A stretch of DNA of 64,000 nt from Marnyiella aurantia (GTDB lineage: Bacteria > Bacteroidota > Bacteroidia > Flavobacteriales > Weeksellaceae): assembly GCF_014041915.1 (NCBI RefSeq), contig NZ_CP059472.1, positions 2,108,001 through 2,172,000 of the forward strand, in the 5' to 3' direction. Shown one piece after another: positions 1 to 64,000 of the stretch (position 1 is the first letter of the stretch; each line of letters opens with the position of its first letter). Position numbers and translations under genes: made by a program. The notes beneath the pieces are model-generated. The model had not been told where the DNA came from, made no database searches, and saw only the letters and a list, made by a program, of their open reading frames with translations.

Positions 1-1
1 G

Positions 2-823
2 GCCGCCGGAAAGTACCTCTCAGAGACCAAAAATTTCAACGGGACCGTACGCCTGATCTTTCAGCCGGGCGAAGAAACAATGGAAGGTGGACCGGCAATG
101 ATCGCCGACGGTCTTTTTGAAAAATATCCGGTTGATGCAGTTTTTGGAATGCACAATATGCCGGGTTTGGAAACAGGTACTTTTCATTTTGCCGAAGGTG
201 AATTTATGGCTGCAGTAGACAACTGGGAAATCATACTGGAAGGGAAGGGTGGTCATGGCTCCATGCCGGAAAAAGCCATTGATCCCGTCGTAGCAGGTTC
301 AGCACTGGTAATGGCTCTCCAAACAATTGTTTCCCGGAATGTAAATCCCTGGAATCAGGCTGTAGTGACAATCGGAGCTTTCAATTCCGGAACAGTGGGC
401 AATGTGATCCCGCAAACAGCTTCACTTAAGATATGCATCCGGACTATGACGGCTGAAGACAGAATCCTTGTTCTGGATAAAGTACGCAGCATCACGAAAA
501 CGCAGGCTGAGAGTTTTGGCGTTACTGCGCAAATAAAGGAAGGTGTTCCGGGCGCGGTTCTGGTCAACAGCGAGCAGGAAACTGCCTTTGCACGGGATGT
601 CGCACGCAAATACTTCGGTGAAGACAGAGTGGTGTACCCAGCTAAACCTTATATGGGAAGTGAAGATTTCGCTTTTATGCTGCAAAAGCAAAAAGGTAAT
701 TATTGCATGGTAGGTAATGGCGACACCCTAATGGTTCACCATCCACAGTACGTTTTTAATCAGGAAATTCTGCCAACAGGAGCTGCTTACTGGGTGCATC
801 TGGTAGAAGAATATTTGAAATAA
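2..823 (+). CDS. M20 family amidohydrolase/peptidase, 5' end cut off by the window
   Basis: Zinc hydrolase of the M20D group (hippurate, N-acyl-amino-acid or indole-acetyl-amino-acid hydrolases), which removes an acyl group from an amino acid. The reading frame is open from base 2, so the N-terminal part with the first metal ligands lies outside the window; about 273 residues remain. Visible family motifs are QPGEET near the left edge (the Glu pair at the active site), GMHNMPG with a metal-binding His, the dimerisation-lid stretch GKGGHGSMP, and MGSEDFAFML followed by VHHPQYVFNQE near the C-terminus. The first in-frame ATG (80) is internal, because the conserved QPGEET lies before it. The exact substrate cannot be told from sequence. 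The gene ends 39 bases before a convergent minus-strand gene. Confidence 0.85.
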   Translation, partial: AAGKYLSETKNFNGTVRLIFQPGEETMEGGPAMIADGLFEKYPVDAVFGMHNMPGLETGTFHFAEGEFMAAVDNWEIILEGKGGHGSMPEKAIDPVVAGSALVMALQTIVSRNVNPWNQAVVTIGAFNSGTVGNVIPQTASLKICIRTMTAEDRILVLDKVRSITKTQAESFGVTAQIKEGVPGAVLVNSEQETAFARDVARKYFGEDRVVYPAKPYMGSEDFAFMLQKQKGNYCMVGNGDTLMVHHPQYVFNQEILPTGAAYWVHLVEEYLK

Positions 824-861
824 TATTTCATTAATAAATGCACTTTTTAAGTGGCTTGTAA

Positions 862-1464
862 TTAACCGCGCTCTCTTTCCAGAAGTACCATCATCAGGAA
901 ACTTAGTATAACCAAAGCTTCGTCCTCATCGGCAATGTCAATCAGGCGGTCCAGCTGGAATTTACGCCCGAAAAGTGAGGGCATTTTCTTGAGGCGGAAG
1001 TACTCTCTGCCGCCATTGTCCTTTACAGTATAAGAAGGGTTCAGAAAATAACCGGAAAGCATTCCGACAAGTGGAATTTCACCCACAATGCCGTCCATTA
1101 CTTTTATCCAGCCATTGTCTTCATTGATCTGGTATTTTGTCTGGCCGTTTCCGTCAGCTATATCGTATTGTGATTTCCATAGGGAACGCATTCCTCTGCG
1201 GGAAAGGTTTCCGAAGCGTTGACCGGTTTTTTGATCAGTAATAGCATATGATGCATTAAAATCGATCCATTGATTTGCTTTAATCCTGAAAAGTTCTCCG
1301 GTCCTGCTTTCATCATTAAAGACAATCACATCTTCCTTCAGTTTGAACATCTTCTGACGGACGTATGCTACATAATTTCCGTTTCTGTCTGTTATATTGA
1401 AATCGCTGGATAGGGTGGTGATCTTAAATTTAAAATCAAGAGGGTAATTCAGGTTTTTGAGCAT
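862..1464 (-). CDS. LURP-one-related / tubby-like beta-barrel protein
   Basis: About 200 residues dominated by short beta strands with many aromatic and charged turns: the N-terminal MLKNLNYPLDFKFKITTLSS, then DITDRNGNYVAYVRQKMF-like strands, a repeat-like YQINEDNGWIKVMDG segment, and a hydrophobic tail ALVILSFLMMVLLERERG. This pattern fits the LURP-one/scramblase-like 12-strand barrel with a C-terminal buried helix. The frame stays open to 1566, but that extension would run across the recR promoter and start on the opposite strand, so the ATG at 1464 is the better start. The gene is divergent from recR. Its role is unknown; scramblase-like lipid contact is only a family-level guess. Confidence 0.6.
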   Translation of the reverse strand: MLKNLNYPLDFKFKITTLSSDFNITDRNGNYVAYVRQKMFKLKEDVIVFNDESRTGELFRIKANQWIDFNASYAITDQKTGQRFGNLSRRGMRSLWKSQYDIADGNGQTKYQINEDNGWIKVMDGIVGEIPLVGMLSGYFLNPSYTVKDNGGREYFRLKKMPSLFGRKFQLDRLIDIADEDEALVILSFLMMVLLERERG

Positions 1465-1502
1465 GCGGACTGTTTTGGGTAAAGATATTAAAACAGGCCA
1501 GA

Positions 1503-1534
1503 TTTGCACCTTGTGCTTAGAAATTTTATTTTTG
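1503..1534 (+). promoter_or_regulatory. recR promoter (TTTG-N20-TATTTTTG)
   Basis: TTTG at 1503-1506 and TATTTTTG at 1527-1534 are separated by 20 bases, a full match to the Bacteroidota sigma-A consensus (-33 TTG, -7 TAnnTTTG). The recR ATG at 1539 starts only four bases after the -7 box, so the transcript would have almost no leader. Confidence 0.65.
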
Positions 1535-1538
1535 TTGA

Positions 1539-2150
1539 ATGGAGTACCCAAGTAAAGTATTGGCAAAGGCCGTAGAGGAGATTTCCGGGCTTCCCGGTAT
1601 CGGTAAGAAGTCAGCCCTCAGGCTTGCACTTCATCTGCTCAGGCAGCCGGAAAGCCAGGCTATGGTACTTGGTGAGTCCCTGCAAAAGTTGGTTACCGAC
1701 ATTAAGTACTGCCGCGACTGCCATAATTTTTCGGATGCGGAAATATGTGAAATCTGCTCCAATCCTAAGAGAAACGACGAGGTGCTCTGCATTGTGGAAG
1801 ATGTACGCGATGTAATGGCGATAGAAAACACAGGGAAGTACCGTGGAAGATATCTCGTTCTCGGCGGTAAGATTTCGCCTATGGAAGGGATCGGTCCTAA
1901 CCAGCTGAACATTCCGGCTATTGAGCGCAAACTGGAGACCGGATCTGTAAAAGAACTTATCTTCGCTTTGAGCGCGACAATGGAGGGAGATACCACCACT
2001 TATTATATCTACAAAAAGTTCAAACATCTCAAAGTTAATTTCTCTACCATAGCCCGCGGAATATCTGTCGGCGATGAATTGGAGTATGCGGATGAGATTT
2101 CGCTTGGGCGGTCCATACAGAACCGTGTTCCTTATGACGAAAAGGATTAG
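1539..2150 (+). CDS. recR: Recombination mediator RecR
   Basis: RecR works with RecF/RecO to load RecA onto SSB-coated gaps during recombinational repair in the cytoplasm. At 203 residues it has the normal family length. In order: helix-hairpin-helix with [11 protein letters not shown] (residues 16-26); a C4 zinc finger with Cys58, Cys61, Cys70 and Cys73; a TOPRIM domain beginning CIVEDVRD (acidic residues near 87-90); and the C-terminal Walker-B-like [20 protein letters not shown]. The start MEYPSKVL matches the usual family N-terminus, which keeps the ATG at 1539 despite the very close -7 box. It stands as its own transcription unit, followed by glycosyltransferase genes. Confidence 0.96.
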
Positions 2151-2188
2151 CGCAACCCCATATTTAAGCAGGATATTCGTACATTAAC

Positions 2189-2995
2189 ATGATGATTTCG
2201 GTAATTATTCCCATGTACAACTCGGAACAGAGCATCGTAAAATGCCTGGACTCGGTGAAGGCCCAAAGCTGGACGGGGAAATTTGAGATCCTTATTGTAA
2301 ATGACGGTTCTACGGACCAAAGTGCCGAGGCTGTTCAGGAATACATGGCTCGAAATCCGGGATTGGATATTACACTTATTCATCAGCAAAATCAGGGCGT
2401 CTCAAAAGCCAGGAATGTGGCAATGGAAAGATCGAAGGGCGATTTTATTGCCCTTTTGGATGCAGATGATGAGTGGTTGCCGCAGAAAACGGAGAAGCAA
2501 ATGATGCAGGTGCATGATAAAGGTTTGCAAATTGATTTTATTTCCTGTCTTATAAATAAGGATAAACTCCTCTTTCCCTATTTTTCAAATAATAAATTAG
2601 CAAAAGTAACATTCAGAAAATTATTGTTTCGGAATGGCATTGCCAGTCCAACAGTAATTTTTAAAAAAGAAATTATAGCAAATACAGGTTATTTTGATTG
2701 TGATCAGATGTTTGCTGAGGACCATAATTATTGGTTAAAAATTTCGCAAAAAAATAAAATGTATATTTTGGCTGAAAATTTAGTGATTGCAGGCAACGGC
2801 AAAAGGACTTTCGGAGTTTCTGGCCTCTCGGCGAATTTAAAGGAAATGGAGAAAGGCTTCCATAAAAATCTTCGTGACATGTATTGTTCAGGCAGAATCA
2901 GTTTTCCGGAGTTCATCAATTATTCTTTGTTTTACAGGCTGAAATATGGCTTTCGCATGTGCCGTAATGTATTTTATAAATCGAAAGGTAGGTAA
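2189..2995 (+). CDS. Glycosyltransferase family 2
   Basis: Predicted GT-A fold sugar transferase for cell-surface glycans, 268 residues. The N-terminus has the family opening ISVIIPMYNSEQSI, then EILIVNDGSTDQS (nucleotide binding) and LLDADDEW, a DxD-type metal site near residue 90. The C-terminal half carries the acceptor region with FAEDHNYWLKIS, the usual ED(H/Y) motif. ATGs occur at 2189 and 2192 and cannot be separated. Base composition changes inside the gene: the first 330 bases resemble the neighbours, while 2520-2800 is strikingly AT-rich with A and T runs, so the acceptor half may have a different origin. The acceptor and sugar are unknown. It lies 18 bases before another GT2 gene and is probably co-transcribed. 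Confidence 0.88.
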   Translation: MMISVIIPMYNSEQSIVKCLDSVKAQSWTGKFEILIVNDGSTDQSAEAVQEYMARNPGLDITLIHQQNQGVSKARNVAMERSKGDFIALLDADDEWLPQKTEKQMMQVHDKGLQIDFISCLINKDKLLFPYFSNNKLAKVTFRKLLFRNGIASPTVIFKKEIIANTGYFDCDQMFAEDHNYWLKISQKNKMYILAENLVIAGNGKRTFGVSGLSANLKEMEKGFHKNLRDMYCSGRISFPEFINYSLFYRLKYGFRMCRNVFYKSKGR

Positions 2996-3013
2996 TCGTT
3001 TATTTGAGATCAG

Positions 3014-3859
3014 ATGGAACTTTCAGTAATCATAGTCAACTATAACGTCACCCGTTTGCTGGAGAAGTGCCTGCTGTCGCTGCAGCGGTTCCTTCCGGAT
3101 GTTTCGCATGAGGTCATCGTCATCGACAATGCTTCGCCTGATTCTTCATGGAAGGAACTTCAGGAAAGGTTTCCGGACGTTCGTTTTATCGCGTCCGATA
3201 CCAATTTGGGGTTTTCCAGAGCCAATAATTTGGTAGTGCAGCAAGCCCACGGAAATTTCATACTCATTTTGAATCCTGATACCGAGCTGGATGGTGTTTA
3301 TATGAAGGAAATTCTGACGTTTGCACGTGCGCAGCCTGACTTTGGCTGTCTGGGTGTACGTATGCATGATGCGGGCGGTAATTTCCTGCCTGAGAGTAAA
3401 CGTGATGTGCCCAATATGGTTAATTCGTTCAGAAAACTTTATGTGCTTTCCGGTAACAAAAATTCCAGGTCATATTACCGGAATGATATTGCAGAGGACG
3501 CGATCGCTGAAGTGCAAGTTCTTACCGGTGCGTTTTTGCTGATGAAAAAGGAGGTGTACCTCCAGGTTGGCGGCCTGGATGAAAGATACTTTATGTACGG
3601 CGAAGATATTGACCTTTGCTACAGTGTGCTGCGGCAGGGATACCGTAACTGGTATTACGGCAAATATTCAATCCTGCACCACAAGGGACAGAGTACAGTT
3701 AAAGACGATAAATATCTGCAACGGTTCTACGGTGCCATGCAGCTCTTTATTGAAAAATATTACCGGAATCAGAAGCCCTTTCAATACCGTATTCTTCAGC
3801 TGGGCCTGACCATAAGGTTTATGCTGGAGAAAATAAGGTTAAAAATAAAAGCGGTCTAG
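3014..3859 (+). CDS. Glycosyltransferase family 2 (rhamnosyltransferase-like)
   Basis: 281-residue GT-A transferase. The opening LSVIIVNYNVTRLLEKCLLSL, the motif VIVIDNASPDSSW, the stretch TNLGFSRANN and the DxD-like LNPDTELDG are typical of the WbbL/rhamnosyltransferase branch of GT2. The C-terminal part has LTGAFLLMKKEVYLQVGGLDERYFMYGEDIDLC, split here by residue runs: LTGAFLL, GGLDERYFMYGEDIDL and HHKGQST, the conserved catalytic-base region. It probably acts at the inner membrane face in O-antigen or capsule assembly. Its stop codon lies inside the downstream terminator hairpin. Rhamnose as donor sugar is inference from branch resemblance only. Confidence 0.88.
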   Translation: MELSVIIVNYNVTRLLEKCLLSLQRFLPDVSHEVIVIDNASPDSSWKELQERFPDVRFIASDTNLGFSRANNLVVQQAHGNFILILNPDTELDGVYMKEILTFARAQPDFGCLGVRMHDAGGNFLPESKRDVPNMVNSFRKLYVLSGNKNSRSYYRNDIAEDAIAEVQVLTGAFLLMKKEVYLQVGGLDERYFMYGEDIDLCYSVLRQGYRNWYYGKYSILHHKGQSTVKDDKYLQRFYGAMQLFIEKYYRNQKPFQYRILQLGLTIRFMLEKIRLKIKAV

Positions 3860-3876
3860 ATGAATCTGACCGCTTT
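3848..3876. terminator. Bidirectional terminator between the GT2 gene and secG
   Basis: AAAGCGGTC at 3848-3856 pairs perfectly with GACCGCTTT at 3868-3876. The preceding genes converge here, and flanking A/T-rich runs lie on both sides. The GT2 stop codon (3857-3859) sits in the loop. Confidence 0.75.
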
Positions 3877-3898
3877 AAATATTTTAAAAGAAAATTGC

Positions 3899-4237
3899 TT
3901 AGTTGCCCGCCGGAGTCTGAACCGGTGCAGGGGTGTTTTGAGCCGGTGCTGACTGTGCAGGTGCTTCCGTTCTCGCAGGTACAGCTGTAGTATTTACTTT
4001 CGGCTTGGCTGTAAGGATTACACTCAGCATAGAGATAACAACAATCGTAATTCCCAGTGACCAGGTCGCTTTTTCCATAAAGTCGTTGGTACGCTGTACT
4101 CCGAACTGTGCCGAAGATGCACCGCCAAAGGTAGATGAAAGGCCACCACCTTTCGGATTTTGCGCCATGATGATGATCACCAGAAGTACACAGGCTATCA
4201 TGATTAATACCATGAACAAAGTAAATATCGTATCCAT
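3899..4237 (-). CDS. secG: Preprotein translocase subunit SecG
   Basis: Small inner-membrane partner of SecYE that helps SecA-driven protein export. 112 residues: TM1 (about 3-25, rich in Leu/Ile/Val), the conserved cytoplasmic stretch AQNPKGGGLSSTFGG (residues 26-40), FGVQRTNDFMEKATW, TM2 (about 58-78), then an Ala/Pro/Thr-rich low-complexity tail usual for Bacteroidota SecG. It has its own well-formed promoter and convergent neighbours, so it is monocistronic. Confidence 0.95.
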   Translation of the reverse strand: MDTIFTLFMVLIMIACVLLVIIIMAQNPKGGGLSSTFGGASSAQFGVQRTNDFMEKATWSLGITIVVISMLSVILTAKPKVNTTAVPARTEAPAQSAPAQNTPAPVQTPAGN

Positions 4238-4262
4238 TGAATTATAACAGTTTTAGAGTTGG

Positions 4263-4294
4263 CAAATTTAACTTATTTTTAGTGAACTGCAAAA
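4263..4294 (-). promoter_or_regulatory. secG promoter (TTG-N19-TAAATTTG)
   Basis: Read on the minus strand, TTTTG (4294-4290) is followed after 19 bases by TAAATTTG (4270-4263), a perfect match to the Bacteroidota consensus. The secG ATG is about 25 bases downstream. Confidence 0.75.
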
Positions 4295-4341
4295 TAACTG
4301 TGCGATATCTTGAAGTATTTGCTCCTTAAAAGGTATTCCAT

Positions 4342-4368
4342 AAAAAAACGGCAGCAAATGCCACCGTT
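4342..4368 (-). terminator. Terminator of the M16 protease operon
   Basis: On the minus strand AACGG pairs with CCGTT, with an inner GCA/TGC helix and a small bulge, followed by a run of seven T (4348-4342). It lies 23 bases after the 677-residue M16 gene. Confidence 0.6.
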
Positions 4369-4390
4369 CCAGTATAAGTAAATATGTTGA

Positions 4391-6424
4391 TTATTTAAAA
4401 TCAGCAGCGGTTGCCTGGTTTATCTGATAAGAGTTTACCTTGAATTCTACATCCATACCACCAATGTTCTGGGTGAAAGCGTAGGGCATCTTAACGCCTG
4501 CTACCTCCTTATAATCTCCCCAGGTAATTGGGATGGTTTGTCCGCTCTGTGTTTTTACCTCGCCGGTCTTAAGTCCAGTTTTGGTACTGTAATAGTAAGT
4601 TGCATTCTTGCCTTTTACAACATAAGCATCTTCGCCATTGTTCTTCTCGATACCTGCTACTGCGAAGTCTGATGACTTTGCGAATGTAAGTTCCGGGAAA
4701 AGTTCGGTATCCATAGCCATTTCTGCTGCAGTTTCAGCGGGAAGAGGCATTTTCTGCCCCTGAGCTTCCATATAGCCACTCTTTCCGTCAAAAACGATTT
4801 TCTGTACGGTATTGCCCATCATCTGTACATCCATAAAGGTCTTGGCACCTTTGCCCTGAATCAGTTTCAGCGCCAGGTCCATACCCTGCACTTTTGCAGT
4901 AGCATTGGTGGTAATGAAGTTTACCTTCTGCACGTTAGCCAAACCTCCAATTGCGGCGATATATTTGTCTGCAACAGCAGCAGGCGTAATGCTTGCGTCT
5001 ACAGCTTTTGCAACCGGTTTTGCAACCGGATTAGCCTGGTTGTCATAGTATTTCACAGGGTAGCCCAGTTTTTCCAGTCCTTCCGAGATATCAGCAGCTT
5101 TACCTGCGATGAAAATTCTTGATCTGTTTGGCAAAATTGTAGCTTTTACAGCGTTTGATACATCTGCAGCTGTCACTTTGTCAATAGATTTCAGATAATT
5201 GGTATAAAAATCTGCCGGGAGATTCTGAGTTCTGGTACTTACAGCAAATCTTGCGATGGTCTCTGGTCTTTCGAGCGAACGGATAAAATCACCTTTAAGT
5301 TTAGCTTTGGCATTGGCAAGTTCCTCAGGAGTCACTTTGGAAATACCGTTCAGTTCGTTCATGAATTCCTTCACTGCCTTATCTGTAACTTCGTTACGTA
5401 CGCTGGAAGATGCGGAAAACATTGGTGAATATTTGCTTGTAGAAAGCGAAGAATAAGCTCCGTATGTAAATGCGTTTTTCTCACGAAGATTCATGAAAAG
5501 TCTTGCTTCACCGCCGCCACCCAAGATGTAGTTTGCGATAGCTCCCGCAAAGTATCTGGAATCATTCATTTTCAGGTCATGAAGGTTGTTCACGCTTATA
5601 ACCGACTGAACGGCTGTAGGCACATCTACAATGTCAATCTGAGTAGTTGCAACGTTGGATGCAGGCTCAAGGGCTGCATATTTCGTGTTGGATTTTTTCC
5701 AGCCACTGAAGTTTTTCTCAACAAGTTTTTTTACATCGTCAAATTTTACATCTCCAACGATTACAAGGTAAGCATTGTCCGGTGCGTAATGCTTCTTGAA
5801 GGTGTTTTGAACATCGGCCAGCGTTACGGCTTTTATAGAAGCTTCAGTTTCAAACTCACCCCTGGAAGTATTCTTTCCGTAGATTACAGCATTGGAAACT
5901 CTGGACGCAATAGCATCAGCGCTTTTCTCTTCTGTCTTCAGACCTTCAATCATCCTTTCCTTGGATTTCTCTACTTCTTCAGCAGAAAATTTAGGATTGA
6001 TGATGGCATCAGACATCATCCCCAGAACCTCAGGGAAATATTTGGAGAGTGAATTTGCAAAAGCACCTCCGGAAGAGAAGTTAAGGCTTGCACCAAGATA
6101 GTCTACTCTCTTGTTAAAGGCATCCTTACTCATTTTAGCAGTACCCTCACCAATCTGATCGGCCATAATCTGGCTTACACCCACTATATTACCTTCATAA
6201 TATGGTGGTCTGTCCATGGATATGGTTGCACTTACTCGCGGCAGTTTATTATTTTCAACTACCATTACCGTAAGACCGTTCTTCAATGTGAAAGTCTTGG
6301 GTTGGGCAATGTTGATGACCGGGGTTGGTCCTGCCACCGGCATTTTGTTGATGTCAATTTTTTGAGCGCTCACCATTCCTGAAATAAGAAATGCGACAGC
6401 GATATATTTAAAGTTGAATTTCAT
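4391..6424 (-). CDS. M16 peptidase, non-catalytic (R/Y-type) subunit with C-terminal LolA-like domain
   Basis: 677 residues with signal peptide (ends near GMVSAQ). Two M16 half-domains cover roughly residues 30-460. The zinc motif HxxEH is absent: the matching place reads SQIMADQIGEGT. The R/Y-type motif of the partner subunit is present as GGGGEARLFMNLREKNAFTYGA. This is the arrangement of the substrate-binding chain of two-chain M16B proteases. After a Pro/Val/Ala linker (KPVAKPVAKAV) the last 200 residues form an extra beta-rich domain (DKYIAAIGGLANVQKV to the end) resembling LolA/LppX-type lipoprotein carriers. The catalytic partner gene lies 44 bases upstream on the same strand, so the two are likely one operon acting in the periplasm. 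Confidence 0.88.
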   Translation of the reverse strand: MKFNFKYIAVAFLISGMVSAQKIDINKMPVAGPTPVINIAQPKTFTLKNGLTVMVVENNKLPRVSATISMDRPPYYEGNIVGVSQIMADQIGEGTAKMSKDAFNKRVDYLGASLNFSSGGAFANSLSKYFPEVLGMMSDAIINPKFSAEEVEKSKERMIEGLKTEEKSADAIASRVSNAVIYGKNTSRGEFETEASIKAVTLADVQNTFKKHYAPDNAYLVIVGDVKFDDVKKLVEKNFSGWKKSNTKYAALEPASNVATTQIDIVDVPTAVQSVISVNNLHDLKMNDSRYFAGAIANYILGGGGEARLFMNLREKNAFTYGAYSSLSTSKYSPMFSASSSVRNEVTDKAVKEFMNELNGISKVTPEELANAKAKLKGDFIRSLERPETIARFAVSTRTQNLPADFYTNYLKSIDKVTAADVSNAVKATILPNRSRIFIAGKAADISEGLEKLGYPVKYYDNQANPVAKPVAKAVDASITPAAVADKYIAAIGGLANVQKVNFITTNATAKVQGMDLALKLIQGKGAKTFMDVQMMGNTVQKIVFDGKSGYMEAQGQKMPLPAETAAEMAMDTELFPELTFAKSSDFAVAGIEKNNGEDAYVVKGKNATYYYSTKTGLKTGEVKTQSGQTIPITWGDYKEVAGVKMPYAFTQNIGGMDVEFKVNSYQINQATAADFK

Positions 6425-6468
6425 AAGAATTTTAATTTTTTGTTTGATTTACCGTGTAAATTCAGCAA

Positions 6469-7782
6469 TTATTTAGCTTCAGGAACGTAGTTCAGTACTA
6501 CTCTTTGGTTTGGGCTAAGATATTTCTTAGCAGCATTCATAATGTCCTGACGTGTAATCCCGCGGTAGATATCAATTTCCTTGTTGATGAGGTTGGTATC
6601 GCCCATCAGCATATAATTGTGTACCAGCGAGTGCGCAATTCCCTGAATGGAAGAGTTGGAATTTACAAAGTTGTTTTCAAACTGATTCTGAAGTTTCTGG
6701 TAATCTTCTTCGGAAATCATGCTTGTCTGCATTTTCTTGATTTCGGCATCGATATCTTTCTGAAGAACTTCTTTTGAAGTTGCACCCATAGGAATCGCGA
6801 AGAAACCGAAGATTCCGTAATCTTCCAGTCCCTGGCTGAAAGCCTGAACCTGCAGTGCTTTTTTCTCCTCGTCTACAAGTTTTTTGTAAAGTACAGAAGA
6901 TTTACCTGCACTCAGATAAGCTGAAACCATATTCAGAATATAAGCATCACGTTCTTTGGCTCCCGGAGTTCTGTAAGCAAAAACATAAGCAGGAAGCTGT
7001 ATGTTTTTGTCTGTTACCGTTACTTCTTTTTGAGTTGTAATAGGATCCTCCTTCGCGTAGTTTTTAGGATATACAGTTCCTTTTGGGATGCTGCCGTAGT
7101 ACTCCTGGATCCATTTCTTTGTCTGCTCAGGATTAATATCGCCGGCTACCACAAGCACAGCGTTGTTAGGTACGTAATATTTCTTGTAGAAATTCTGGAA
7201 TTCTTCCAGTTTTGCAGCATTCAGGTCTTCCATGGATCCGATGGTAGTCCAGCGGTACGGGTGCTTGGAGAAAAGGTTGGTCTGAAGTGCCGTCATGATG
7301 TTACCGTAAGGCTGGTTATCCATACGCAAACGCTTCTCTTCTTTTACAACTTCACGCTGGGTGTCTACACCAATCTGGTTGATTACACCGCTTCTAAGTC
7401 TTTCAGCTTCCATCCAAAGTCCCAGCTGTTCATTGTTGGACGGGAAAGTTTCATAATAGTAAGTACGGTCGTTGCTGGTGTTGGCATTGTTCGTTCCACC
7501 GTTGGAGGATACTACTTTAAACCAGTCTCCACGCTTGATGTTTGCGGTTCCTTCAAAAAGAAGGTGCTCAAAAAAGTGTGCAAAGCCGGATCTTCCCGGA
7601 TCCTCATCTTTTGCACCTACGTGGTACATAACACCTGTTGTTACTACCGGAGCAGTGTTATCCTGATGCAGGATCACATGCATTCCGTTAGGCAGCTTAT
7701 ACTCTTCGAACTTGATTTGCTGTGCATTAAGCATCATGCTTACAAAAGCAACTGCAGCAGCAGATAGTATTCTTCTTTTCAT
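6469..7782 (-). CDS. M16 zinc protease, catalytic subunit
   Basis: 437 residues with an N-terminal signal peptide (MKRRILSAAAVAFVSMMLNA). The inverted zinc motif HFFEH is at residues 69-73, and the third zinc ligand is expected in REVVKEEKR near residue 148, about 76 residues on as in the pitrilysin/insulinase family. The second half-domain ends the chain. It is first in a two-gene operon with the non-catalytic 677-residue subunit. The pair should form a periplasmic heterodimer that degrades peptides held in its closed chamber. Neighbouring hutH and the peptidases elsewhere in the window fit a peptide-using lifestyle. Confidence 0.93.
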   Translation of the reverse strand: MKRRILSAAAVAFVSMMLNAQQIKFEEYKLPNGMHVILHQDNTAPVVTTGVMYHVGAKDEDPGRSGFAHFFEHLLFEGTANIKRGDWFKVVSSNGGTNNANTSNDRTYYYETFPSNNEQLGLWMEAERLRSGVINQIGVDTQREVVKEEKRLRMDNQPYGNIMTALQTNLFSKHPYRWTTIGSMEDLNAAKLEEFQNFYKKYYVPNNAVLVVAGDINPEQTKKWIQEYYGSIPKGTVYPKNYAKEDPITTQKEVTVTDKNIQLPAYVFAYRTPGAKERDAYILNMVSAYLSAGKSSVLYKKLVDEEKKALQVQAFSQGLEDYGIFGFFAIPMGATSKEVLQKDIDAEIKKMQTSMISEEDYQKLQNQFENNFVNSNSSIQGIAHSLVHNYMLMGDTNLINKEIDIYRGITRQDIMNAAKKYLSPNQRVVLNYVPEAK

Positions 7783-7857
7783 GAAATTAATTTATTTATA
7801 TAAAATTAGTAATTATGATTGTTGAATTGTTACACCCCGTGCAAATTTTTGAAGTGT

Positions 7858-9345
7858 CTAATTAACAATAAATTTACGGTCACGGATCAGCTGCGCAATC
7901 TGAAGCATATCCTCGCCGATCAGTCGGTCATCTTCCAGCATCGGTACTTTTGAACGGAGAATGCTGTGGTTTTCTTCCACTATCGGTGAGCAAACCGCGG
8001 GACGTCTGAATTCCAGACCCTGAGCCGCAAACATAAGCTCCACAGCAAGTATATTTACAAGATTGTCCAGTACTTGGTTGAATTTACGCCCCGAAATGCT
8101 GCCCATGGAAACATGGTCCTCCTGGCCCAGGCTGGTCGGGATACTGTCGGCAGACGCCGGGAAGCAAAGCGTTTTATTTTCTGTAACTAATGCTGCGGTT
8201 GTGTATTGCGGAATCATAAAGCCCGAATTCAGGCCCGAACTCTCGGTAAGCAGTCTTGGCAACCCGAATTTACCTTCAAGCAGAAGATAGCTTCGGCGGT
8301 CTGATATATTGCCAAGTTCAGCGGCAGCCAGAGTGGCATAATCCAGAGGAAGTGCCAGGAGCTGTCCGTGGAAGTTTCCGCCGGAAATGGTTTCTTCGGC
8401 ACTTAAAACTATAGGATTATCTGTTACCGAATTCAATTCAGTCTCGGCCAGGTCTTTCAGGTGTTCAAAAGCATTACGGCTTGCGCCATGCACCTGCGGT
8501 ATACACCGGAAAGAGTAGGGGTCCTGCACCCTGTCGCAGAATTCATGTGATTTCAGGTTGTCTGAGTTTTCAAGCAGTCTGATCATCCTTGCGGCCACTT
8601 TCTGGCTGCCGGCAAACGGACGGATCTCGTGCAGCTCCTTGCGGAACGGGCTGGCCGAGCCCCGGTAGGTCTCCAGTGACATCGCGGCCGTAACATCAGC
8701 CAGATCCAGCAGATATTCCATTTTCTCCAGTCCTTTTATAGCGTGTGCCAAAATGAATTGGGTACCGTTTATAAGTCCAAGCCCTTCCTTGGGTCCCAGT
8801 TTTAGGGGTTGCAAGCCATGTCTGTTCAGAGCATCGGCAGTCGGAACGGGAACTCCGTTTTCCCAAACCTGGCCCAGCCCTAAAAGTGGCAGTACCATAT
8901 GCGCAAGCGGTGCCAGGTCGCCGGACGCGCCCACAGAACCCTGTTCCGGAACACATGGAATGATGTCTTTTTCAAGCATCAGGATCATCCTTTCAATTAC
9001 CTCCAGGGTAACTCCCGAAAATCCACGGGAAAGTGCATGAACCTTGGCAATCATCATAATCTTGGAAAGTTCCCTGTCAATCGGTTTGCCCACACCTACC
9101 GCATGGGAGATGATCAGGTTGTGCTGAAGCTGTGCGGTTTCTTCTTCGGAAATCTTAACGTCGCAAAGCGGCCCAAAACCTGTATTGATGCCGTAAACGG
9201 TACGGTTGGATTCCACGATTTCGCGCACATTGCGCTGGGATTGAAGTATTTGCTGCCGGGATTGGTCGCTAAGTTGAGCTAAAGCCGGATTCTTTGCTAT
9301 TTCTAAAATATTATGGAAAGTAAATGTATCTATTCCGTAAATCAT
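7858..9345 (-). CDS. hutH: Histidine ammonia-lyase
   Basis: Converts L-histidine to urocanate and ammonia, the first step of histidine breakdown. 495 residues. The self-processed MIO cofactor triad Ala140-Ser141-Gly142 lies in SVGASGDLAPLAHM; Tyr51 in YGINTGFGPL is the catalytic tyrosine; and SADSIPTSLGQEDHVSMG carries the Glu that holds the substrate amino group. His81 in ISHAVG matches the histidine lyases rather than the tyrosine/phenylalanine lyases. No other hut gene is nearby, so it stands alone; flexirubin-type aromatic lyases of Flavobacteriia are a less likely alternative. It is divergent from uvrC. Confidence 0.88.
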   Translation of the reverse strand: MIYGIDTFTFHNILEIAKNPALAQLSDQSRQQILQSQRNVREIVESNRTVYGINTGFGPLCDVKISEEETAQLQHNLIISHAVGVGKPIDRELSKIMMIAKVHALSRGFSGVTLEVIERMILMLEKDIIPCVPEQGSVGASGDLAPLAHMVLPLLGLGQVWENGVPVPTADALNRHGLQPLKLGPKEGLGLINGTQFILAHAIKGLEKMEYLLDLADVTAAMSLETYRGSASPFRKELHEIRPFAGSQKVAARMIRLLENSDNLKSHEFCDRVQDPYSFRCIPQVHGASRNAFEHLKDLAETELNSVTDNPIVLSAEETISGGNFHGQLLALPLDYATLAAAELGNISDRRSYLLLEGKFGLPRLLTESSGLNSGFMIPQYTTAALVTENKTLCFPASADSIPTSLGQEDHVSMGSISGRKFNQVLDNLVNILAVELMFAAQGLEFRRPAVCSPIVEENHSILRSKVPMLEDDRLIGEDMLQIAQLIRDRKFIVN

Positions 9346-9411
9346 GTTTAATTAATTTGGTTCTAAAAGTACGGTTTTTTGACGACAAGAGAAGTTCTCT
9401 AAAGTTTTCCC

Positions 9412-9419
9412 TATTTTTG
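9412..9419 (+). promoter_or_regulatory. -7 box candidate of uvrC
   Basis: TATTTTTG ends five bases before the uvrC GTG start. The nearest upstream TTG (9379-9381) is 30 bases away, too far for a standard -33 element, so only the -7 half is supported. Confidence 0.4.
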
Positions 9420-9424
9420 AACCT

Positions 9425-11233
9425 GTGAATCCACAGCTCGAACTTCAGTTAAAAACCCTCTCTTCAGACCCAGGCGTTTACCGTTATTATGACAAGAACG
9501 GCCAGCTGCTTTATGTGGGCAAGGCCAAGAATCTGAAGAACCGCGTACTCAGCTACTTCAATAAAAATCTGTCCGGTTACCGTACACGTATAATGGTAGC
9601 AAAGATCTTCCGCCTGGAAACGACGATCGTTCCCAGTGAGTATGATGCACTGCTGCTGGAAAACAATCTTATAAAGGAACATCAGCCGTTTTACAACGTC
9701 ATGATGAAGGACGATAAAACCTATCCATGGATCTGTATCAAGAACGAAGATTTTCCAAGGATTTTCATGACGCGTACAATGATCAAGGACGGCTCTGAGT
9801 ATTATGGGCCTTTCGCAAAGGTTAGGCCTGCGCGGGTTCTGCTGGATACGGTGCGAAGCATTTACAAACTCCGAAGCTGCAACCTGAACCTGGCGCCGCC
9901 CAAGATTGCTGAAGGTAAATACAGAGTCTGTCTGGAATATCATATCAAAAACTGCAAGGGTCCCTGCGAAATGCTGGAATCCAAGGAGACTTATGATAAG
10001 AAGATCGATGCCATCCGGGGTATTATAAAGGGAGATTTCCGCCAGGCACGTAATTATCTTGTGGATGAAATGCAGGCCTACGCCGAAAATCTGGAGTTCG
10101 AAAATGCCCAGATGGTGAAGGAAAGGCTGGACCTCCTGGAGAGCTATCAGTCTAAACACACGGTGGTAAACCCCAATATCAATGATGTGGATGTTTTCGG
10201 AATGACCAGTGACGAAACTGCTGCTTATGTTAATTACTTCAAGATCCAGAACGGAAGCATTATCCAGAGTTACACCATTGAAATTAAGAAAGTAATTGAA
10301 GAATCGGATGAGGATATCCTGGAGCAGGCATTGGTGGAAATCCGTCAGAAGTTCAACTCAGACAGTGTGGAGATCCTGCTGCCGTTCCATCTTAATTTTG
10401 AGATCCCGGGCGTAAAGTTGATTGTTCCCAAGGTGGGTGACAAAAAACGTATTGTGGAGCTTTCCGAGAAAAATGCAAAGGAATACCGAATCGAAAAACT
10501 GAAGCAGGTACAGATTGTAGATCCCGAAAGGCATACGAACCGCATTATGGCCGAGATGCAGAAGCTCCTGCGAATGCCGGAAGAACCCCGCCATATCGAA
10601 GGGTTTGACAATTCAAATATTCAGGGAACCAATCCGGTATCGTCATGTGTGGTGTTTAAGAACGGCAAGCCCAGCAAAGCGGATTACCGCATATTCCACG
10701 TAAAGACTGTGGAGGGGCCCAATGATTTTGCAAGTATGGAGGAGGTGATCTATCGCCGTTACCGCCGTTTGCTGGAGGAAAACGAGCCATTGCCGCAACT
10801 TATATTAATTGACGGTGGCAAAGGCCAGCTTTCATCTGCGGTAAAAAGCCTCAAGCTGTTGGGACTTTATGGTCAGATTACCGTTATTGGAATCGCAAAA
10901 CGTCTGGAGGAAATTTTCTTTCCGGAGGATTCCATTCCGCTGTATCTGGATAAGAAATCGGAAACTCTCAAGATTCTGCAGCGTGTTCGGGACGAAGCTC
11001 ACCGTTTCGGGCTGAAACATCACCGTACCAGGCGTAAGAATTCCACAATAAAGAGCGAACTGGAAGAAATTCCCGGAATTGGCGATAAGGCCATTGAATT
11101 ACTTTTCTCGAAACTGAAATCGGTAAAGCGCATTAAGGAAGCTCCTCTGGAAACGCTTGAAGAGATACTCGGAAAGTCCAAGGGTGGCTTTGTATGGAGG
11201 TATTTCAATCCTGACGGAAATAATTTAAGTTGA
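9425..11233 (+). CDS. uvrC: Excinuclease ABC subunit C (UvrC)
   Basis: Nuclease subunit of nucleotide excision repair; cuts both sides of the lesion after UvrAB binding. 602 residues, full length. Domains: GIY-YIG nuclease (SDPGVYRYYDKNGQLLYVGKAKN split by PGVYRYYDKNG and LLYVGKAKNLKNRV, residues about 15-95); a Cys-rich patch YKLRSCNLNL...CLEYHIKNCKGPCE; a UVR/UvrB-binding helix pair near 200-235 (DEMQAYAENLEFENAQMVKERL region); the RNase-H-like endonuclease with GFDNSNIQG, LILIDGGKGQL and the final HR of LKHHRTRR; and a helix-hairpin-helix IPGIGDKAIELL. The start codon is GTG, chosen because it gives the usual N-terminus and because a -7 box lies immediately upstream. Confidence 0.96.
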   Translation: MNPQLELQLKTLSSDPGVYRYYDKNGQLLYVGKAKNLKNRVLSYFNKNLSGYRTRIMVAKIFRLETTIVPSEYDALLLENNLIKEHQPFYNVMMKDDKTYPWICIKNEDFPRIFMTRTMIKDGSEYYGPFAKVRPARVLLDTVRSIYKLRSCNLNLAPPKIAEGKYRVCLEYHIKNCKGPCEMLESKETYDKKIDAIRGIIKGDFRQARNYLVDEMQAYAENLEFENAQMVKERLDLLESYQSKHTVVNPNINDVDVFGMTSDETAAYVNYFKIQNGSIIQSYTIEIKKVIEESDEDILEQALVEIRQKFNSDSVEILLPFHLNFEIPGVKLIVPKVGDKKRIVELSEKNAKEYRIEKLKQVQIVDPERHTNRIMAEMQKLLRMPEEPRHIEGFDNSNIQGTNPVSSCVVFKNGKPSKADYRIFHVKTVEGPNDFASMEEVIYRRYRRLLEENEPLPQLILIDGGKGQLSSAVKSLKLLGLYGQITVIGIAKRLEEIFFPEDSIPLYLDKKSETLKILQRVRDEAHRFGLKHHRTRRKNSTIKSELEEIPGIGDKAIELLFSKLKSVKRIKEAPLETLEEILGKSKGGFVWRYFNPDGNNLS

Positions 11234-11328
11234 CGAAAGAAATAATCCTGAAGCCAATATTTTTTTCATTTTCGCAAAATTTGCCACTCTTTTTTATGGA
11301 TTTTTTGAAGAAAGTTTTGAAAATAATA

Positions 11329-11355
11329 TTTGTAATAAAATAAATCGTATATTTG
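11329..11355 (+). promoter_or_regulatory. Promoter of the cold-shock genes
   Basis: TTTG (11329-11332) and TATATTTG (11348-11355) with a 15-base gap, slightly shorter than usual; the -7 box is perfect. It is the only good -7 box in the 364-base gap between uvrC and the cold-shock genes. Confidence 0.5.
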
Positions 11356-11361
11356 CACCAC

Positions 11362-11597
11362 AATTAGAACGGGTCATAGCCTTTGCTTCTTCTGTTGCAG
11401 TTTAGAATTACCATTTTTTTCTCTCAGTTTTCGCACCAACAGCCGCCGTTTTTTAGCCATATTTCCATTGATTGATTTTGTTCAGTCTCCGTAATCAGTT
11501 AAAAAAATCCGTTTTAATTTATATTTGAAAACGCGATCCGTAAGACAGTGTAACGGAAAAAGGACAATTTTAAAACAATAATATACGATTATCATTT
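11362..11597 (+). promoter_or_regulatory. Long 5' leader of the cold-shock transcript
   Basis: About 235 bases without a gene lie between the predicted transcription start and the ATG. The leader is pyrimidine-rich at first (CTTCTTCTG, TTTTTTTCTCTC, pieces around 11387-11430) and A-rich near the start codon. Long leaders that refold at low temperature are typical of cold-shock mRNAs in other bacteria; that this one does so is inference. Confidence 0.4.
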
Positions 11598-12032
11598 ATG
11601 GCAGATTCTTTCTCAAAAAAAGAAAATTTCAAGAAAAAACTTCAGAAAGCAAAAGAAAAAGCGCAGAAGCGTGAAGAGCGTAAAACCAACAACAACAAAG
11701 GAAAAGGTTTAGACGATATGTTGCTGTATGTGGATGCCAATGGGCAGCTTACAGAAACAAGACCGGAAGACCAGGAAAAAATAGAGATTAATGCAGAGGA
11801 TATCCAGTTAGGGGCCGCTCCGATTGAAGCTGAAGAGCTTGTAAAGACCGGAATCGTAACCTTCCTTAGTGATAAAGGATACGGCTTCATTACAGAAAAC
11901 AGTACCAAGGACAACATCTTCTTTCACGAGAATAACTGTGCGCACCAGGTAAAGAAAGGAAATAAAGTTTCCTTCGAAAAAGAAAGATCTCCAAAAGGTT
12001 TTTCGGCAGTAAACATTCAGATCATAAAATAG
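11598..12032 (+). CDS. Cold-shock-domain protein with charged N-terminal extension
   Basis: 144 residues. The first 45 residues are very rich in Lys, Glu and Arg (FSKKENFKKKLQKAKEK, then KREERKTNNNKGKGLDDML), like a disordered or coiled RNA-binding arm. An acidic linker follows, then a cold-shock domain at about 80-143: GIVTFLSDKGYGFITENSTKDNIFFHEN carries RNP1 (KGYGFIT) and RNP2 (NIFFHEN). It should bind single-stranded RNA or DNA as a chaperone. The classic small CspA-type gene follows 28 bases later and the two share one terminator, so they are likely co-transcribed from the long-leader promoter. Confidence 0.88.
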   Translation: MADSFSKKENFKKKLQKAKEKAQKREERKTNNNKGKGLDDMLLYVDANGQLTETRPEDQEKIEINAEDIQLGAAPIEAEELVKTGIVTFLSDKGYGFITENSTKDNIFFHENNCAHQVKKGNKVSFEKERSPKGFSAVNIQIIK

Positions 12033-12060
12033 AATACAATAATTTTTTAATATCAATACC

Positions 12061-12252
12061 ATGCAAGAAGGCACAGTAAAATTTTTCAACGAAACTAAAG
12101 GTTTCGGATTCATCACTCCATCAAACGGCGGAGAAGACATCTTTGTACACACAACCGGACTTATCGACAGAATCCGTGAGAATGACAAAGTAACTTTTGA
12201 AGTTAAACAAGGAAACAAAGGAATGAACGCAGTAAATGTTAAATTGGCATAA
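12061..12252 (+). CDS. Cold-shock protein, CspA family
   Basis: 63 residues, a single OB-fold cold-shock domain beginning MQEGTVKFFNETKGFGFITP. RNP1 is KGFGFIT and RNP2 is DIFVHTTG. It acts as an RNA chaperone that melts mRNA structure during cold or growth transitions. It is slightly short compared with the 66-70 residues usual in Proteobacteria but normal for Bacteroidota. It lies downstream of a longer CSD gene with a strong terminator right behind. Which csp paralog it is cannot be told. Confidence 0.95.
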   Translation: MQEGTVKFFNETKGFGFITPSNGGEDIFVHTTGLIDRIRENDKVTFEVKQGNKGMNAVNVKLA

Positions 12253-12276
12253 GCTGTTTTTATCATCATACTCTAA

Positions 12277-12310
12277 ATAAAGCTCCGAAAGGGGCTTTAT
12301 TTTTTTTGGC
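12277..12310 (+). terminator. Terminator of the cold-shock operon
   Basis: ATAAAGCTCC (12277-12286), loop GAAA, GGGGCTTTAT (12291-12300), then a run of eight T. A stable GNRA-type loop closes a near-perfect stem. Confidence 0.9.
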
Positions 12311-12433
12311 TTTATTTCGAGGATAAGCATTAGATATTGCGTTTACCAGTAAGTTTTTTTTATTGAGACCAAAGTCGAAGCTCCCACCGCATTTCTTTAT
12401 TTTTGGCATTTATGACGTTTAATATCACTGTAA

Positions 12434-12463
12434 TTGTTATTTAATAAAATAGATATACATTTG
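12434..12463 (+). promoter_or_regulatory. Promoter of the tandem thioredoxin-like genes
   Basis: TTG (12434-12436), 19-base spacer, TACATTTG (12456-12463): full consensus. The predicted start is near 12469, about 30 bases before the ATG at 12501. Confidence 0.7.
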
Positions 12464-12500
12464 GATTACATATACCTTTCTTATTATTGAATATTAATTG

Positions 12501-13082
12501 ATGAAAAAATTACTGATATTCGCTTTTATAGCTCAGTTCTCCCTACTGATTTCACAAGTTACCAGTGGCTGCGAGCTTCAAACTTTGAAAAGTGTCAACA
12601 TTCTTAAAGTGGATATTAAAGATTTGTCCTGCATCGCTAAAAATGCGGACAGGCCTAGTACTGTTTTTTATACATTTACTAGTTGGTGTGCACCCTGCAG
12701 GCAAAAGATGCCCATGGTTCTCGATCTGGAGAAACGGTTCAACGCCGCTGTTTTTGTTTTGATAATGGAATCGGAACAGGATAAAATGATGCCGGGTGGA
12801 ATTGATTTTATAAGGAAACACGCGCCGGAAGCAAAGATCCTGATCCTGAAAGATGAAGCCTACACCGGTGGAACCCGAAAGCGGAACAGCAGTTTTATTG
12901 CAGATATCTCATCCAAAAAAAAGATGTTTAATCCTGGTTATGGCGTGTTTATCGTCGCTGATTCTGCGGGAAAAGTACTGAAGGTGACCGACAACTTTAC
13001 TGATTACCGAAAATTGGCAAACGGAAGTTATGAAAGTGAAGAGCGTATGCTTGAACGTGAGGTTTTTCCTTTGTTGAATTAA
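12501..13082 (+). CDS. Exported thioredoxin-fold protein (first of a tandem pair)
   Basis: 193 residues with signal peptide MKKLLIFAFIAQFSLLIS. The thioredoxin-like core starts near residue 48 with TVFYTFTSWCAPCRQKMP, where WCAPC is the redox CxxC site. Two further cysteines precede it (SGCELQ and LSCIAKN). It probably reduces or rearranges disulfides in the periplasm, or works as a TlpA/ResA-like reductase; the partner is unknown. The frame has a TTG three bases upstream, but ATG at 12501 gives a clean signal peptide. It forms an operon with its paralog (11-base gap). Confidence 0.75.
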   Translation: MKKLLIFAFIAQFSLLISQVTSGCELQTLKSVNILKVDIKDLSCIAKNADRPSTVFYTFTSWCAPCRQKMPMVLDLEKRFNAAVFVLIMESEQDKMMPGGIDFIRKHAPEAKILILKDEAYTGGTRKRNSSFIADISSKKKMFNPGYGVFIVADSAGKVLKVTDNFTDYRKLANGSYESEERMLEREVFPLLN

Positions 13083-13093
13083 ATTAAAGCTAA

Positions 13094-13681
13094 ATGTTAT
13101 ATAAAATTCTTTTAGTACTCTTTGGGTTCTGTTTTACACCTTGTTTTTCACAGGTTGAAAAGTGTAATTTGGAATCTACTTATTTTGAAGACTTAAAGCG
13201 TGTTGATGCAGATGCTGTAAAGTGCTTAGCTAAAAATTCGGAAAAACCCAATACGTTATTTTTTGTTTTTGCCAGATGGTGTGAACCCTGCATGTGGCAC
13301 TTACCTACTTTTATGAGCATCGAAAAAGAATATGATGTCAATCTTTATGTAATACTCATAGATCTTGAGAACAGCCAAATGACCGAATTGGCGAAAGACT
13401 ATGTCTGGGAACGCTATCCTAGCGCCAAAATAGTAGTTCTGAAAGACTTTCCCAAAAGAGGAAAAGGAAAAAAATACAAAGATTTCATAAATTCAATTAC
13501 TCCACCTCGCTTTGAGAAAATAGATGATATGTCTAAATATTTTGTATTAGACAATGAGGGTGATGTTGTTCTGGTAACGAGTTGGAAAGACAGTAAAGGC
13601 GATCCGGACTGGAAGGATGATCGGCCAATGGTAAAGAGACTGGTTTTGCCCTTATTACAGAAAAAAATGGAAAGCTTGTAA
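13094..13681 (+). CDS. Exported thioredoxin-fold protein (second of a tandem pair)
   Basis: 195 residues with signal peptide (MLYKILLVLFGFCFTPCFSQ). The core has TLFFVFARWCEPCMWHLP, with WCEPC as active site. Like its upstream paralog it has two extra cysteines at the same spacing (KCNLES and VKCLAKNSEKPNT); the two align along their length with the pattern C..(L)..C-A-K-N-x-(D/E)-(R/K)-P. The CxxC is CEPC rather than CAPC, which may alter redox potential. The gene is followed by a strong terminator, so the operon contains just these two genes. The substrate is not known. Confidence 0.75.
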   Translation: MLYKILLVLFGFCFTPCFSQVEKCNLESTYFEDLKRVDADAVKCLAKNSEKPNTLFFVFARWCEPCMWHLPTFMSIEKEYDVNLYVILIDLENSQMTELAKDYVWERYPSAKIVVLKDFPKRGKGKKYKDFINSITPPRFEKIDDMSKYFVLDNEGDVVLVTSWKDSKGDPDWKDDRPMVKRLVLPLLQKKMESL

Positions 13682-13734
13682 ATGTACAATCTTTATTTAG
13701 CACAATTAAAACAATAAAGTTTAACAGCAAAGAC

Positions 13735-13763
13735 CCCTGAAGCAAAACTTCAGGGATTTTTTG
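13735..13763 (+). terminator. Terminator after the thioredoxin-like pair
   Basis: CCCTGAAG (13735-13742), loop CAAAA, CTTCAGGG (13748-13755), then ATTTTTTG. Perfect 8-bp stem with T-run. Confidence 0.9.
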
Positions 13764-13791
13764 TATGAAGCAGCAGGCATAAAATTTTCCG

Positions 13792-13799
13792 TAAATTTG
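13792..13799 (+). promoter_or_regulatory. -7 box of the UvrD/PcrA helicase gene
   Basis: TAAATTTG lies 26 bases before the ATG at 13826. The box overlaps a possible upstream GTG (13799), which argues that translation starts at 13826. No TTG lies at the standard -33 distance. Confidence 0.5.
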
Positions 13800-13825
13800 T
13801 GTCCCCCAAAAAAAGTATTGCTCCA

Positions 13826-16153
13826 ATGGATTATTTGAAAGGACTGAATGAAGCACAGTATGAAGCCGTTACCACCCTGGAAGGTCCGCTTATGGTCCTT
13901 GCCGGCGCGGGGTCCGGTAAAACGCGTGTGCTTACTATGCGTATTGCCCACCTGATCACCAACCTGGTGGATCCCTTTCATATCCTCGCGCTTACCTTTA
14001 CCAACAAAGCCGCCAAGGAAATGAAGGAAAGGATTGCAAAAGTGGTGGGGCAGAGTGAAGCGCGTTCGCTCTGGATGGGGACTTTTCACTCCGTATTTGC
14101 CAGAATCCTGCGCAGCGAAGCGCATTATCTGGGCTATCCTTCCAATTTCACCATTTACGATTCTCAGGACTCGCTGAATGTGCTGAAAAAGGTGCTCAAA
14201 GATTCCAATATAGACGCCGACCTTTACAAACCCAAAAAGGTGATGGCCCGGATTTCCAATTATAAGAACAACCTGATTACGGTTAAGGCTTATCTGGCGA
14301 ATCCCGAACTCATTGAAAATGATGAGCGCGCCAATATGAAGCACATGGGCCTTATTTACCAGAAATATGTGGATGCCTGCTACCGCAACGGTGCCATGGA
14401 TTTTGACGACCTTTTGTTAAGGACGAATGAATTATTAACCCGGTTTCCGGAAGTACTGGCCAAATACCAGGACCGCTTCCGCTATATTTTGGTTGATGAG
14501 TATCAGGATACCAACCACTCACAGTACCTTATTGTGAAGGCTTTGGCTTCCAAATTTGAGAATATCTGTGTAGTGGGAGATGATGCGCAGTCCATCTACT
14601 CCTTCCGTGGAGCCAACATCCACAACATCCTGAACTTCAAGAAAGATTACCCCGATGCGGTAACGGTTTCCCTGGAACAGAATTACCGATCCACGCAGAA
14701 TATTGTGAACGCGGCCAATGTGGTGATCTCAAAGAACGTACAGCAGTTTAAGAAAAATGTATTCAGCGACAATGAAGAAGGCGACAAGATCAAGGTGTAC
14801 CGCTCGCTTTCCGATGCCGATGAAGCCAACTTTGTAGCCTCCAATATCTGGGAGCTGCACAATACGCAGCAGCGTAAGTTTACGGATTTTGCCATTCTGT
14901 ACCGTACCAACTCGCAAACCCGTGCATTTGAAGATTCTTTAAGAAGGAAAAATATTCCATACCGTGTCTATGGCGGACTGTCCTTCTACCAGCGTAAAGA
15001 GGTGAAGGACCTGGTGGCTTACCTGCGTTTGCTCATCAACGAAAACGACGGTGAGGCTCTTTCGCGTATCATCAATTATCCCGCACGTGGAATCGGTGAA
15101 ACAACCCAGAATAAGCTTATTGTTTTTGCCGATTCACAGAACGTCTCCATCACAACTGTTCTGGGAAATCTCGGCATGTATGCACCATTGCTGGGACTTA
15201 ACAACGGTATTCTGACCAAACTGGCAGATTTTTGGGCGATGATTAAAGCCTTTCAGGTAATGCTGAAAACCGAGAATGCCTACACCGTGGCCATGGAAGT
15301 GGCCAAGCGTACCGGCCTGATTAAATTCCTGAAAGATGACCAGACACCGGAAGGTATTTCACGTCTGGAGAACGTTCAGGAACTCATGAACTCCATGCAG
15401 GGTTTTATAGAGGAACAGCAGCAGCTGGAAGACGGTGATCCTTCACTTTCCAATTTCCTGGAGAATATCGCGCTTTCGGCAGATACCCAAAATGATAAGA
15501 AGGAGGAAGGTGACCAGGTTTCACTGATGACCATTCACCTTTCCAAAGGACTTGAGTTTCCGGTAGTCCATTTGGTGGGCCTTGAGGAAAACCTTTTCCC
15601 AAGTTTCATGAGTTCATCCACCCGCGAGGAGCTGGAAGAAGAGCGCCGGCTGTTTTATGTAGCACTTACGCGTGCGGAAAAACAGGCTTTTTTCAGTTAC
15701 GCGGTTTCCAGGTTTCAGTGGGGCAAGATTACGGATGCCGAACCTTCACGGTTCTTAAGTGAGATGGATACGGCGCATCTGGAATTCATCAATCCGGCTA
15801 TTGAAAGCCGATTTGTAAATCATTCCGGACTTAAGTCGAGTATTTTTGATGATGAACCTGCATCGCCAAGATTCTTTAAGAAAAAAGAGGAGAAAAAGAC
15901 CATCCAGCGTAATGAGCCTTTACCAACTGCGCAGAACCTGAAACCCGTTGCTACAGCCAGGATCATCAATCCGAGCGGTGCCTCATCTGAGGATATTGAG
16001 GTGGGCGACCAGGTGCGTCATGACCGTTTCGGTGTGGGCGAAGTTCTTTTCCTGGACGGCACAGATCCGCAAAACATCAAGGCAAAAGTGAAATTCCAGC
16101 ACGAAGGTGAAAAGAACCTTATCCTGAAATTCGCGAAGCTGACGAAGATCTAA
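13826..16153 (+). CDS. UvrD/PcrA-type superfamily I DNA helicase
   Basis: 3'-5' DNA helicase for excision and mismatch repair and replication restart. 775 residues from the ATG at 13826 (MDYLKGLNEAQYEAV). Motifs in order: Q motif LNEAQYEAV; Walker A AGAGSGKTRVL; Ia TFTNKAAKEM; II/Walker B ILVDEYQDTN; III VVGDDAQSIYSFRGA; IV EQNYRSTQNI; V VSLMTIHLSKGLEFP; VI FYVALTRAEKQAFF. The C-terminal 60 residues (VGDQVRHDRFGVGEV, then a KILKFAKL-like end) form the Tudor-like RNA-polymerase-binding domain of PcrA/UvrD. An upstream GTG at 13799 would fall in the promoter and is rejected. Between UvrD and PcrA the Tudor tail fits both. Confidence 0.95.
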   Translation: MDYLKGLNEAQYEAVTTLEGPLMVLAGAGSGKTRVLTMRIAHLITNLVDPFHILALTFTNKAAKEMKERIAKVVGQSEARSLWMGTFHSVFARILRSEAHYLGYPSNFTIYDSQDSLNVLKKVLKDSNIDADLYKPKKVMARISNYKNNLITVKAYLANPELIENDERANMKHMGLIYQKYVDACYRNGAMDFDDLLLRTNELLTRFPEVLAKYQDRFRYILVDEYQDTNHSQYLIVKALASKFENICVVGDDAQSIYSFRGANIHNILNFKKDYPDAVTVSLEQNYRSTQNIVNAANVVISKNVQQFKKNVFSDNEEGDKIKVYRSLSDADEANFVASNIWELHNTQQRKFTDFAILYRTNSQTRAFEDSLRRKNIPYRVYGGLSFYQRKEVKDLVAYLRLLINENDGEALSRIINYPARGIGETTQNKLIVFADSQNVSITTVLGNLGMYAPLLGLNNGILTKLADFWAMIKAFQVMLKTENAYTVAMEVAKRTGLIKFLKDDQTPEGISRLENVQELMNSMQGFIEEQQQLEDGDPSLSNFLENIALSADTQNDKKEEGDQVSLMTIHLSKGLEFPVVHLVGLEENLFPSFMSSSTREELEEERRLFYVALTRAEKQAFFSYAVSRFQWGKITDAEPSRFLSEMDTAHLEFINPAIESRFVNHSGLKSSIFDDEPASPRFFKKKEEKKTIQRNEPLPTAQNLKPVATARIINPSGASSEDIEVGDQVRHDRFGVGEVLFLDGTDPQNIKAKVKFQHEGEKNLILKFAKLTKI

Positions 16154-16193
16154 GAGAAGAAGGAAGCTGGATGATGGAGGTTTAAAGAAGTTT

Positions 16194-16237
16194 TATTCTG
16201 AGTTTGTATTGCGGGAACGGAACGCAGGCGGAATGAC
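16194..16237 (+). repeat. 44-bp intergenic repeat, left copy
   Basis: Begins TATTCTGAG and ends CGGAATGAC, with 26 bases between. A second element with the same ends, length and orientation lies at 17376-17419 on the other side of the orphan gene. The ends are themselves imperfect inverted repeats (TATTCTG versus CATTCCG). The rest of this 325-base gap holds only the promoter of the orphan gene. Confidence 0.6.
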
Positions 16238-16381
16238 ACGGCACCTCAGGAGATGAACTTATTAAGGGAATGCTTCTTCGCCGTGCTTCTTCATCGCAAT
16301 TATTCTTGCTTAGTTTTTTTTTCTCCGGTTTACTCTTTTAGTTCCATCTGAATGCTGTTTGGGGTTAATATTTTCATTTTT

Positions 16382-16412
16382 TTTGGTTAAATAATATCCA
16401 GATGTAAATTTG
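16382..16412 (+). promoter_or_regulatory. Promoter of the orphan gene (TTTG-N19-TAAATTTG)
   Basis: TTTG at 16382-16385 and TAAATTTG at 16405-16412 with a 19-base spacer, a perfect consensus. It gives a leader of about 60 bases before the ATG at 16479. Confidence 0.75.
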
Positions 16413-16478
16413 AATGTATTTTTCATTAATTTTATTTCAGATTGAAGTAAAGAATTTAACCATTAAAAAACACAAATT

Positions 16479-17273
16479 ATGTCCACATCAGTAGCAAAGG
16501 CGTATGCCAACACCGTGAGAAAGAATCAAAAAGTTTTGTATGCCGTTTGGGAGCCCGGTTTGCCGGTGGAACTTGGTGACTACGGAACGATGAAGGGGAA
16601 TATCTTTGAGCCACTTGGTAATATCAGGGAAATTGAGGCTTTGAAAGATTTCAAAATAACAACCCGTCTGGACCCTACGCAGGACGAGAAAACATTTACA
16701 TCCCAGAAAGGTGTAGAGTATAAGCTGATACCCAAAGCCAGCGCTTCGGTTCAGGGTGTTCCGGTAAATGCCTCCATAGAATTTAAATTTTCTGAAGAGA
16801 ATGCTGTTTTTTTTAATGCCGCCGGCTGTGTTTTCGAGATGATTGAAAACAAGCACCAGCTCGGACAGAAAATTCTCGAAATCTTCAGGGATGACGATAC
16901 GGTGTGGAACAGGGATTTCGTTCTGGTCACAGCTCTAGTTCACGCCAAACGTGCATTGATTTTAGTCTCCACTTCCAGTGATTTCGCCATCGGTTTTGAA
17001 GCCAAGGCTGAAATACCCGCAATAAACTTAGCCAGTGCCTCACTTGACCTGAACCTTAAATTCCAGAATTCCAGTGGATATAAAGTAAATGCAGAAGAAG
17101 GGCTGATTCCTCTGATTGGCCTCGGTAAAATTCAGCGGAAAACCATATTTCACAGCAATGAATTCGGAGCATTGGATGCCAGTTCTCATAAAAGCGCCGC
17201 TCCGTCAGGAAAGGGTGAATACGTATTGGAGTTTGATGATTACACCTCTAATAAAGAAGCGGGCAAAGATTGA
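16479..17273 (+). CDS. Protein of unknown family, beta-rich, repeat-flanked orphan
   Basis: 264 residues that I do not recognise as a named family. No signal peptide or membrane segment, so probably cytoplasmic. The N-terminal 60 residues contain YAVWEPGLPVELGDYGTM and FEPLGNIREIEAL. The middle is rich in alternating beta pattern (KLIPKASASVQGVPVNASIE, then FKFSEENAVFFNAAGC). The second half has RDFVLVTALVHAKRALILVS and again Ala/Ser-rich strands EIPAINLASASLDLNLKF. The C-terminus is polar. Two similar Ala/Ser-rich beta stretches suggest a two-part barrel or an internal duplication. It has its own strong promoter and is flanked by two 44-bp repeats, next to a HipA-like kinase/DUF3037 pair on the other strand. 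Pore-forming gasdermin-like identity was considered but is not supported by any motif. Confidence 0.7.
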   Translation: MSTSVAKAYANTVRKNQKVLYAVWEPGLPVELGDYGTMKGNIFEPLGNIREIEALKDFKITTRLDPTQDEKTFTSQKGVEYKLIPKASASVQGVPVNASIEFKFSEENAVFFNAAGCVFEMIENKHQLGQKILEIFRDDDTVWNRDFVLVTALVHAKRALILVSTSSDFAIGFEAKAEIPAINLASASLDLNLKFQNSSGYKVNAEEGLIPLIGLGKIQRKTIFHSNEFGALDASSHKSAAPSGKGEYVLEFDDYTSNKEAGKD

Positions 17274-17375
17274 TTTTGCAGGTGAGCTAACTTATAGCTC
17301 GTCATTTGGCTGGTTGCATTCTTAAAAAAGGGAATCTGGCGGGGGAGCAATTTTTTAGTGAGTTTCTTATGAAAC

Positions 17376-17419
17376 TATTCTGAGATTGCTTCTACGCCGC
17401 ACCGCCATATCGGAATGAC
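17376..17419 (+). repeat. 44-bp intergenic repeat, right copy
   Basis: Same 9-base ends (TATTCTGAG and CGGAATGAC), same 44-base length and same orientation as 16194-16237. The inner 26 bases differ. The right end touches the stop codon of the DUF3037 gene at 17421. Confidence 0.6.
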
Positions 17420-17420
17420 T

Positions 17421-17804
17421 TTACTGCACTAATTCATTAAACAACCTCTCAAAAGTAGCATCCAAATCCTTTGTTTTCCCCGGGTGCGGGCGTGAGGTCT
17501 GGATGACGGAGCTGCGCACTGCTGTAAGCCAGCGGAAGCGCTCTGGGATGTCGAAGGCTGCGATTTCACCACCGGCTTTGTTTCCGTTTGCTACATGGCG
17601 GAAATTTTCAAGGTTTTGAAGTATGGCCTCCTTGTCCATTTCACACTTCATCAGGTCAAATTTTATCGGACAGAGATGAAAGTCCACACGGATGTACTTT
17701 TCTCTTTTCGAAAACATCACAAGTCCGATATTGAAGAATTCTTCGCGTTCTACCTTTGGTACCAAACGGATTACGGCGTACTCGTAAATTTTAACCTCTT
17801 GCAT
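17421..17804 (-). CDS. DUF3037 family protein
   Basis: 127 residues, acidic/basic mixed, no signal or membrane segment. The opening YEYAVIRLVPKVEREEFFNIGLVMFS is the typical DUF3037 start, and the end has the PHPGKTKDLDATFERLF pattern (RPHPGKT). The function is unknown. Its start overlaps the end of the HipA-like kinase gene by 14 bases, so the two are translationally coupled with the kinase first. Genes of this family are, from general knowledge, commonly paired with HipA-like kinases, which suggests a joint module, possibly as partner or regulator of the kinase. Confidence 0.8.
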   Translation of the reverse strand: MQEVKIYEYAVIRLVPKVEREEFFNIGLVMFSKREKYIRVDFHLCPIKFDLMKCEMDKEAILQNLENFRHVANGNKAGGEIAAFDIPERFRWLTAVRSSVIQTSRPHPGKTKDLDATFERLFNELVQ

Positions 17805-18570
17805 TTTGGGCTTCTTTTACAAAATTAGCAGAGTTCTCCAGCCTTGTCTTCATGAAAGTGAAGTAAACCTCCCGAATCTGTTCAGGTGTTTCGTCAGTAT
17901 CATTCCACCGCAGCCAGTCATCAGGAATCAGTTCTACAATTCCGCGCAGTATTTCGCTGTTGAGTACAGCTTTGGCAAAAGCATCAGCTTCGTCCAGCAG
18001 GGTAGCCTGTGACAGGAGAACATGGTCCTTCACATACGCAAAAGGACTTAAGGCGAGCTTTTCAAAATTCATCCACGAATGGTGGAAGTAAAAGGAAGCA
18101 CCGTTGTCAATGACCCACAGTTCTTTATTCCACATCAAAAGATTGGTGTTTTTATGGGTGCGGTCTATATTTGTGATGAAGGCATCGAGCCAGACGATTT
18201 TTGAAGCCAGTAGCGGATCCACTTTTACAGAAGCGTCATAAGCGATGGCTCCCGACAGGAAATGCAGGGCCAGATTCAGGCCTTCCGAAAATTTCAGCAG
18301 GTCCTGGATTTCTTCGTCGGCTTCGGTACGGCCAAAGTCCACATCCAGATTTGCAAATACCAGTTCAGGAATCTTCAGACCCAGAACTTCGGCAATCTTG
18401 CCGCCCAAAAGTTCGGAAATCAGCATTTTTACACCGTGTCCGCCGCCGCGGAACTTCAGTACATATTTAAAATCGTCATCGGCTTCCGCCAGGGCCGGCA
18501 GTGAGCCGCCTTCGCGAAGCGGAAGGATGTAACGCATCACCGTAACCGTCCGTAAAGATAAATCCCGCAT
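17791..18570 (-). CDS. HipA-like kinase domain protein
   Basis: 259 residues with the core of a HipA/PI-kinase-like fold. A Gly-rich turn precedes the ATP-binding Lys39 (FKYVLKFRGGGHG); Glu53 in ISELLGGKIAEVLGL follows on the next helix; the catalytic loop is DAFITNIDRTHKNTNLL (Asp136, Asn141/143); and the metal site is DNG at 155-157 (WVIDNGASF). All residues needed for phosphotransfer seem present. Unlike classic HipA toxins it lacks the N-terminal HipA_N domain, and no HipB repressor gene is beside it; instead DUF3037 overlaps its 3' end. The start could also be Met12 (18537). The substrate is unknown. It may be the kinase of a two-gene toxin-antitoxin or signalling module, which is inference. 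Confidence 0.78.
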   Translation of the reverse strand: MRDLSLRTVTVMRYILPLREGGSLPALAEADDDFKYVLKFRGGGHGVKMLISELLGGKIAEVLGLKIPELVFANLDVDFGRTEADEEIQDLLKFSEGLNLALHFLSGAIAYDASVKVDPLLASKIVWLDAFITNIDRTHKNTNLLMWNKELWVIDNGASFYFHHSWMNFEKLALSPFAYVKDHVLLSQATLLDEADAFAKAVLNSEILRGIVELIPDDWLRWNDTDETPEQIREVYFTFMKTRLENSANFVKEAQNARG

Positions 18571-18710
18571 AGATTACAAATTAACGTCAAAACCACGAAA
18601 TAAAAAAGTTGTCCAAAAAGAGCAACCCTAACAGCATTATTTCTTCTTTCCTCTTAATTTTTCAGATTTTAGATCTCAACTCCCGGCTCTTGATTCTTAA
18701 TTTCACCCTC

Positions 18711-18731
18711 CAATCACCAATCACCAATCAT
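18711..18731 (+). repeat. Three 7-bp direct repeats
   Basis: CAATCAC, CAATCAC, CAATCAT in tandem, just past the 3' end of the UbiB-family gene. The 164-base gap 18571-18734 is AT-rich and shows nothing else. Confidence 0.5.
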
Positions 18732-18734
18732 CAA

Positions 18735-20396
18735 CTACTCCTTCCTCTTCCTAAAATGTTCATCCCGAAACATAATATTATAAACCAGATATAAGCCCAG
18801 ACTGATGGCAATAATAAAAAATATGAAAGGCAGGATGCCGTAGCCCATAATGGAATAGCTGGATGGAATACGCATCAGCAACGCTGCCCCAATTATCATT
18901 GCGGCAATAATTAATCCTGAAGTAATGCGGTTAGCGACCTTCTGGAAGCCGTCGGTCAGTCTGTCTTCGTCCAGCGCGTTGATCTTCAGTTCAAATTCAT
19001 TAGCGGCCATCCGCTCGGTAATCTTGTTGAGGCGTCCGGGTAGATTTTCAGCCAGCTTTTTATTGTCCAGCAGGAAACCATAGAAATTTTCGGGCCGCAG
19101 CTCCTGTTTCATTTTTTGGTTCACCATTTTCTCCATAAACCTGCGTATGGCCTGCTGCAGATCATATTTGGGAGTCAGCACGGCTATGATCTGGTCCAGG
19201 TTAAGCAAAATCTTACCGAGAATGTTGAGTTCTACTGCGAGTTTAATTCCTTCATCCGCAGCCATGCGATTCATCTGAAGCAGCACGCGGCCTGTTTCCA
19301 TGTCTTCAGCATTGGTACTCGTGCTGTCCATCACCAACCTGTTTATGTTTTTTCTGAATGAATCTACATGGGCTGTTGCTAGGTCATATTCGCTCATTTC
19401 AAGAAGTGCTTCCGTAATGGCGTCGCCGTCCTTTTTGCTCATTCCTACCAGCAGCATCATGATTTTTTCCTGAAGTTTCGGGCTGAATTTGGCCACCATA
19501 CCCAGATCCATAAGCGCTACTTTATTGTCAGAGGTAAGATGGATATTACCCGGATGCGGATCGGCATGAGCAAAACCGTCTACAATAATCTGTTTCAGGT
19601 AAGCTTCCACCAGGTCATCAATAAGCGGATTGAAGTCCACCTCAGTTTTTTTTAATTTCCCTAGAGATGTGATTTTTTTACCCTCCAGAAAATCCATTGT
19701 AAGGACTTTCGATGACGAGTATTCGGCCACAGGAGAAGGGATGATGAGGTAGTCAAATTTCTTAAGATTTTCCTTAAGGATAATAAGATTCTGCGCCTCC
19801 TTGTTATAATCAAGTTCATTAAGAAGGATATACCGAAGTTCCTCAATTATATCATTCAGCGCATATTTTCGGGCTGCTTTGGAATGCGAAACGGCCAGGT
19901 CCGCTACCTGTTTCAGGGTGTCCAGGTCTTCCAAAAAACTCTTACGAACACCCGGCCGCTGGATTTTTACCGCAACTATCCGCCCCGAGTGCAAAAGTGC
20001 CTTATGCACCTGACCTATAGATGCGCTGGCCAGCGGTACAGGATCAAACTCAACAAAAGCCTTCTTGATCCGGACGCCAATTTCCTCTTCAAAAATCCTT
20101 TCCACTTCTTCGTAGGAAATAGTTTCCACATCGTCCTGAAGGTCAGCAAGTGCTTTCAGATAATGGTCTGGCAATAAATCCGGTCGTGTGGAAAGCAGCT
20201 GTCCCAGTTTCACGTACGTGGGTCCCATTTTTTTAAGGTCCTCCACCAATTCCTCAGGCTTCTGGTTAAATTCCAGATCTGTTTCGACTTCTTCTTTCAG
20301 CGCGGTATTTGCGGTGGATTTTACGACGTCGCTGTCGTAATATTTCAGGATGAAACTGAAAAATTTGGTGTAGTTGCTGAGCTGCTCCAGGGCCAT
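18735..20396 (-). CDS. UbiB/ABC1 (AarF) family atypical kinase
   Basis: 553 residues. Family-specific motifs: the KxGQ motif in TYVKLGQLLSTRPDLLP (about residue 65); the Ala-rich nucleotide loop LASASIGQVHKA; the VAVKIQRPGV lysine; the catalytic loop ADPHPGNIHL; and the metal Asp in VALMDLGMVAKF. Two C-terminal membrane helices (SGLIIAAMIIGAALLM and GILPFIFFIIAISLGLYLV) anchor it. UbiB-type proteins are ATPases that help extract quinone precursors; Bacteroidota make menaquinone, so here it may serve menaquinone or lipid handling instead. It is monocistronic on the minus strand and divergent from an AT-rich cassette. Confidence 0.9.
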   Translation of the reverse strand: MALEQLSNYTKFFSFILKYYDSDVVKSTANTALKEEVETDLEFNQKPEELVEDLKKMGPTYVKLGQLLSTRPDLLPDHYLKALADLQDDVETISYEEVERIFEEEIGVRIKKAFVEFDPVPLASASIGQVHKALLHSGRIVAVKIQRPGVRKSFLEDLDTLKQVADLAVSHSKAARKYALNDIIEELRYILLNELDYNKEAQNLIILKENLKKFDYLIIPSPVAEYSSSKVLTMDFLEGKKITSLGKLKKTEVDFNPLIDDLVEAYLKQIIVDGFAHADPHPGNIHLTSDNKVALMDLGMVAKFSPKLQEKIMMLLVGMSKKDGDAITEALLEMSEYDLATAHVDSFRKNINRLVMDSTSTNAEDMETGRVLLQMNRMAADEGIKLAVELNILGKILLNLDQIIAVLTPKYDLQQAIRRFMEKMVNQKMKQELRPENFYGFLLDNKKLAENLPGRLNKITERMAANEFELKINALDEDRLTDGFQKVANRITSGLIIAAMIIGAALLMRIPSSYSIMGYGILPFIFFIIAISLGLYLVYNIMFRDEHFRKRKE

Positions 20397-20548
20397 AAGG
20401 ATATTTTTGCTCTGTACAGAAAAAAATGTACCACTAACCTTTAATCCTGAATACTAAAAAAAATATAATCGACAGGGTAGGTCCGAATTATATTTTACCC
20501 ACGTTCATTCACGTCTGTATTCCAAGTTGGGCCTCCTGCCATGGTGCT

Positions 20549-20569
20549 ATTTCCTATATTTGCTTTATG
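20549..20569 (+). promoter_or_regulatory. -7 box with start-like context, near copy of the polA start region
   Basis: TATATTTG at 20555-20562 lies in a 21-base stretch that matches 19 of 21 bases of the polA start region (21606-21626), including the following ATG. The frame opened here closes after eight codons. It probably drives the two small genes beginning at 20627. The nearest TTG (20527-20529) is 25 bases away, somewhat far. Confidence 0.4.
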
Positions 20570-20626
20570 CGCCGGTTCCCCAGTTTTGCATAAGATGATT
20601 TTGAGCCGGATAACTCTGCAAAATTT

Positions 20627-21073
20627 ATGAAACTTATACAGATACTGCTTAATTTCACGGTTGTAATTGCGTTAATCCAGCAAAGTGAAATCACTTTTTC
20701 TTTATTACTTAATATTTTTCAGTATAATGATGAAATATCGAGTACGGAATTGCGAAATCATGTAATTATTTACAAGTTTGCCCAAATATTTATAACCATT
20801 ATTTTTCTTTTGATTTCTAAATTTCATAAGAAAACCAAGCTGTTTTCGATCATATATCTGCTGACTGGTGTTTTCATCGCTTTCAAGATTCCTGTTGAGT
20901 GGTTCTTTGTAACAGATTCTTATTGGATGAATATTATAATATGGTCCTATATTTATTTGTTGGCGATACTTTTATATTTTGAACCGAATTCCTCCAACAA
21001 GACAAAATGTATAACTCAAGGAAAAATATTGTATTACAGAAGAATGCTGAAAGAAAAAAGAATTGAAAAATGA
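20627..21073 (+). CDS. Small AT-rich multi-pass membrane protein, unknown
   Basis: 148 residues, not recognised. About four hydrophobic helices: residues 2-18 (IQILLNFTVVIALI), 45-62 (IYKFAQIFITIIFLLI), 71-86 (SIIYLLTGVFIAFKI) and 100-118 (IIIWSYIYLLAILLYF), followed by a Lys/Arg-rich cytoplasmic tail. The coding region is much richer in A and T than the flanking ubiB-type and polA genes, which suggests a later acquisition. Its stop overlaps the start of the next gene (ATGA), so the two are coupled. Confidence 0.6.
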   Translation: MKLIQILLNFTVVIALIQQSEITFSLLLNIFQYNDEISSTELRNHVIIYKFAQIFITIIFLLISKFHKKTKLFSIIYLLTGVFIAFKIPVEWFFVTDSYWMNIIIWSYIYLLAILLYFEPNSSNKTKCITQGKILYYRRMLKEKRIEK

Positions 21074-21486
21074 AAATTATACACCTTCTTCTGTTGGTTT
21101 TCATTATTGGGGTTGCATTAACTGTTTACACTGGTAGACGGTATATGAAAGGCCTTAAAATAGAATCAACGACTGCTCCAATCATGAACTATCAACAATT
21201 GGATATCCATTGTGCTACCCACATTAGAGATGCGAGTTCCATGCAAATTTTCTTTGATGGACAGTCGTATACGGTGATGCTGTCGGATGGGCTCTGTGAG
21301 GAGATAAGGGAGAATACCGTCGCGCCTAAACTTTTCTACGATCAGGAAAAAGATGTGGTATTCCATGAAGGGCACCTAATGCCAAAAGTATATATCTTCT
21401 TGTCTCTGTTTCCTGCAATCTTACTTCCACTTTTGGGCTTTATTGTCTACAGAAAAGAATTAAATAAAAGTGTTTCCAGCATGTAA
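21070..21486 (+). CDS. Membrane protein with a DUF3592-like layout
   Basis: 138 residues. A membrane helix at residues 3-21, an exported domain of about 80 residues with a conserved-looking YTVMLSDGLCEEIRENT and LFYDQEKDVVFHEG, and a second helix at about 111-128 (YIFLSLFPAILLPLLGFIV). Two helices bracketing a small beta domain is the DUF3592 layout, but I cannot confirm the family. It overlaps the preceding AT-rich membrane gene by four bases. Role unknown. Confidence 0.6.
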   Translation: MKIIHLLLLVFIIGVALTVYTGRRYMKGLKIESTTAPIMNYQQLDIHCATHIRDASSMQIFFDGQSYTVMLSDGLCEEIRENTVAPKLFYDQEKDVVFHEGHLMPKVYIFLSLFPAILLPLLGFIVYRKELNKSVSSM

Positions 21487-21611
21487 CTTGGCCCACGCAA
21501 CGTAAAATATTTTATCTAATTATCTTCATCGGGTGTAATGCGCAGCTTTTTTACAAGTAGATACACGTCCAGCATGCGGATATCCACCCTGCGTACCTTC
21601 CCGCAATTTCC

Positions 21612-21619
21612 TATCTTTG
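21612..21619 (+). promoter_or_regulatory. -7 box candidate of polA
   Basis: TATCTTTG ends four bases before the polA ATG at 21624. No TTG lies at the standard -33 distance. The arrangement equals that of recR and uvrC. Confidence 0.4.
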
Positions 21620-21623
21620 CTTC

Positions 21624-24470
21624 ATGTCACACAACAACGATAAAAGACTTTTTCTCATTGATGCCTACGCCATGATTTTCCGTGGTTATTACGCACTTAT
21701 ACGCAGTCCGCGGATGACGAGTGACGGCAAGGATACTTCCGCGATATTTGGATTTACCAACTCGCTTATTGAACTGATCCGCCGCGAGAGACCTTCGCAT
21801 TTAGCTGTGGTTTTTGATGTTGGTGTGGCAAGTGTAAGAACTGTGGATTTTGCGGAATATAAGGCCAACCGCAGCGAGACTCCGGAAGCCATTAAAATCG
21901 CTATCCCCTATATTCACAGCATTCTGGAAGCGATGCACGTACCGAATTTGGGCGTGGAAGGTTATGAGGCCGATGATGTCATCGGAACAATAGCCTGCAA
22001 GGCGGAAAAAGAAGGTTACACGACTTATATGGTGACACCCGACAAAGATTTTGCCCAGCTGGTTACAGATAAGATAAAAATTTATAAACCCGGCATCAAA
22101 GGTGCTGAATTTGAAATCCTGGGTGTAGAGGAGGTGAAAGCCAAATATGAAATAGAAGACCCAAAACAGGTCATTGATTTCCTGGCAATGATGGGCGATT
22201 CCGTAGATAATATCCCCGGACTTGACGGCGTGGGTGAGAAGACCGCCAAGAAATTCCTGAAGGAATACGGCAATATTGAAAATCTGCTGGCCAATACGGA
22301 TCAAATAAAAGGAAAGCTACGCGAAAAAGTGGAAGCCAGCGCAGAGAGAGGAATCCTTTCAAAAAAACTGGCTACAATTATCTGCGACGCACCCATTGAG
22401 TTTCATCAGGAGCAATACGATCTGGAGATCCCCGATTTTGAGCAGGTGAAAACGGTTTTTGATGAACTTGAATTCCGCAGGCTTTACGAAAACCTGTACC
22501 GGGCTTTCGCACCCTCGTCTACCGACAGTTCAGATGTAAAAAATCTCGCCGGTTTTGAGCAGGTAAATGTCAATAACGGTGATGAATCCCGGACTGCCAC
22601 AACAATGCAGCTTGATCTTTTTGCCAACTATGAAGAACTGGACAGGGCCACGGAAACCAAAACAACAATTGAAAGCAATGATCATCTCTATCAGTTTGCT
22701 GATACTGCTGAAGCCCAGCGGCTCTTGGTGAAAAATCTCATGAAGCAGCGTGCGGTGAGTTTCGATACTGAACTCAATTCACTTAATGAAATGGAGGCCG
22801 ACATAGTTGGCATCAGTTTCTGCTACCGGAAAGGACTGGCTTATTACGTACCGCTTTCCGAAAACCGCGAGGAAGCTTTGCAAACGCTGGAAATATTCCG
22901 CCCGTTTTTTGAGAAGGATGATGTTATTAAGATAGCCCATAATCTGAAGGTAGATTTCAAAATCCTCCAGCAGTATGGTATTCAGGTGAGGGGAGCCATG
23001 TTCGATACCATGATTGCTCACTACCTGCTCAATCCGGACGGACGCCACGGACTGGACTATCTTTCAGAAGTATTTCTGCAGTACAAACCTGTCGCTATAG
23101 AGACACTCATTGGCAAGAAAGGCAAAAAACAGGGAACGCTTCGTGACCTGTCGGTGGAAGAACAGACTGCTTATGTGGCCGAAGATGCAGATATTACCTG
23201 GCAGCTGTACGAACTGTTTGCGCCTCAGCTTAAAAAGGAAGATCTGGAAGATCTTTTCTATAAAGTTGAAATGCCGTTGATGGAAGTTTTGGCCAAGATG
23301 GAACTGGAAGGTGTTTCACTCGACAAAGCATGGCTGGAACAGGAAAGCAGAGATCTTGAAAATGATCTTCGCGCTCTGGAAAAGACTATTTTCGAACTTT
23401 CAGGTGAAGAATTCAACATGAATTCGCCACGCCAGCTCGGTGAAATATTATTTGACAAACTTCAGCTGGATCCTAAAGCCAAAAAGACCAAAACAGGACA
23501 ATACGCCACGTCCGAAGATATTCTGCAGAAACTTTCGTCCAAACATGAAATCATCCAGCATATTTTGGAATACAGGACCTATCAGAAACTTAAATCCACA
23601 TACGTAGATGCTTTGCCGCTACAGATTGACAAAGATGATAACCGCGTGCACACCACTTTCTCCCAAACCACAGCTGCAACAGGGCGTCTTGCAAGCGTGA
23701 ACCCTAACCTTCAGAATATTCCGATCCGTACGTTACGCGGACAGCAGATCAGAGGGGCATTTGTGGCCGGTGAGGGGAAGAAAATCATTTCAGCCGATTA
23801 CTCGCAGATCGAACTCAGGCTTATTGCTGAGATTTCCAACGAGGAAAATATGATCCAGGCTTTCCAGGACGGTGAAGATATTCACGCATCCACAGCCTCA
23901 AAACTGTTCAATATTCCTTTGGAGGAAGTCAGCAAGACCCAGCGTAGCCAGGCCAAGACGGTAAACTTCGGGATTATTTACGGTCAGGGTGCTTTTGCAT
24001 TGGCAGAACAAACCGGTCTTTCCAGAAGTGAAGCCAAGCAGATGATCGAAGCTTATTTTGAAACCTATCCAAGGCTGAAGAAATATATGGGCGAACAGGT
24101 GGTGAAGGCGCAGGAACTTGGTTATGTGGAAACAGTGCTGAAACGCAAAAGACATCTGAAGGATATTAATTCCGCAAATTTCGTAGTAAAAGCGCATGCG
24201 GAGAGAAACGCGGTGAACGCGCCAATACAGGGCAGCGCTGCTGATGTTATAAAGCTGGCGATGATTAAAATTGACAAAAAACTGACAGAGCAAAATCTTC
24301 AGACCAAAATGCTTCTTCAGGTTCATGATGAACTTCTTTTTGAAGCACCGATTGAGGAGGTTGAAGAAGTGACACAGCTGATCCGTGCTGAAATGGAATC
24401 GGCACTTGAAACTAAGGTTCCGCTGCTCGTGGAAGTTGGAGCCGGCGATAACTGGCTGGAGGCACATTAG
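21624..24470 (+). CDS. polA: DNA polymerase I
   Basis: Fills gaps and removes RNA primers. 948 residues, full length, three domains. The 5'-3' exonuclease (1-290) has LFLIDAYAMIFRGYYA, YEADDVIGTIA and MGDSVDNIPGLDGVGEKTA. The 3'-5' proofreading domain (about 345-540) keeps its acidic residues: exo I SFDTELN, exo II HNLKVDFKIL and exo III YVAEDADITW. The polymerase domain has motif A SADYSQIELRL, motif B RSQAKTVNFGIIYGQG and motif C QVHDELLFE. Proofreading should therefore be active, unlike in some Gram-positive or Thermus enzymes. A strong terminator follows. The ATG at 21624 gives the usual short N-terminus. Confidence 0.97.
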   Translation: MSHNNDKRLFLIDAYAMIFRGYYALIRSPRMTSDGKDTSAIFGFTNSLIELIRRERPSHLAVVFDVGVASVRTVDFAEYKANRSETPEAIKIAIPYIHSILEAMHVPNLGVEGYEADDVIGTIACKAEKEGYTTYMVTPDKDFAQLVTDKIKIYKPGIKGAEFEILGVEEVKAKYEIEDPKQVIDFLAMMGDSVDNIPGLDGVGEKTAKKFLKEYGNIENLLANTDQIKGKLREKVEASAERGILSKKLATIICDAPIEFHQEQYDLEIPDFEQVKTVFDELEFRRLYENLYRAFAPSSTDSSDVKNLAGFEQVNVNNGDESRTATTMQLDLFANYEELDRATETKTTIESNDHLYQFADTAEAQRLLVKNLMKQRAVSFDTELNSLNEMEADIVGISFCYRKGLAYYVPLSENREEALQTLEIFRPFFEKDDVIKIAHNLKVDFKILQQYGIQVRGAMFDTMIAHYLLNPDGRHGLDYLSEVFLQYKPVAIETLIGKKGKKQGTLRDLSVEEQTAYVAEDADITWQLYELFAPQLKKEDLEDLFYKVEMPLMEVLAKMELEGVSLDKAWLEQESRDLENDLRALEKTIFELSGEEFNMNSPRQLGEILFDKLQLDPKAKKTKTGQYATSEDILQKLSSKHEIIQHILEYRTYQKLKSTYVDALPLQIDKDDNRVHTTFSQTTAATGRLASVNPNLQNIPIRTLRGQQIRGAFVAGEGKKIISADYSQIELRLIAEISNEENMIQAFQDGEDIHASTASKLFNIPLEEVSKTQRSQAKTVNFGIIYGQGAFALAEQTGLSRSEAKQMIEAYFETYPRLKKYMGEQVVKAQELGYVETVLKRKRHLKDINSANFVVKAHAERNAVNAPIQGSAADVIKLAMIKIDKKLTEQNLQTKMLLQVHDELLFEAPIEEVEEVTQLIRAEMESALETKVPLLVEVGAGDNWLEAH

Positions 24471-24534
24471 AAGAAATTTTGACCGGTATTTAAGGAGATG
24501 AACGTGACACTCAGGTCATATTACTGATAATGAT

Positions 24535-24561
24535 AAAGCATTCCTCAACGGAATGCTTTTT
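24535..24561 (+). terminator. polA terminator
   Basis: AAAGCATTCC (24535-24544), loop TCAAC, GGAATGCTTT (24550-24559), then TTG. A perfect 10-bp stem. It falls inside the longest possible reading frame of the next gene and so rules out the early ATG at 24530. Confidence 0.9.
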
Positions 24562-24649
24562 GTGTAAAAAAGACAGCGCTTCAGTTGCGGACTTATTTCC
24601 TCAAGCATTCTGCAGAAGCATATTAATCAACGTAAACAAAGAAGATATC

Positions 24650-27514
24650 TTGAATTTAAAATACAAAGAAATTTCACATACCGATGCAAACGGCTACAGT
24701 TACATCACGGTTGAAAGTGATGATAACAACGTAAGAATTTACACACTTAAAAACGGCCTGCAGGTCTATTTGGCTCAAAACTTCGATGCACCGCGCATCC
24801 AGACATATATTCCGGTTCGCACGGGAAGCAATAATGACCCTGCAGACAATACAGGACTTGCGCACTATCTGGAACATATGATGTTTAAGGGAACATCAAA
24901 AATAGGCACACTGGATTGGGATAAAGAAAGTGCATTACTTAATGAGATTGCCGAACTGTACGAACAGCATAAGGCCGAAAATGATCCTGACCGTAAAAGA
25001 AAAATCTATAAAAAAATCGACGAGGTCTCGCAGCGCGCCAGCAAATTTGCTTTGGCCAATGAATACGACAAATGTATTTCGGCGCTGGGTGCTTCCGGAA
25101 CGAATGCCCACACCTGGCTGAATGAAACTGTTTATAAGAACAATATTCCGAAAAACGAACTGGAAAGATGGCTGAAAATTGAAAAGGAAAGATTCGGCGA
25201 GATCGTTTTGCGTCTTTTCCATACAGAACTGGAATCGGTATACGAAGAATTTAACCGCGCCCAGGACCATGACGGAAGGCTGGTGAATGACGCACTTATG
25301 GCAGTGCTTTTCCCCACCCATCAGAACGGCCAGCAAACCACTCTCGGAAAGGCTGAGCATCTGAAGAATCCTTCGATGAAGGCCATCCACCGCTATTTTG
25401 ATGAATATTACGTGCCGAATAACTATGCCATGGTGTTGGTTGGTGATCTTGAGTTTGACGAGACCATTCAACTGGTAGATGAATATTTCGGTCAGTTCAA
25501 TTACAGCGAGTTGCCGATAAAAACATCAGTGCTGGAGCAACCGATGAGCGAAATTGTGAGCCGGACCGTAAAAAGTCCCACGGTTCCCAGACTGCAGCTT
25601 GCCTGGAGAACCGACAGCTACGGTACGGATGAAGCTCTGATGGCAGATCTGGCGGCTCACATCCTGAGCAACAGCGGTGAGGCCGGGCTTCTGGACCTTC
25701 ATATAAATAATGCACAGGAGGCTCTTTATGCCACTGCATATGCAACAGCCCACAACGAGTACGGTTATATCTCAATGGTGGTGGTGCCTAAGGAAGACCA
25801 GACTTTTGAGCAGGCTGAAAAACTTGTCCATGCAGAAATAGAACGGATTAAAAAGGGCGACTTCCCCGACTGGCTGCTGCCGGCAATAATCAATGACTTC
25901 AAAGTCCAGCGACTGAAAGGTCTTGAAACTGCTGATGGTCTGGCTGCTAACCTGTATCAGACTTACATCCGCAAACAGACCTGGCAGGAAGAACTTGAGG
26001 AAATGGACAGATATGAAGCCGTTACCAAAGAAAATATTGTGGAATTTGCAAACCGCTTCTTTAAAGATAATTACGCTGTTGTATACAAGGAGAAGGGGAC
26101 AAACGAAGACCTGCTGCGGGTAGATAACCCCGGAATTACACCTGTTACTATCAACCGTGATGCAGAGTCGGATTTCCTGAAATCCATTCTGGCTGAAAAG
26201 ACATCGGAGATTGAACCGGAATTCATCGATTATAAAAAAGAGATTGAAGTTAAGGTACAGAATGGCGTTAAGTTCAGTTTTGTACCAAACCGGTATAACA
26301 GTTTGGCGCAGGTTCATTATATTTTTCCGTTTGGAAGCGATCACGACCGGGAACTTTCTCTGGCAACACAGGTCCTGCAGTACCTTGGTACAAACAATAT
26401 ATCGCCGGATGAGCTGAAGCAGGAATTTTATAAGATTGGCATAACGCACGAATTCAAAACGGCACCCGATCAGTTAACCATCAGTTTAACGGGCCTGGAA
26501 GAGAATATTGCCAAAGGTATTGGTCTTCTGCATCACTGGATTCAGGAGGCGTTACCCGACCAGGCTGTTTATGATGAATACGTAGAAACTATATTGGAGA
26601 GCCGCAATGCCGCCAAAAGGGACAAGGGCAGGATTATGCGCGCTTTGCAGAATTATGCAAAATTCGGAGCAGATTCGCGGTCACGGGATGTGGTTCCTGA
26701 GCAGAGATTGCGAGAAATAACCTGCGGAGAACTGACGGATAAGTTAAAGGGTCTCTTTTCCTATGCTTATGAAGTGTTTCTGTATGGAGGCAATATGGAG
26801 GTTTTAACAGAAACCTGTCTGCCGTTTGTAAAACAGATTACCGGCGCTGTACCCGAAAGAAAGATGTATCCGCAGCCCGAAACAGGAGGAAAGGTCTATT
26901 TTGTTGATTATGATATGGTGCAAACGGAACTAAGTCTGCTGGGCCGTGCCGGAAATGTGGATCCGTCAACATTTGGCCGGATCAATGTATTTAACGAATA
27001 TTTCGGCAGTGGCCTTTCATCCATTATATTCCAGGAACTGCGTGAAAGCAGAAGCCTTGCTTATTCTGCTTATGCGGTGTACCAATCCAGCCCTGAGTTG
27101 CTTTATCCAGATTATATCACAACCTATATAGGTACACAACCGGATAAACTGGAGATTGCGGTGAAGGCAATGCAGGAACTTATGGAGAAATTGCCCACAT
27201 ACGAAGCCCAGTTCGAAAGTGCAAAGCAGGCCACTCTGAAACAGCTTGCTTCCGGCCGGGTTACGAGGACCAATATATTCTTCAACCATCTCAGACTTCT
27301 GAAACTGGGTATTGATTACGATTTAAGGAAAGGTATGTACGCTGAGGTGGAAAAACTTACCCTGGAAGGCCTGGAGCAATTCTACGAAGAAAAAATACAG
27401 CCTGTTAAATATAACGTAGCTGTAATAGGTAAGCGTGAGAACCTGAGACAGGATGTCCTGGAAAGACTGGGCACTGTAACGGAGGTCAGTCTGGAAGAAG
27501 TTTTCGGCTACTGA
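24650..27514 (+). CDS. M16 zinc peptidase, large single-chain form
   Basis: About 955 residues, insulinase/pitrilysin fold with four half-domains. The zinc motif is HYLEH in LAHYLEHMMFKGTSKIG, with the downstream Glu in ELESVYEEFNRAQD. A mid-chain helical insert (ELYEQHKAENDPDRKRK) is typical of this Bacteroidota branch. The closing half contains the R/Y-type motif FQELRESRSLAYSAYAVY. No signal peptide, so cytoplasmic. The start is taken as TTG at 24650 (MNLKYKEISHTDANGY), since the upstream ATG (24530) lies at the polA terminator. It should degrade mid-sized peptides inside its chamber. Confidence 0.88.
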   Translation: MNLKYKEISHTDANGYSYITVESDDNNVRIYTLKNGLQVYLAQNFDAPRIQTYIPVRTGSNNDPADNTGLAHYLEHMMFKGTSKIGTLDWDKESALLNEIAELYEQHKAENDPDRKRKIYKKIDEVSQRASKFALANEYDKCISALGASGTNAHTWLNETVYKNNIPKNELERWLKIEKERFGEIVLRLFHTELESVYEEFNRAQDHDGRLVNDALMAVLFPTHQNGQQTTLGKAEHLKNPSMKAIHRYFDEYYVPNNYAMVLVGDLEFDETIQLVDEYFGQFNYSELPIKTSVLEQPMSEIVSRTVKSPTVPRLQLAWRTDSYGTDEALMADLAAHILSNSGEAGLLDLHINNAQEALYATAYATAHNEYGYISMVVVPKEDQTFEQAEKLVHAEIERIKKGDFPDWLLPAIINDFKVQRLKGLETADGLAANLYQTYIRKQTWQEELEEMDRYEAVTKENIVEFANRFFKDNYAVVYKEKGTNEDLLRVDNPGITPVTINRDAESDFLKSILAEKTSEIEPEFIDYKKEIEVKVQNGVKFSFVPNRYNSLAQVHYIFPFGSDHDRELSLATQVLQYLGTNNISPDELKQEFYKIGITHEFKTAPDQLTISLTGLEENIAKGIGLLHHWIQEALPDQAVYDEYVETILESRNAAKRDKGRIMRALQNYAKFGADSRSRDVVPEQRLREITCGELTDKLKGLFSYAYEVFLYGGNMEVLTETCLPFVKQITGAVPERKMYPQPETGGKVYFVDYDMVQTELSLLGRAGNVDPSTFGRINVFNEYFGSGLSSIIFQELRESRSLAYSAYAVYQSSPELLYPDYITTYIGTQPDKLEIAVKAMQELMEKLPTYEAQFESAKQATLKQLASGRVTRTNIFFNHLRLLKLGIDYDLRKGMYAEVEKLTLEGLEQFYEEKIQPVKYNVAVIGKRENLRQDVLERLGTVTEVSLEEVFGY

Positions 27515-27531
27515 GAAAATTTAAAATATCT

Positions 27532-27568
27532 AAAAACCTCATTATTTCCTTATGATGAGGTTTTTTTT
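27532..27568. terminator. Terminator between the M16 peptidase and the deacetylase
   Basis: AAAAACCTCAT (27532-27542) pairs with ATGAGGTTTTT (27555-27565), followed by more T. A-runs and T-runs on both sides make it bidirectional for the two converging genes. It overlaps the deacetylase stop codon. Confidence 0.85.
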
Positions 27569-28543
27569 AAATGGTTTTTTCAGAAGGAAGTAGGCCGTTT
27601 CTTTAGGCAGAATATTGGCAGCAGAATCATGCTCCATAGGAATACGCTGAAGATTATGGGCAAAGGCATCTGTTTTTATGCCCGCTGTGCCAAAACTATA
27701 CAGATCCGGACATCTGCGGTACAACTGCTCAAAAAAAGATTTGCTTACACCAAAATCAGTAAAAGGGAAGGCGAATGCATCGGCCAGAAAAGCGTGAGTT
27801 TTTACGAAATCCAGACTGCTGAACGTGGTCTCTAACTGCTCGTCAAGAGTAAGTTCTGAGTAATAGGGATGGTTCCAGCTGTGCGCACCAATGCCAAAAC
27901 CACGCGTTTTGAGTTCCTGAAGTTGCGCAAGGTCCAGATAGGGTTTATTTTTTCTGAGATAATCTTTGAAATCAAGGTCGATGGCTTCTGCATAAAGGTC
28001 CAGCAGCACGCGCTTTTTATAACCTGTCTTTAGAATATGACTGCAAATTTCGTCTGTTGCGCCATACCGTAATCCGCTTATATTTTGCAAAAGACTTATA
28101 TCAACTTTTTCACTTTTTATTTTTTCAATCAGCAGACTTGCCTTGCAGCGAAACAGCATGTCCTGCTGATCCACGAAAGCCGGATTGATGAAGTTGACAG
28201 CATAAATTCCCCTGCGCTCCAAGATTGGAGCCACGACATGCAGAAATTCGGAAAAGCCGTCATCAAAAGTAAGCAGAGCCACTTTTTTACCTCCCCGATT
28301 TCCTGATTCCTGAAATCTTCTGAAGCCGTCCCAGTCGACAAAATTGAAATATTTCAGCAGATAATCCAGGTCTTTTTCAAACTCTTTCTCCGACTTATAA
28401 GGATACAGATGCTTAAGATGGGGAAGAGTTTCATCAGAAACGGTATGATAAAGTGGAATGCAGTAATCCAGCGGATAGTTCTGAGTGCTCATTCCACCCG
28501 AAAATTTGGATACCAGATTTATGATTGTGTCTTTAAAGGGCAT
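27542..28543 (-). CDS. Polysaccharide deacetylase family protein (NodB domain)
   Basis: 333 residues from the ATG at 28543. NodB-type metal-dependent deacetylase: motif 1 ALLTFDDGFSEF (catalytic Asp and metal Asp), motif 2 GIGAHSWNHPYYSE (HxxxH zinc ligands). Further C-terminal motifs are ADAFAFPFTDFG and YSFGTAGI. It removes acetyl groups from N-acetyl-sugars, probably on surface polysaccharide or peptidoglycan. No signal peptide is evident. A longer frame would begin at a TTG (28573) inside the preceding gene; the ATG is preferred. It follows the two-helix gene closely and is probably co-transcribed. Confidence 0.85.
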   Translation of the reverse strand: MPFKDTIINLVSKFSGGMSTQNYPLDYCIPLYHTVSDETLPHLKHLYPYKSEKEFEKDLDYLLKYFNFVDWDGFRRFQESGNRGGKKVALLTFDDGFSEFLHVVAPILERRGIYAVNFINPAFVDQQDMLFRCKASLLIEKIKSEKVDISLLQNISGLRYGATDEICSHILKTGYKKRVLLDLYAEAIDLDFKDYLRKNKPYLDLAQLQELKTRGFGIGAHSWNHPYYSELTLDEQLETTFSSLDFVKTHAFLADAFAFPFTDFGVSKSFFEQLYRRCPDLYSFGTAGIKTDAFAHNLQRIPMEHDSAANILPKETAYFLLKKPFKKNLIIRK

Positions 28544-28569
28544 ATTCAAATATAAGCTAAAATGCGCTC

Positions 28570-29058
28570 TCAAAACTTCCCGGCTGACGTTCTGTCTTCA
28601 ATCTGAAGTATTCCAATGCGGTCGCGGTAAATACTGATGACTTCAAAAAGTTCCTCAGGTGTAAATTCAAGGTACCGGTTGTGGAAGTTATAGTTTTCCT
28701 CATTAATCCTGATGAGGTTTTTCTTCCTAACCGTAGTTCCGCGCCTTTGGGTACGTGTTTTAACAGTCTTGTGAATGATGCGGAATTCATAAATATGATC
28801 CCATTCATAAAAATCTTGTTTATTCAGTGTAATTCCTTTCTCTGTCATTTCGATCAGAGTCCTGTCGCGGTTACGGATCATTTCAATGATCAGCAGTACT
28901 GTAAGGGGCACATAATACGCAATTCCCAGAAAGGTGATGAACACACGCGGAGATTCTGTGAAAAGAAAGATCAGAAGCAGCGGCGTAAAGAGAAGGTAAG
29001 CTTTCAGATAATGCTTAAGCAAAACCTTTAGGGAAGCTTTTATATAAACAGGATTCAT
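28570..29058 (-). CDS. Two-helix membrane protein with a PH-like (YcxB-like) tail
   Basis: 162 residues. Two membrane helices at about 18-33 (YLLFTPLLLIFLF) and 40-60 (VFITFLGIAYYVPLTVLLIIEM), then a charged cytoplasmic domain with LIEMTEKGITLNKQDFYEWDHIYEFR, read in pieces as TEKGITL and FYEWDHIYEFRI, and LIRINEENYNFHNRYLEFTPEEL. The layout and the W-x-x-I motif are those of YcxB-like/PH-like membrane proteins of unknown function. It precedes the deacetylase gene. Confidence 0.6.
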   Translation of the reverse strand: MNPVYIKASLKVLLKHYLKAYLLFTPLLLIFLFTESPRVFITFLGIAYYVPLTVLLIIEMIRNRDRTLIEMTEKGITLNKQDFYEWDHIYEFRIIHKTVKTRTQRRGTTVRKKNLIRINEENYNFHNRYLEFTPEELFEVISIYRDRIGILQIEDRTSAGKF

Positions 29059-29119
29059 TCTGCCTAAAAATAGTCAAAAAGAGGTGGCTTTACAAGTATT
29101 TGACTCTAACTGCCAACTT

Positions 29120-29650
29120 TTAGCTATTAAATTTCCAGGTTGGCGAGGTCAGTAATTCTCTGTATTGCTTAACGTTTTCATCATCAAAGCAAACAAAAAG
29201 CACCTTTTTAATTTCTGATTTATTCAGAGCTTCCTTTACCGCTGCAACTGCAATTTTAGCGGCACGGTCTTTCGGAAATCCGTAGACCCCTGTGCTGATG
29301 TTTGGAAAGGCAACTGTTTTACAGCCGTTTTCGATGGCTAAGTTCAGAGAATTAATATAACAGCTTCGCAACTTTTCGTCTTCACCACTATTGCCACCGT
29401 TCCATACCGGTCCTACAGTATGGATCACGTATTTTGCCGGCAACTTACCCGCTGTCGTTATTACAGCTTCGCCCGTTTTGCAGCTGCCTTGTCTTGCGAC
29501 AATCTTCCGGCACTCTTCCAGGATTTCCGGGCCGCCCGCACGGTGTATGGCGCCGTCCACTCCGCCGCCGCCCAGAAGTGAACTGTTGGCGGCATTAACA
29601 ACAGCATCGCAGGTGATTTTGGTTATATCTCCTTTAATTAATTCAATCAT
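29120..29650 (-). CDS. Macrodomain protein (ADP-ribose/O-acetyl-ADP-ribose hydrolase type)
   Basis: 176 residues from the ATG at 29650. Macrodomain of the MacroD/YmdB class that removes ADP-ribose from proteins or deacetylates O-acetyl-ADP-ribose. Family hallmarks: [38 protein letters not shown] (catalytic Asn and Asp, Gly-rich loop; seen as VVNAANSS and [10 protein letters not shown]), VIHTVGP, and the second loop [12 protein letters not shown]. The longer frame would start inside the upstream terminator hairpin, which supports 29650. It is a stand-alone gene. Cytoplasmic. Confidence 0.92.
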
Positions 29651-29660
29651 ACTCAAAGCT

Positions 29661-29694
29661 AAAAAAAAATCCCGCGACAAAAGCCACGGGATTT
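29661..29694 (-). terminator. Terminator of the S46 peptidase gene
   Basis: On the minus strand AAATCCCG (29694-29687) pairs with CGGGATTT (29674-29667), followed by more T (29666-29661). It lies 22 bases after the peptidase stop. Confidence 0.85.
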
Positions 29695-29715
29695 GTGATA
29701 TGATTTATGAAAAAC

Positions 29716-31860
29716 TTATTTTACGATTTTCATCTCATTAATAAGCCATTTTGCATCGGCATATTTATCAATGATGAAGAGGATGTATTTGGTATCTACC
29801 ATAATGTTACGGCTGAAACGCGGATCAAAGTTGATATCACTCATGGTTCCTTCCCACTGCCTGTCGAAATTAAGACCGATTAAGTTACCGTTTGCATCAA
29901 GGGCAGGACTTCCGGAGTTTCCGCCTGTTGTATGATTGGTCGCGGTAAAGTTTACAGGAACATCACCTGTTTTATCCTTGTAAATGCCATAATCCCTGGC
30001 ATTATAAAGGTCGATTAGTTTTTTTGGAACATCAAATTCATAATCGCCGGGGACATATTTCTCCATAATTCCGGCCACATGGGTCTGATAGCCATATGTC
30101 ACAGCATCTCTTGGATTGGATCCCTTCACCTGACCATAAGTTACACGCAGGGTAGAGTTGGCGTCCGGGAAAAACTGACGGTCTTTGTCGGTTTCCATCT
30201 GCTGCGCCATGTATTTTTTCTGAAGCACATCAATTTCTGCCTGCAGTGACGAAACTTTGGCGTCTGTAGAAGAAAGATAGGCTTCCCTCATGGACGCTGC
30301 CAGTTTCAGGATCGGATCATTTTTCAGGGTTTTGATCAGCTCCGTTGGATTTGCAAAAACTTTATTGATATCGGCATCTACAGTAGCTCCGTTAAAGGCT
30401 TTTCTGCCGGTGATAATGGAGTTTTTAGACCATTCTTCAATTACGGCAAGGTTCTTCTTATCGTCTTTATACTGACTGAAGTTGGCCGGCAGATATTTCT
30501 CCGGAGTTTTGTTGGCATAAAGAGCCAGAAGTTCAGCAGTTACGATGGCATCCAGTTCACCGCTATAATTTTTGTAGAATCCGGCGAGACGGTCTGTAAA
30601 GGCCGTCATTGTTTTGCTGTCTATTTTCCCGGCTTCATAATTCTGCATAAAACTCAGATACTGATTGGCCAGGGTAAGAGTCTCTGCATTTCTAACCACT
30701 TCTGTATAATATGCACGGTTCAGGGCATAAGGCGCCTGTTCTGTATACAGGCGGTTCAGACCATCAATCGTAGGTTTGATCTGAGCATTTTTGTTAATTA
30801 GCGATTGCTCATAGCGCTGTTTCTTGCCTACGGCATCCGATTTTTTCAGACCTTCCACTTCGCCAATCCATTTTTTCCAGTAGTTGGCTATGGAGGCATA
30901 TTTGGAGGCGTATTTAATTCTGGTAGCCGCATCGGCGCGCATTTTGGCATCCAGAGTTTTCAGGGCCACTTCACGAACCGAAATCATTGCCGGATCCGTT
31001 TCATTCATTACTTTTTCCACCGCGATAGCCGGAAGGTATTCCGTAGTTCTCCCCGGAAAGCCGAATACGAAGGTGAAATCATTCTCCTGCTTGTCCTTTA
31101 TTGATACCGGCAGGAAATGTTTGGGTTTGTAGGGAACATTATCTTTAGAATATTCCGCAGGTTTGTTGTTCTTATCGGCATAAATTCTGAACATGGCAAA
31201 ATCGCCGGTATGACGTGGCCATACCCAGTTATCTGTATCAGAACCGAATTTACCGATGCTGGACGGCGGGGCACCCACCAAACGAACATCTTTGTACGTT
31301 TCAATTACGTACGCGTAATATTTGTTGCCGTAGTACATGGGTCTTACAACGACTTTTTGCCACGGTTCCAGTTTAAATCCGGCCTTAGCGGTCTCGATAT
31401 TTTTGTTGATGACTGCCTCAGCAGCTTTAGCATCAAGGTTTTGTGTGCCGGCGAGTACTGTCGCGGTTACTTCCTTAATGTCCGCAATGAAATCAACGGT
31501 AACCCCAGGATTAGGAAGTTCACCGGTCATGTTTTTTGCCCAAAAACCATCCGTAAGATAATCATTCTGAACTGAGCTGTGACTTTGGATCTGTCCGTAA
31601 CCACAGTGATGATTGGTTAGAAGAAGACCCTGAGGTGAAATTATTTCTGCTGTACAGCCACCGTTGAACTGAACTACCGCGTCCTTAATGCTGGGTTTGG
31701 AGGTGTCGAAAATCTGTTTTGCGGAAATCTTCATTCCCAGTTGCTTCATTTCCTTTTCATTGAGCTCGGTGGGAATCCACATGCCGCCGTACTGCTGTGC
31801 GAAAGCAAACGCTGCCGGAAGTAACAGCGCGGCTATCAGCACTTTTCTTGTATTAATCAT
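29716..31860 (-). CDS. S46 dipeptidyl-peptidase, DPP11-like (Asp/Glu-specific)
   Basis: 714 residues with signal peptide (MINTRKVLIAALLLPAAFAFA). Chymotrypsin-fold exopeptidase that removes dipeptides from peptide N-termini in the periplasm. Catalytic His85 in LLLTNHHCGYG, Asp in HTGDFAMFRIYAD, and Ser in TTGGNSGSPALD. The residue 18 positions after the catalytic Ser is Arg (IGLNFDRQWEG). In characterised S46 enzymes an Arg here (Arg673 in Porphyromonas DPP11) selects Asp/Glu at P1, while DPP7 has Gly. The ATG at 31860 is chosen because it starts the signal peptide. Ends in its own terminator. Confidence 0.9.
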   Translation of the reverse strand: MINTRKVLIAALLLPAAFAFAQQYGGMWIPTELNEKEMKQLGMKISAKQIFDTSKPSIKDAVVQFNGGCTAEIISPQGLLLTNHHCGYGQIQSHSSVQNDYLTDGFWAKNMTGELPNPGVTVDFIADIKEVTATVLAGTQNLDAKAAEAVINKNIETAKAGFKLEPWQKVVVRPMYYGNKYYAYVIETYKDVRLVGAPPSSIGKFGSDTDNWVWPRHTGDFAMFRIYADKNNKPAEYSKDNVPYKPKHFLPVSIKDKQENDFTFVFGFPGRTTEYLPAIAVEKVMNETDPAMISVREVALKTLDAKMRADAATRIKYASKYASIANYWKKWIGEVEGLKKSDAVGKKQRYEQSLINKNAQIKPTIDGLNRLYTEQAPYALNRAYYTEVVRNAETLTLANQYLSFMQNYEAGKIDSKTMTAFTDRLAGFYKNYSGELDAIVTAELLALYANKTPEKYLPANFSQYKDDKKNLAVIEEWSKNSIITGRKAFNGATVDADINKVFANPTELIKTLKNDPILKLAASMREAYLSSTDAKVSSLQAEIDVLQKKYMAQQMETDKDRQFFPDANSTLRVTYGQVKGSNPRDAVTYGYQTHVAGIMEKYVPGDYEFDVPKKLIDLYNARDYGIYKDKTGDVPVNFTATNHTTGGNSGSPALDANGNLIGLNFDRQWEGTMSDINFDPRFSRNIMVDTKYILFIIDKYADAKWLINEMKIVK

Positions 31861-31981
31861 ATATCCTGAATTGTTTTTTAGTTGGAAAATTACGAGCCTT
31901 AGGCTCACACAAAATTGCCTTAAAAGTAAGGAATTTTAAGGACTTGGCGAAAGGACTGATTAAAGAGCAGGCCCGTTTCTG

Positions 31982-32308
31982 CTATTTCTTTGATTTTTTC
32001 GGAAGTTTTTCTGCGGTGGCACAGGAAAATTCCATCAGTTCCTTCCAATGCCTTTTATGTTCGTAGGGAATGGTGTACCATCCGCTCATGGGCCTGCCTT
32101 CTGCCGGAGTAAAAACGTCAACTCCCGAAAGTTTCTGTGCCTTTCCCAGGGTTTCTCCTGATATTTTAACAACCAGAAAATCCCGCCAAAACATGGCTCC
32201 GGCTTTCCCGTTGGGCATTTTTACACACAGGGCTCCAAACATTTTTCCCGGGATAGCATCTGAAATCTGTTCAGTCAGCTCATTGAAATAGAGTTCTGCC
32301 TCTGTCAT
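31982..32308 (-). CDS. TfoX/Sxy N-terminal domain protein
   Basis: 108 residues consisting of the TfoX N-terminal alpha/beta domain: KMFGALCVKMPNGKAGAMFW and FLVVKISGETLGKAQ, GRPMSGWYTIP and a basic tail KLPKKSKK. In gamma-proteobacteria the full TfoX regulates competence, but Bacteroidota carry this single domain in enzymes or proteins of unknown role. It sits 8 bases after the P-ATPase gene on the same strand and is likely co-transcribed. Competence control should not be inferred. Confidence 0.7.
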   Translation of the reverse strand: MTEAELYFNELTEQISDAIPGKMFGALCVKMPNGKAGAMFWRDFLVVKISGETLGKAQKLSGVDVFTPAEGRPMSGWYTIPYEHKRHWKELMEFSCATAEKLPKKSKK

Positions 32309-32316
32309 CGTCGTAT

Positions 32317-34299
32317 TTATTTGATTTTCGTAAAGTTCATATGCTGTATCCTTACGGCATTAAGTATAGCTAAAAGAGCAACGCCTACATCCGCAAAAAC
32401 CGCCTCCCACATCGTTGCCACACCGCCGGCGCCAAGAATCAGGACCACGGCTTTTACCCCAAACGCCAGAAGGATATTCTGCCAGACAATCTTTTTTGTT
32501 TCCCTTCCAATTATTATCGCCATTGGAATCTTCGAAGGCCTGTCGTCCTGTATGACCACATCGGCTGTTTCAATAGTAGCATCGCTGCCCAGTCCGCCCA
32601 TCGCCATACCCACATCACTTAATGCCACAACCGGTGCATCGTTCACGCCGTCACCCACAAAGGCCACAGTTTCCTTGCCAGATTTAAGATCTTTAACTTT
32701 ATTTACTTTGTCTTCCGGCAAAAGATCACCAAAGGCATTCATAATTCCGATTTTAGCTGCCACCTCTTTTACAACTGCAGTTTTGTCGCCGCTTAGCATG
32801 GTGATACTTACACCCAGTTTTTTGAGTTCATTGACCGCATAATCCGCATCATCTTTAATCTGGTCGGCGATCGTAAGGTAACCCGCGAACTTCCCATCCA
32901 CGGCAATGGCAACAAGTGTGTCTGAAATGGTTGAATGTTCAATTTGATGTGCAATGTTGAATTTCTCCATCAGTTTAAAATTGCCTGCGAGATATTCCTT
33001 TCCTTCCAGTGTCCCTCTTAATCCGTGTCCGGCAATTTCTTCAAAATCCTCTACTTGTGTATGGATTACAGGCCCGGCAAATTCACGGATTGCAGTCGCG
33101 ATCGGATGGCTAGATTTACTTTCCAGCGTATTTAAATGCTGTAAAACTTCTTTTTTGTCGAAACCTTTCTGCAGTATTACTTCGTGAACTTTAAAAACAC
33201 CTTCTGTCATGGTTCCCGTTTTGTCCATCACTACATGCTTCACACCGGACAGCGTATCTAAAAAGTTACTTCCTTTAAACAGTATTCCGTTGCGGCTGCC
33301 GGCGCCGATTCCGCCAAAATACCCAAGCGGTATGGAGATTACCAGGGCACACGGACAGGAAATTACAAGAAACACCAGCGCCCGATAGAGCCAGTCCCGG
33401 AACTCATATTCAGCTACAAAGAAATAGGGCAGCAGACAGATTGCGATGGCTAAAAACACCACGATTGGGGTATATATTTTTGCGAATTTGCGGATGAAGA
33501 GTTCGGTTTTAGCTTTTTGTGAGGTGGCGTTCTGAACCATTTCCAGGATCCGCGACAGTTTGGAATCTTCGTAAGGCGTACTGATCTTGACCAGCGCCAA
33601 GGTGTTCAGATTAATCATTCCTGCGAGGACCATATCGCCTTTTCTCTTTGTATTGGGTTTGCTTTCACCCGTGAGTGCCGAGGTGTTGAATGAGGCTGTT
33701 TCCGAAAGCAGTTCGCCGTCCAAAGCCAGTTTTTCGCCGGGTTTGAGCTGGATGATCTGACCCACAGCAGCATTTTGCGCCTTAATCCTTTTCGGGATGT
33801 TGTTTTCCATAATGGTAACCTCGTCCGGTCTTTGGTCCAGGAGAGACTTTATGTTGAGTTTTGCCTTTTGGACAGCCATTGTCTGGAAAACCTCGCCTAC
33901 ACAATAGAAAAGCATCACTGCAACGCCTTCGGGGTACTCGCCAATGGCAAATGCACCCGCGGTCGCGATGGTCATCAGGAAGAATTCCGAAAAGAAATCA
34001 CCATGCTCTATGCCGATAAATGCTTCCTTAACAACGGGAAAACCTACGGGGATATAGGCCGCCAGATACAATGCTAATCTGAATGCTTCGCTGAACCAGT
34101 CAGGCTTAAGCCAGTACTGAAGCACCAGACCCAGGCACAGCAGCGCAAATGACAGTAATGCCGGTACAAACAGCTGGAAGATACTTTTATCGCCATGGTC
34201 GTGGCTGTGATCATGATCTTCGGTATGCCTCTGCGTTGCTCCTGATGCCTCTGAAACTTCCGGAGGATTTTCTTCTGTACTGCAGCATTCTTTTGACAT
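32317..34299 (-). CDS. P1B-type ATPase for zinc/cadmium-type ions
   Basis: 660 residues. Membrane pump exporting heavy metals. Motifs: TGES at 210-213 (actuator), CPC at 315-317 in the sixth helix (metal binding), phosphorylated Asp359 in DKTGT, HP-type SSHPIATAI, and GDGVNDAPVVALSDVGMAMG. After the C-terminal GDGVNDAP the two last helices contain FADVGVALLAILNAVR, whose Asp fits the Zn/Cd (CadA/ZntA) branch. There is no N-terminal HMA domain; instead a 40-residue tail carries Cys5-Cys6 and a His/Asp cluster (HTEDHDHSHDHGD) that may bind metal. It leads an operon with a TfoX-like gene. Confidence 0.9.
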   Translation of the reverse strand: MSKECCSTEENPPEVSEASGATQRHTEDHDHSHDHGDKSIFQLFVPALLSFALLCLGLVLQYWLKPDWFSEAFRLALYLAAYIPVGFPVVKEAFIGIEHGDFFSEFFLMTIATAGAFAIGEYPEGVAVMLFYCVGEVFQTMAVQKAKLNIKSLLDQRPDEVTIMENNIPKRIKAQNAAVGQIIQLKPGEKLALDGELLSETASFNTSALTGESKPNTKRKGDMVLAGMINLNTLALVKISTPYEDSKLSRILEMVQNATSQKAKTELFIRKFAKIYTPIVVFLAIAICLLPYFFVAEYEFRDWLYRALVFLVISCPCALVISIPLGYFGGIGAGSRNGILFKGSNFLDTLSGVKHVVMDKTGTMTEGVFKVHEVILQKGFDKKEVLQHLNTLESKSSHPIATAIREFAGPVIHTQVEDFEEIAGHGLRGTLEGKEYLAGNFKLMEKFNIAHQIEHSTISDTLVAIAVDGKFAGYLTIADQIKDDADYAVNELKKLGVSITMLSGDKTAVVKEVAAKIGIMNAFGDLLPEDKVNKVKDLKSGKETVAFVGDGVNDAPVVALSDVGMAMGGLGSDATIETADVVIQDDRPSKIPMAIIIGRETKKIVWQNILLAFGVKAVVLILGAGGVATMWEAVFADVGVALLAILNAVRIQHMNFTKIK

Positions 34300-34387
34300 A
34301 GTAATTTGGCTTGTTTAAAGCAATATACAAAACCGGCACCACTATTTCTCATGGCATCACTTTTGAATTTAAGTCTGAAACTTAATC

Positions 34388-34807
34388 ATGGAGGTTCTTT
34401 CCGTACAACTGTTGTGGCTTTTAATTTTGGCTGTACCCATCGCATGTGTCGCCTGGACAGTGACTCATGAGGAAATCTTCCGGGAACCCCGGGAATACTG
34501 CGTGAAAAAGTCACAGGAAGAAAAAAAGCTGCTGAGCCGGAAATTCTTTTATCTGTTCACCTGTGAATACTGTTTCAGTCATTATGTTTCGGCCCTGTTC
34601 CTGATAGTCACAAAATATAAACTGCTGTTTGATGATTGGCGCGGCTATCTGATTTCCTTTTTCGCGCTTGTCTTTATAGCCAATGTATATATGAGCCTGT
34701 TTGCCTACCTGAGACAAAGCCTGAAAGTAGAGAAAATTGAGGCCAAACTGAAAGACAATGAGTGGCATGAGGTGAAGGAAGAAATAGAAGAGAAAAAAGA
34801 GGGTTGA
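34388..34807 (+). CDS. Small membrane protein with CxxC motif, unknown
   Basis: 139 residues. Helix at about 5-24 (VQLLWLLILAVPIACVAWT), a charged stretch, then YLFTCEYCFSHYVSALFLI with a CxxC (about residues 58-61) next to a His at the start of the second helix, and a third helix near 92-112 (ISFFALVFIANVYMSLFAYL). The C-terminus is acidic/basic and helical (KVEKIEAKLKDNEWHEVKEE). I do not recognise a family. It is divergent from the P-ATPase operon and 39 bases before another unknown gene. Confidence 0.65.
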   Translation: MEVLSVQLLWLLILAVPIACVAWTVTHEEIFREPREYCVKKSQEEKKLLSRKFFYLFTCEYCFSHYVSALFLIVTKYKLLFDDWRGYLISFFALVFIANVYMSLFAYLRQSLKVEKIEAKLKDNEWHEVKEEIEEKKEG

Positions 34808-34846
34808 TCCCCAAATCCTGAAATAAAACATTAAAAAGATATTATT

Positions 34847-35305
34847 ATGGAAGATGAAGACAGATTACAGAGATATACTTTTGAAGGATATACTGTAGTT
34901 ACAAACTTTGAGACTTATGAGGAAGCCGAACAGTTTGCCGCTGAAAAGCAAGGTGAACTTATTGAGGTCGGTTTTACAGACGGTTCTGATAATCCGACAC
35001 CAAATGAGGAAGGCAAACTTATGCAGGACAGACGTGTTTTCCGTGTAGGGCTTGATCCCGAATATAAAGTGTATTATGGCCACGATGAAGGTTTCCAGGA
35101 CATGGCACAGGATATTCTGGAAGATATGAAGCGCATGGAAGACGATGTACTACCCGAGGACTGGATGGCTGACCAAAACATTGCCACCGGTGACCGCATT
35201 ATTATTGTAAAGGACGGTGAGATTAATACTGTGACCACCCGTGAGAGAATAAAATTCCTTATGCGCGGTAATTTATATGAAATTGCTGTTAAGGTAAATC
35301 ATTAG
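34847..35305 (+). CDS. Acidic cytoplasmic protein, unknown
   Basis: 152 residues, strongly acidic, no signal peptide or membrane segment. It begins MEDEDRLQRYTFEGYTVVTN; the middle has FRVGLDPEYKVYYGHDEGF and a helix DMAQDILEDMKRMEDDVLP; the end has TGDRIIIVKDGEINTVTTRERI. I do not recognise a family. It probably shares a transcript with the preceding small membrane gene and ends at a strong hairpin. Confidence 0.65.
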   Translation: MEDEDRLQRYTFEGYTVVTNFETYEEAEQFAAEKQGELIEVGFTDGSDNPTPNEEGKLMQDRRVFRVGLDPEYKVYYGHDEGFQDMAQDILEDMKRMEDDVLPEDWMADQNIATGDRIIIVKDGEINTVTTRERIKFLMRGNLYEIAVKVNH

Positions 35306-35336
35306 TCATTAGCCTCCCTGGACTAAGGTTTCGGGG

Positions 35337-35355
35337 GCGGCGGCGAAGCCGCCGC
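35337..35355. repeat. GC-only hairpin
   Basis: GCGGCGGC (35337-35344), loop GAA, GCCGCCGC (35348-35355). An unusually GC-rich perfect stem in an otherwise AT-rich gap, 30 bases before the real terminator. It has no T-run, so it is not a terminator by itself. Confidence 0.6.
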
Positions 35356-35384
35356 TGAAAGAAGTTTAAATTTATGTTTTAAAG

Positions 35385-35415
35385 AAGGCTGCTCTAATTT
35401 TGAGCAGCCTTTTTT
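35385..35415. terminator. Bidirectional terminator
   Basis: AAGGCTGCTC (35385-35394), loop TAATTTT, GAGCAGCCTT (35402-35411), then TTTTA. Preceding A residues make it usable for the LRR gene on the minus strand too. Confidence 0.9.
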
Positions 35416-35429
35416 ATGTAATCAAGAGA

Positions 35430-37958
35430 TTAATCTTTAATCAGTTTCTTAATAATAACCTGGTCTTTCGTGTAAATCCTGATCAGGTAATTACCTTTTG
35501 GAAGTTCAGAAAGGTTTATTGCGTTTTGGGTGATGCCAGAAGAACGGACAATTCTGCCGGACAGGTCATACACTTCGGCCTTCACGATTCGCTCTTTGGT
35601 TTTAAAGTGCAGCACATCCTTCACCGGGTTGGGGTAAATGCTGAACTCTTCAGTCACCGTTTCAGCTGTGGAAAGGTTTGACTGTACGGTAGTCGTGTAG
35701 GTATTGGTTACGATCGGTGCATTGTAATCAAAGTAGATATTCGCGGTATTGCTGAAGGCATTTCCTACCGTTAGGGTGGCGAGCGTTTTTATTTTGAATA
35801 CCACATATCCGTCGTTGGTGGCATCAGCAAAGGGCAGCTGTATGTTCTCAAAGATGAATTCAACCGTATTGGGACCGGTAATCCGGGTAACAAAACTGTG
35901 GCTTCCGCCCACGGCTACGAGTGAACTGAGGTTGAATTTAGAGGTATCAATGATATCTTTCACCACCACGTTCTGTGCATTTGCGGTTCCGGTATTCTCA
36001 AACCGGATCAGGTAGTGTACATAATCCCCGACCTGTGCCTGGGCAATGGCCGTTCCCTGCAGACAGGTCTTGTCGTTCGGGTCGAAGGAGTTCACCACCG
36101 TTTGGTTCAGTGTAAAGTTGTTGTCCGCCGGGGTTTCATCGGTTGCGCCGGTTACCTGGGCTGTGTAGTTCAGGATATGTCCGCCGGTTAATGGTGGCGT
36201 AGCAGTTGGCGTATTTAAAGTGAACGTTACCGTAACCTCTCTTGCTTCAAACGGCAGCAGATTGGTGAAATTCCAGTTCAGTGTACCTGTGCTCTGGGAT
36301 GCTGGGGCAACTGTTGCAGTGGTAAAGTTCATCAGATTATCATCATAACTGAAAACCAAGCTACCGGACTGGGCAGCGGTACCTTTGTTTTTATAAATTA
36401 TTCTATATTTTGAAGTAAAACCGGGAACAGCATCGGTTATTGGAATAATCACGCTCTCCAGGTCGTTGTGGTTGCCGTTTGCAGTGATACAGAAATTCTG
36501 GGTAAGCGGGCTGATTTGAGTTGGGAAATTTGCCGAGATACTTGCCGGAGAAATGGTAAAATAGGTTGGGTTTTCCAGCACGGGAGTGATTGTGTGCGTA
36601 CCGGCTTGTACAGAGATCGTGTAATTTCCGGAATTGTTTGCCGTTATGGAGCCGCTTACAGTTCCACTGGTAAAATTAAATTTTTGAAGGGGGGTAAACG
36701 GGTCGCTGCCGGTGCATCCGTTAGTATCATGATCGTATTTCGTTGCTCCTTGGGTGGTGTAATAAGTACCTCCGGGAACAAAACTACAATAAGAATTTAC
36801 TGCGATGCTTGAATTGTAACCAGATGAGTTAATGACCGCATTTACATCTTCAGGATCAGCACAGATATAATGGAGTTGTGAATTATTACTGTAATAAAAA
36901 GTCGGAAAATTAGAAGCACCGTTCTTAATAATTATATTCTGTACGGCAGTATTTTCACACACTACCTGCCACAAGTTAGGATTTTGGCTTAAATCAAGTA
37001 GGGTTATAGGGCTATTGTAGATTTTAAAATTACCTAAAGAAGGTAACGCCATTAAATCTAAGGAAGTTATACCGGTTGTCTGTATATCAATCACATTCAG
37101 CTGCGGATGCGCAGCCAGAGGCAGGCTGAGAAGATTTGGGCTATTTTTTATTTTGAGGGTACCCAAACCGCTACATCCCGCAATGTTTACTTGCGATAAA
37201 TTTGCATGGTTCAGAACGTCCAATAAGCCCAGATTTGTGTGCCCGGAAAAATCTAGAGAAGCTAAATTGTTATTATTTTCCAACTTCGCCACTTGAATTG
37301 CGTTGGAATTCTGAAAATTAATTCCGGTCATTAAAGGATTCGACTTTATTTCAACATTTGTCAACGCGTTCAGGTTGGATAGGTTCAGGTTGCCTACACC
37401 CGAATTTCTTAAAATGAACCACTCAAGATTGGACATAATAAGGCTGATCCCTGAAAGATTATTATTGGAGATTAAAGTGAGGTGAGTGATTGTGGGAGAA
37501 ATGAGATTGATATCGCTTAACGCATCGCAGTATTGTACATTGAAGGATAAAAGAGAGGTGCAATTGTCAATGTTGAAACTGGTGAGTTGTGACAATCCAG
37601 AAAGATGCAGACTTGAAAGTAATGGTAAGTCGCTTACATCCAGTGTAGTAATGTTAAGGGTATATAGAGATAAGTGGGTAAGGTTGGTAAAACTCCGGAT
37701 TCCCTCAACACTGTTAATGGGCATGGAGTTACCATTAAAAGAAATTCTACTAACTGCAATAGCTTCAGATATTTGTATTTCTCCATCCGCATTAGCGTCA
37801 ATAACCATGGGTTGATTGGCACTGTTGAAGGCAATAGGATTGGTAGAAGTATTTGCAGATACGAGCTTTGCCTTAAAATTCGCATCCGGAATATTGACGA
37901 TTTGTGCGTTAGATCCTGCAAAAAGCAGGATTAGAAAGAACAGGTAGATTTTTTTCAT
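35430..37958 (-). CDS. T9SS-secreted leucine-rich surface protein
   Basis: 842 residues. Signal peptide (MKKIYLFFLILLFAGSNA). From about 70 to 360 leucine-rich repeats run in the degenerate pattern LxxLxLSxLxxLTSFNIxxC, with Asn-rich turns (NLSNLNALTNVEIKSNPLM region). Beta-sandwich modules follow at about 400-760, with SFDPNDKTCLQG and YLIRFENTGTANAQNVVVKD, the DUF11-like repeat frequent in gliding or adhesive proteins. The last 75 residues are a type A T9SS sorting domain: FSIYPNPVKDVLHF, VYDLSGRIV, GNYLIRIYT and a KKLIKD end. It should be exported by the type IX system and anchored on the surface; the ligand is unknown. Confidence 0.92.
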   Translation of the reverse strand: MKKIYLFFLILLFAGSNAQIVNIPDANFKAKLVSANTSTNPIAFNSANQPMVIDANADGEIQISEAIAVSRISFNGNSMPINSVEGIRSFTNLTHLSLYTLNITTLDVSDLPLLSSLHLSGLSQLTSFNIDNCTSLLSFNVQYCDALSDINLISPTITHLTLISNNNLSGISLIMSNLEWFILRNSGVGNLNLSNLNALTNVEIKSNPLMTGINFQNSNAIQVAKLENNNNLASLDFSGHTNLGLLDVLNHANLSQVNIAGCSGLGTLKIKNSPNLLSLPLAAHPQLNVIDIQTTGITSLDLMALPSLGNFKIYNSPITLLDLSQNPNLWQVVCENTAVQNIIIKNGASNFPTFYYSNNSQLHYICADPEDVNAVINSSGYNSSIAVNSYCSFVPGGTYYTTQGATKYDHDTNGCTGSDPFTPLQKFNFTSGTVSGSITANNSGNYTISVQAGTHTITPVLENPTYFTISPASISANFPTQISPLTQNFCITANGNHNDLESVIIPITDAVPGFTSKYRIIYKNKGTAAQSGSLVFSYDDNLMNFTTATVAPASQSTGTLNWNFTNLLPFEAREVTVTFTLNTPTATPPLTGGHILNYTAQVTGATDETPADNNFTLNQTVVNSFDPNDKTCLQGTAIAQAQVGDYVHYLIRFENTGTANAQNVVVKDIIDTSKFNLSSLVAVGGSHSFVTRITGPNTVEFIFENIQLPFADATNDGYVVFKIKTLATLTVGNAFSNTANIYFDYNAPIVTNTYTTTVQSNLSTAETVTEEFSIYPNPVKDVLHFKTKERIVKAEVYDLSGRIVRSSGITQNAINLSELPKGNYLIRIYTKDQVIIKKLIKD

Positions 37959-38006
37959 CAGTGAGTTTTATCACCGATAAAGATAATTATATTTCAATAC
38001 CAGATA

Positions 38007-40023
<2,017 letters not shown>

Positions 40024-40101
40024 TCAGCAAAAATAAGCAAACTTGAGATTTAGACACGGCAAAATGATGGTGAGGTTTTGTAGGTACAGGGGGTTTGGTG
40101 C

Positions 40102-40132
40102 TTGGCAGGATGCATGATTAAACCTATTTTTG
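40102..40132 (+). promoter_or_regulatory. prmA promoter (TTG-N20-TATTTTTG)
   Basis: TTG at 40102-40104, 20-base spacer, TATTTTTG at 40125-40132; the ATG at 40148 is 15 bases on. Full consensus. Confidence 0.75.
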
Positions 40133-40147
40133 TAAAAAATTACTGCA

Positions 40148-40978
40148 ATGCAAAACTATCTGGAATTCGACTTTAAGATTAGCCCTTTACAGCCCTGGAA
40201 CGAAATTCTTATGGCGGAACTGATTGAAGTGGGTTTCGACAGTTTCACCGAGGAACACGAGGGAATCCTGGCTTATGTTCCTAAAGATATCTTTGACGAA
40301 AAAGAACTTTCCAACATTGCACTAATGAATAATGAGGAGATTAAGATTTCCTATACCTATCGCGAAATGCCCAACATTAACTGGAATGAAGAATGGGAGA
40401 AGAATTTTGAACCTATTTATGTGGCCGATAAAGTGCTTATCCGTGCTGAGTTCCACGAGCCGAATCCGGAACTTCACGAAATTGTAATCCAGCCAAAAAT
40501 GTCATTCGGAACCGGACATCACCCTACGACTCACCTGATGATCCAGCAAATGCTGGAAATGGATTTCACCGGCAAAACGGTTTTGGATATGGGTTGCGGT
40601 ACTTCTGTACTGGCTATTTTCGCTAAACAGAGAGGTGCCGGCAGGACTGTGGCCATTGATATTGACGAATGGTCGGTTGAGAACTCAAAGGAAAATGCGG
40701 TAAGGAATAATGTGGAGCTCAATATATCATTAGGTACTGCAGATAATTTGGGAAGCGAAAAATTCGATATCATTCTGGCTAATATTAACCGCAATATCCT
40801 TATTTCTGATATTCCAACTTACGAAGGTGTATTGAACAGCGGTGGACAGCTCCTTCTGTCCGGACTTTGCTTTTTTGATGTAGATGATATTCTGGAGGTT
40901 TGCACCAAAGCGAATTTGGTACTGAAAAACAGGCAGCAGCGGGAGGAATGGATGTCTCTGCTGCTGGAAAAAAATTAA
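40148..40978 (+). CDS. prmA: Ribosomal protein L11 methyltransferase
   Basis: SAM-dependent enzyme that methylates amino groups of ribosomal protein L11. 276 residues: the N-terminal L11-recognition domain (1-100), then the Rossmann methyltransferase fold with the family signature KMSFGTGHHPTTHLM (about 118-132), SAM loop VLDMGCGTSVLAIFA, the acidic AIDIDEWSVENS, and the catalytic stretch DIILANINRNIL (the N-I-N pattern). The gene is alone between a convergent glycosyltransferase and the ligase gene. Confidence 0.95.
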   Translation: MQNYLEFDFKISPLQPWNEILMAELIEVGFDSFTEEHEGILAYVPKDIFDEKELSNIALMNNEEIKISYTYREMPNINWNEEWEKNFEPIYVADKVLIRAEFHEPNPELHEIVIQPKMSFGTGHHPTTHLMIQQMLEMDFTGKTVLDMGCGTSVLAIFAKQRGAGRTVAIDIDEWSVENSKENAVRNNVELNISLGTADNLGSEKFDIILANINRNILISDIPTYEGVLNSGGQLLLSGLCFFDVDDILEVCTKANLVLKNRQQREEWMSLLLEKN

Positions 40979-40982
40979 GAAG

Positions 40983-42206
40983 TTAATTAAGCGTTCCGCG
41001 GTTTTTTTCTTCAATCCATTTGCCCATATATTTTGTGCTTTGAAACTGATGGTGCTTTAGTATCTGCCCCATATAATTCTTAGCCCTCAGGTCACTTAAG
41101 TTTTCGGAAATCTGAATTAATCTGGCCGAAAAATCCGAAAGGAAAAGATCTTTGTTAAACATTTCGCCGATAATTCTGTAGCCGTTATCTCGTGCGGCAT
41201 TCCATGCTGACGCATTTTGGTATATGAAAACTGATTTTTCGATAAGCTCCGCGTCACTATCTGCAATATAACCACCCCAAGGCATAGATCGGTGCATTGC
41301 TTCGGCCCCAACTGTTGTAGTTACATTGGGTAATCCAAGCGACATGGCATCCAGTAACTTACCTTTTATGCCGGCGCCGAATGGGATGGGAGCGAGCAGT
41401 ACCCGGGCCTTACTGAATACTTCCTTTACCTCTGTTGCACGGCCTTTAACCAGAAAACCTTCTCTTTCATTATGCAGCTGCATTGCTTTTTGCGGGACAT
41501 AGGCACCGTAAATATGAACTTCAGCCGCCGGAATTTGTCGTCTGATTTCGTTCCAGATTTTTTTGATTCTTAAAACAGTCTGCCAGTTAGGTTCGTGCAG
41601 AAAATTGCCGATACTTATGAAGTTACATCGGACACCATAATCAGGACTTATTTTTGAATTTTCGGCGAATAACGGCAGGTAATGAAGCAGTTGCGAATCT
41701 GTTTTAAAAGTTTTGGTGAGCAGTTCCATCTCAAATTCCGAAATGATGAGACTCAGGTCACACCTTAGTATTGAGGCCATCTCTCTTTTGAAAATATCAC
41801 CCGTCAGGAGGCTCAGGCCGCATTCAATATCCTGTTTAAAGGCTTCTTCTCTTCCTTTGCGGAGGAAGTGCAAGTCTTCTGTATCCAGGATTCTGACGGC
41901 CTGCGGCGCTACTTCAGCGACCTTCCAGCCAAACTGCTCCTCAGTAGTAAACCGGTCGAATAAGACGGTGTCCGGATTCAGTTGCCTTAGCAGCATCTCA
42001 AACGAACTGTCATTCAGTTTTACCGCTATGGTATCAACATGCATGGATTTGAGGTCTGCGCTGTGTTCAGTAGGAGAAGCAGCGCACAGAAATGTAACTC
42101 TATAATCTTTGGATCGGAAGAAAGAGATTAGCTGGAGCATCCTGCTGCCTGCGGCGGTAGAATTGGGTTCGGGAAAAACAGTGCCTATAATTACAAGATG
42201 CTTCAT
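40983..42206 (-). CDS. Glycosyltransferase, GT-B fold (GT4-like)
   Basis: 407 residues. N-terminal Rossmann half opens MKHLVIIGTVFPEPNSTAAGSRM (read as LVIIGTVFPEPNSTAAG). The C-terminal half carries the GT4-type donor site: FLVKGRATEVKEVFSKARVLLAP in pieces, GAGIKGKLLDAMSLGLPNVTTTVGAEA, where the Lys and downstream Glu-type residues bind the sugar nucleotide. Likely a cytoplasmic enzyme of surface-glycan assembly; acceptor and donor unknown. It converges on prmA and is followed downstream in the window by the tRNA cluster. Confidence 0.85.
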   Translation of the reverse strand: MKHLVIIGTVFPEPNSTAAGSRMLQLISFFRSKDYRVTFLCAASPTEHSADLKSMHVDTIAVKLNDSSFEMLLRQLNPDTVLFDRFTTEEQFGWKVAEVAPQAVRILDTEDLHFLRKGREEAFKQDIECGLSLLTGDIFKREMASILRCDLSLIISEFEMELLTKTFKTDSQLLHYLPLFAENSKISPDYGVRCNFISIGNFLHEPNWQTVLRIKKIWNEIRRQIPAAEVHIYGAYVPQKAMQLHNEREGFLVKGRATEVKEVFSKARVLLAPIPFGAGIKGKLLDAMSLGLPNVTTTVGAEAMHRSMPWGGYIADSDAELIEKSVFIYQNASAWNAARDNGYRIIGEMFNKDLFLSDFSARLIQISENLSDLRAKNYMGQILKHHQFQSTKYMGKWIEEKNRGTLN

Positions 42207-42254
42207 GGGGCAAAAATAAAAAAAGAGAAACCATTTCTGATTTCTCTTTTAAAG

Positions 42255-42328
42255 TGAGCGCGCCAGGATTCGAACCTGGGACCGTCTGCTTAGAAGGCAG
42301 ATGCTCTATCCAGCTGAGCTACGCACCC
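42255..42328 (-). tRNA. tRNA-Arg (anticodon TCT)
   Basis: 74 bases on the minus strand. Acceptor GGGTGCG pairs (with one wobble) with CGCGCTC, discriminator A. The anticodon loop CTTCTAA holds TCT, reading AGA. The T loop GTTCGAATC is intact. No CCA is encoded. Confidence 0.95.
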
Positions 42329-42375
42329 TTGAGTGCCAATAAAAAAAATTCCCGAAGGAATTTCATAAAAAAAAG

Positions 42376-42450
42376 TCGGGGCGGCAGGATTCGAACCTGC
42401 GACCTCCTGGTCCCAAACCAGGCGCGATGACCGGACTACGCTACGCCCCG
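42376..42450 (-). tRNA. tRNA-Pro (anticodon TGG)
   Basis: 75 bases on the minus strand. Acceptor CGGGGCG/CGCCCCG, anticodon loop TTTGGGA holding TGG, T loop GTTCGAATC. No encoded CCA. Confidence 0.95.
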
Positions 42451-42470
42451 AGTATACTTTCCAAAGGTTG

Positions 42471-42555
42471 CGGAGGGTGTGGGATTCGAACCCACGCGAC
42501 CCTTGCAGGTCGACAGTTTAGCAAACTGCTCCGTTAACCACTCCGGCAACCCTCC
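42471..42555 (-). tRNA. tRNA-Ser (anticodon GCT)
   Basis: 85 bases, class II with a long variable arm (GTCGACCTGCAAGGGTCGC region). Acceptor GGAGGGT/ACCCTCC, discriminator G, anticodon loop TTGCTAA holding GCT, which reads AGC/AGU. Confidence 0.95.
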
Positions 42556-42652
42556 AATTGCAATATTTTGATGATCTTCTGTTCTGTAATTGCGAGTGCA
42601 AATATAGAATTGTTTTAGCTACGAACCAAAAAAAATTACTTAAATATTTTCG

Positions 42653-42660
42653 TATTTTTG
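42653..42660 (+). promoter_or_regulatory. -7 box of the amidase gene
   Basis: TATTTTTG, 29 bases before the ATG at 42690. No TTG lies at the standard distance upstream, where the sequence is A-rich. Confidence 0.45.
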
Positions 42661-42689
42661 ATAAAATAAAATTATAAAACCAGGGAAAC

Positions 42690-43718
42690 ATGACTAAGGC
42701 ATTATATATCATTGGATTAAGCACTTTAATCGTCTCGTGCACATCTCAGAAAAGAAGTACAGTAAGAAAGGCTCCGCCCAAAACTTCCTCCGTACCAAAG
42801 ACCCAGACTAAAAATCCTGTGACTGCCACACCGGCTAAACCAGGCCTTACCGTTTCTCATGGAGTCGAGTTTTATACACAGAACATTGGGGATATCACCA
42901 AGAACGACAACACGATGAGTCACGGCTCTATTGTAAGTGCCAGACCGGCAGGATATAATGTTGTTAAAACCCATTTCCCGGCCGTAGCCCAGAACTTCCG
43001 CCAGAAATATGTTATCCTGCACTACACTGCACTGGATGAGGATAAATCCAAAACCGTACTCACTCAACAGGCTGTAAGTTCTCATTATTTGGTGAATGCC
43101 ACAGGTGATAATGAAATTTACCAGCTGGTTGATGAAAACAAGCGTGCTTATCATGCCGGCATAAGTGCCTGGAGAAAGGACAAAAATCTGAACGACACCT
43201 CAATAGGAATTGAGATTGTGAACACTGGCTTTACTACAGATGCTTCCGGTGCCAGGATTTTTGTTCCTTACGATGAGTTACAACTTAAAAAAGTGGCTGC
43301 CCTTGCCAAGGATATTGTAAACAGGTATCAGATTCCGCCTACAAATGTATTGGGACATTCGGATGTGGCACCTACCAGAAAGCAGGATCCGGGGCCGCTG
43401 TTTCCGTGGAAAAGGCTCTATGACGAATATCAGATCGGAATGTGGTATGATGATGCTGCTATGATGAATTTCATGACCATTACAACACCGGAATCTTTCA
43501 TAACGGAACAGAACAGTTCAACATTCATTATGAAAGTTCAGGCAATGCTGCAGCAGTTTGGGTATGACATTATACCTACGGGCACCTGGAACAGCGAGAA
43601 CCGAAAGGTTGTAGAGGCTTTCCAGTATCATTTCCGCCCACAGAAATCAGACGGTATTGTTGATATGGAAACGTGGGCTATCCTGCAGGCATTGCTGCAG
43701 AAGTATCCACAAAAATAA
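42690..43718 (+). CDS. N-acetylmuramoyl-L-alanine amidase lipoprotein (Amidase_2 + PG-binding domain)
   Basis: Cuts the bond between muramic acid and L-alanine in peptidoglycan. 342 residues. Lipoprotein signal with lipobox STLIVSC (Cys17). A basic Pro/Thr/Lys-rich linker follows to about 60. The Amidase_2 domain (about 100-250) has zinc ligands VILHYTALDED, AYHAGISAW and GHSDVAPTRKQDPGPLFPW (His and the KxDPG end). The last 70 residues form a peptidoglycan-binding helical domain (FIMKVQAMLQQFGYDI and FQYHFRPQKSDGI with WAILQALL). It works in the periplasm, anchored in the outer membrane; muropeptide recycling is likely. Confidence 0.92.
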   Translation: MTKALYIIGLSTLIVSCTSQKRSTVRKAPPKTSSVPKTQTKNPVTATPAKPGLTVSHGVEFYTQNIGDITKNDNTMSHGSIVSARPAGYNVVKTHFPAVAQNFRQKYVILHYTALDEDKSKTVLTQQAVSSHYLVNATGDNEIYQLVDENKRAYHAGISAWRKDKNLNDTSIGIEIVNTGFTTDASGARIFVPYDELQLKKVAALAKDIVNRYQIPPTNVLGHSDVAPTRKQDPGPLFPWKRLYDEYQIGMWYDDAAMMNFMTITTPESFITEQNSSTFIMKVQAMLQQFGYDIIPTGTWNSENRKVVEAFQYHFRPQKSDGIVDMETWAILQALLQKYPQK

Positions 43719-43735
43719 AATGAAGGAAATTATTT

Positions 43736-43768
43736 AAAGCGCATTTTCGTAAGGGAATGCGTTTTTTA
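43736..43768 (+). terminator. Terminator after the amidase gene
   Basis: AAAGCGCATTTTC pairs with GGGAATGCGTTTTT across a short loop (GTAA region). The core CGCATT/AATGCG is perfect and a T-run follows. Confidence 0.8.
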
Positions 43769-43808
43769 TTTTCTGAAAAAGGCTTAACTTTTCGGCAAAT
43801 AAAAACAA

Positions 43809-45206
43809 ATGGAAAACTATAGAAAAGAGAGTGATTTACTGGGAGAACTCAGCGTTCCAGCCAATGCCTACTACGGTGTGCAAACCCAGCGTGCTATTGA
43901 AAACTTCAAAATATCAGGTCAACTTCTCTCTTCCTATCCGGAGTTTATCCGGGGTCTTGCTTTTGTTAAAAAGGCGGCGGCCAAAACCAACTATGAACTC
44001 GGCTTGCTGGATGAGCAGCTTTACAATAAAATTGCAGAGGTTTGTGATGAACTTCTGGAGGGACAACTGCACGACCAGTTTCCCATAGATATGATTCAGG
44101 GTGGCGCGGGTACCTCTGTGAATATGAATGCAAATGAAGTTATAGCCAACCGTGTTTTGGAAAAACTGGGCAAACCCCGGGGCGATTATCAGTACTGTTC
44201 TCCCAACGACCATATCAATCTTTCACAGTCTACCAACGATGCCTATCCTACTGCCATTAAACTGGCCCTGATACAGATGAACCAAAAACTTGTGGAAAAA
44301 GTAAAAACCACCGTGGCTGCCTTCCGGGCTAAGGGCACTGAATTTCAGGACGTACTGAAGATGGGCCGGACTCAGTTGCAGGATGCTGTTCCCATGACTC
44401 TGGGTCAGGAGTTTGAAGCTTTCGCGGCAAATCTGCAGGAAGACATTGAGAAACTTAACAACAACGCCAAACTTTTTGTTGAGGTAAACATGGGTGCTAC
44501 CGCCATTGGAACTGGCCTCAATGCACCATTGGGCTATGCTAACCTCTGTGCAAAGAATCTGGCTCAGATTACCGGTTTCCCAATTGTTTCCGCTCCCAAT
44601 TTAGTAGAAGCTACTCCGGATACAGGCTCTTATGTTATTTATTCATCTGCCACCAAGCGTCTCGCAGTAAAACTTTCCAAGATCTGTAATGATTTACGTT
44701 TGCTTTCCTCCGGGCCACGCGCGGGTTTTTTTGAAATCAACCTGCCGCCTATGCAGCCGGGGTCGTCCATAATGCCCGGTAAGGTGAATCCTGTTATTCC
44801 CGAGGTGGTAAACCAGGTTTGCTATAAAGTGATTGGTAATGACCTTACAGTTACCTTCGCTGCTGAAGCCGGACAGTTGCAGTTAAACGTTATGGAGCCG
44901 GTTCTTTCGCATGCTATTATGGAAAATATTCACTTTCTGTGCAACGCACTGGATACACTCCGTGAAAAATGTATTATCGGAATTACGGCCAACAAAGAGG
45001 TTTGCCTGAATATGGTTAGAAACAGCATTGGAATTGTTACAGCTCTGAATCCCTATATTGGCTATAAAAACTCAACTGTGATCGCCAAAGAAGCGCTGGA
45101 ATCGGGCAGAAGTGTGTATGACCTGGTGCTGGAGCACGGTCTGCTTACCAGAGAAAAACTGGATGACATCCTGGATCCGAAAAACATGCTTCAACCGCAT
45201 AAATAA
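43809..45206 (+). CDS. aspA: Aspartate ammonia-lyase
   Basis: Converts L-aspartate to fumarate and ammonia, feeding the TCA cycle. 465 residues, standard length. Signatures: [25 protein letters not shown] at the start (in pieces LLGELSVP and YYGVQTQRA), [36 protein letters not shown], and the fumarase/aspartase signature [11 protein letters not shown] with the catalytic Ser loop. The last helices end the tetramer core. Fumarase (class II) is the closest alternative but has other flanks (GRTHTQDA where this has GRTQLQDA). It fits with the peptide and amino-acid catabolism seen elsewhere in the window. Confidence 0.95.
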
Positions 45207-45215
45207 TCACGTTAA

Positions 45216-46103
45216 GTGAAATTTCTTATAGTTATTCCCGCACATAACGAGGAACAGAATATTGCATTCTGCCTGGAATCGCTGCGGCACCAAAGTTTTA
45301 CGGATTTTTGTGTTGTGGTTGTCAATGACGGATCTACCGACAGTACTGAAAAAATTGTTCAGGATTTCATAGCCAGGGATTCCAGATTCGGCCTGAAGAA
45401 TCTCGATAAGTCGGTACACGAGCCCGGTGCCAAAGTGGTGCGGACCTTTAACCACGGACTTGCCACTGCAGATCTTGATTTGTTTGATGTCATCTGTAAA
45501 TTCGATGCGGATATTATTTTCCCGGCACATTACCTCCAGAAAGTTCATAATGTGTTCAGTGAAAGTCCGAAAGCGGGTATGGTTTCGGGACTGGTGAGAA
45601 TAAAGAAATCCGTGTTCGAAAAGCAGCTGGCTTACGATTTCAAAGACCAAAAGCGGCAGTGGATTTTTGAGAATTTATCGTCTAAAAACCATGTACGAGG
45701 TCCGGTAAAAGCTTATCGTAAGCAGTGTTTTCTGGATATAGGCGATCTAAGGCCCGTTTTAGGTTGGGATAATATTGATGTGATGCTGGCTAAAAAGAAC
45801 GGTTGGGAAGTACATACCGTCAAAGATTTGTGGGTGAAGCACCTTCGTCCCACAGCGTACAAGTATAAAAGTCAGAAAGCGAAAAAACTGGGTGAGTATT
45901 TTTACAATATAGGGCTCAGTTTGCCTTTGGCGGCTGTATCTTCTGCGAAATCGTCCCTGAAGAACAAATCTCTGTCAGAATTTTTCATTACGATGAATTC
46001 TTATATCGGGCAAAACGGTAACCGGGAACTGACCCAGGAAGAAATCAGGTACATCCGGAATTTGCGGTGGAAGGAAATGTGGCGGAAATCACGCCAGAAG
46101 TGA
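45216..46103 (+). CDS. Glycosyltransferase family 2
   Basis: 295 residues, GT-A fold. Starts at GTG (45216) with KFLIVIPAHNEEQNIAFCL. The nucleotide-binding stretch CVVVVNDGSTDSTEKIV and the metal motif CKFDADIIFP (DxD) are normal; the acceptor side has GWDNIDVMLAKKNGW (ED-like motif altered to DN/ID). The basic helix RNLRWKEMWRKSRQK ends the protein. The stop codon TGA is the first three bases of the perfect palindrome 46101-46120, so the 3' end was probably trimmed or reshaped by the RAYT element next door. Surface-glycan role likely; specificity unknown. Confidence 0.85.
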   Translation: MKFLIVIPAHNEEQNIAFCLESLRHQSFTDFCVVVVNDGSTDSTEKIVQDFIARDSRFGLKNLDKSVHEPGAKVVRTFNHGLATADLDLFDVICKFDADIIFPAHYLQKVHNVFSESPKAGMVSGLVRIKKSVFEKQLAYDFKDQKRQWIFENLSSKNHVRGPVKAYRKQCFLDIGDLRPVLGWDNIDVMLAKKNGWEVHTVKDLWVKHLRPTAYKYKSQKAKKLGEYFYNIGLSLPLAAVSSAKSSLKNKSLSEFFITMNSYIGQNGNRELTQEEIRYIRNLRWKEMWRKSRQK

Positions 46104-46120
46104 CAGGTCATGACCTGTCA
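46101..46120. repeat. Perfect 20-bp palindrome beside the RAYT remnant
   Basis: TGACAGGTCA followed by its exact reverse complement TGACCTGTCA. Such palindromes near RAYT genes are the usual REP-type substrates of these transposases. The first TGA serves as stop for the glycosyltransferase. A smaller palindrome CACGGCCGTG lies at 46138-46147. Confidence 0.75.
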
Positions 46121-46170
46121 AATGTAAGCGCAGATTGCACGGCCGTGTGTCTAAATCAAAAACCACACAA

Positions 46171-46652
46171 ATGCACAGCAGGAAAAGGAACAGAATGCTG
46201 AATTATGATTACAGTCAGGATGGAATCTACTTCATTACGGTATGTACAAAAGACCGCCGCCATTACCTTGGGAAAGTACATTATGCTAAAGTTTATTTAA
46301 ATGATTCCGGACTGGTTGCTAAAAGACAGATTATTTGGCTTGCGGAGCAATATCCTTACATCGAACTTCATAGTTTTGTAGTTATGCCAAATCATGTACA
46401 TCTTCTGTTTCAAATTGACAGATCCAAGGTTGAAAGCGAAGAATTAAAAATTAAGACCGTTTCGTCATTAATGGGTGCCTATAAAACTACCAGTTCTAAG
46501 GGAATTCACCTTATTGGAAATACTGCTTTGCGTGGCAGCGATCTTTTCACGACCATATTGTGCGCAGCAAGGAAGCATATGAGAAAATTTTCCAATATAT
46601 TTCAAACAATCCTGAGAACTGGGAAAAAGACAAATTTAGAGATGAAGAATAA
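46171..46652 (+). pseudogene. REP-associated tyrosine transposase (RAYT, Y1_Tnp), frameshifted
   Basis: Starts MHSRKRNRMLNYDYSQDGIYFITVC and keeps the HUH metal motif MPNHVHLLF. The frame is intact to about 46524 (SSKGIHLIGNTA). From TTTGCGTGG (46527) the expected sequence FAWQRSFHDHIV, then YEKIFQYISNNPENWEKDKF and a stop TAA (46650-46652) continue in another frame. So one base has been lost near 46520-46527, which removes the catalytic Tyr region. The broken frame runs on unstopped into the amidohydrolase, making a 743-codon open frame that is not a true fusion enzyme. Confidence 0.85.
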
Positions 46653-48366
46653 AATGAATATAATTTTCACCCGTACGGGCAAGTCGGGAGTTGTCCCTAC
46701 AGTAATCCTACTACTGTTTTCAATATTGCTTACCGCTCAAAAACCGACCGATCTTATTATTCACAACGCTAAAATCTATACTGTCAATCAAAATTTTGAG
46801 GTGGCAGAAGCAATGGCTGTTTCAAAGGGAAAAATTGTAGCAGTTGGAAAGAACAGCGAAATACTTCAAACCTACAGCTCAAAAAACATTCGGAACCTGC
46901 AGGGACAAGCGGTTTATCCAGGATTTATCGATGCTCACTGTCATTTCACCGGTTACGCTACCGACAAGTGGAAGTGCGAACTTTGGGGAACCAAGTCCTG
47001 GGAAGAGATCATTGACAGAATGATGGCGTATTCCAAAACAGCACCCATGGAATGGCTTTACGGCCGCAGCTGGGACCAGAATAACTGGGCAGTAAAGGAA
47101 TTTCCGGATAAAAGAAAACTTGACCAACTGTTTCCGAACCGCCCCGTGTATCTGAAGAGGGTAGACGGGCACGCCGCAATTGCCAACCAGAAGGCGCTGG
47201 ACATCGCCGGAATTACAGCAAAAACAAAGGTGAAAGGCGGCGAAATAGAAAAGGTGAACGGTAAACTCACCGGCATCCTGATTGATAACGCCATGCTTTT
47301 AGTGGAAAAACATATTCCTGAAATTTCGGACGAACTTGCAATCCGGTATTTTGGTGAGCTTCAGACAGAATGTTTTTCCTACGGTCTGACTTCGCTGCAT
47401 GACTGCGGAATATCGGCCAAAACTTTTGGTCTTTTAGAAAAAGCTCAGGAGCAGGAAATTCTCAAGATGAAAATCTTCGCTTTACTTGAGGATAATAAAG
47501 CTACTTATGATACGTGGATCGGAAAAGGACGTTTTACAAAGGGCAACATCACTTTTGGAGGTTACAAAGTTTATTCAGACGGCGCGCTGGGTTCCAGAGG
47601 CGCTTGCCTGCTGCACGATTATTCCGACAAAAAAGACTGGAAAGGATTCCTACTCAGCGATAAGAAACATTTTAAAAACCTGGCAGAAAAACTCAGCAAA
47701 AGTAATCTGCAAATGTGTACGCACGCAATCGGTGACTCGGCGAACCGTACGATCCTGCAGATTTACGGCGATGTGTTGGCCGGAAAAAACGACAGACGCT
47801 GGCGCATTGAGCATGCCCAGATCGTTGATAAAAGTGATCTCGGGCTGTTCGGTAAGTACAGTGTGATTCCTTCCGTACAGCCTACACACGCTACATCGGA
47901 TATGTACTGGGCAGAATCCCGAATTGGGAAGGAAAGATTAACGCATTCCTATGCCTACCAGGATTTACTGCAGCAAAATGGTTGGTTGCCACTTGGTACT
48001 GATTTTCCGGTAGAGGAAATCAATCCTATAAAGACATTTTATGCGGCTGTGGCCCGGAAAGATGCTAAGAATTTTCCTGCAAACGGTTTTCAGAAGGAAA
48101 ATGCACTCACCAGAGAACAGGCCCTGCGCGGAATGACCATTTGGGCAGCGAAGGCAGCCTTCCAGGAAAAGGAGTTGGGAAGTCTGGAAGTAGGAAAGTC
48201 GGCGGATTTTGTGGTTTTAACTTATGATATTATAGAAGTTCCTGAAGATAGAATATTACAAACATGGGTTTTGGAAACTTACTCGAACGGAATTAGGGTA
48301 TATGATGGAGAGAAATGGCGGCAGGCTTTAAGTGGTTGGACTGAGTACGGAAATTCAAATCCATAA
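46642..48366 (+). CDS. Amidohydrolase family 3 (YtcJ-like) with altered N-terminus
   Basis: About 574 residues from ATG 46642 (a second ATG is at 46654). Metal-dependent TIM-barrel hydrolase: GFIDAHCHFTGYA (HxH ligands), GGYKVYSDGALGSRG, CTHAIGDSANR, EHAQI, PSVQPTHATSDMYW and PLGTDFPVEEINP (metal Asp). It probably hydrolyses an imide or amide in the periplasm. A hydrophobic signal segment VILLLFSILLTAQ is preceded by residues RTGKSGVVPT encoded by a hairpin repeat (46670-46700). The natural start was probably just before the hydrophobic segment and was replaced by sequence from the RAYT element. Substrate unknown. Confidence 0.82.
   Translation: MKNKMNIIFTRTGKSGVVPTVILLLFSILLTAQKPTDLIIHNAKIYTVNQNFEVAEAMAVSKGKIVAVGKNSEILQTYSSKNIRNLQGQAVYPGFIDAHCHFTGYATDKWKCELWGTKSWEEIIDRMMAYSKTAPMEWLYGRSWDQNNWAVKEFPDKRKLDQLFPNRPVYLKRVDGHAAIANQKALDIAGITAKTKVKGGEIEKVNGKLTGILIDNAMLLVEKHIPEISDELAIRYFGELQTECFSYGLTSLHDCGISAKTFGLLEKAQEQEILKMKIFALLEDNKATYDTWIGKGRFTKGNITFGGYKVYSDGALGSRGACLLHDYSDKKDWKGFLLSDKKHFKNLAEKLSKSNLQMCTHAIGDSANRTILQIYGDVLAGKNDRRWRIEHAQIVDKSDLGLFGKYSVIPSVQPTHATSDMYWAESRIGKERLTHSYAYQDLLQQNGWLPLGTDFPVEEINPIKTFYAAVARKDAKNFPANGFQKENALTREQALRGMTIWAAKAAFQEKELGSLEVGKSADFVVLTYDIIEVPEDRILQTWVLETYSNGIRVYDGEKWRQALSGWTEYGNSNP
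46670..46700. repeat. Imperfect inverted repeat inside the amidohydrolase coding region
   Basis: GTACGGGCAA (46673-46682) pairs with TTGTCCCTAC (46691-46700) with 8 of 10 matches around an 8-base loop; it begins with the palindrome CCCGTACGGG (46670-46679). It resembles REP-type RAYT-linked palindromes and sits 17 bases after the RAYT stop. Confidence 0.6.
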
Positions 48367-48439
48367 TTTATTGAGTCCATCGGACAACAAAGCTGTGTAT
48401 CTGGAACTTAGTAAAAACTGCGTCGCTAATAGTCAAGAT

Positions 48440-48469
48440 AACCTTAACCTTAACCTCAACCTTAGCCTT
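48440..48469 (+). repeat. Hexanucleotide tandem repeat ending in a TTG start codon
   Basis: Five units: AACCTT, AACCTT, AACCTC, AACCTT, AGCCTT. The TTG start codon of the next gene is made of the last two T of the array and the following G. Confidence 0.75.
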
Positions 48470-49505
48470 GAAAAAAATCGCCTACATAGAAATAGATACC
48501 CATGCCGAGATTGCTGGTAATTTTATGCAGCTTATGCAGGATTCTGCAGAGTTTGAAGTTGATTATTATTTATCAGAAAAAGTTTTTAAGCAGATTGAGA
48601 AACCGTCCATAAACAGTATTATTACAATACCTGATGAGCTTCTGGGAATGCTGAAAGTCCGAAAATATGATTTGGTGATTATCGGCACCGCGCACCGTTA
48701 TTTCAATGTGTTTAAAAAGATTTCGCAACGTTACAATACAGCTATAATTGTCCACAATCAGAATTTTGGGCGATTAAAAAAACTGCAGTTGTTTGTTAAA
48801 ATTTTTCAGGAAGATTTGGCGTACCGTTTAAAATTGCTTCTGAAAGAAGGCTTGCTGGCTGCAACACATCTTCACCATCAAGCCAGTCACCTGCTGCTGC
48901 TGGAATCAAGTGCTGGAAAAGAGGCTTTCAAACCGCTGCCTGTTCTGTTCAATGAATTTAACAATACAAATAATTCAGAAACCCTTACCATTGTAATTCC
49001 GGGCTCGGTTTCACAGCAACGCCGCGATTATGCGGGAGTATTGCAAAAACTCAGACATTTCAGAACTGAAGTTGAAGTGGTTTTCCTGGGGAAAGCTGCC
49101 GGACCGGAACTTAAAAGGATTATTGAATTTGTAGAGGTAAAACCAGAAAACGTGAAGCTCTATTATTTTACTGAAAAGGTAGAGCCAAAAGCGTTTGAGT
49201 TATGGATGCAGAAAGCCTCCGTGCTTTGGTGCCCGCTACAACCTAAATCTACTTTTTTCAGCCAAAAAGAAACGTATGGATATTCAAAGATGACCGGTAA
49301 TTTAGGTGATGCTGTCCGGTTTGGTAAATGTGCAGTCTTCCCCAAAGATTACCCTGCGCACGACCATCGATTTATCTTTACCGAAAAAGAAAATATTGAA
49401 GAGCAGTTAATTCTTGCTTCGGAATTTAGATTTGATTTTCAGAAGGAATTTTCAAAACAGGCAGTAGCAGATTCGTTGCACAGCGCATTACGGTCACTGG
49501 TCTAA
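48468..49505 (+). CDS. Putative glycosyltransferase-like surface polysaccharide protein
   Basis: 345 residues, not firmly assigned. Opens MKKIAYIEIDTHAEIAGNFM. A GT-B-like pattern is suggested by the two Rossmann halves: KYDLVIIGTAHRYFNVF in the first, TLTIVIPGSVSQQRRDYAGV in the second, and C-terminal GNLGDAVRFGKCAVFPKDYP, which resembles the donor-site loop of GT4-type enzymes. No signal peptide. It begins at a TTG within a hexamer repeat; no ATG is available before codon 20. Neighbouring flippase and GT genes suggest polysaccharide work. Confidence in the enzyme class is low. Confidence 0.6.
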   Translation: MKKIAYIEIDTHAEIAGNFMQLMQDSAEFEVDYYLSEKVFKQIEKPSINSIITIPDELLGMLKVRKYDLVIIGTAHRYFNVFKKISQRYNTAIIVHNQNFGRLKKLQLFVKIFQEDLAYRLKLLLKEGLLAATHLHHQASHLLLLESSAGKEAFKPLPVLFNEFNNTNNSETLTIVIPGSVSQQRRDYAGVLQKLRHFRTEVEVVFLGKAAGPELKRIIEFVEVKPENVKLYYFTEKVEPKAFELWMQKASVLWCPLQPKSTFFSQKETYGYSKMTGNLGDAVRFGKCAVFPKDYPAHDHRFIFTEKENIEEQLILASEFRFDFQKEFSKQAVADSLHSALRSLV

Positions 49506-49508
49506 CCG

Positions 49509-50993
49509 TTATTTTCCTGGTTTAAATATACTCCGAATAAATTTTTTATTCACATAATCGTGAATTGGGAAAATTTTCAGGAAATGGTTACCAATATAGA
49601 TCATCACCAGAACAATGAAGGGCTTGTAGATCAGGTTCAGGAAGTTATTGCTGAAATCCGGCAGAATGATGGCTACAGTAATCGCCATCGTTGTAATGAT
49701 GGACACAAATATCATTTCAATTGTCAGGGGATGTACCTTAAATTTATAATAGTTGAAACTGATCTTCACGATATTGTACAGTGTAAGCGAAATGGCTGTA
49801 GCCAGAGCCACCCCGGCAATTCCAAGTCCCGTATGCTGCAGGAAATAGTAATTCAGTCCAATCGTAAGAACCGCCAGGAAAATCATGAAGACGATATTGT
49901 AGCGGTAGTATTTGGACATTGAAATAATGTTCCCGTTGAAACCTGTTGCCAGATCGAAAAGTATTGCCGAGCCTAAAATCCAGATCACGGGTTCAGATTC
50001 GCGCAGCATGGTTCCGTTTTTTATAAAGCTCACTAAATAAGGGAAGCCAACGAGCAGACATGAAAACAGTACAGCACCAAGAAAGAAGAGGCTCAGCGAC
50101 GTCTTCTTATGGAAACGGTCCAGCTCCTCCATGTCATTTTCAGCGATACTTTTGTTGATGATAGGCGCGGAGATATTGAAGAGTCCGAGCTGCGGTATTG
50201 ATATAAGCGAAATCATGGCGAAAAGGGTAGAGTAAATTCCCAGTTCTTCCATTCCGAGCGCGTTTCCAATCATGAATTTATCGATCTTAATCGCGATATA
50301 GTTTCCGATGTTTCCCAAAAACCCAAAGAAACTGTAGTTCAGTATATCCTTCCAAAGACCGTCTTTTTTTACATAAGCTGTACTGAGGTCCGGTTTTAGG
50401 TTTTCCAGCGAGTTGGCATATACAAAGTAGCCAATAGTTGACATTGTAAACATCGCAAAGAAAAATCCGAAGGCCGTGGGCTGGCTCATCCCCAGGAAAA
50501 TAAAGAGGCAGAAAGCACCCAGATTGGCCAGTTTTGGAAATATATTCTCAAAAATATTGGGGACTACAATTCTTTTGTAGTTGGAGACATACCTGTTCAG
50601 GACGTGTGATATAGCAAGCACCAGCACGAGGGCCAGGATAATATACTTCAGTTTCCACCACGCCTCCTGTTTATATTCGGGAAAAAGGTAATGAAACAGC
50701 AGGAAAAGCGCTGTGAAAACCCCGAAATTGAACAGAATGCCGGCAAGGGAAAGCGACAGTACATTTTGATGCTTACCTTCTTTTTGAGTCTGATGGAAGA
50801 ATTTTACATTGGCATAAGAAAGTCCGAAAACGACAACCGGAACCATAATTTCGGCTGTTGTAAGGATGTAGCTCAGCTTACCGTAAAAAGCGAAATCGTA
50901 TGGAAAAACGAAATAGGTTGAAAGTGCGCCCAGGATAAATCCCAGATAGCCTATAACTGTATATTTAAAACCCTGTCTTGCTACTACACTCAT
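49509..50993 (-). CDS. Polysaccharide flippase (Wzx/MATE-type)
   Basis: 494 residues, almost entirely membrane helices (about 14), e.g. YTVIGYLGFILGALSTYFVF, FGVFTALFLLFHYLF and ALVLVLAISHVL. Opening helix with VARQGFKYTVIGYLG matches oligosaccharide flippases of the MVF superfamily, which move lipid-linked oligosaccharide across the inner membrane. GT genes at 45-49 kb could supply its substrate. It is divergent from ribB; a -7 box (51094-51101) and an inverted repeat lie in between. Confidence 0.88.
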   Translation of the reverse strand: MSVVARQGFKYTVIGYLGFILGALSTYFVFPYDFAFYGKLSYILTTAEIMVPVVVFGLSYANVKFFHQTQKEGKHQNVLSLSLAGILFNFGVFTALFLLFHYLFPEYKQEAWWKLKYIILALVLVLAISHVLNRYVSNYKRIVVPNIFENIFPKLANLGAFCLFIFLGMSQPTAFGFFFAMFTMSTIGYFVYANSLENLKPDLSTAYVKKDGLWKDILNYSFFGFLGNIGNYIAIKIDKFMIGNALGMEELGIYSTLFAMISLISIPQLGLFNISAPIINKSIAENDMEELDRFHKKTSLSLFFLGAVLFSCLLVGFPYLVSFIKNGTMLRESEPVIWILGSAILFDLATGFNGNIISMSKYYRYNIVFMIFLAVLTIGLNYYFLQHTGLGIAGVALATAISLTLYNIVKISFNYYKFKVHPLTIEMIFVSIITTMAITVAIILPDFSNNFLNLIYKPFIVLVMIYIGNHFLKIFPIHDYVNKKFIRSIFKPGK

Positions 50994-51093
50994 CTACCGG
51001 AATTATAGGATCATTGTCAAAGGCTGCGAAGTCATACGGGAACAATAAATATAGTAATCCAGACCGGACCGCAGCATCAGCACAAACAAGAGG

Positions 51094-51101
51094 CAAAGAT
51101 A
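51094..51101 (-). promoter_or_regulatory. -7 box for the flippase gene
   Basis: On the minus strand TATCTTTG. No TTG lies at the -33 position; instead the 24-bp inverted repeat 51107-51130 occupies that region. Confidence 0.45.
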
Positions 51102-51106
51102 GAAAA

Positions 51107-51130
51107 ATATGTTAATAATTGTTAACATAT
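51107..51130. promoter_or_regulatory. 24-bp inverted repeat, possible operator
   Basis: ATATGTTAA (51107-51115), 6-base centre TAATTG, TTAACATAT (51122-51130): perfect arms. It lies in the shared flippase/ribB gap and covers the -13 to -36 region of the flippase promoter. Confidence 0.5.
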
Positions 51131-51209
51131 GACTATTTAGTAGAATGATGTGATTAGGAATATTTCGGGAGTTGGGTGAGCTATCCAACTGTTGCCCACA
51201 CTTCAAAAA

Positions 51210-51240
51210 TTGTCATACCCCTTTTAAATCATTATCTTTG
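51210..51240 (+). promoter_or_regulatory. ribB promoter (TTG-N20-TATCTTTG)
   Basis: TTG at 51210-51212, 20-base spacer, TATCTTTG at 51233-51240. Transcription should begin near 51246, leaving only about 13 bases of leader before the ATG at 51259, too short for an FMN riboswitch. Confidence 0.8.
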
Positions 51241-51258
51241 CGCGAAATAAAAGTAAAG

Positions 51259-52383
51259 ATGTCCGATATTAAACTCAATACCATTCCGGAAGCCATAGAA
51301 GACCTGAAAAACGGTAAGATTATCATTGTTGTTGATGATGAAAACCGCGAGAATGAAGGTGATTTTCTTTCAGCCGCGGAACTTACAACACCCGAAATCA
51401 TCAACTTTATGACTATTCACGGTCGCGGGCTCATCTGTACGCCACTGCCGGAAAAACGTTGTGATGAGTTAGGCTTGGACATCATGGTTACACGAAGCAG
51501 CGATCCTAAGGAAACTGCTTTCACCGTCTCTGTAGATCTGTTGGGCGAAGGTGTTTCTACAGGAATCTCTGCCAGCGACCGTTCCAAGACCATTCTTGCG
51601 CTTATGGACGAAAAGACCAAACCTGCCGACTTTATGCGTCCGGGACATATTTTCCCGCTGCGTGCCAAAAAAGGGGGTGTACTGAAACGTGCCGGACATA
51701 CGGAAGCAGCCATCGACCTTACAAAACTTGCCGGCCTGAAAGAAGGAGGCGTTATATGCGAGATCATGAATGAGGACGGTTCCATGGCCCGCCTGCCGGA
51801 ACTGATGGAACTTGCTAACAAGCTGGATCTTAAAATAGTATCCATTGAAGACCTTATCCATTACCAGCTTAAAAAAGGCGACCTTATTGAAAGGATTGAA
51901 GAACGCAAGATAAAGACAATGTACGGCGAGTTCGATTTTTATGCGTTTAAGGAATCAAGCACCGAACAGCTGCACTTCGCATTTACAAAAGGTACATGGA
52001 CTGTAGATGAACCGGTTCTTGTACGTGTTCAGGCTTCCAATTCATATTTCGATGTCTTAAGCAGGCTGATCACAGGTGAAAAGCCTTTACTGGAAAAAGT
52101 AACTTCAATGATCAATGAAGAAGGCAAAGGTGCTCTGATCTTCATCAACAACGTATCCAATTCAGAAAATACAATGCGCAAGCTTCAGCAGTTCCTGGAT
52201 TATCAGGACGGCGCCGAACAGCGTCCGACACTTGCTTCCAATTTCCGGGATTACGGTATCGGAACACAGATCCTGAAGAATTTAGGCATCAACAAATTCC
52301 GCGTCATCACCCAAAGTCCGGATCTTAAACCTCTTGTAGGCGGTTACGATGTTGAGGTTTCCGAAATGGTGGAACTGAAGTAA
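51259..52383 (+). CDS. ribB: 3,4-dihydroxy-2-butanone-4-phosphate synthase fused to a degenerate GTP cyclohydrolase II domain
   Basis: Makes the four-carbon riboflavin precursor from ribulose 5-phosphate. 374 residues. The N-terminal 205 residues are an intact RibB: DDENRENEGDF (acidic metal site), HGRGLICTPL, and KRAGHTEAAIDL (catalytic His). The C-terminal 170 residues follow the RibA fold order (LVRVQASNSYFDVLSRL where RibA has a conserved HSECLTGDVFGS-type segment), but the zinc cysteines and the GTP-binding RxGRGIG-type loop are missing. So cyclohydrolase activity is unlikely and a separate RibA must exist elsewhere. The ATG at 51259 matches the promoter. mazG follows 13 bases later. Confidence 0.9.
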   Translation: MSDIKLNTIPEAIEDLKNGKIIIVVDDENRENEGDFLSAAELTTPEIINFMTIHGRGLICTPLPEKRCDELGLDIMVTRSSDPKETAFTVSVDLLGEGVSTGISASDRSKTILALMDEKTKPADFMRPGHIFPLRAKKGGVLKRAGHTEAAIDLTKLAGLKEGGVICEIMNEDGSMARLPELMELANKLDLKIVSIEDLIHYQLKKGDLIERIEERKIKTMYGEFDFYAFKESSTEQLHFAFTKGTWTVDEPVLVRVQASNSYFDVLSRLITGEKPLLEKVTSMINEEGKGALIFINNVSNSENTMRKLQQFLDYQDGAEQRPTLASNFRDYGIGTQILKNLGINKFRVITQSPDLKPLVGGYDVEVSEMVELK

Positions 52384-52396
52384 ATAAGGTGATTTG

Positions 52397-53176
52397 ATGA
52401 ACTCTAAAGCAGAAAAGTTAGAAGCTTTCTCCCGGCTCCTGGATATCATGGACGATCTGCGGGAGAAATGTCCGTGGGACAAAAAGCAGACCCTTCAGTC
52501 GCTGCGCCATCTTACGCTGGAGGAAGTCTATGAACTTTCGGATGCTTTGCTGGACGAAGATTTACCTGAAATCAAAAAAGAACTTGGCGATGTGCTGCTG
52601 CACTTGGTGTTCTACGCGAAAATAGGCTCCGAAAAAGGAAGTTTTGATATTGCAGATGTCATCAACTCACTGAACGAAAAACTTATTTTCCGCCATCCGC
52701 ATATTTATGGTGATGTAGAGGTGGCTGATGAAGAGGAAGTAAAGCAGAACTGGGAGAAACTTAAACTTAAAGAAGGTAATAAGTCCGTGCTTTCGGGTGT
52801 CTCCAAAGGAACACCGAGTATTGTAAAAGCCTACCGAATCCAGGAAAAGGTAAAGGGTATAGGTTTTGAATTTGCCGATGCTAAAGATGCCTGGAAAAAG
52901 GTAGATGAAGAGCTTGCCGAATTCCATGCAGAGACGGATCCTGTTAAGAAAGAAACCGAACTCGGTGATGTATTCTTTTCACTGATTAATTATGCACGGA
53001 TCTCCGGTCTTAACCCTGATACTGCACTGGAGCGCACTAACAACAAATTTATTTCACGCTTTCAGAAAATGGAGACGATCGCGTCCCAAAGAAAGCTGGT
53101 ACTGTGTGATATTTCTCTTGAAGATATGGATTTGCTTTGGGACGAAGCGAAAACATTTGAGAAATCGGAGCAGTAA
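52397..53176 (+). CDS. mazG: Nucleoside triphosphate pyrophosphohydrolase MazG
   Basis: Hydrolyses (d)NTPs to monophosphates, removing damaged nucleotides and lowering (p)ppGpp. 259 residues from ATG 52397 (a TTG lies three bases upstream). Two MazG repeats with acidic helix bundles: CPWDKKQTLQSLRHLTLEE and VYELSDALLDEDLPEIKKELGDVLLHL in the first half; VDEELAEFHAETDPVKKETELGDVFFSLINYA in the second (each with the EExxE and ELGD motifs). It is cytoplasmic and likely co-transcribed with ribB. A strong terminator follows. Confidence 0.93.
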   Translation: MNSKAEKLEAFSRLLDIMDDLREKCPWDKKQTLQSLRHLTLEEVYELSDALLDEDLPEIKKELGDVLLHLVFYAKIGSEKGSFDIADVINSLNEKLIFRHPHIYGDVEVADEEEVKQNWEKLKLKEGNKSVLSGVSKGTPSIVKAYRIQEKVKGIGFEFADAKDAWKKVDEELAEFHAETDPVKKETELGDVFFSLINYARISGLNPDTALERTNNKFISRFQKMETIASQRKLVLCDISLEDMDLLWDEAKTFEKSEQ

Positions 53177-53218
53177 ACGCAATACGTTTGCAAGCTGAAT
53201 GAAAACCGGTCAGAATGA

Positions 53219-53249
53219 AAAAGCACCTATCTCAAGGTGCTTTTTTTTG
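53219..53249. terminator. Bidirectional terminator after mazG
   Basis: AAAGCACCT (53220-53228), short loop, AGGTGCTTT (53235-53243), T-run of eight. It serves the convergent mazG and DUF779 genes. Confidence 0.9.
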
Positions 53250-53251
53250 AC

Positions 53252-53671
53252 TTAAATTTCGGATTGCTTTTCTTTTTCCTGAATCATATACTCGTGGTAC
53301 AGCAGCGTATCTTCCAAATTATCGAGTTCCTGCTGACTGAAAAGCCGGTAATTGATTTTGAAGGTTTTGCTTTTCGCTGTTTCCAGAGAAAAACCCCCTG
53401 CGCCGAATCCGTCCAGCACATCAAGTTCGAAATGGCTGTACTTCCAGTATTCAAAAAGATCATGATCTACCCAAAAATGAAAGCCTGAAACTTTCCCAAT
53501 GCTGACATCTTTGGTTCGTGGATAAAAATGACCTTTACGGAAACATTGTGGCTGTGTACCTTCGCAACATCCCCCGGCCTGGTAAAACATCAGCTCGCCA
53601 AATTCTTCGGAAAGTTGACTGACCAGCTCCAGTGCTTCGGGAGTAGCTGAAAATCTTGATATCTTTTTCAT
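53252..53671 (-). CDS. DUF779 family protein
   Basis: 139 residues, no signal or membrane segment. A conserved Cys-rich turn GGCCEGTQPQCF follows FYQA, and the middle has GFHFWVDHDLFEYWKYS and LDGFGAGGFSLE, typical of DUF779. Genes of this family lie next to acetaldehyde/aldehyde dehydrogenases in many bacteria, as here (ALDH 70 bases upstream on the same strand with a terminator in between). The Cys pair may bind a metal or a thiol; its function is unknown. Confidence 0.85.
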   Translation of the reverse strand: MKKISRFSATPEALELVSQLSEEFGELMFYQAGGCCEGTQPQCFRKGHFYPRTKDVSIGKVSGFHFWVDHDLFEYWKYSHFELDVLDGFGAGGFSLETAKSKTFKINYRLFSQQELDNLEDTLLYHEYMIQEKEKQSEI

Positions 53672-53701
53672 TTGGAATCTGTTAACGATGAGTATTTAAG
53701 C

Positions 53702-53733
53702 AAAAAAAGGCGGATTTATCATGCAAATCCGCC
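53702..53733 (-). terminator. Terminator of the aldehyde dehydrogenase gene
   Basis: On the minus strand GGCGGATTT (53733-53725) pairs with AAATCCGCC (53717-53709), followed by a run of seven T. A perfect 9-bp stem. Confidence 0.9.
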
Positions 53734-53741
53734 ATTTTCAA

Positions 53742-55250
53742 TTAGAAGAATCCTAACTTTTCTTTGCTGTATGAAATAAGCATATTTTTGGTTTGACGGT
53801 AATGGTCGAGCATCATTTTATGGTTCTCCCTTCCAATTCCCGACTGCTTGTAACCTCCAAATGGTGCTCCCGCAGGGTAAGAGTGGTATTGGTTTACCCA
53901 AACTCTACCCGCCTGGATGGCTCTCGGTACCTGGTACAGCTGATGTGCATCGCGCGTCCACACGCCTGCACCCAAACCGTAAATCGTATCGTTGGCGATC
54001 TCAATAGCTTCGGCTTCGTCTTTGAAAGTGGTTACCGCCAGAACAGGTCCGAAAATCTCCTCCTGGAAGACTCTCATCCTGTTATGACCCTTCAGCAGCG
54101 TTGGCTGCACGTAATAACCGTTCTCCAGATCTCCCTCAAGTTTGTTGGCATCTCCGCCGGAAAGTACCTCGCAACCTTCTTCCTGACCGAGTTTAATATA
54201 ATTCAGGATTTTGTCATACTGTATTTTTGAGGCCTGCGCACCAATCATCGTGGAAGTATCCAGCGGGTTGCCGGCTTTAATTGCTTTCACCCTTTCAACA
54301 AGCCTTTCAATAAACTTATCGTAAATACTTTCCTGAATAAGCAATCTGGACGGACATGTACAGATTTCACCCTGATTCAGAGCAAAAAGTGCCGCACCTT
54401 CCAGTGCTTTGTCGAAGAAGGCATCATCTTCATCCATTACCGATTCGAAGAAAACGTTTGGTGATTTTCCGCCCAGTTCCAGGGTTACCGGAATAATGTT
54501 CTCTGTTGCGTACTGCATGACCATCCTTCCGGTCGCTGTGGAGCCTGTAAATGCTGCCTTTGCTACTTTTTTATTGGTAACGAGTGCATGTCCCAGTTCG
54601 CCGCCGAAACCGTTTACAATATTCAGTACTCCCGGCGGAAGCAGGTCGCCAATGATCTCCATAAGCACCAGGATTGAAATCGGTGTGTTTTCGGCAGGTT
54701 TCAGAACTACACAGTTTCCAGCTGCTAAGGCCGGAGCGATTTTCCACACCGCCATCAGGATTGGGAAGTTCCATGGGATGATCTGTGCGATGACACCTAA
54801 AGGCTCATTAACGATCAGTGATACGGTGTCACTATCGAGTTCCATCAGCGAGCCTTCTTCGGCACGGATTACACCTGCAAAATATCTGAAATGGTCAATT
54901 GCGAGGGGAATATCTGCATTTAATGTCTCCCGTACCGGTTTTCCATTGTCCATGGTTTCCACCACCGCAATCTTTTCCAGGTTGGCTTCCATACGGTCGG
55001 CTATTTTATTCAGGATAATGCTTCGCTCAGTAACAGATGTTTTGCCCCAGCTCTTAAAGGCAGCTTCGGCAGCATCAACTGCCAAATCCAGATCCTCCTC
55101 ATTGGAATGAGCGGCCTGACTCATTACAGTACCGTCCAAAGGTGTAATCACGTCAAAATATTTCCCGCTTGCCGGGGGTGTCCATGTTCCGTTAATGTAG
55201 TTGTCGTACTTTTGTTTCAGTTCTACTCTGTCATAAATTTTTGAACTCAT
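53742..55250 (-). CDS. NAD-dependent aldehyde dehydrogenase (acetaldehyde type, ExaC-like)
   Basis: Oxidises aldehydes to carboxylic acids. 502 residues, ALDH superfamily. NAD-binding [36 protein letters not shown], the active-site Glu in [12 protein letters not shown] and the nucleophile Cys in [15 protein letters not shown] (CxC as in ExaC/AldB), then [20 protein letters not shown]. The C-terminal [23 protein letters not shown] is the usual end. Preferred substrate acetaldehyde or other short aldehydes is inferred from branch resemblance and from the DUF779 partner. It has its own terminator. Confidence 0.93.
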
Positions 55251-55380
55251 TATAATATTGTTTAAGGATTATTTTTAAATTTACCATTTATTTTATTTAT
55301 TTGAAAGGTTATTTGTGCTTATTTTAGTAATTCCGGCAATTGGTTACAATTGATATTTTCAATCGGAAACCTTTGGAAGC

Positions 55381-55409
55381 AAAAAACCTTCAGAAAATTT
55401 CTGAAGGTT
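55381..55409 (-). terminator. Terminator of the lipoprotein operon
   Basis: AACCTTCAGAAA (55385-55396) pairs with TTTCTGAAGGTT (55398-55409), in effect a 25-base palindrome; on the minus strand it is followed by a T-run. Confidence 0.85.
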
Positions 55410-55418
55410 CTCTATTTA

Positions 55419-55919
55419 TTATTTTCCGTGCTGGTTAAAATAGTGATGGTAGGTTTCCATTGATTCCTCCAGGGCGTCTGTTATTTGGTCAGCCTCTTCG
55501 CGGTTAGCCGCTTTTCCAAGCAGATCTATGTTTTTCATATGACTGCTAAGCCATACATGCAAAACGTCGTGTGATTTACCGGTCATCGTGCAGCTCTTAA
55601 TAAGTCTGTCATTTGCAGAACTGAGATCTTCGGCCAGTTTCCTATAATCGCCCGTATCAGAATCAAAGGCATTAATAAGCTTTTCCTGTTCCTGAATAAA
55701 TGGAAGCATTTCGGTGTTTGTTTTCCATTTCTTACCGTTATTCAGTTCAAGACCGGCAACAGTGTTTGCATGGCCGTCCGATTGGGCTTCCTCAGCGTGC
55801 TCATGATTATTCGAAACATTTTGTTCTGTGGCGGTATGCTCAGCATGTTCATCCTGCTTCTTATCACAGGACACGATAAGCGCTACACTCAAACAGGCGC
55901 ATACAATTAGTTTTTTCAT
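55419..55919 (-). CDS. His-rich lipoprotein, unknown
   Basis: 166 residues. Lipoprotein signal with lipobox VALIVSC (Cys18). Residues 20-52 are full of His and acidic residues (DEHAEHTATE, NNHEHAEEAQSDGHAN), a likely metal-binding stretch. The rest is helical (EMLPFIQEQEKLINAFD, DLSSANDRLIKSC, HMKNIDLLGKA) and ends YHHYFNQHGK. A role in metal storage or sensing in the periplasm is a guess. Its start overlaps the stop of the preceding membrane gene (ATGA), so the two are coupled. Confidence 0.7.
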   Translation of the reverse strand: MKKLIVCACLSVALIVSCDKKQDEHAEHTATEQNVSNNHEHAEEAQSDGHANTVAGLELNNGKKWKTNTEMLPFIQEQEKLINAFDSDTGDYRKLAEDLSSANDRLIKSCTMTGKSHDVLHVWLSSHMKNIDLLGKAANREEADQITDALEESMETYHHYFNQHGK

Positions 55920-56290
55920 CGCTTAATAAATTTAGGTGTTAATACTGTAAATAATGCTGTAAGTGCAGTTCTAAAAGCTATGGCTCCCAGGGTTTTCATC
56001 TCATACAGACCGCCGTTTTTGATATGTATGATTAAAACCGTCGTTGCAGTGACCAGTAATACCAGGGCTGTAACCAAACAGTACAGAGTCCATTTTTTTT
56101 CTCTGTAGATACCATACGCTGTAGCCAGATACAAAAATCCGCACAACCAGTTTGTCCAGACGATATAGGGGACAAAGTTCTCCTCGCGGGCTATGATTCC
56201 ACAGAAGTCAAAGAGAACCGCACTGCTCATAAAAACAGTTACAGCACCGAAGATCAAAAGGGTTGCGGACAGAAAGATTTTCATATTCAA
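55916..56290 (-). CDS. Four-helix membrane protein, unknown
   Basis: 124 residues, four membrane helices: about 5-27 (LSATLLIFGAVTVFMSSAVL), 43-60 (VWTNWLCGFLYLATAYGIY), 68-88 (LYCLVTALVLLVTATTVLI) and 100-118 (GAIAFRTALTALFTVL). The family was not recognised. It is first in a two-gene operon and overlaps the His-rich lipoprotein gene by four bases. Confidence 0.65.
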   Translation of the reverse strand: MNMKIFLSATLLIFGAVTVFMSSAVLFDFCGIIAREENFVPYIVWTNWLCGFLYLATAYGIYREKKWTLYCLVTALVLLVTATTVLIIHIKNGGLYEMKTLGAIAFRTALTALFTVLTPKFIKR

Positions 56291-56371
56291 CTGTAATATC
56301 CCAATAAAGTTAGGGTAACTTTACGATCAGCCGGCAAAGAACAGTATGATTTAAATCGTCTTTAAACAAAA

Positions 56372-56395
56372 AGCGCAACTCCAGGGAGCTGCGCT
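56372..56395 (-). terminator. Terminator of the nuo operon
   Basis: On the minus strand AGCGCAGCTC pairs with GAGTTGCGCT (one G-T pair) around loop CCTG, then a T-rich run. It lies 24 bases after nuoN, so nuoN is last in the operon. Confidence 0.85.
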
Positions 56396-56418
56396 GTATT
56401 GATTATATTTTTATCTGA

Positions 56419-57798
56419 CTAAAGGCCAAACTGCATGGCAAACAGGTCAGGATATACGCCCAGCGCTACGATAGCCACGATGATGAACACCGCAAGAATA
56501 TTATAAGTTAGTGTTACCTTTTCAGTTGTTTTGAAACTGCTTTCGGTAAAGAAAAACATAGCGATGATCAAACGCAGGTAGTACGCGATAGAGATGGCAG
56601 ATCCAAGCACTGCAATAAGTACCAAAAAGGCGGCGCCGTTCATAGCCTGAGTAAACAGTGATAACTTACCCATGAAACCAGCCGTAAGCGGAATTCCTGC
56701 CATGGAAAGCATTGAAATTGCTGCAACTGTAGCCAACAGCGGTTCAGATTTGGCCAAACCTTTAAAGGCTGCATAGGAAGTTTCACGTTTCAGTTTCTCA
56801 ACCCAGATAAGACTCATCATCACACCTACAGAAGCCAGTGCGTAAGCAAACAGGTAGAAGGCCAGATAGTAGGTAGACATGTTGTTCATGCCGAAGAAAA
56901 TAAGCGCGATATAACCGGCATGCGATACGGAAGAGTAGGCCAGCATACGTTTCGCATTGCTTTGTGCCAGACCCATAACATTTGCCAGGAACAGAGTAAT
57001 AATTAGGAATACTCCAAGTATGTTTACCCATTCGTCATAAACACCTACGAATGCGATAGTCATCAGTCTGAACAGCGCGTAGAAACCGGCAATTTTCACT
57101 ACACTCATCATGAATGTAGTTATCAGTGACGGCGATCCCTGATAAACGTCGGGGCTCCACATGTGGAAAGGTGCAAGGGCTACTTTAAAGGCCATTGCAC
57201 AAAGCATCAGGATCATACCCATGATCAGCATTGTATCTTTCGGAAATTCCAACGCATAAGCATGAATGGTATACAGGTCAAAACTTCCGGAAGTACCGTA
57301 AATCAGTGTGATGCCGAAAAGAAGGAATCCGGTGGCGAAGCACCCCATCAGGAAGTATTTCAGCGATGCCTCATTAGAACGAAGGTTACTTTTACTGGCG
57401 CCAGCCATTACATATAGCGGAATAGACAGGATTTCAATACCCAGGAAAAGTGTAACAAGGTTTTGGTAGCCAAAGAGTACCACAGCACCACAAAGGGCAA
57501 ATAGCATCAGTGCATAAAGTTCCGACTGGTGACTGCGGTGATTGCTGAATGAAAAGCCACCCAAAAAGAACAGTAACAGGGTAATTACCACTGATATTTT
57601 TGTGAATAATGCGCTGTTTGTACCGAACTCATACATAGCGCGGTACTGACTGAAGAACTGAACTTCCGGCAGATAACTTACATATAGAGCGGCCAGAAGT
57701 CCGGCAATCCCAATATATCTGGCAAACTTCCCCTGATTGAAGACTCCCGAAAACAGGGCCGCAACCGCTGTGAGAAATATAATAACTAAAACACTCAT
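56419..57798 (-). CDS. nuoN: NADH-quinone oxidoreductase subunit N
   Basis: Proton-pumping membrane subunit of complex I (antiporter-like, ND2 homolog). 459 residues, about 14 helices. The conserved transport stretch is ALAPFHMWSPDVYQGSP with KVALAPFH (essential Lys in the helix). Earlier helices contain GIEILSIPLYVMAGASK (Glu of the chain). It is shorter than E. coli NuoN (485), normal for this phylum. It lies last in the operon, 14 bases after nuoM. Confidence 0.95.
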   Translation of the reverse strand: MSVLVIIFLTAVAALFSGVFNQGKFARYIGIAGLLAALYVSYLPEVQFFSQYRAMYEFGTNSALFTKISVVITLLLFFLGGFSFSNHRSHQSELYALMLFALCGAVVLFGYQNLVTLFLGIEILSIPLYVMAGASKSNLRSNEASLKYFLMGCFATGFLLFGITLIYGTSGSFDLYTIHAYALEFPKDTMLIMGMILMLCAMAFKVALAPFHMWSPDVYQGSPSLITTFMMSVVKIAGFYALFRLMTIAFVGVYDEWVNILGVFLIITLFLANVMGLAQSNAKRMLAYSSVSHAGYIALIFFGMNNMSTYYLAFYLFAYALASVGVMMSLIWVEKLKRETSYAAFKGLAKSEPLLATVAAISMLSMAGIPLTAGFMGKLSLFTQAMNGAAFLVLIAVLGSAISIAYYLRLIIAMFFFTESSFKTTEKVTLTYNILAVFIIVAIVALGVYPDLFAMQFGL

Positions 57799-57812
57799 CT
57801 CTTATATCAAAT

Positions 57813-59306
57813 TTAATTTACCATGGATTGGTAGATAAACTTCAACGAACTACTCACCATTTCTATAATTGGTTGTGGATAAACACCGAACAGGATAACC
57901 ATACCGGCTAAACTTGTCAATACTGCAAATTCAACGTCGCTCAGGTCCTTTACGCTGGCAAGTACCGCCTCGTCGCCGGTCGTAAACATAGCTTTGCCAT
58001 AAAATCTGAACAGGTAAGCTGCGGCAAGAATAATAGTGATACCGGAAATAATTGCGGCCATGACGCTGAAATCGAATATCGACTTAAGCAGGATGAACTC
58101 CCCGATAAAACCGTTGGTCAAGGGTAAACCTACGGAACCCAGAACCACAATAAGGAAAAGCACAGCGAATTTAGGTGCTACGCGGGCCAGACCACCCATT
58201 TGGCGGATGTCCCGTGTCTTGAATCTTTTATAAAGGATGTCTGCACAGTAGAAAAGCGCAACAACGTTGATACCGTGGGCAAAAGCCTGAACCAATGCGC
58301 CCGTTCCGCCTTCAGTAGTAAAAGTACCTTTGGTTACCAGCATAGCTGATGCAAATATCCCCGCCAGCATAAGCCCTACGTGGGAAAATGAGGAGTAAGC
58401 GAGAATCCTTTTCGAATCATTTTGAATAAGTGCAATTAGAGCTCCGTGAAGTACCCCAATTATAGCCAGCATTATGACAATAGCGCCTGAGATACCTGCA
58501 ATGGCATCCGGTGTAACAGGAAGCAGATATCTGAGGATTCCGTAAACCGCCATCTTCAGCATAATACCCGCCAGAAGCATGGTTCCCTGCGTTGGTGAGA
58601 AAGTATAGGTGTCCGGCTGCCAGGTGTGGAAAGGGAAAACTGGTAGTTTAACTGCAAATGCAAAGAAAATAAACCAGAATACTACAGTTTGCTGCGTAAG
58701 ATTCAGATCGGCGTTATACATGTCCGTAAGAGCAAACGACGCCGAATAATTATAAACGTAGATGAAACCAGCCAGCATAAACAGAGACCCAACAAAAGTA
58801 TATACGAAGAACTTTGTTGTAAACTCAAATCTTTTATTCTCCTGGCCCCATAGTCCCGCTATTAGCCAGATTGGAATTAGTGTAACTTCCCAGAAGATAT
58901 AGAAAAGAAGTCCGTCCAGTGCAGTGAAAACACCTACAAGACCAAACTGCATAAGCAGGATCAGCGCGTAGAACGAGTTTCTGTAGGAGTTTTTTTCATT
59001 AAAAGATGACAGGATAATCAGAGGTGTCAGGATATTGGTAAGCATCAGCATCAGCATACCCATTCCGTCTATACCGAAATGAAGTTTGCTTTTGATAGAC
59101 AGGAACCAGGCCTCATTAATCTCATGCTGCAGCACACTGTCCACCGTAGGTTTACTGTCGAAAGAGTAAAGCACGATAAAGGTAAGCAGCATTTGAATGA
59201 GTGCGGTGCCGAATGCGATGTATTTACCGGCTTTACCTTTGAAGGCAAACAGCAGTCCTGAACCGATAAGTGGTATAAGTAATAATGCTAATAAATGGTA
59301 CGACAT
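57813..59306 (-). CDS. nuoM: NADH-quinone oxidoreductase subunit M
   Basis: Antiporter-like proton-pumping subunit of complex I (ND4 homolog). 497 residues, about 14 helices. Conserved features: FYIFWEVTLIPIWLIAG with the proton-channel Glu; KLPVFPFHTWQPDTYTFSPT with the helix-break Lys; and IALIQNDSKRILAYSSFSHVGLM. Only two bases separate it from nuoL upstream, so translation is coupled. Confidence 0.96.
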   Translation of the reverse strand: MSYHLLALLLIPLIGSGLLFAFKGKAGKYIAFGTALIQMLLTFIVLYSFDSKPTVDSVLQHEINEAWFLSIKSKLHFGIDGMGMLMLMLTNILTPLIILSSFNEKNSYRNSFYALILLMQFGLVGVFTALDGLLFYIFWEVTLIPIWLIAGLWGQENKRFEFTTKFFVYTFVGSLFMLAGFIYVYNYSASFALTDMYNADLNLTQQTVVFWFIFFAFAVKLPVFPFHTWQPDTYTFSPTQGTMLLAGIMLKMAVYGILRYLLPVTPDAIAGISGAIVIMLAIIGVLHGALIALIQNDSKRILAYSSFSHVGLMLAGIFASAMLVTKGTFTTEGGTGALVQAFAHGINVVALFYCADILYKRFKTRDIRQMGGLARVAPKFAVLFLIVVLGSVGLPLTNGFIGEFILLKSIFDFSVMAAIISGITIILAAAYLFRFYGKAMFTTGDEAVLASVKDLSDVEFAVLTSLAGMVILFGVYPQPIIEMVSSSLKFIYQSMVN

Positions 59307-59308
59307 TA

Positions 59309-61225
59309 TTATTGGATAAAAAAGTTAACAATCAAAATTATTCCTACAGCCAGGGACATGACCAGTACATAATTCTCTACATTTCCGTTTTGGAGCCTCT
59401 TCATGGCTTTACCGCTGTCTTCAGCGCCTTCGCCAACAAAATCCACGATCCTGTCCAGTACATTCTTGTCGAACATTTTGCCTGCGCGGCCGAAACCTTC
59501 CACAGTTCTGACAATAATGGCGTTGTAAAGTTCATCAACATAAAGCTTTCTGGCAGACAGTCTTTCCCAACCCGTGTATTTCTCCTCCGGTACAGGTCTG
59601 TGTTTTTTCACCACGTACCTGTTTCTCACTACGAACCAAATAACAAAGAACATAGCAACCGTAAGACCCAGCAGTATAAGTTCAGTTGTAAGTGAAATGC
59701 CCTGCAGGTTAGCCTCAAGCTGGCTTTTTATATCCTCTGAAAGAAGCGGGCTTAGCCACTGCTGCAGTTTTGAATAGTTTCCGTGTGCGATAATGTGCGG
59801 CAGGTTAATTAATCCACCGAGTACAGAAAGTACAGCAAGTATCATAAGGGGTAAGGTCATGTTCAGCGGGCTTTCGTGCAGATGGTGTTTCTGCTCTTCA
59901 CTTCCGCGGAACTCCCCGTGGAAGGTCAGATAGTAAAGTCTGAACATATAGGTAGCTGTCATTGCGGCTATCGCGAAAAGAATTACCCAGAAAACCGGTC
60001 CTTTGGCCCAGGCGGCAACAAGAATTTCATCCTTTGAAATCATACCCGAGAAGAAAGGCATTCCCGCAATGGCAAATGTTCCGATAAGGAATGTAATATG
60101 TGTAATCTTAATCTTATCCTTGAGGCCTCCCATGAAGCGCATATCCTGCTCACCGCTCATGGCGTGTATTACAGAACCGGAGCCCAGGAAGAGAAGAGCT
60201 TTGAAGAAAGCATGAGTCATCAGGTGGAACATAGCCGCTGTATAAGCACCCACACCCAAAGCAACAAACATAAACCCAAGTTGTGAAACAGTGGAGTAGG
60301 CAAGTACTTTCTTAATGTCATTCTGCCTCATTGCATAGAATGCAGCTAAAAAGGCTGTGAGCAAACCGATGAACAGAATACCATCCATAACAGTAGGTGC
60401 CAGCACATAAAGGAAGTTCGAACGGAATACCAGATAAACACCGGCAGTTACCATGGTGGCTGCGTGTATTAACGCGGAAACCGGTGTTGGTCCGGCCATC
60501 GCATCAGGCAACCAGGTATAAAGCGGAAACTGAGCCGACTTTCCAACGGCACCAATGAAAAGCGCGGCACAAATGAAGATGATCACAGATCCGTCTGCTT
60601 CAAATTTCGAGGCGTTCTGCGCCACGGAAAGATAATCCAGAGCATTGGTATGGAAAGCAATCATAAAAATTCCCATCAGCAGACCAAGGTCGCCAATACG
60701 GTTCATGATGAATGCTTTTCTGGCTGCTTTGCCGTATTCCTTGTTGTTATACCAGAAACCGATCAGAAGGTAAGAGCAAAGTCCTACACCTTCCCAGCCG
60801 ATAAACAGGATCACATAATTGCTTCCCATAACAAGGAGCAGCATCATAAACACGAACAGGTTCAGATAGGCAAAAAATCTGTGGAAGCCCTTATCAGTGT
60901 GCATATAACCGATCGAGTACAGGTGTATCAGCGAACCGATACCGGTGATGATCATAATCATCATCAGTGACAGCTGGTCTATCTGGAAGCTGAAGTTGAT
61001 CTGAATGCCGTTGATGCGGAACCATTCGAAGGCCCGTACGATCATTGGCTGTGAATCTTTATCGAAGTTCAGGAACAGATAAAGGCCAATGCAGAAAGAT
61101 GCAAAGACCGCAAGTGAGGCTATTCCTCCAACTACATTCTTTGGCAGCTGTTTTCCGAAAAGACCGTTAATCAGGAATCCGGCAAAGGGTAAGAGTATAA
61201 TTGCAAAAATCAAGTTTTCCATCAT
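59309..61225 (-). CDS. nuoL: NADH-quinone oxidoreductase subunit L
   Basis: Distal proton-pumping subunit of complex I (ND5 homolog). 638 residues: about 14 antiporter-type helices, then the long amphipathic lateral helix near 530-590 and a final anchor helix (YVLVMSLAVGIILIVNFFI). Motifs: LFIGWEGVGLCSYLLIGFWY with the key Glu; KSAQFPLYTWLPDAMAGPTPVSALIHAATMV, read as KSAQFPLYTWLPDAM; and DIKKVLAYSTVSQLGFM. Either Met 1 or 2 may be the start. Confidence 0.96.
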   Translation of the reverse strand: MMENLIFAIILLPFAGFLINGLFGKQLPKNVVGGIASLAVFASFCIGLYLFLNFDKDSQPMIVRAFEWFRINGIQINFSFQIDQLSLMMIMIITGIGSLIHLYSIGYMHTDKGFHRFFAYLNLFVFMMLLLVMGSNYVILFIGWEGVGLCSYLLIGFWYNNKEYGKAARKAFIMNRIGDLGLLMGIFMIAFHTNALDYLSVAQNASKFEADGSVIIFICAALFIGAVGKSAQFPLYTWLPDAMAGPTPVSALIHAATMVTAGVYLVFRSNFLYVLAPTVMDGILFIGLLTAFLAAFYAMRQNDIKKVLAYSTVSQLGFMFVALGVGAYTAAMFHLMTHAFFKALLFLGSGSVIHAMSGEQDMRFMGGLKDKIKITHITFLIGTFAIAGMPFFSGMISKDEILVAAWAKGPVFWVILFAIAAMTATYMFRLYYLTFHGEFRGSEEQKHHLHESPLNMTLPLMILAVLSVLGGLINLPHIIAHGNYSKLQQWLSPLLSEDIKSQLEANLQGISLTTELILLGLTVAMFFVIWFVVRNRYVVKKHRPVPEEKYTGWERLSARKLYVDELYNAIIVRTVEGFGRAGKMFDKNVLDRIVDFVGEGAEDSGKAMKRLQNGNVENYVLVMSLAVGIILIVNFFIQ

Positions 61226-61228
61226 CGT

Positions 61229-61558
61229 TTATCCTCTTAATTTGTTAAAAATACTGACATCCACAGATTTCGTATTCCGGTACATCATGGCAATGATGGC
61301 CAATCCTACTGCAACTTCGGCAGCGGCAACCACCATTATGAAGAATACGAGGATCTGTCCATGCCCGTCGCCCATATAACTGGAGAATGCCGCCAGCAAA
61401 AGATTCACCGAATTCAGCATAAGTTCCACACATCCGAGGATGATGATGGCATTTTTGCGGAGCAGGACGCCCATAACTCCCAGGCTGAACAGGAGGGTAC
61501 ACAGAATTACGAAGTAATTGAGCGGTACCGTCTGTATAAAAGTATTCACTTCTCCCAT
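61229..61558 (-). CDS. nuoK: NADH-quinone oxidoreductase subunit K
   Basis: Small three-helix membrane subunit of complex I (ND4L homolog). 109 residues from ATG 61558, which lies four bases before the nuoJ stop; a longer frame would run into nuoJ and is rejected. Conserved residues: GCVELMLNSVNLLL with a proton-path Glu, and VVAAAEVAVGLAIIAMMYR with the second Glu. Confidence 0.95.
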   Translation of the reverse strand: MGEVNTFIQTVPLNYFVILCTLLFSLGVMGVLLRKNAIIILGCVELMLNSVNLLLAAFSSYMGDGHGQILVFFIMVVAAAEVAVGLAIIAMMYRNTKSVDVSIFNKLRG

Positions 61559-61562
61559 AATA

Positions 61563-62060
61563 TTATAAATCTTTCTTGCCAATGAGAACAGCACCTACAA
61601 TACCTGCCAGGATAAGGATTGAGGCCAGTTCAAAAGGCACTACATATTCGTTAAACAACAGTTTTCCCAGGTTTTTGGTAAGACCTACGGAATGGTCTAT
61701 TCCTTCTGGAGCCAGGATATCCTCCTTGATACCGCGGAAAGCGCCCAACATACCTACGAGAAGTATACCGGCACTAAAGACACCTATGAATTTAAGTGTA
61801 TTCTGTTTGCGGCTTTCGTCTTCTTTATTCAGGTTCAGCATCATCAGGATGTAAAGAAAAAGAACCATGATGGCTCCCGCGTATACGATTACCTGAACAA
61901 TCCCCAGAAACTGTGCGTTCAGCAACACATACATTCCTGCAATCGAGAACATTGTTACAATCAGTGAAAGAAGCGCATACATAGGATTACGGGCAAAAAC
62001 AAAATAACCGGCACTGATTACGGCTATAGAAGCAACTGTGAAAAATAAAATCTGTTCCAT
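61563..62060 (-). CDS. nuoJ: NADH-quinone oxidoreductase subunit J
   Basis: Membrane subunit of complex I (ND6 homolog). 165 residues, five helices. Family motif FLGIVQVIVYAGAIMVLFLYILMML, seen as QVIVYAGAIMVLFLY, includes the pi-bulge helix 3 that changes shape during quinone reduction. It lies one base after nuoI and four before nuoK. Confidence 0.95.
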   Translation of the reverse strand: MEQILFFTVASIAVISAGYFVFARNPMYALLSLIVTMFSIAGMYVLLNAQFLGIVQVIVYAGAIMVLFLYILMMLNLNKEDESRKQNTLKFIGVFSAGILLVGMLGAFRGIKEDILAPEGIDHSVGLTKNLGKLLFNEYVVPFELASILILAGIVGAVLIGKKDL

Positions 62061-62061
62061 A

Positions 62062-62610
62062 TTATTTCACTGCCTTTTTTTGAAGTTCAGACTGTCTGTC
62101 GGTGATGACTATCCGGTTGTTCACATCCTCTACAAGTTTGTCCTTTCCGTAGATGAAGGAACCGCGGTTGGTTTCCACATCTACCAAACGGTCGGTAAGA
62201 TAGATGGCCGATTTCGGGCAAGCCTCCTCGCACATTCCGCAGAAAATGCAGCGCAGCATATTTATTTCGTACACAGCCGCATATTTTTCCTCGCGGTAGA
62301 GATCTTTTTCCTCTCTGGTCCTTTCGGCCGCCGTCATGGTTATGGCCTCTGCCGGGCATGCTACGGCACACAGTCCGCAGGCGGTACATCTTTCGCGTCC
62401 TTCCTCATCACGTTTCAGCACATGAAGTCCGCGCCATACCTTAGCTCTGGGTTTTTCTACCTCCGGATAGGAAAATACCTTGCCTTTAGGACCTTCTATT
62501 GCATGTCTCAAAGTGATGAACATGCCCTTCGCGATCTCAGGAAGGTATAGCTTTTCCATAAAGGTCATTTTCTTATTCGAAACAACTTTTGACCTGTTTG
62601 TAAGTTTCAT
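62062..62610 (-). CDS. nuoI: NADH-quinone oxidoreductase subunit I
   Basis: Peripheral-arm iron-sulfur protein of complex I carrying clusters N6a and N6b. 182 residues. Two 4Fe-4S motifs: CTACGLCAVACP and CIFCGMCEEACP. N-terminal amphipathic part with PEIAKGMFITLRHA touches the membrane domain. A 47-base gap precedes it. Confidence 0.96.
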   Translation of the reverse strand: MKLTNRSKVVSNKKMTFMEKLYLPEIAKGMFITLRHAIEGPKGKVFSYPEVEKPRAKVWRGLHVLKRDEEGRERCTACGLCAVACPAEAITMTAAERTREEKDLYREEKYAAVYEINMLRCIFCGMCEEACPKSAIYLTDRLVDVETNRGSFIYGKDKLVEDVNNRIVITDRQSELQKKAVK

Positions 62611-62657
62611 TTAACTAAATTTCTTATTAATATTTGAAAATCAAATTTTCAAATTCA

Positions 62658-63719
62658 CTAATTTCCAAAAAGAAGGATCACGGCTCCTGTAATCACAAGG
62701 TTAAGCAATGCAAGTGGAATTAAAGTTTTCCAACCTAAATGCATCAGCTGGTCATACCGGAATCTCGGGATGGTCCATCGAATCCACATAAATATCATGA
62801 TACCAATGATTGCTTTAGACAGAATAGACAGGATACTAAAGATCCCAGCGACGTTTTCGCCCCAGTTTTCTGCCACCCATCCCATTCCCGGGTAATTGAA
62901 TCCACCAAAGAACAGTGTTGCGATAAGCGCGTTGGAGATAAACATATTCACATATTCACCAAACATGTACATTCCAAAGTTCATGGATGAGTATTCCGTC
63001 ATATAACCGTTTACAAGCTCCGATTCACATTCCGGTAAATCGAATGGATGACGGTTCGTTTCTGCCATTGCAGCTACAAAAAAGATGATGAATGCTAAAG
63101 GCTGGTATAGGATGTTCCAATTGAAACCGTCAACTGCGAAAAGTCCCCAAAGTTTACCCGAACCCTGATCCATTACAATTTTGTTCAGGTCCAGGCTACC
63201 GCTCATCATAATGATGGACAGAAGGGAAAGACCCATGGCCAGTTCATAGGAAATCATCTGCGACGACGCGCGTATGGCTCCGATAAGCGAATATTTATTG
63301 TTGGAAGCCCATCCACCGATCATCATTCCATAAACACCGATGGAAACCATTCCTATCAGGAAGAGTACACCTACGTCAATGTTTGCAATCTGAAGGCTGA
63401 AGGATTCTCCGCCAATATTAAGTGTATTGCCCCATGGGATTACCGCACCCGTAACCAATGCAATGAACATGGTGATAGACGGTCCCAGGATGAAAAGAAA
63501 CTTCTCGGCACCTGCCGGGATAAATCCTTCCTTAAAAAAAAGCTTACCACCATCTGCAAGTGGCTGCAGCAAACCGAAAGGTCCTGCTCTGTTTGGTCCG
63601 ATACGGTCCTGAAGGGCTGCCGCAAGTTTACGCTCGCCCCAGGTTGAATAGGCTGCTATTCCCAATGACACCGCGAATAATGCGATAACAAGTATAATTT
63701 TAAATGTGATTAATTCCAT
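62658..63719 (-). CDS. nuoH: NADH-quinone oxidoreductase subunit H
   Basis: Membrane subunit forming the quinone chamber (ND1 homolog). 353 residues, eight helices. Conserved: GERKLAAALQDRIGPNRAGPFGLLQPLADGGKLFFKE (quinone-binding amphipathic loop, read as RIGPNRAGPFGLLQPLADG), ETNRHPFDLPECESELVNGY, and MWIRWTIPRFRYDQLMHLGWK. It connects nuoG to the membrane genes, 50 bases after the nuoG stop. Confidence 0.96.
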   Translation of the reverse strand: MELITFKIILVIALFAVSLGIAAYSTWGERKLAAALQDRIGPNRAGPFGLLQPLADGGKLFFKEGFIPAGAEKFLFILGPSITMFIALVTGAVIPWGNTLNIGGESFSLQIANIDVGVLFLIGMVSIGVYGMMIGGWASNNKYSLIGAIRASSQMISYELAMGLSLLSIIMMSGSLDLNKIVMDQGSGKLWGLFAVDGFNWNILYQPLAFIIFFVAAMAETNRHPFDLPECESELVNGYMTEYSSMNFGMYMFGEYVNMFISNALIATLFFGGFNYPGMGWVAENWGENVAGIFSILSILSKAIIGIMIFMWIRWTIPRFRYDQLMHLGWKTLIPLALLNLVITGAVILLFGN

Positions 63720-63769
63720 AAATAATGTTCAAAGTTCAGGACTCCTGTGAATCCCTTTCTCACAATTTA

Positions 63770-64000
63770 TTAGTTTTCTGTTTTTTGACCGTCGGCTGTA
63801 CTTATCTCCTTCGCATGCGAATTGCTAAGCAGCGTGTGCTCATCAGCAGGCTTCTGATAATGGTTCAGTGAAATTACCGAGTGGCGTGAAATATGACGCG
63901 GACCTTCAATTGTCCATTGCGAAAGTTCTTTACGGTCGAAACGGCATTCGTTACAGATCCATTCTTCTACCTCGTCATACTGATCTTTTCTGGCTGTAAC
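63770..64000 (-). CDS. nuoG: NADH-quinone oxidoreductase subunit G, C-terminal end (cut by window)
   Basis: Only the last 76 codons are in the window; the gene continues beyond 64000. The frame reads VTARKDQYDEVEEWICNECRF (split as VTARKDQYDEVEEW and ICNECRFDRKEL), then GPRHISRHSVISLNHYQKP, and ends with two stop codons in tandem (TAATAA, stop at 63770-63772). The CNECRFDRKE motif is that of the 2Fe-2S/4Fe-4S protein NuoG of Flavobacteriia, which lacks the large molybdopterin-like domain. The position directly upstream of nuoH supports the assignment. Confidence 0.8.
   Translation of the reverse strand, partial: VTARKDQYDEVEEWICNECRFDRKELSQWTIEGPRHISRHSVISLNHYQKPADEHTLLSNSHAKEISTADGQKTEN

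Follow-up and report, generated by a model that had tools for sequence, protein, structure and literature searches.

RAYTs are reported to be single-copy, vertically inherited genes (PMC8049555), and REPtrons, in which a RAYT is accompanied by inverted GTAG-type REPs, have been reported not to move as a unit (PMC6006769). Many members of TnpA-REP subclass 2.4 carry in-frame REPs inside the gene (PMC6006769). GTAG REPs are known to provide stop codons and to lie in the N-termini of genes, the N-terminal cases having been doubted, and in a survey of REPs within genes none of the GTAG type was reported from Bacteroidetes (PMC3733652). Here we describe a group of soil and water bacteria that carry an old, single-copy element of this kind at one locus, where it lies between two genes and overlaps both.

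The window is a 64,000-nucleotide stretch of Marnyiella aurantia (G000:C1:2108001-2172000; G000 denotes the window's genome, of 2.61 Mb), and it contains a RAYT gene flanked by REPs (46102-46700), of the TnpA-REP subclass 2.4 type, between a glycosyltransferase gene and an amidohydrolase gene. The family 2 glycosyltransferase (GT) gene (45216-46103, plus strand), identified from its open reading frame and profile matches, ends in a TGA (46101-46103) that overlaps the edge of the 5' REP palindrome, GACAGGTCATGACCTGTC (46102-46119, plus strand), which was recognized from the sequence, relatives, and the DNA fold. The GTAG foot of this REP is decayed in the window; the intact form, GTAGGGACAGGTCGCGACC, is found in Kaistella soli and G261. 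The GT tail reads WRKSRQK* in the window, compared with a native FxKK* in relatives with an empty site. The RAYT gene, of subclass 2.4/RAYT group 4 type and frameshifted in the assembly, follows at 46171-46652 (plus strand), with its HUH motif codons (H-V-H, in NHVH) at 46393-46401 and its catalytic-Tyr codon (in QYISNNP) at 46596-46598, the latter no longer in the reading frame set by the RAYT start. The amidohydrolase ATG at 46642 lies inside the 3' end of the RAYT gene and overlaps the RAYT stop codon (46650-46652) by 11 nt. From this ATG, a putatively exported amidohydrolase of 574 amino acids (Amidohydro_3; 46642-48366, plus strand; profile match and open reading frame) opens with 20 element-encoded codons (MKNKMNIIFTRTGKSGVVPT; 46642-46701, plus strand), the last of them T20 (46701). 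These codons run through an inverted and partly decayed 3' REP (minus-strand GTAGGGACAACTCCCGACTTG, 46680-46700; intact as GTAGGGACAAGTCRYGACTTGTCC in relatives), whose plus strand encodes most of GKSGVVPT, and they are followed by the native hydrophobic core of the signal peptide, VILLLFSILLT (46702-46734, plus strand), 11 codons before AQ. The preliminary description of this DNA had proposed that a RAYT element reshaped both neighboring genes, its surroundings supplying the stop codon of the GT and the N-terminus of the amidohydrolase; with small corrections, that anatomy is confirmed.

The window gene matches Pfam Y1_Tnp, and intact sister copies match it above the cut-off; with NCBIfam REP_Tyr_transpos, the intact copies score 72.7 to 75.5 bits (E about 1e-20; 2.7e-20) against a model cut-off of 80 bits. 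An AlphaFold model of the intact G001 protein (mean pLDDT, 86) gives predicted matches to IS608 (IS200/IS608), ISDra2, and TnpA-REP 4er8 with TM scores of 0.5 to 0.6. Residues N74, H75, and H77 of the HUH motif and Y143 are invariant among the intact relatives at this locus, as expected of an HUH, single-Tyr Y1 enzyme, and Y143 aligns with Y115 of 4er8, whose Y115F form is a catalytic mutant (PMC8266576). The Phe in WQRSFHDH was considered as a lost catalytic Tyr and rejected; this Phe is invariant in intact relatives, and the Tyr is in YIxNNP. The proteins carry the NHVH, WQ, and YISNNP/YITNNP motifs of subclass 2.4, and a REP lies within the gene in G261 and G264. In the RAYT genes of these two genomes (L196 and L190, respectively), the REP is in frame, of the CGGACAAGTCACGACTTGTCCCTACGG type, and placed between HUH and Tyr. 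Flanking inverted GTAG REPs are present in K. soli, G259, G281, G261, and G264 and largely present in G198 and G194; the foot is decayed in the window. Elsewhere in the genome, a pattern allowing two mismatches found from a few to about ten REP copies in g8 and some Kaistella genomes and none in G000 to G003, and the GTAGGGACA...TGTC pattern had no matches in the G000 genome. The multiple copies or variable sites of an autonomous IS200/IS605 element were not seen, each genome having one copy, always at the same locus. RAYT dN/dS (Nei-Gojobori) is 0.13 to 0.29 in all pairs but one, G259-G281, which has almost no changes and gives 0.53; these values suit a protein under purifying selection.

Compared with the intact G001 copy (L109), the window RAYT lacks one base at 46525-46531, a deletion that had been placed near 46524 and that separates HUH from the catalytic Tyr, as described earlier. 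The break is likely, though not certainly, real, and may be of recent date. The uncertainty arises because ligA (NAD-dependent DNA ligase; 38007-40011, minus strand), in the same window, is split into two open reading frames by a homopolymer indel (GGGGG, compared with GGGG in G001) and because G000 has apparent frameshifts in 6 of 243 orthologous genes in a 400-kb comparison, whereas G001 has none that are real. ligA is normally essential, and its split is most likely an assembly error in G000. Separately, the C-terminal ligA fragment (38010-38705) has a pS of 0.11 against G001, with neighbors at about 0.57, and is possibly a recent exchange tract. Past the break, the window RAYT hardly differs from the intact sister copy, which also favors a sequencing error and a RAYT that is intact in the organism. 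We nevertheless consider such an error somewhat unlikely, as real breaks are frequent in the RAYTs that other genomes carry at this locus. Nonsense codons occur in G261 and G264, at different positions, and deletions in G256; because of these and the one-base deletion in G000, RAYT loss appears to be recurrent. The main conclusion does not depend on the break, since the genes are arranged in the same way in G001, whose RAYT is intact.

We compared the locus across 320 genomes of the family. All matches with more than about 50% identity to the window RAYT lie directly upstream of the amidohydrolase, and no copy of this RAYT subfamily was found at any other locus in these genomes. The carriers are G001, G273 (K. 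soli), G259, G281, G261, G264, G198, and G194, and G256 has a ruined copy at the same locus. The next full-length RAYT matches in the family have 34 to 40% identity; order-wide, RAYTs on the Flavobacterium side have 50 to 58% identity over partial lengths. The RAYTs of the locus form one clade (support, 100/99), separate from the Flavobacterium RAYTs and spanning three genus groups: g1, g8, and g23, the last including K. soli. The 3' junction is the same to the codon in three genera, and the 5' junctions vary between lineages. Empty sites, which had been suggested as a check on the locus, were found in G002, G282, G195, and more than 20 other genomes. Since the junction and the clade are common to three genera, and since the sister genome G001 has an intact RAYT together with the same amidohydrolase N-terminus as the window, the gene reshaping is old and preceded the break. 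The preliminary description had a decayed element becoming part of two host genes; the element is indeed part of both, but the remodeling is ancient and predates the breakage, and it is also seen with intact RAYTs in three genera. A recent insertion was rejected on the same evidence of a common junction and a single RAYT clade in three genera, and independent insertions from a scattered pool were rejected as no other copies were found in the family.

Taken together, a single ancestral REPtron insertion that supplied the front end of the amidohydrolase, followed by divergence and exchange, is the probable history of the locus. A RAYT with inverted GTAG-type REPs would have entered the junction between the GT gene and the amidohydrolase signal-peptide codons before at least three genera of the Kaistella/Chryseobacterium group diverged from their common ancestor, and the amidohydrolase would have been severed from its original start and charged n-region. 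The new start would be the ATG inside the last RAYT codons, overlapping the RAYT stop, with reading continuing through the inverted 3' REP (a D-K-S-R-L-V-P-T peptide that would form the charged n-region) into the old hydrophobic core; upstream, the REP would have come to supply or overlap the GT stop codon in several lineages. The lineages would later have diverged, the RAYT being intact, broken, or lost with the REP-derived N-terminus kept, and in others the locus may have been replaced by an empty or GxxExxY-gene allele via exchange between species.

Filled and empty genomes are interleaved on both the GT-plus-amidohydrolase tree and the rpoB tree, with at least eight changes on the latter; a single insertion therefore needs many losses or exchanges, and we infer that exchange produced the patchy distribution. 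The g8 genomes lacking a RAYT at the locus still have REPs of this type, which suits a former RAYT there. In the G000-G001 pair, RAYT pS is 0.19, compared with 0.42 to 0.66 in all neighboring genes but one, and in the G259-G281 pair it is 0.02, compared with 0.18 to 0.43, again in all but one; in the G198-G194 pair, the RAYT is as diverged as its flanks. Because its silent divergence is below that of its neighbors in several pairs, the RAYT was not simply inherited with its flanks. Silent-site constraint was considered as the source of the low RAYT dS and set aside, since the G198-G194 pair does not show such lowering, and it keeps some plausibility. A nuclease-like GxxExxY (PDDEXK_3) gene was observed at the same GT-amidohydrolase junction in G277, G263, G272, and G286 (also L003 and L005). 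This cassette is bounded by an inverted repeat (AACCACATAG...CTATGTGGTT) and is 98 to 99% identical across species with flanks that are 75 to 91% identical. G277 has the GxxExxY allele and the signal peptide of that clade, yet is nested among RAYT carriers, and allele exchange of the junction between species would be the simplest reading.

The patchy presence of the RAYT, its silent divergence far below that of its flanks in the close pairs G000-G001 and G259-G281, the 5' junctions that vary by lineage, and a GxxExxY cassette 98% identical at the same spot between less similar flanks could also reflect homing-like, repeated RAYT insertion at the same site in different species, as opposed to one insertion followed by loss or exchange. 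We consider repeated insertion unlikely: no subfamily copies were found at other loci among the family genomes, the 3' junction is the same to the codon in three genera, the G198-G194 RAYTs have diverged as much as their flanks, exchange by homologous recombination explains the same data, as in G277, and, according to a published report (PMC6006769), a REPtron does not transpose as one unit. It is equally doubtful that the RAYT returns repeatedly to the junction while the amidohydrolase depends on the element for its start codon and signal peptide, loss being allowed only through allele exchange or with the REP part kept; were this true, a mobile element would be held at its site because part of a host protein comes from it.

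On the preferred reading, that of a single old insertion, the REP is translated as part of the amidohydrolase. Every carrier shows an overlap of 8 to 14 nt between the RAYT stop and the amidohydrolase ATG, and reading of the inverted REP gives a (D/G)KSRLVPT-like peptide. In every genome with a RAYT or a relic of it, 11 hydrophobic codons (10 in two genomes) separate the end of the REP from AQ. Empty-site relatives have signal peptides of 16 to 17 residues starting MKKI, MKNL, and similar. The distance from the ATG to the REP is 12, 13, 16, 24, or 38 codons between lineages, always in frame (the 38 codons, read from the listed G194 peptide, include an extra REP copy in the spacer); the GT-to-RAYT (5') spacer takes all values modulo 3. 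With four to five length changes taken as independent, the chance of such in-frame agreement is about (1/3)^4 to (1/3)^5, an estimate and not a statistical test. The part after the REP has zero charge on its own, the strongest hydrophobic stretch begins at the end of the REP or slightly ahead of it, and the REP peptide appears, from these sequence properties, to supply the charged n-region of the predicted signal peptide. We infer that translation starts at the ATG at 46642 and that the amidohydrolase is exported. ATGATTAATCAGTATACAT, upstream of the element in G259 and G281, was considered as the old amidohydrolase start; it may be a vestige only, the flanks joined by eye being one base out of frame.

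It is very improbable that the REP is untranslated, the amidohydrolase starting downstream or elsewhere and the frame being open by chance. Although the intragenic-REP survey warns that N-terminal REPs are often untranslated and reflect miscalled starts (PMC3733652), G000, G198, and G256 have no in-frame ATG, GTG, or TTG downstream of the REP and ahead of the cleavage region from which a signal peptide could still be made (the sole in-frame candidate after the REP in G000 is a TTG deep in the hydrophobic core), the several changes in ATG-to-REP length all keep the frame, and the REP supplies positive charge adjoining the hydrophobic core. The 743-codon read-through reported earlier does exist as an open frame (46135-48366), in which the RAYT frame after the deletion enters that of the amidohydrolase; it is incidental and needs no explanation, because in G001, the sister genome with an intact RAYT, the amidohydrolase frame is already open for about 56 codons before its ATG. 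That the deletion created a functional RAYT-amidohydrolase fusion is scarcely credible, open as the frame is, since the signal peptide would be buried inside the protein and the read-through is a by-product of the choice of frame.

Several relatives retain the borrowed N-terminus after the RAYT has gone. A large internal deletion and stops have ruined the RAYT in G256, but this genome keeps the REP-derived N-terminus and GT-side REP scars; in G265 and G283, the RAYT is absent, with the REP-derived N-terminus kept and REP scars on both sides. The kept N-termini of G256, G265, and G283 are IENLHFSDKSRFVPT, TENLQFSGKSRLLQ, and TENFRFSDKSSLVQT, respectively. The case that had been named as refuting a role of the element, the same N-terminus in a relative with no RAYT nearby, thus occurs literally in G265 and G283, but the scars on both sides indicate that the RAYT was lost there and was not absent from the start. 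G261 and G264 use the TAG of GTAG as the GT stop, G265 and G283 a TAA in a decayed GTAA foot, and G198 and G256 a TGA inside the REP. The borrowed N-terminus appears, then, to be maintained where the RAYT has decayed or vanished. G287 and G276 (L178 and L193, respectively) have amidohydrolase N-termini that are longer than those at empty sites, with no recognizable REP, and these may represent the same event at a more advanced stage of decay.

Among described systems, the locus is closest to REPtrons of subclass 2.4/RAYT group 4 (PMC6006769), which it resembles in the NHVH, WQ, and YIxNNP motifs (YISNNP in G001), the inverted GTAG-footed REPs on both sides, the Bacteroidetes host, and the in-gene, in-frame REP between HUH and Tyr in G261 and G264. 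It differs from them in the scarcity or absence of REPs in the rest of the genome (g1 has none by the two-mismatch pattern), in the confinement of its copies to one locus, and in an element that supplies the start of a host gene. As with the GTAG REPs that overlap genes (PMC3733652), the REP foot gives or overlaps the stop of the upstream gene and the REP is read as protein downstream; unlike the doubted N-terminal cases of that survey, the frame, the charge, and the lack of other starts argue for translation here, and unlike its GTAG REPs, the feature outlives the RAYT. Rickettsia palindromic elements likewise place a palindromic repeat in frame within a host protein; they are internal or terminal additions over many genes with an unknown mover, whereas here a transposase-bearing unit would have replaced a signal-peptide n-region at one locus (in part from PMC3733652). 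Among the papers searched, none relevant to signal peptides derived from such repeats was found, which does not prove their absence. What appears to be new is a multigenus case of a REP serving as a signal-peptide n-region, with a start codon inside a transposase gene, that survives the loss of the transposase. Why RAYTs, described as domesticated and long-lived single-copy transposases, persist is unexplained, and one reason would be visible here: a genome that sheds the element also sheds the start of a host gene. The locus shows a REP-bounded RAYT inside a gene beside many empty, broken, and relic alleles, and it offers what appears to be a clean bacterial case in which repeat DNA has been built into a signal peptide and has outlasted its transposase.
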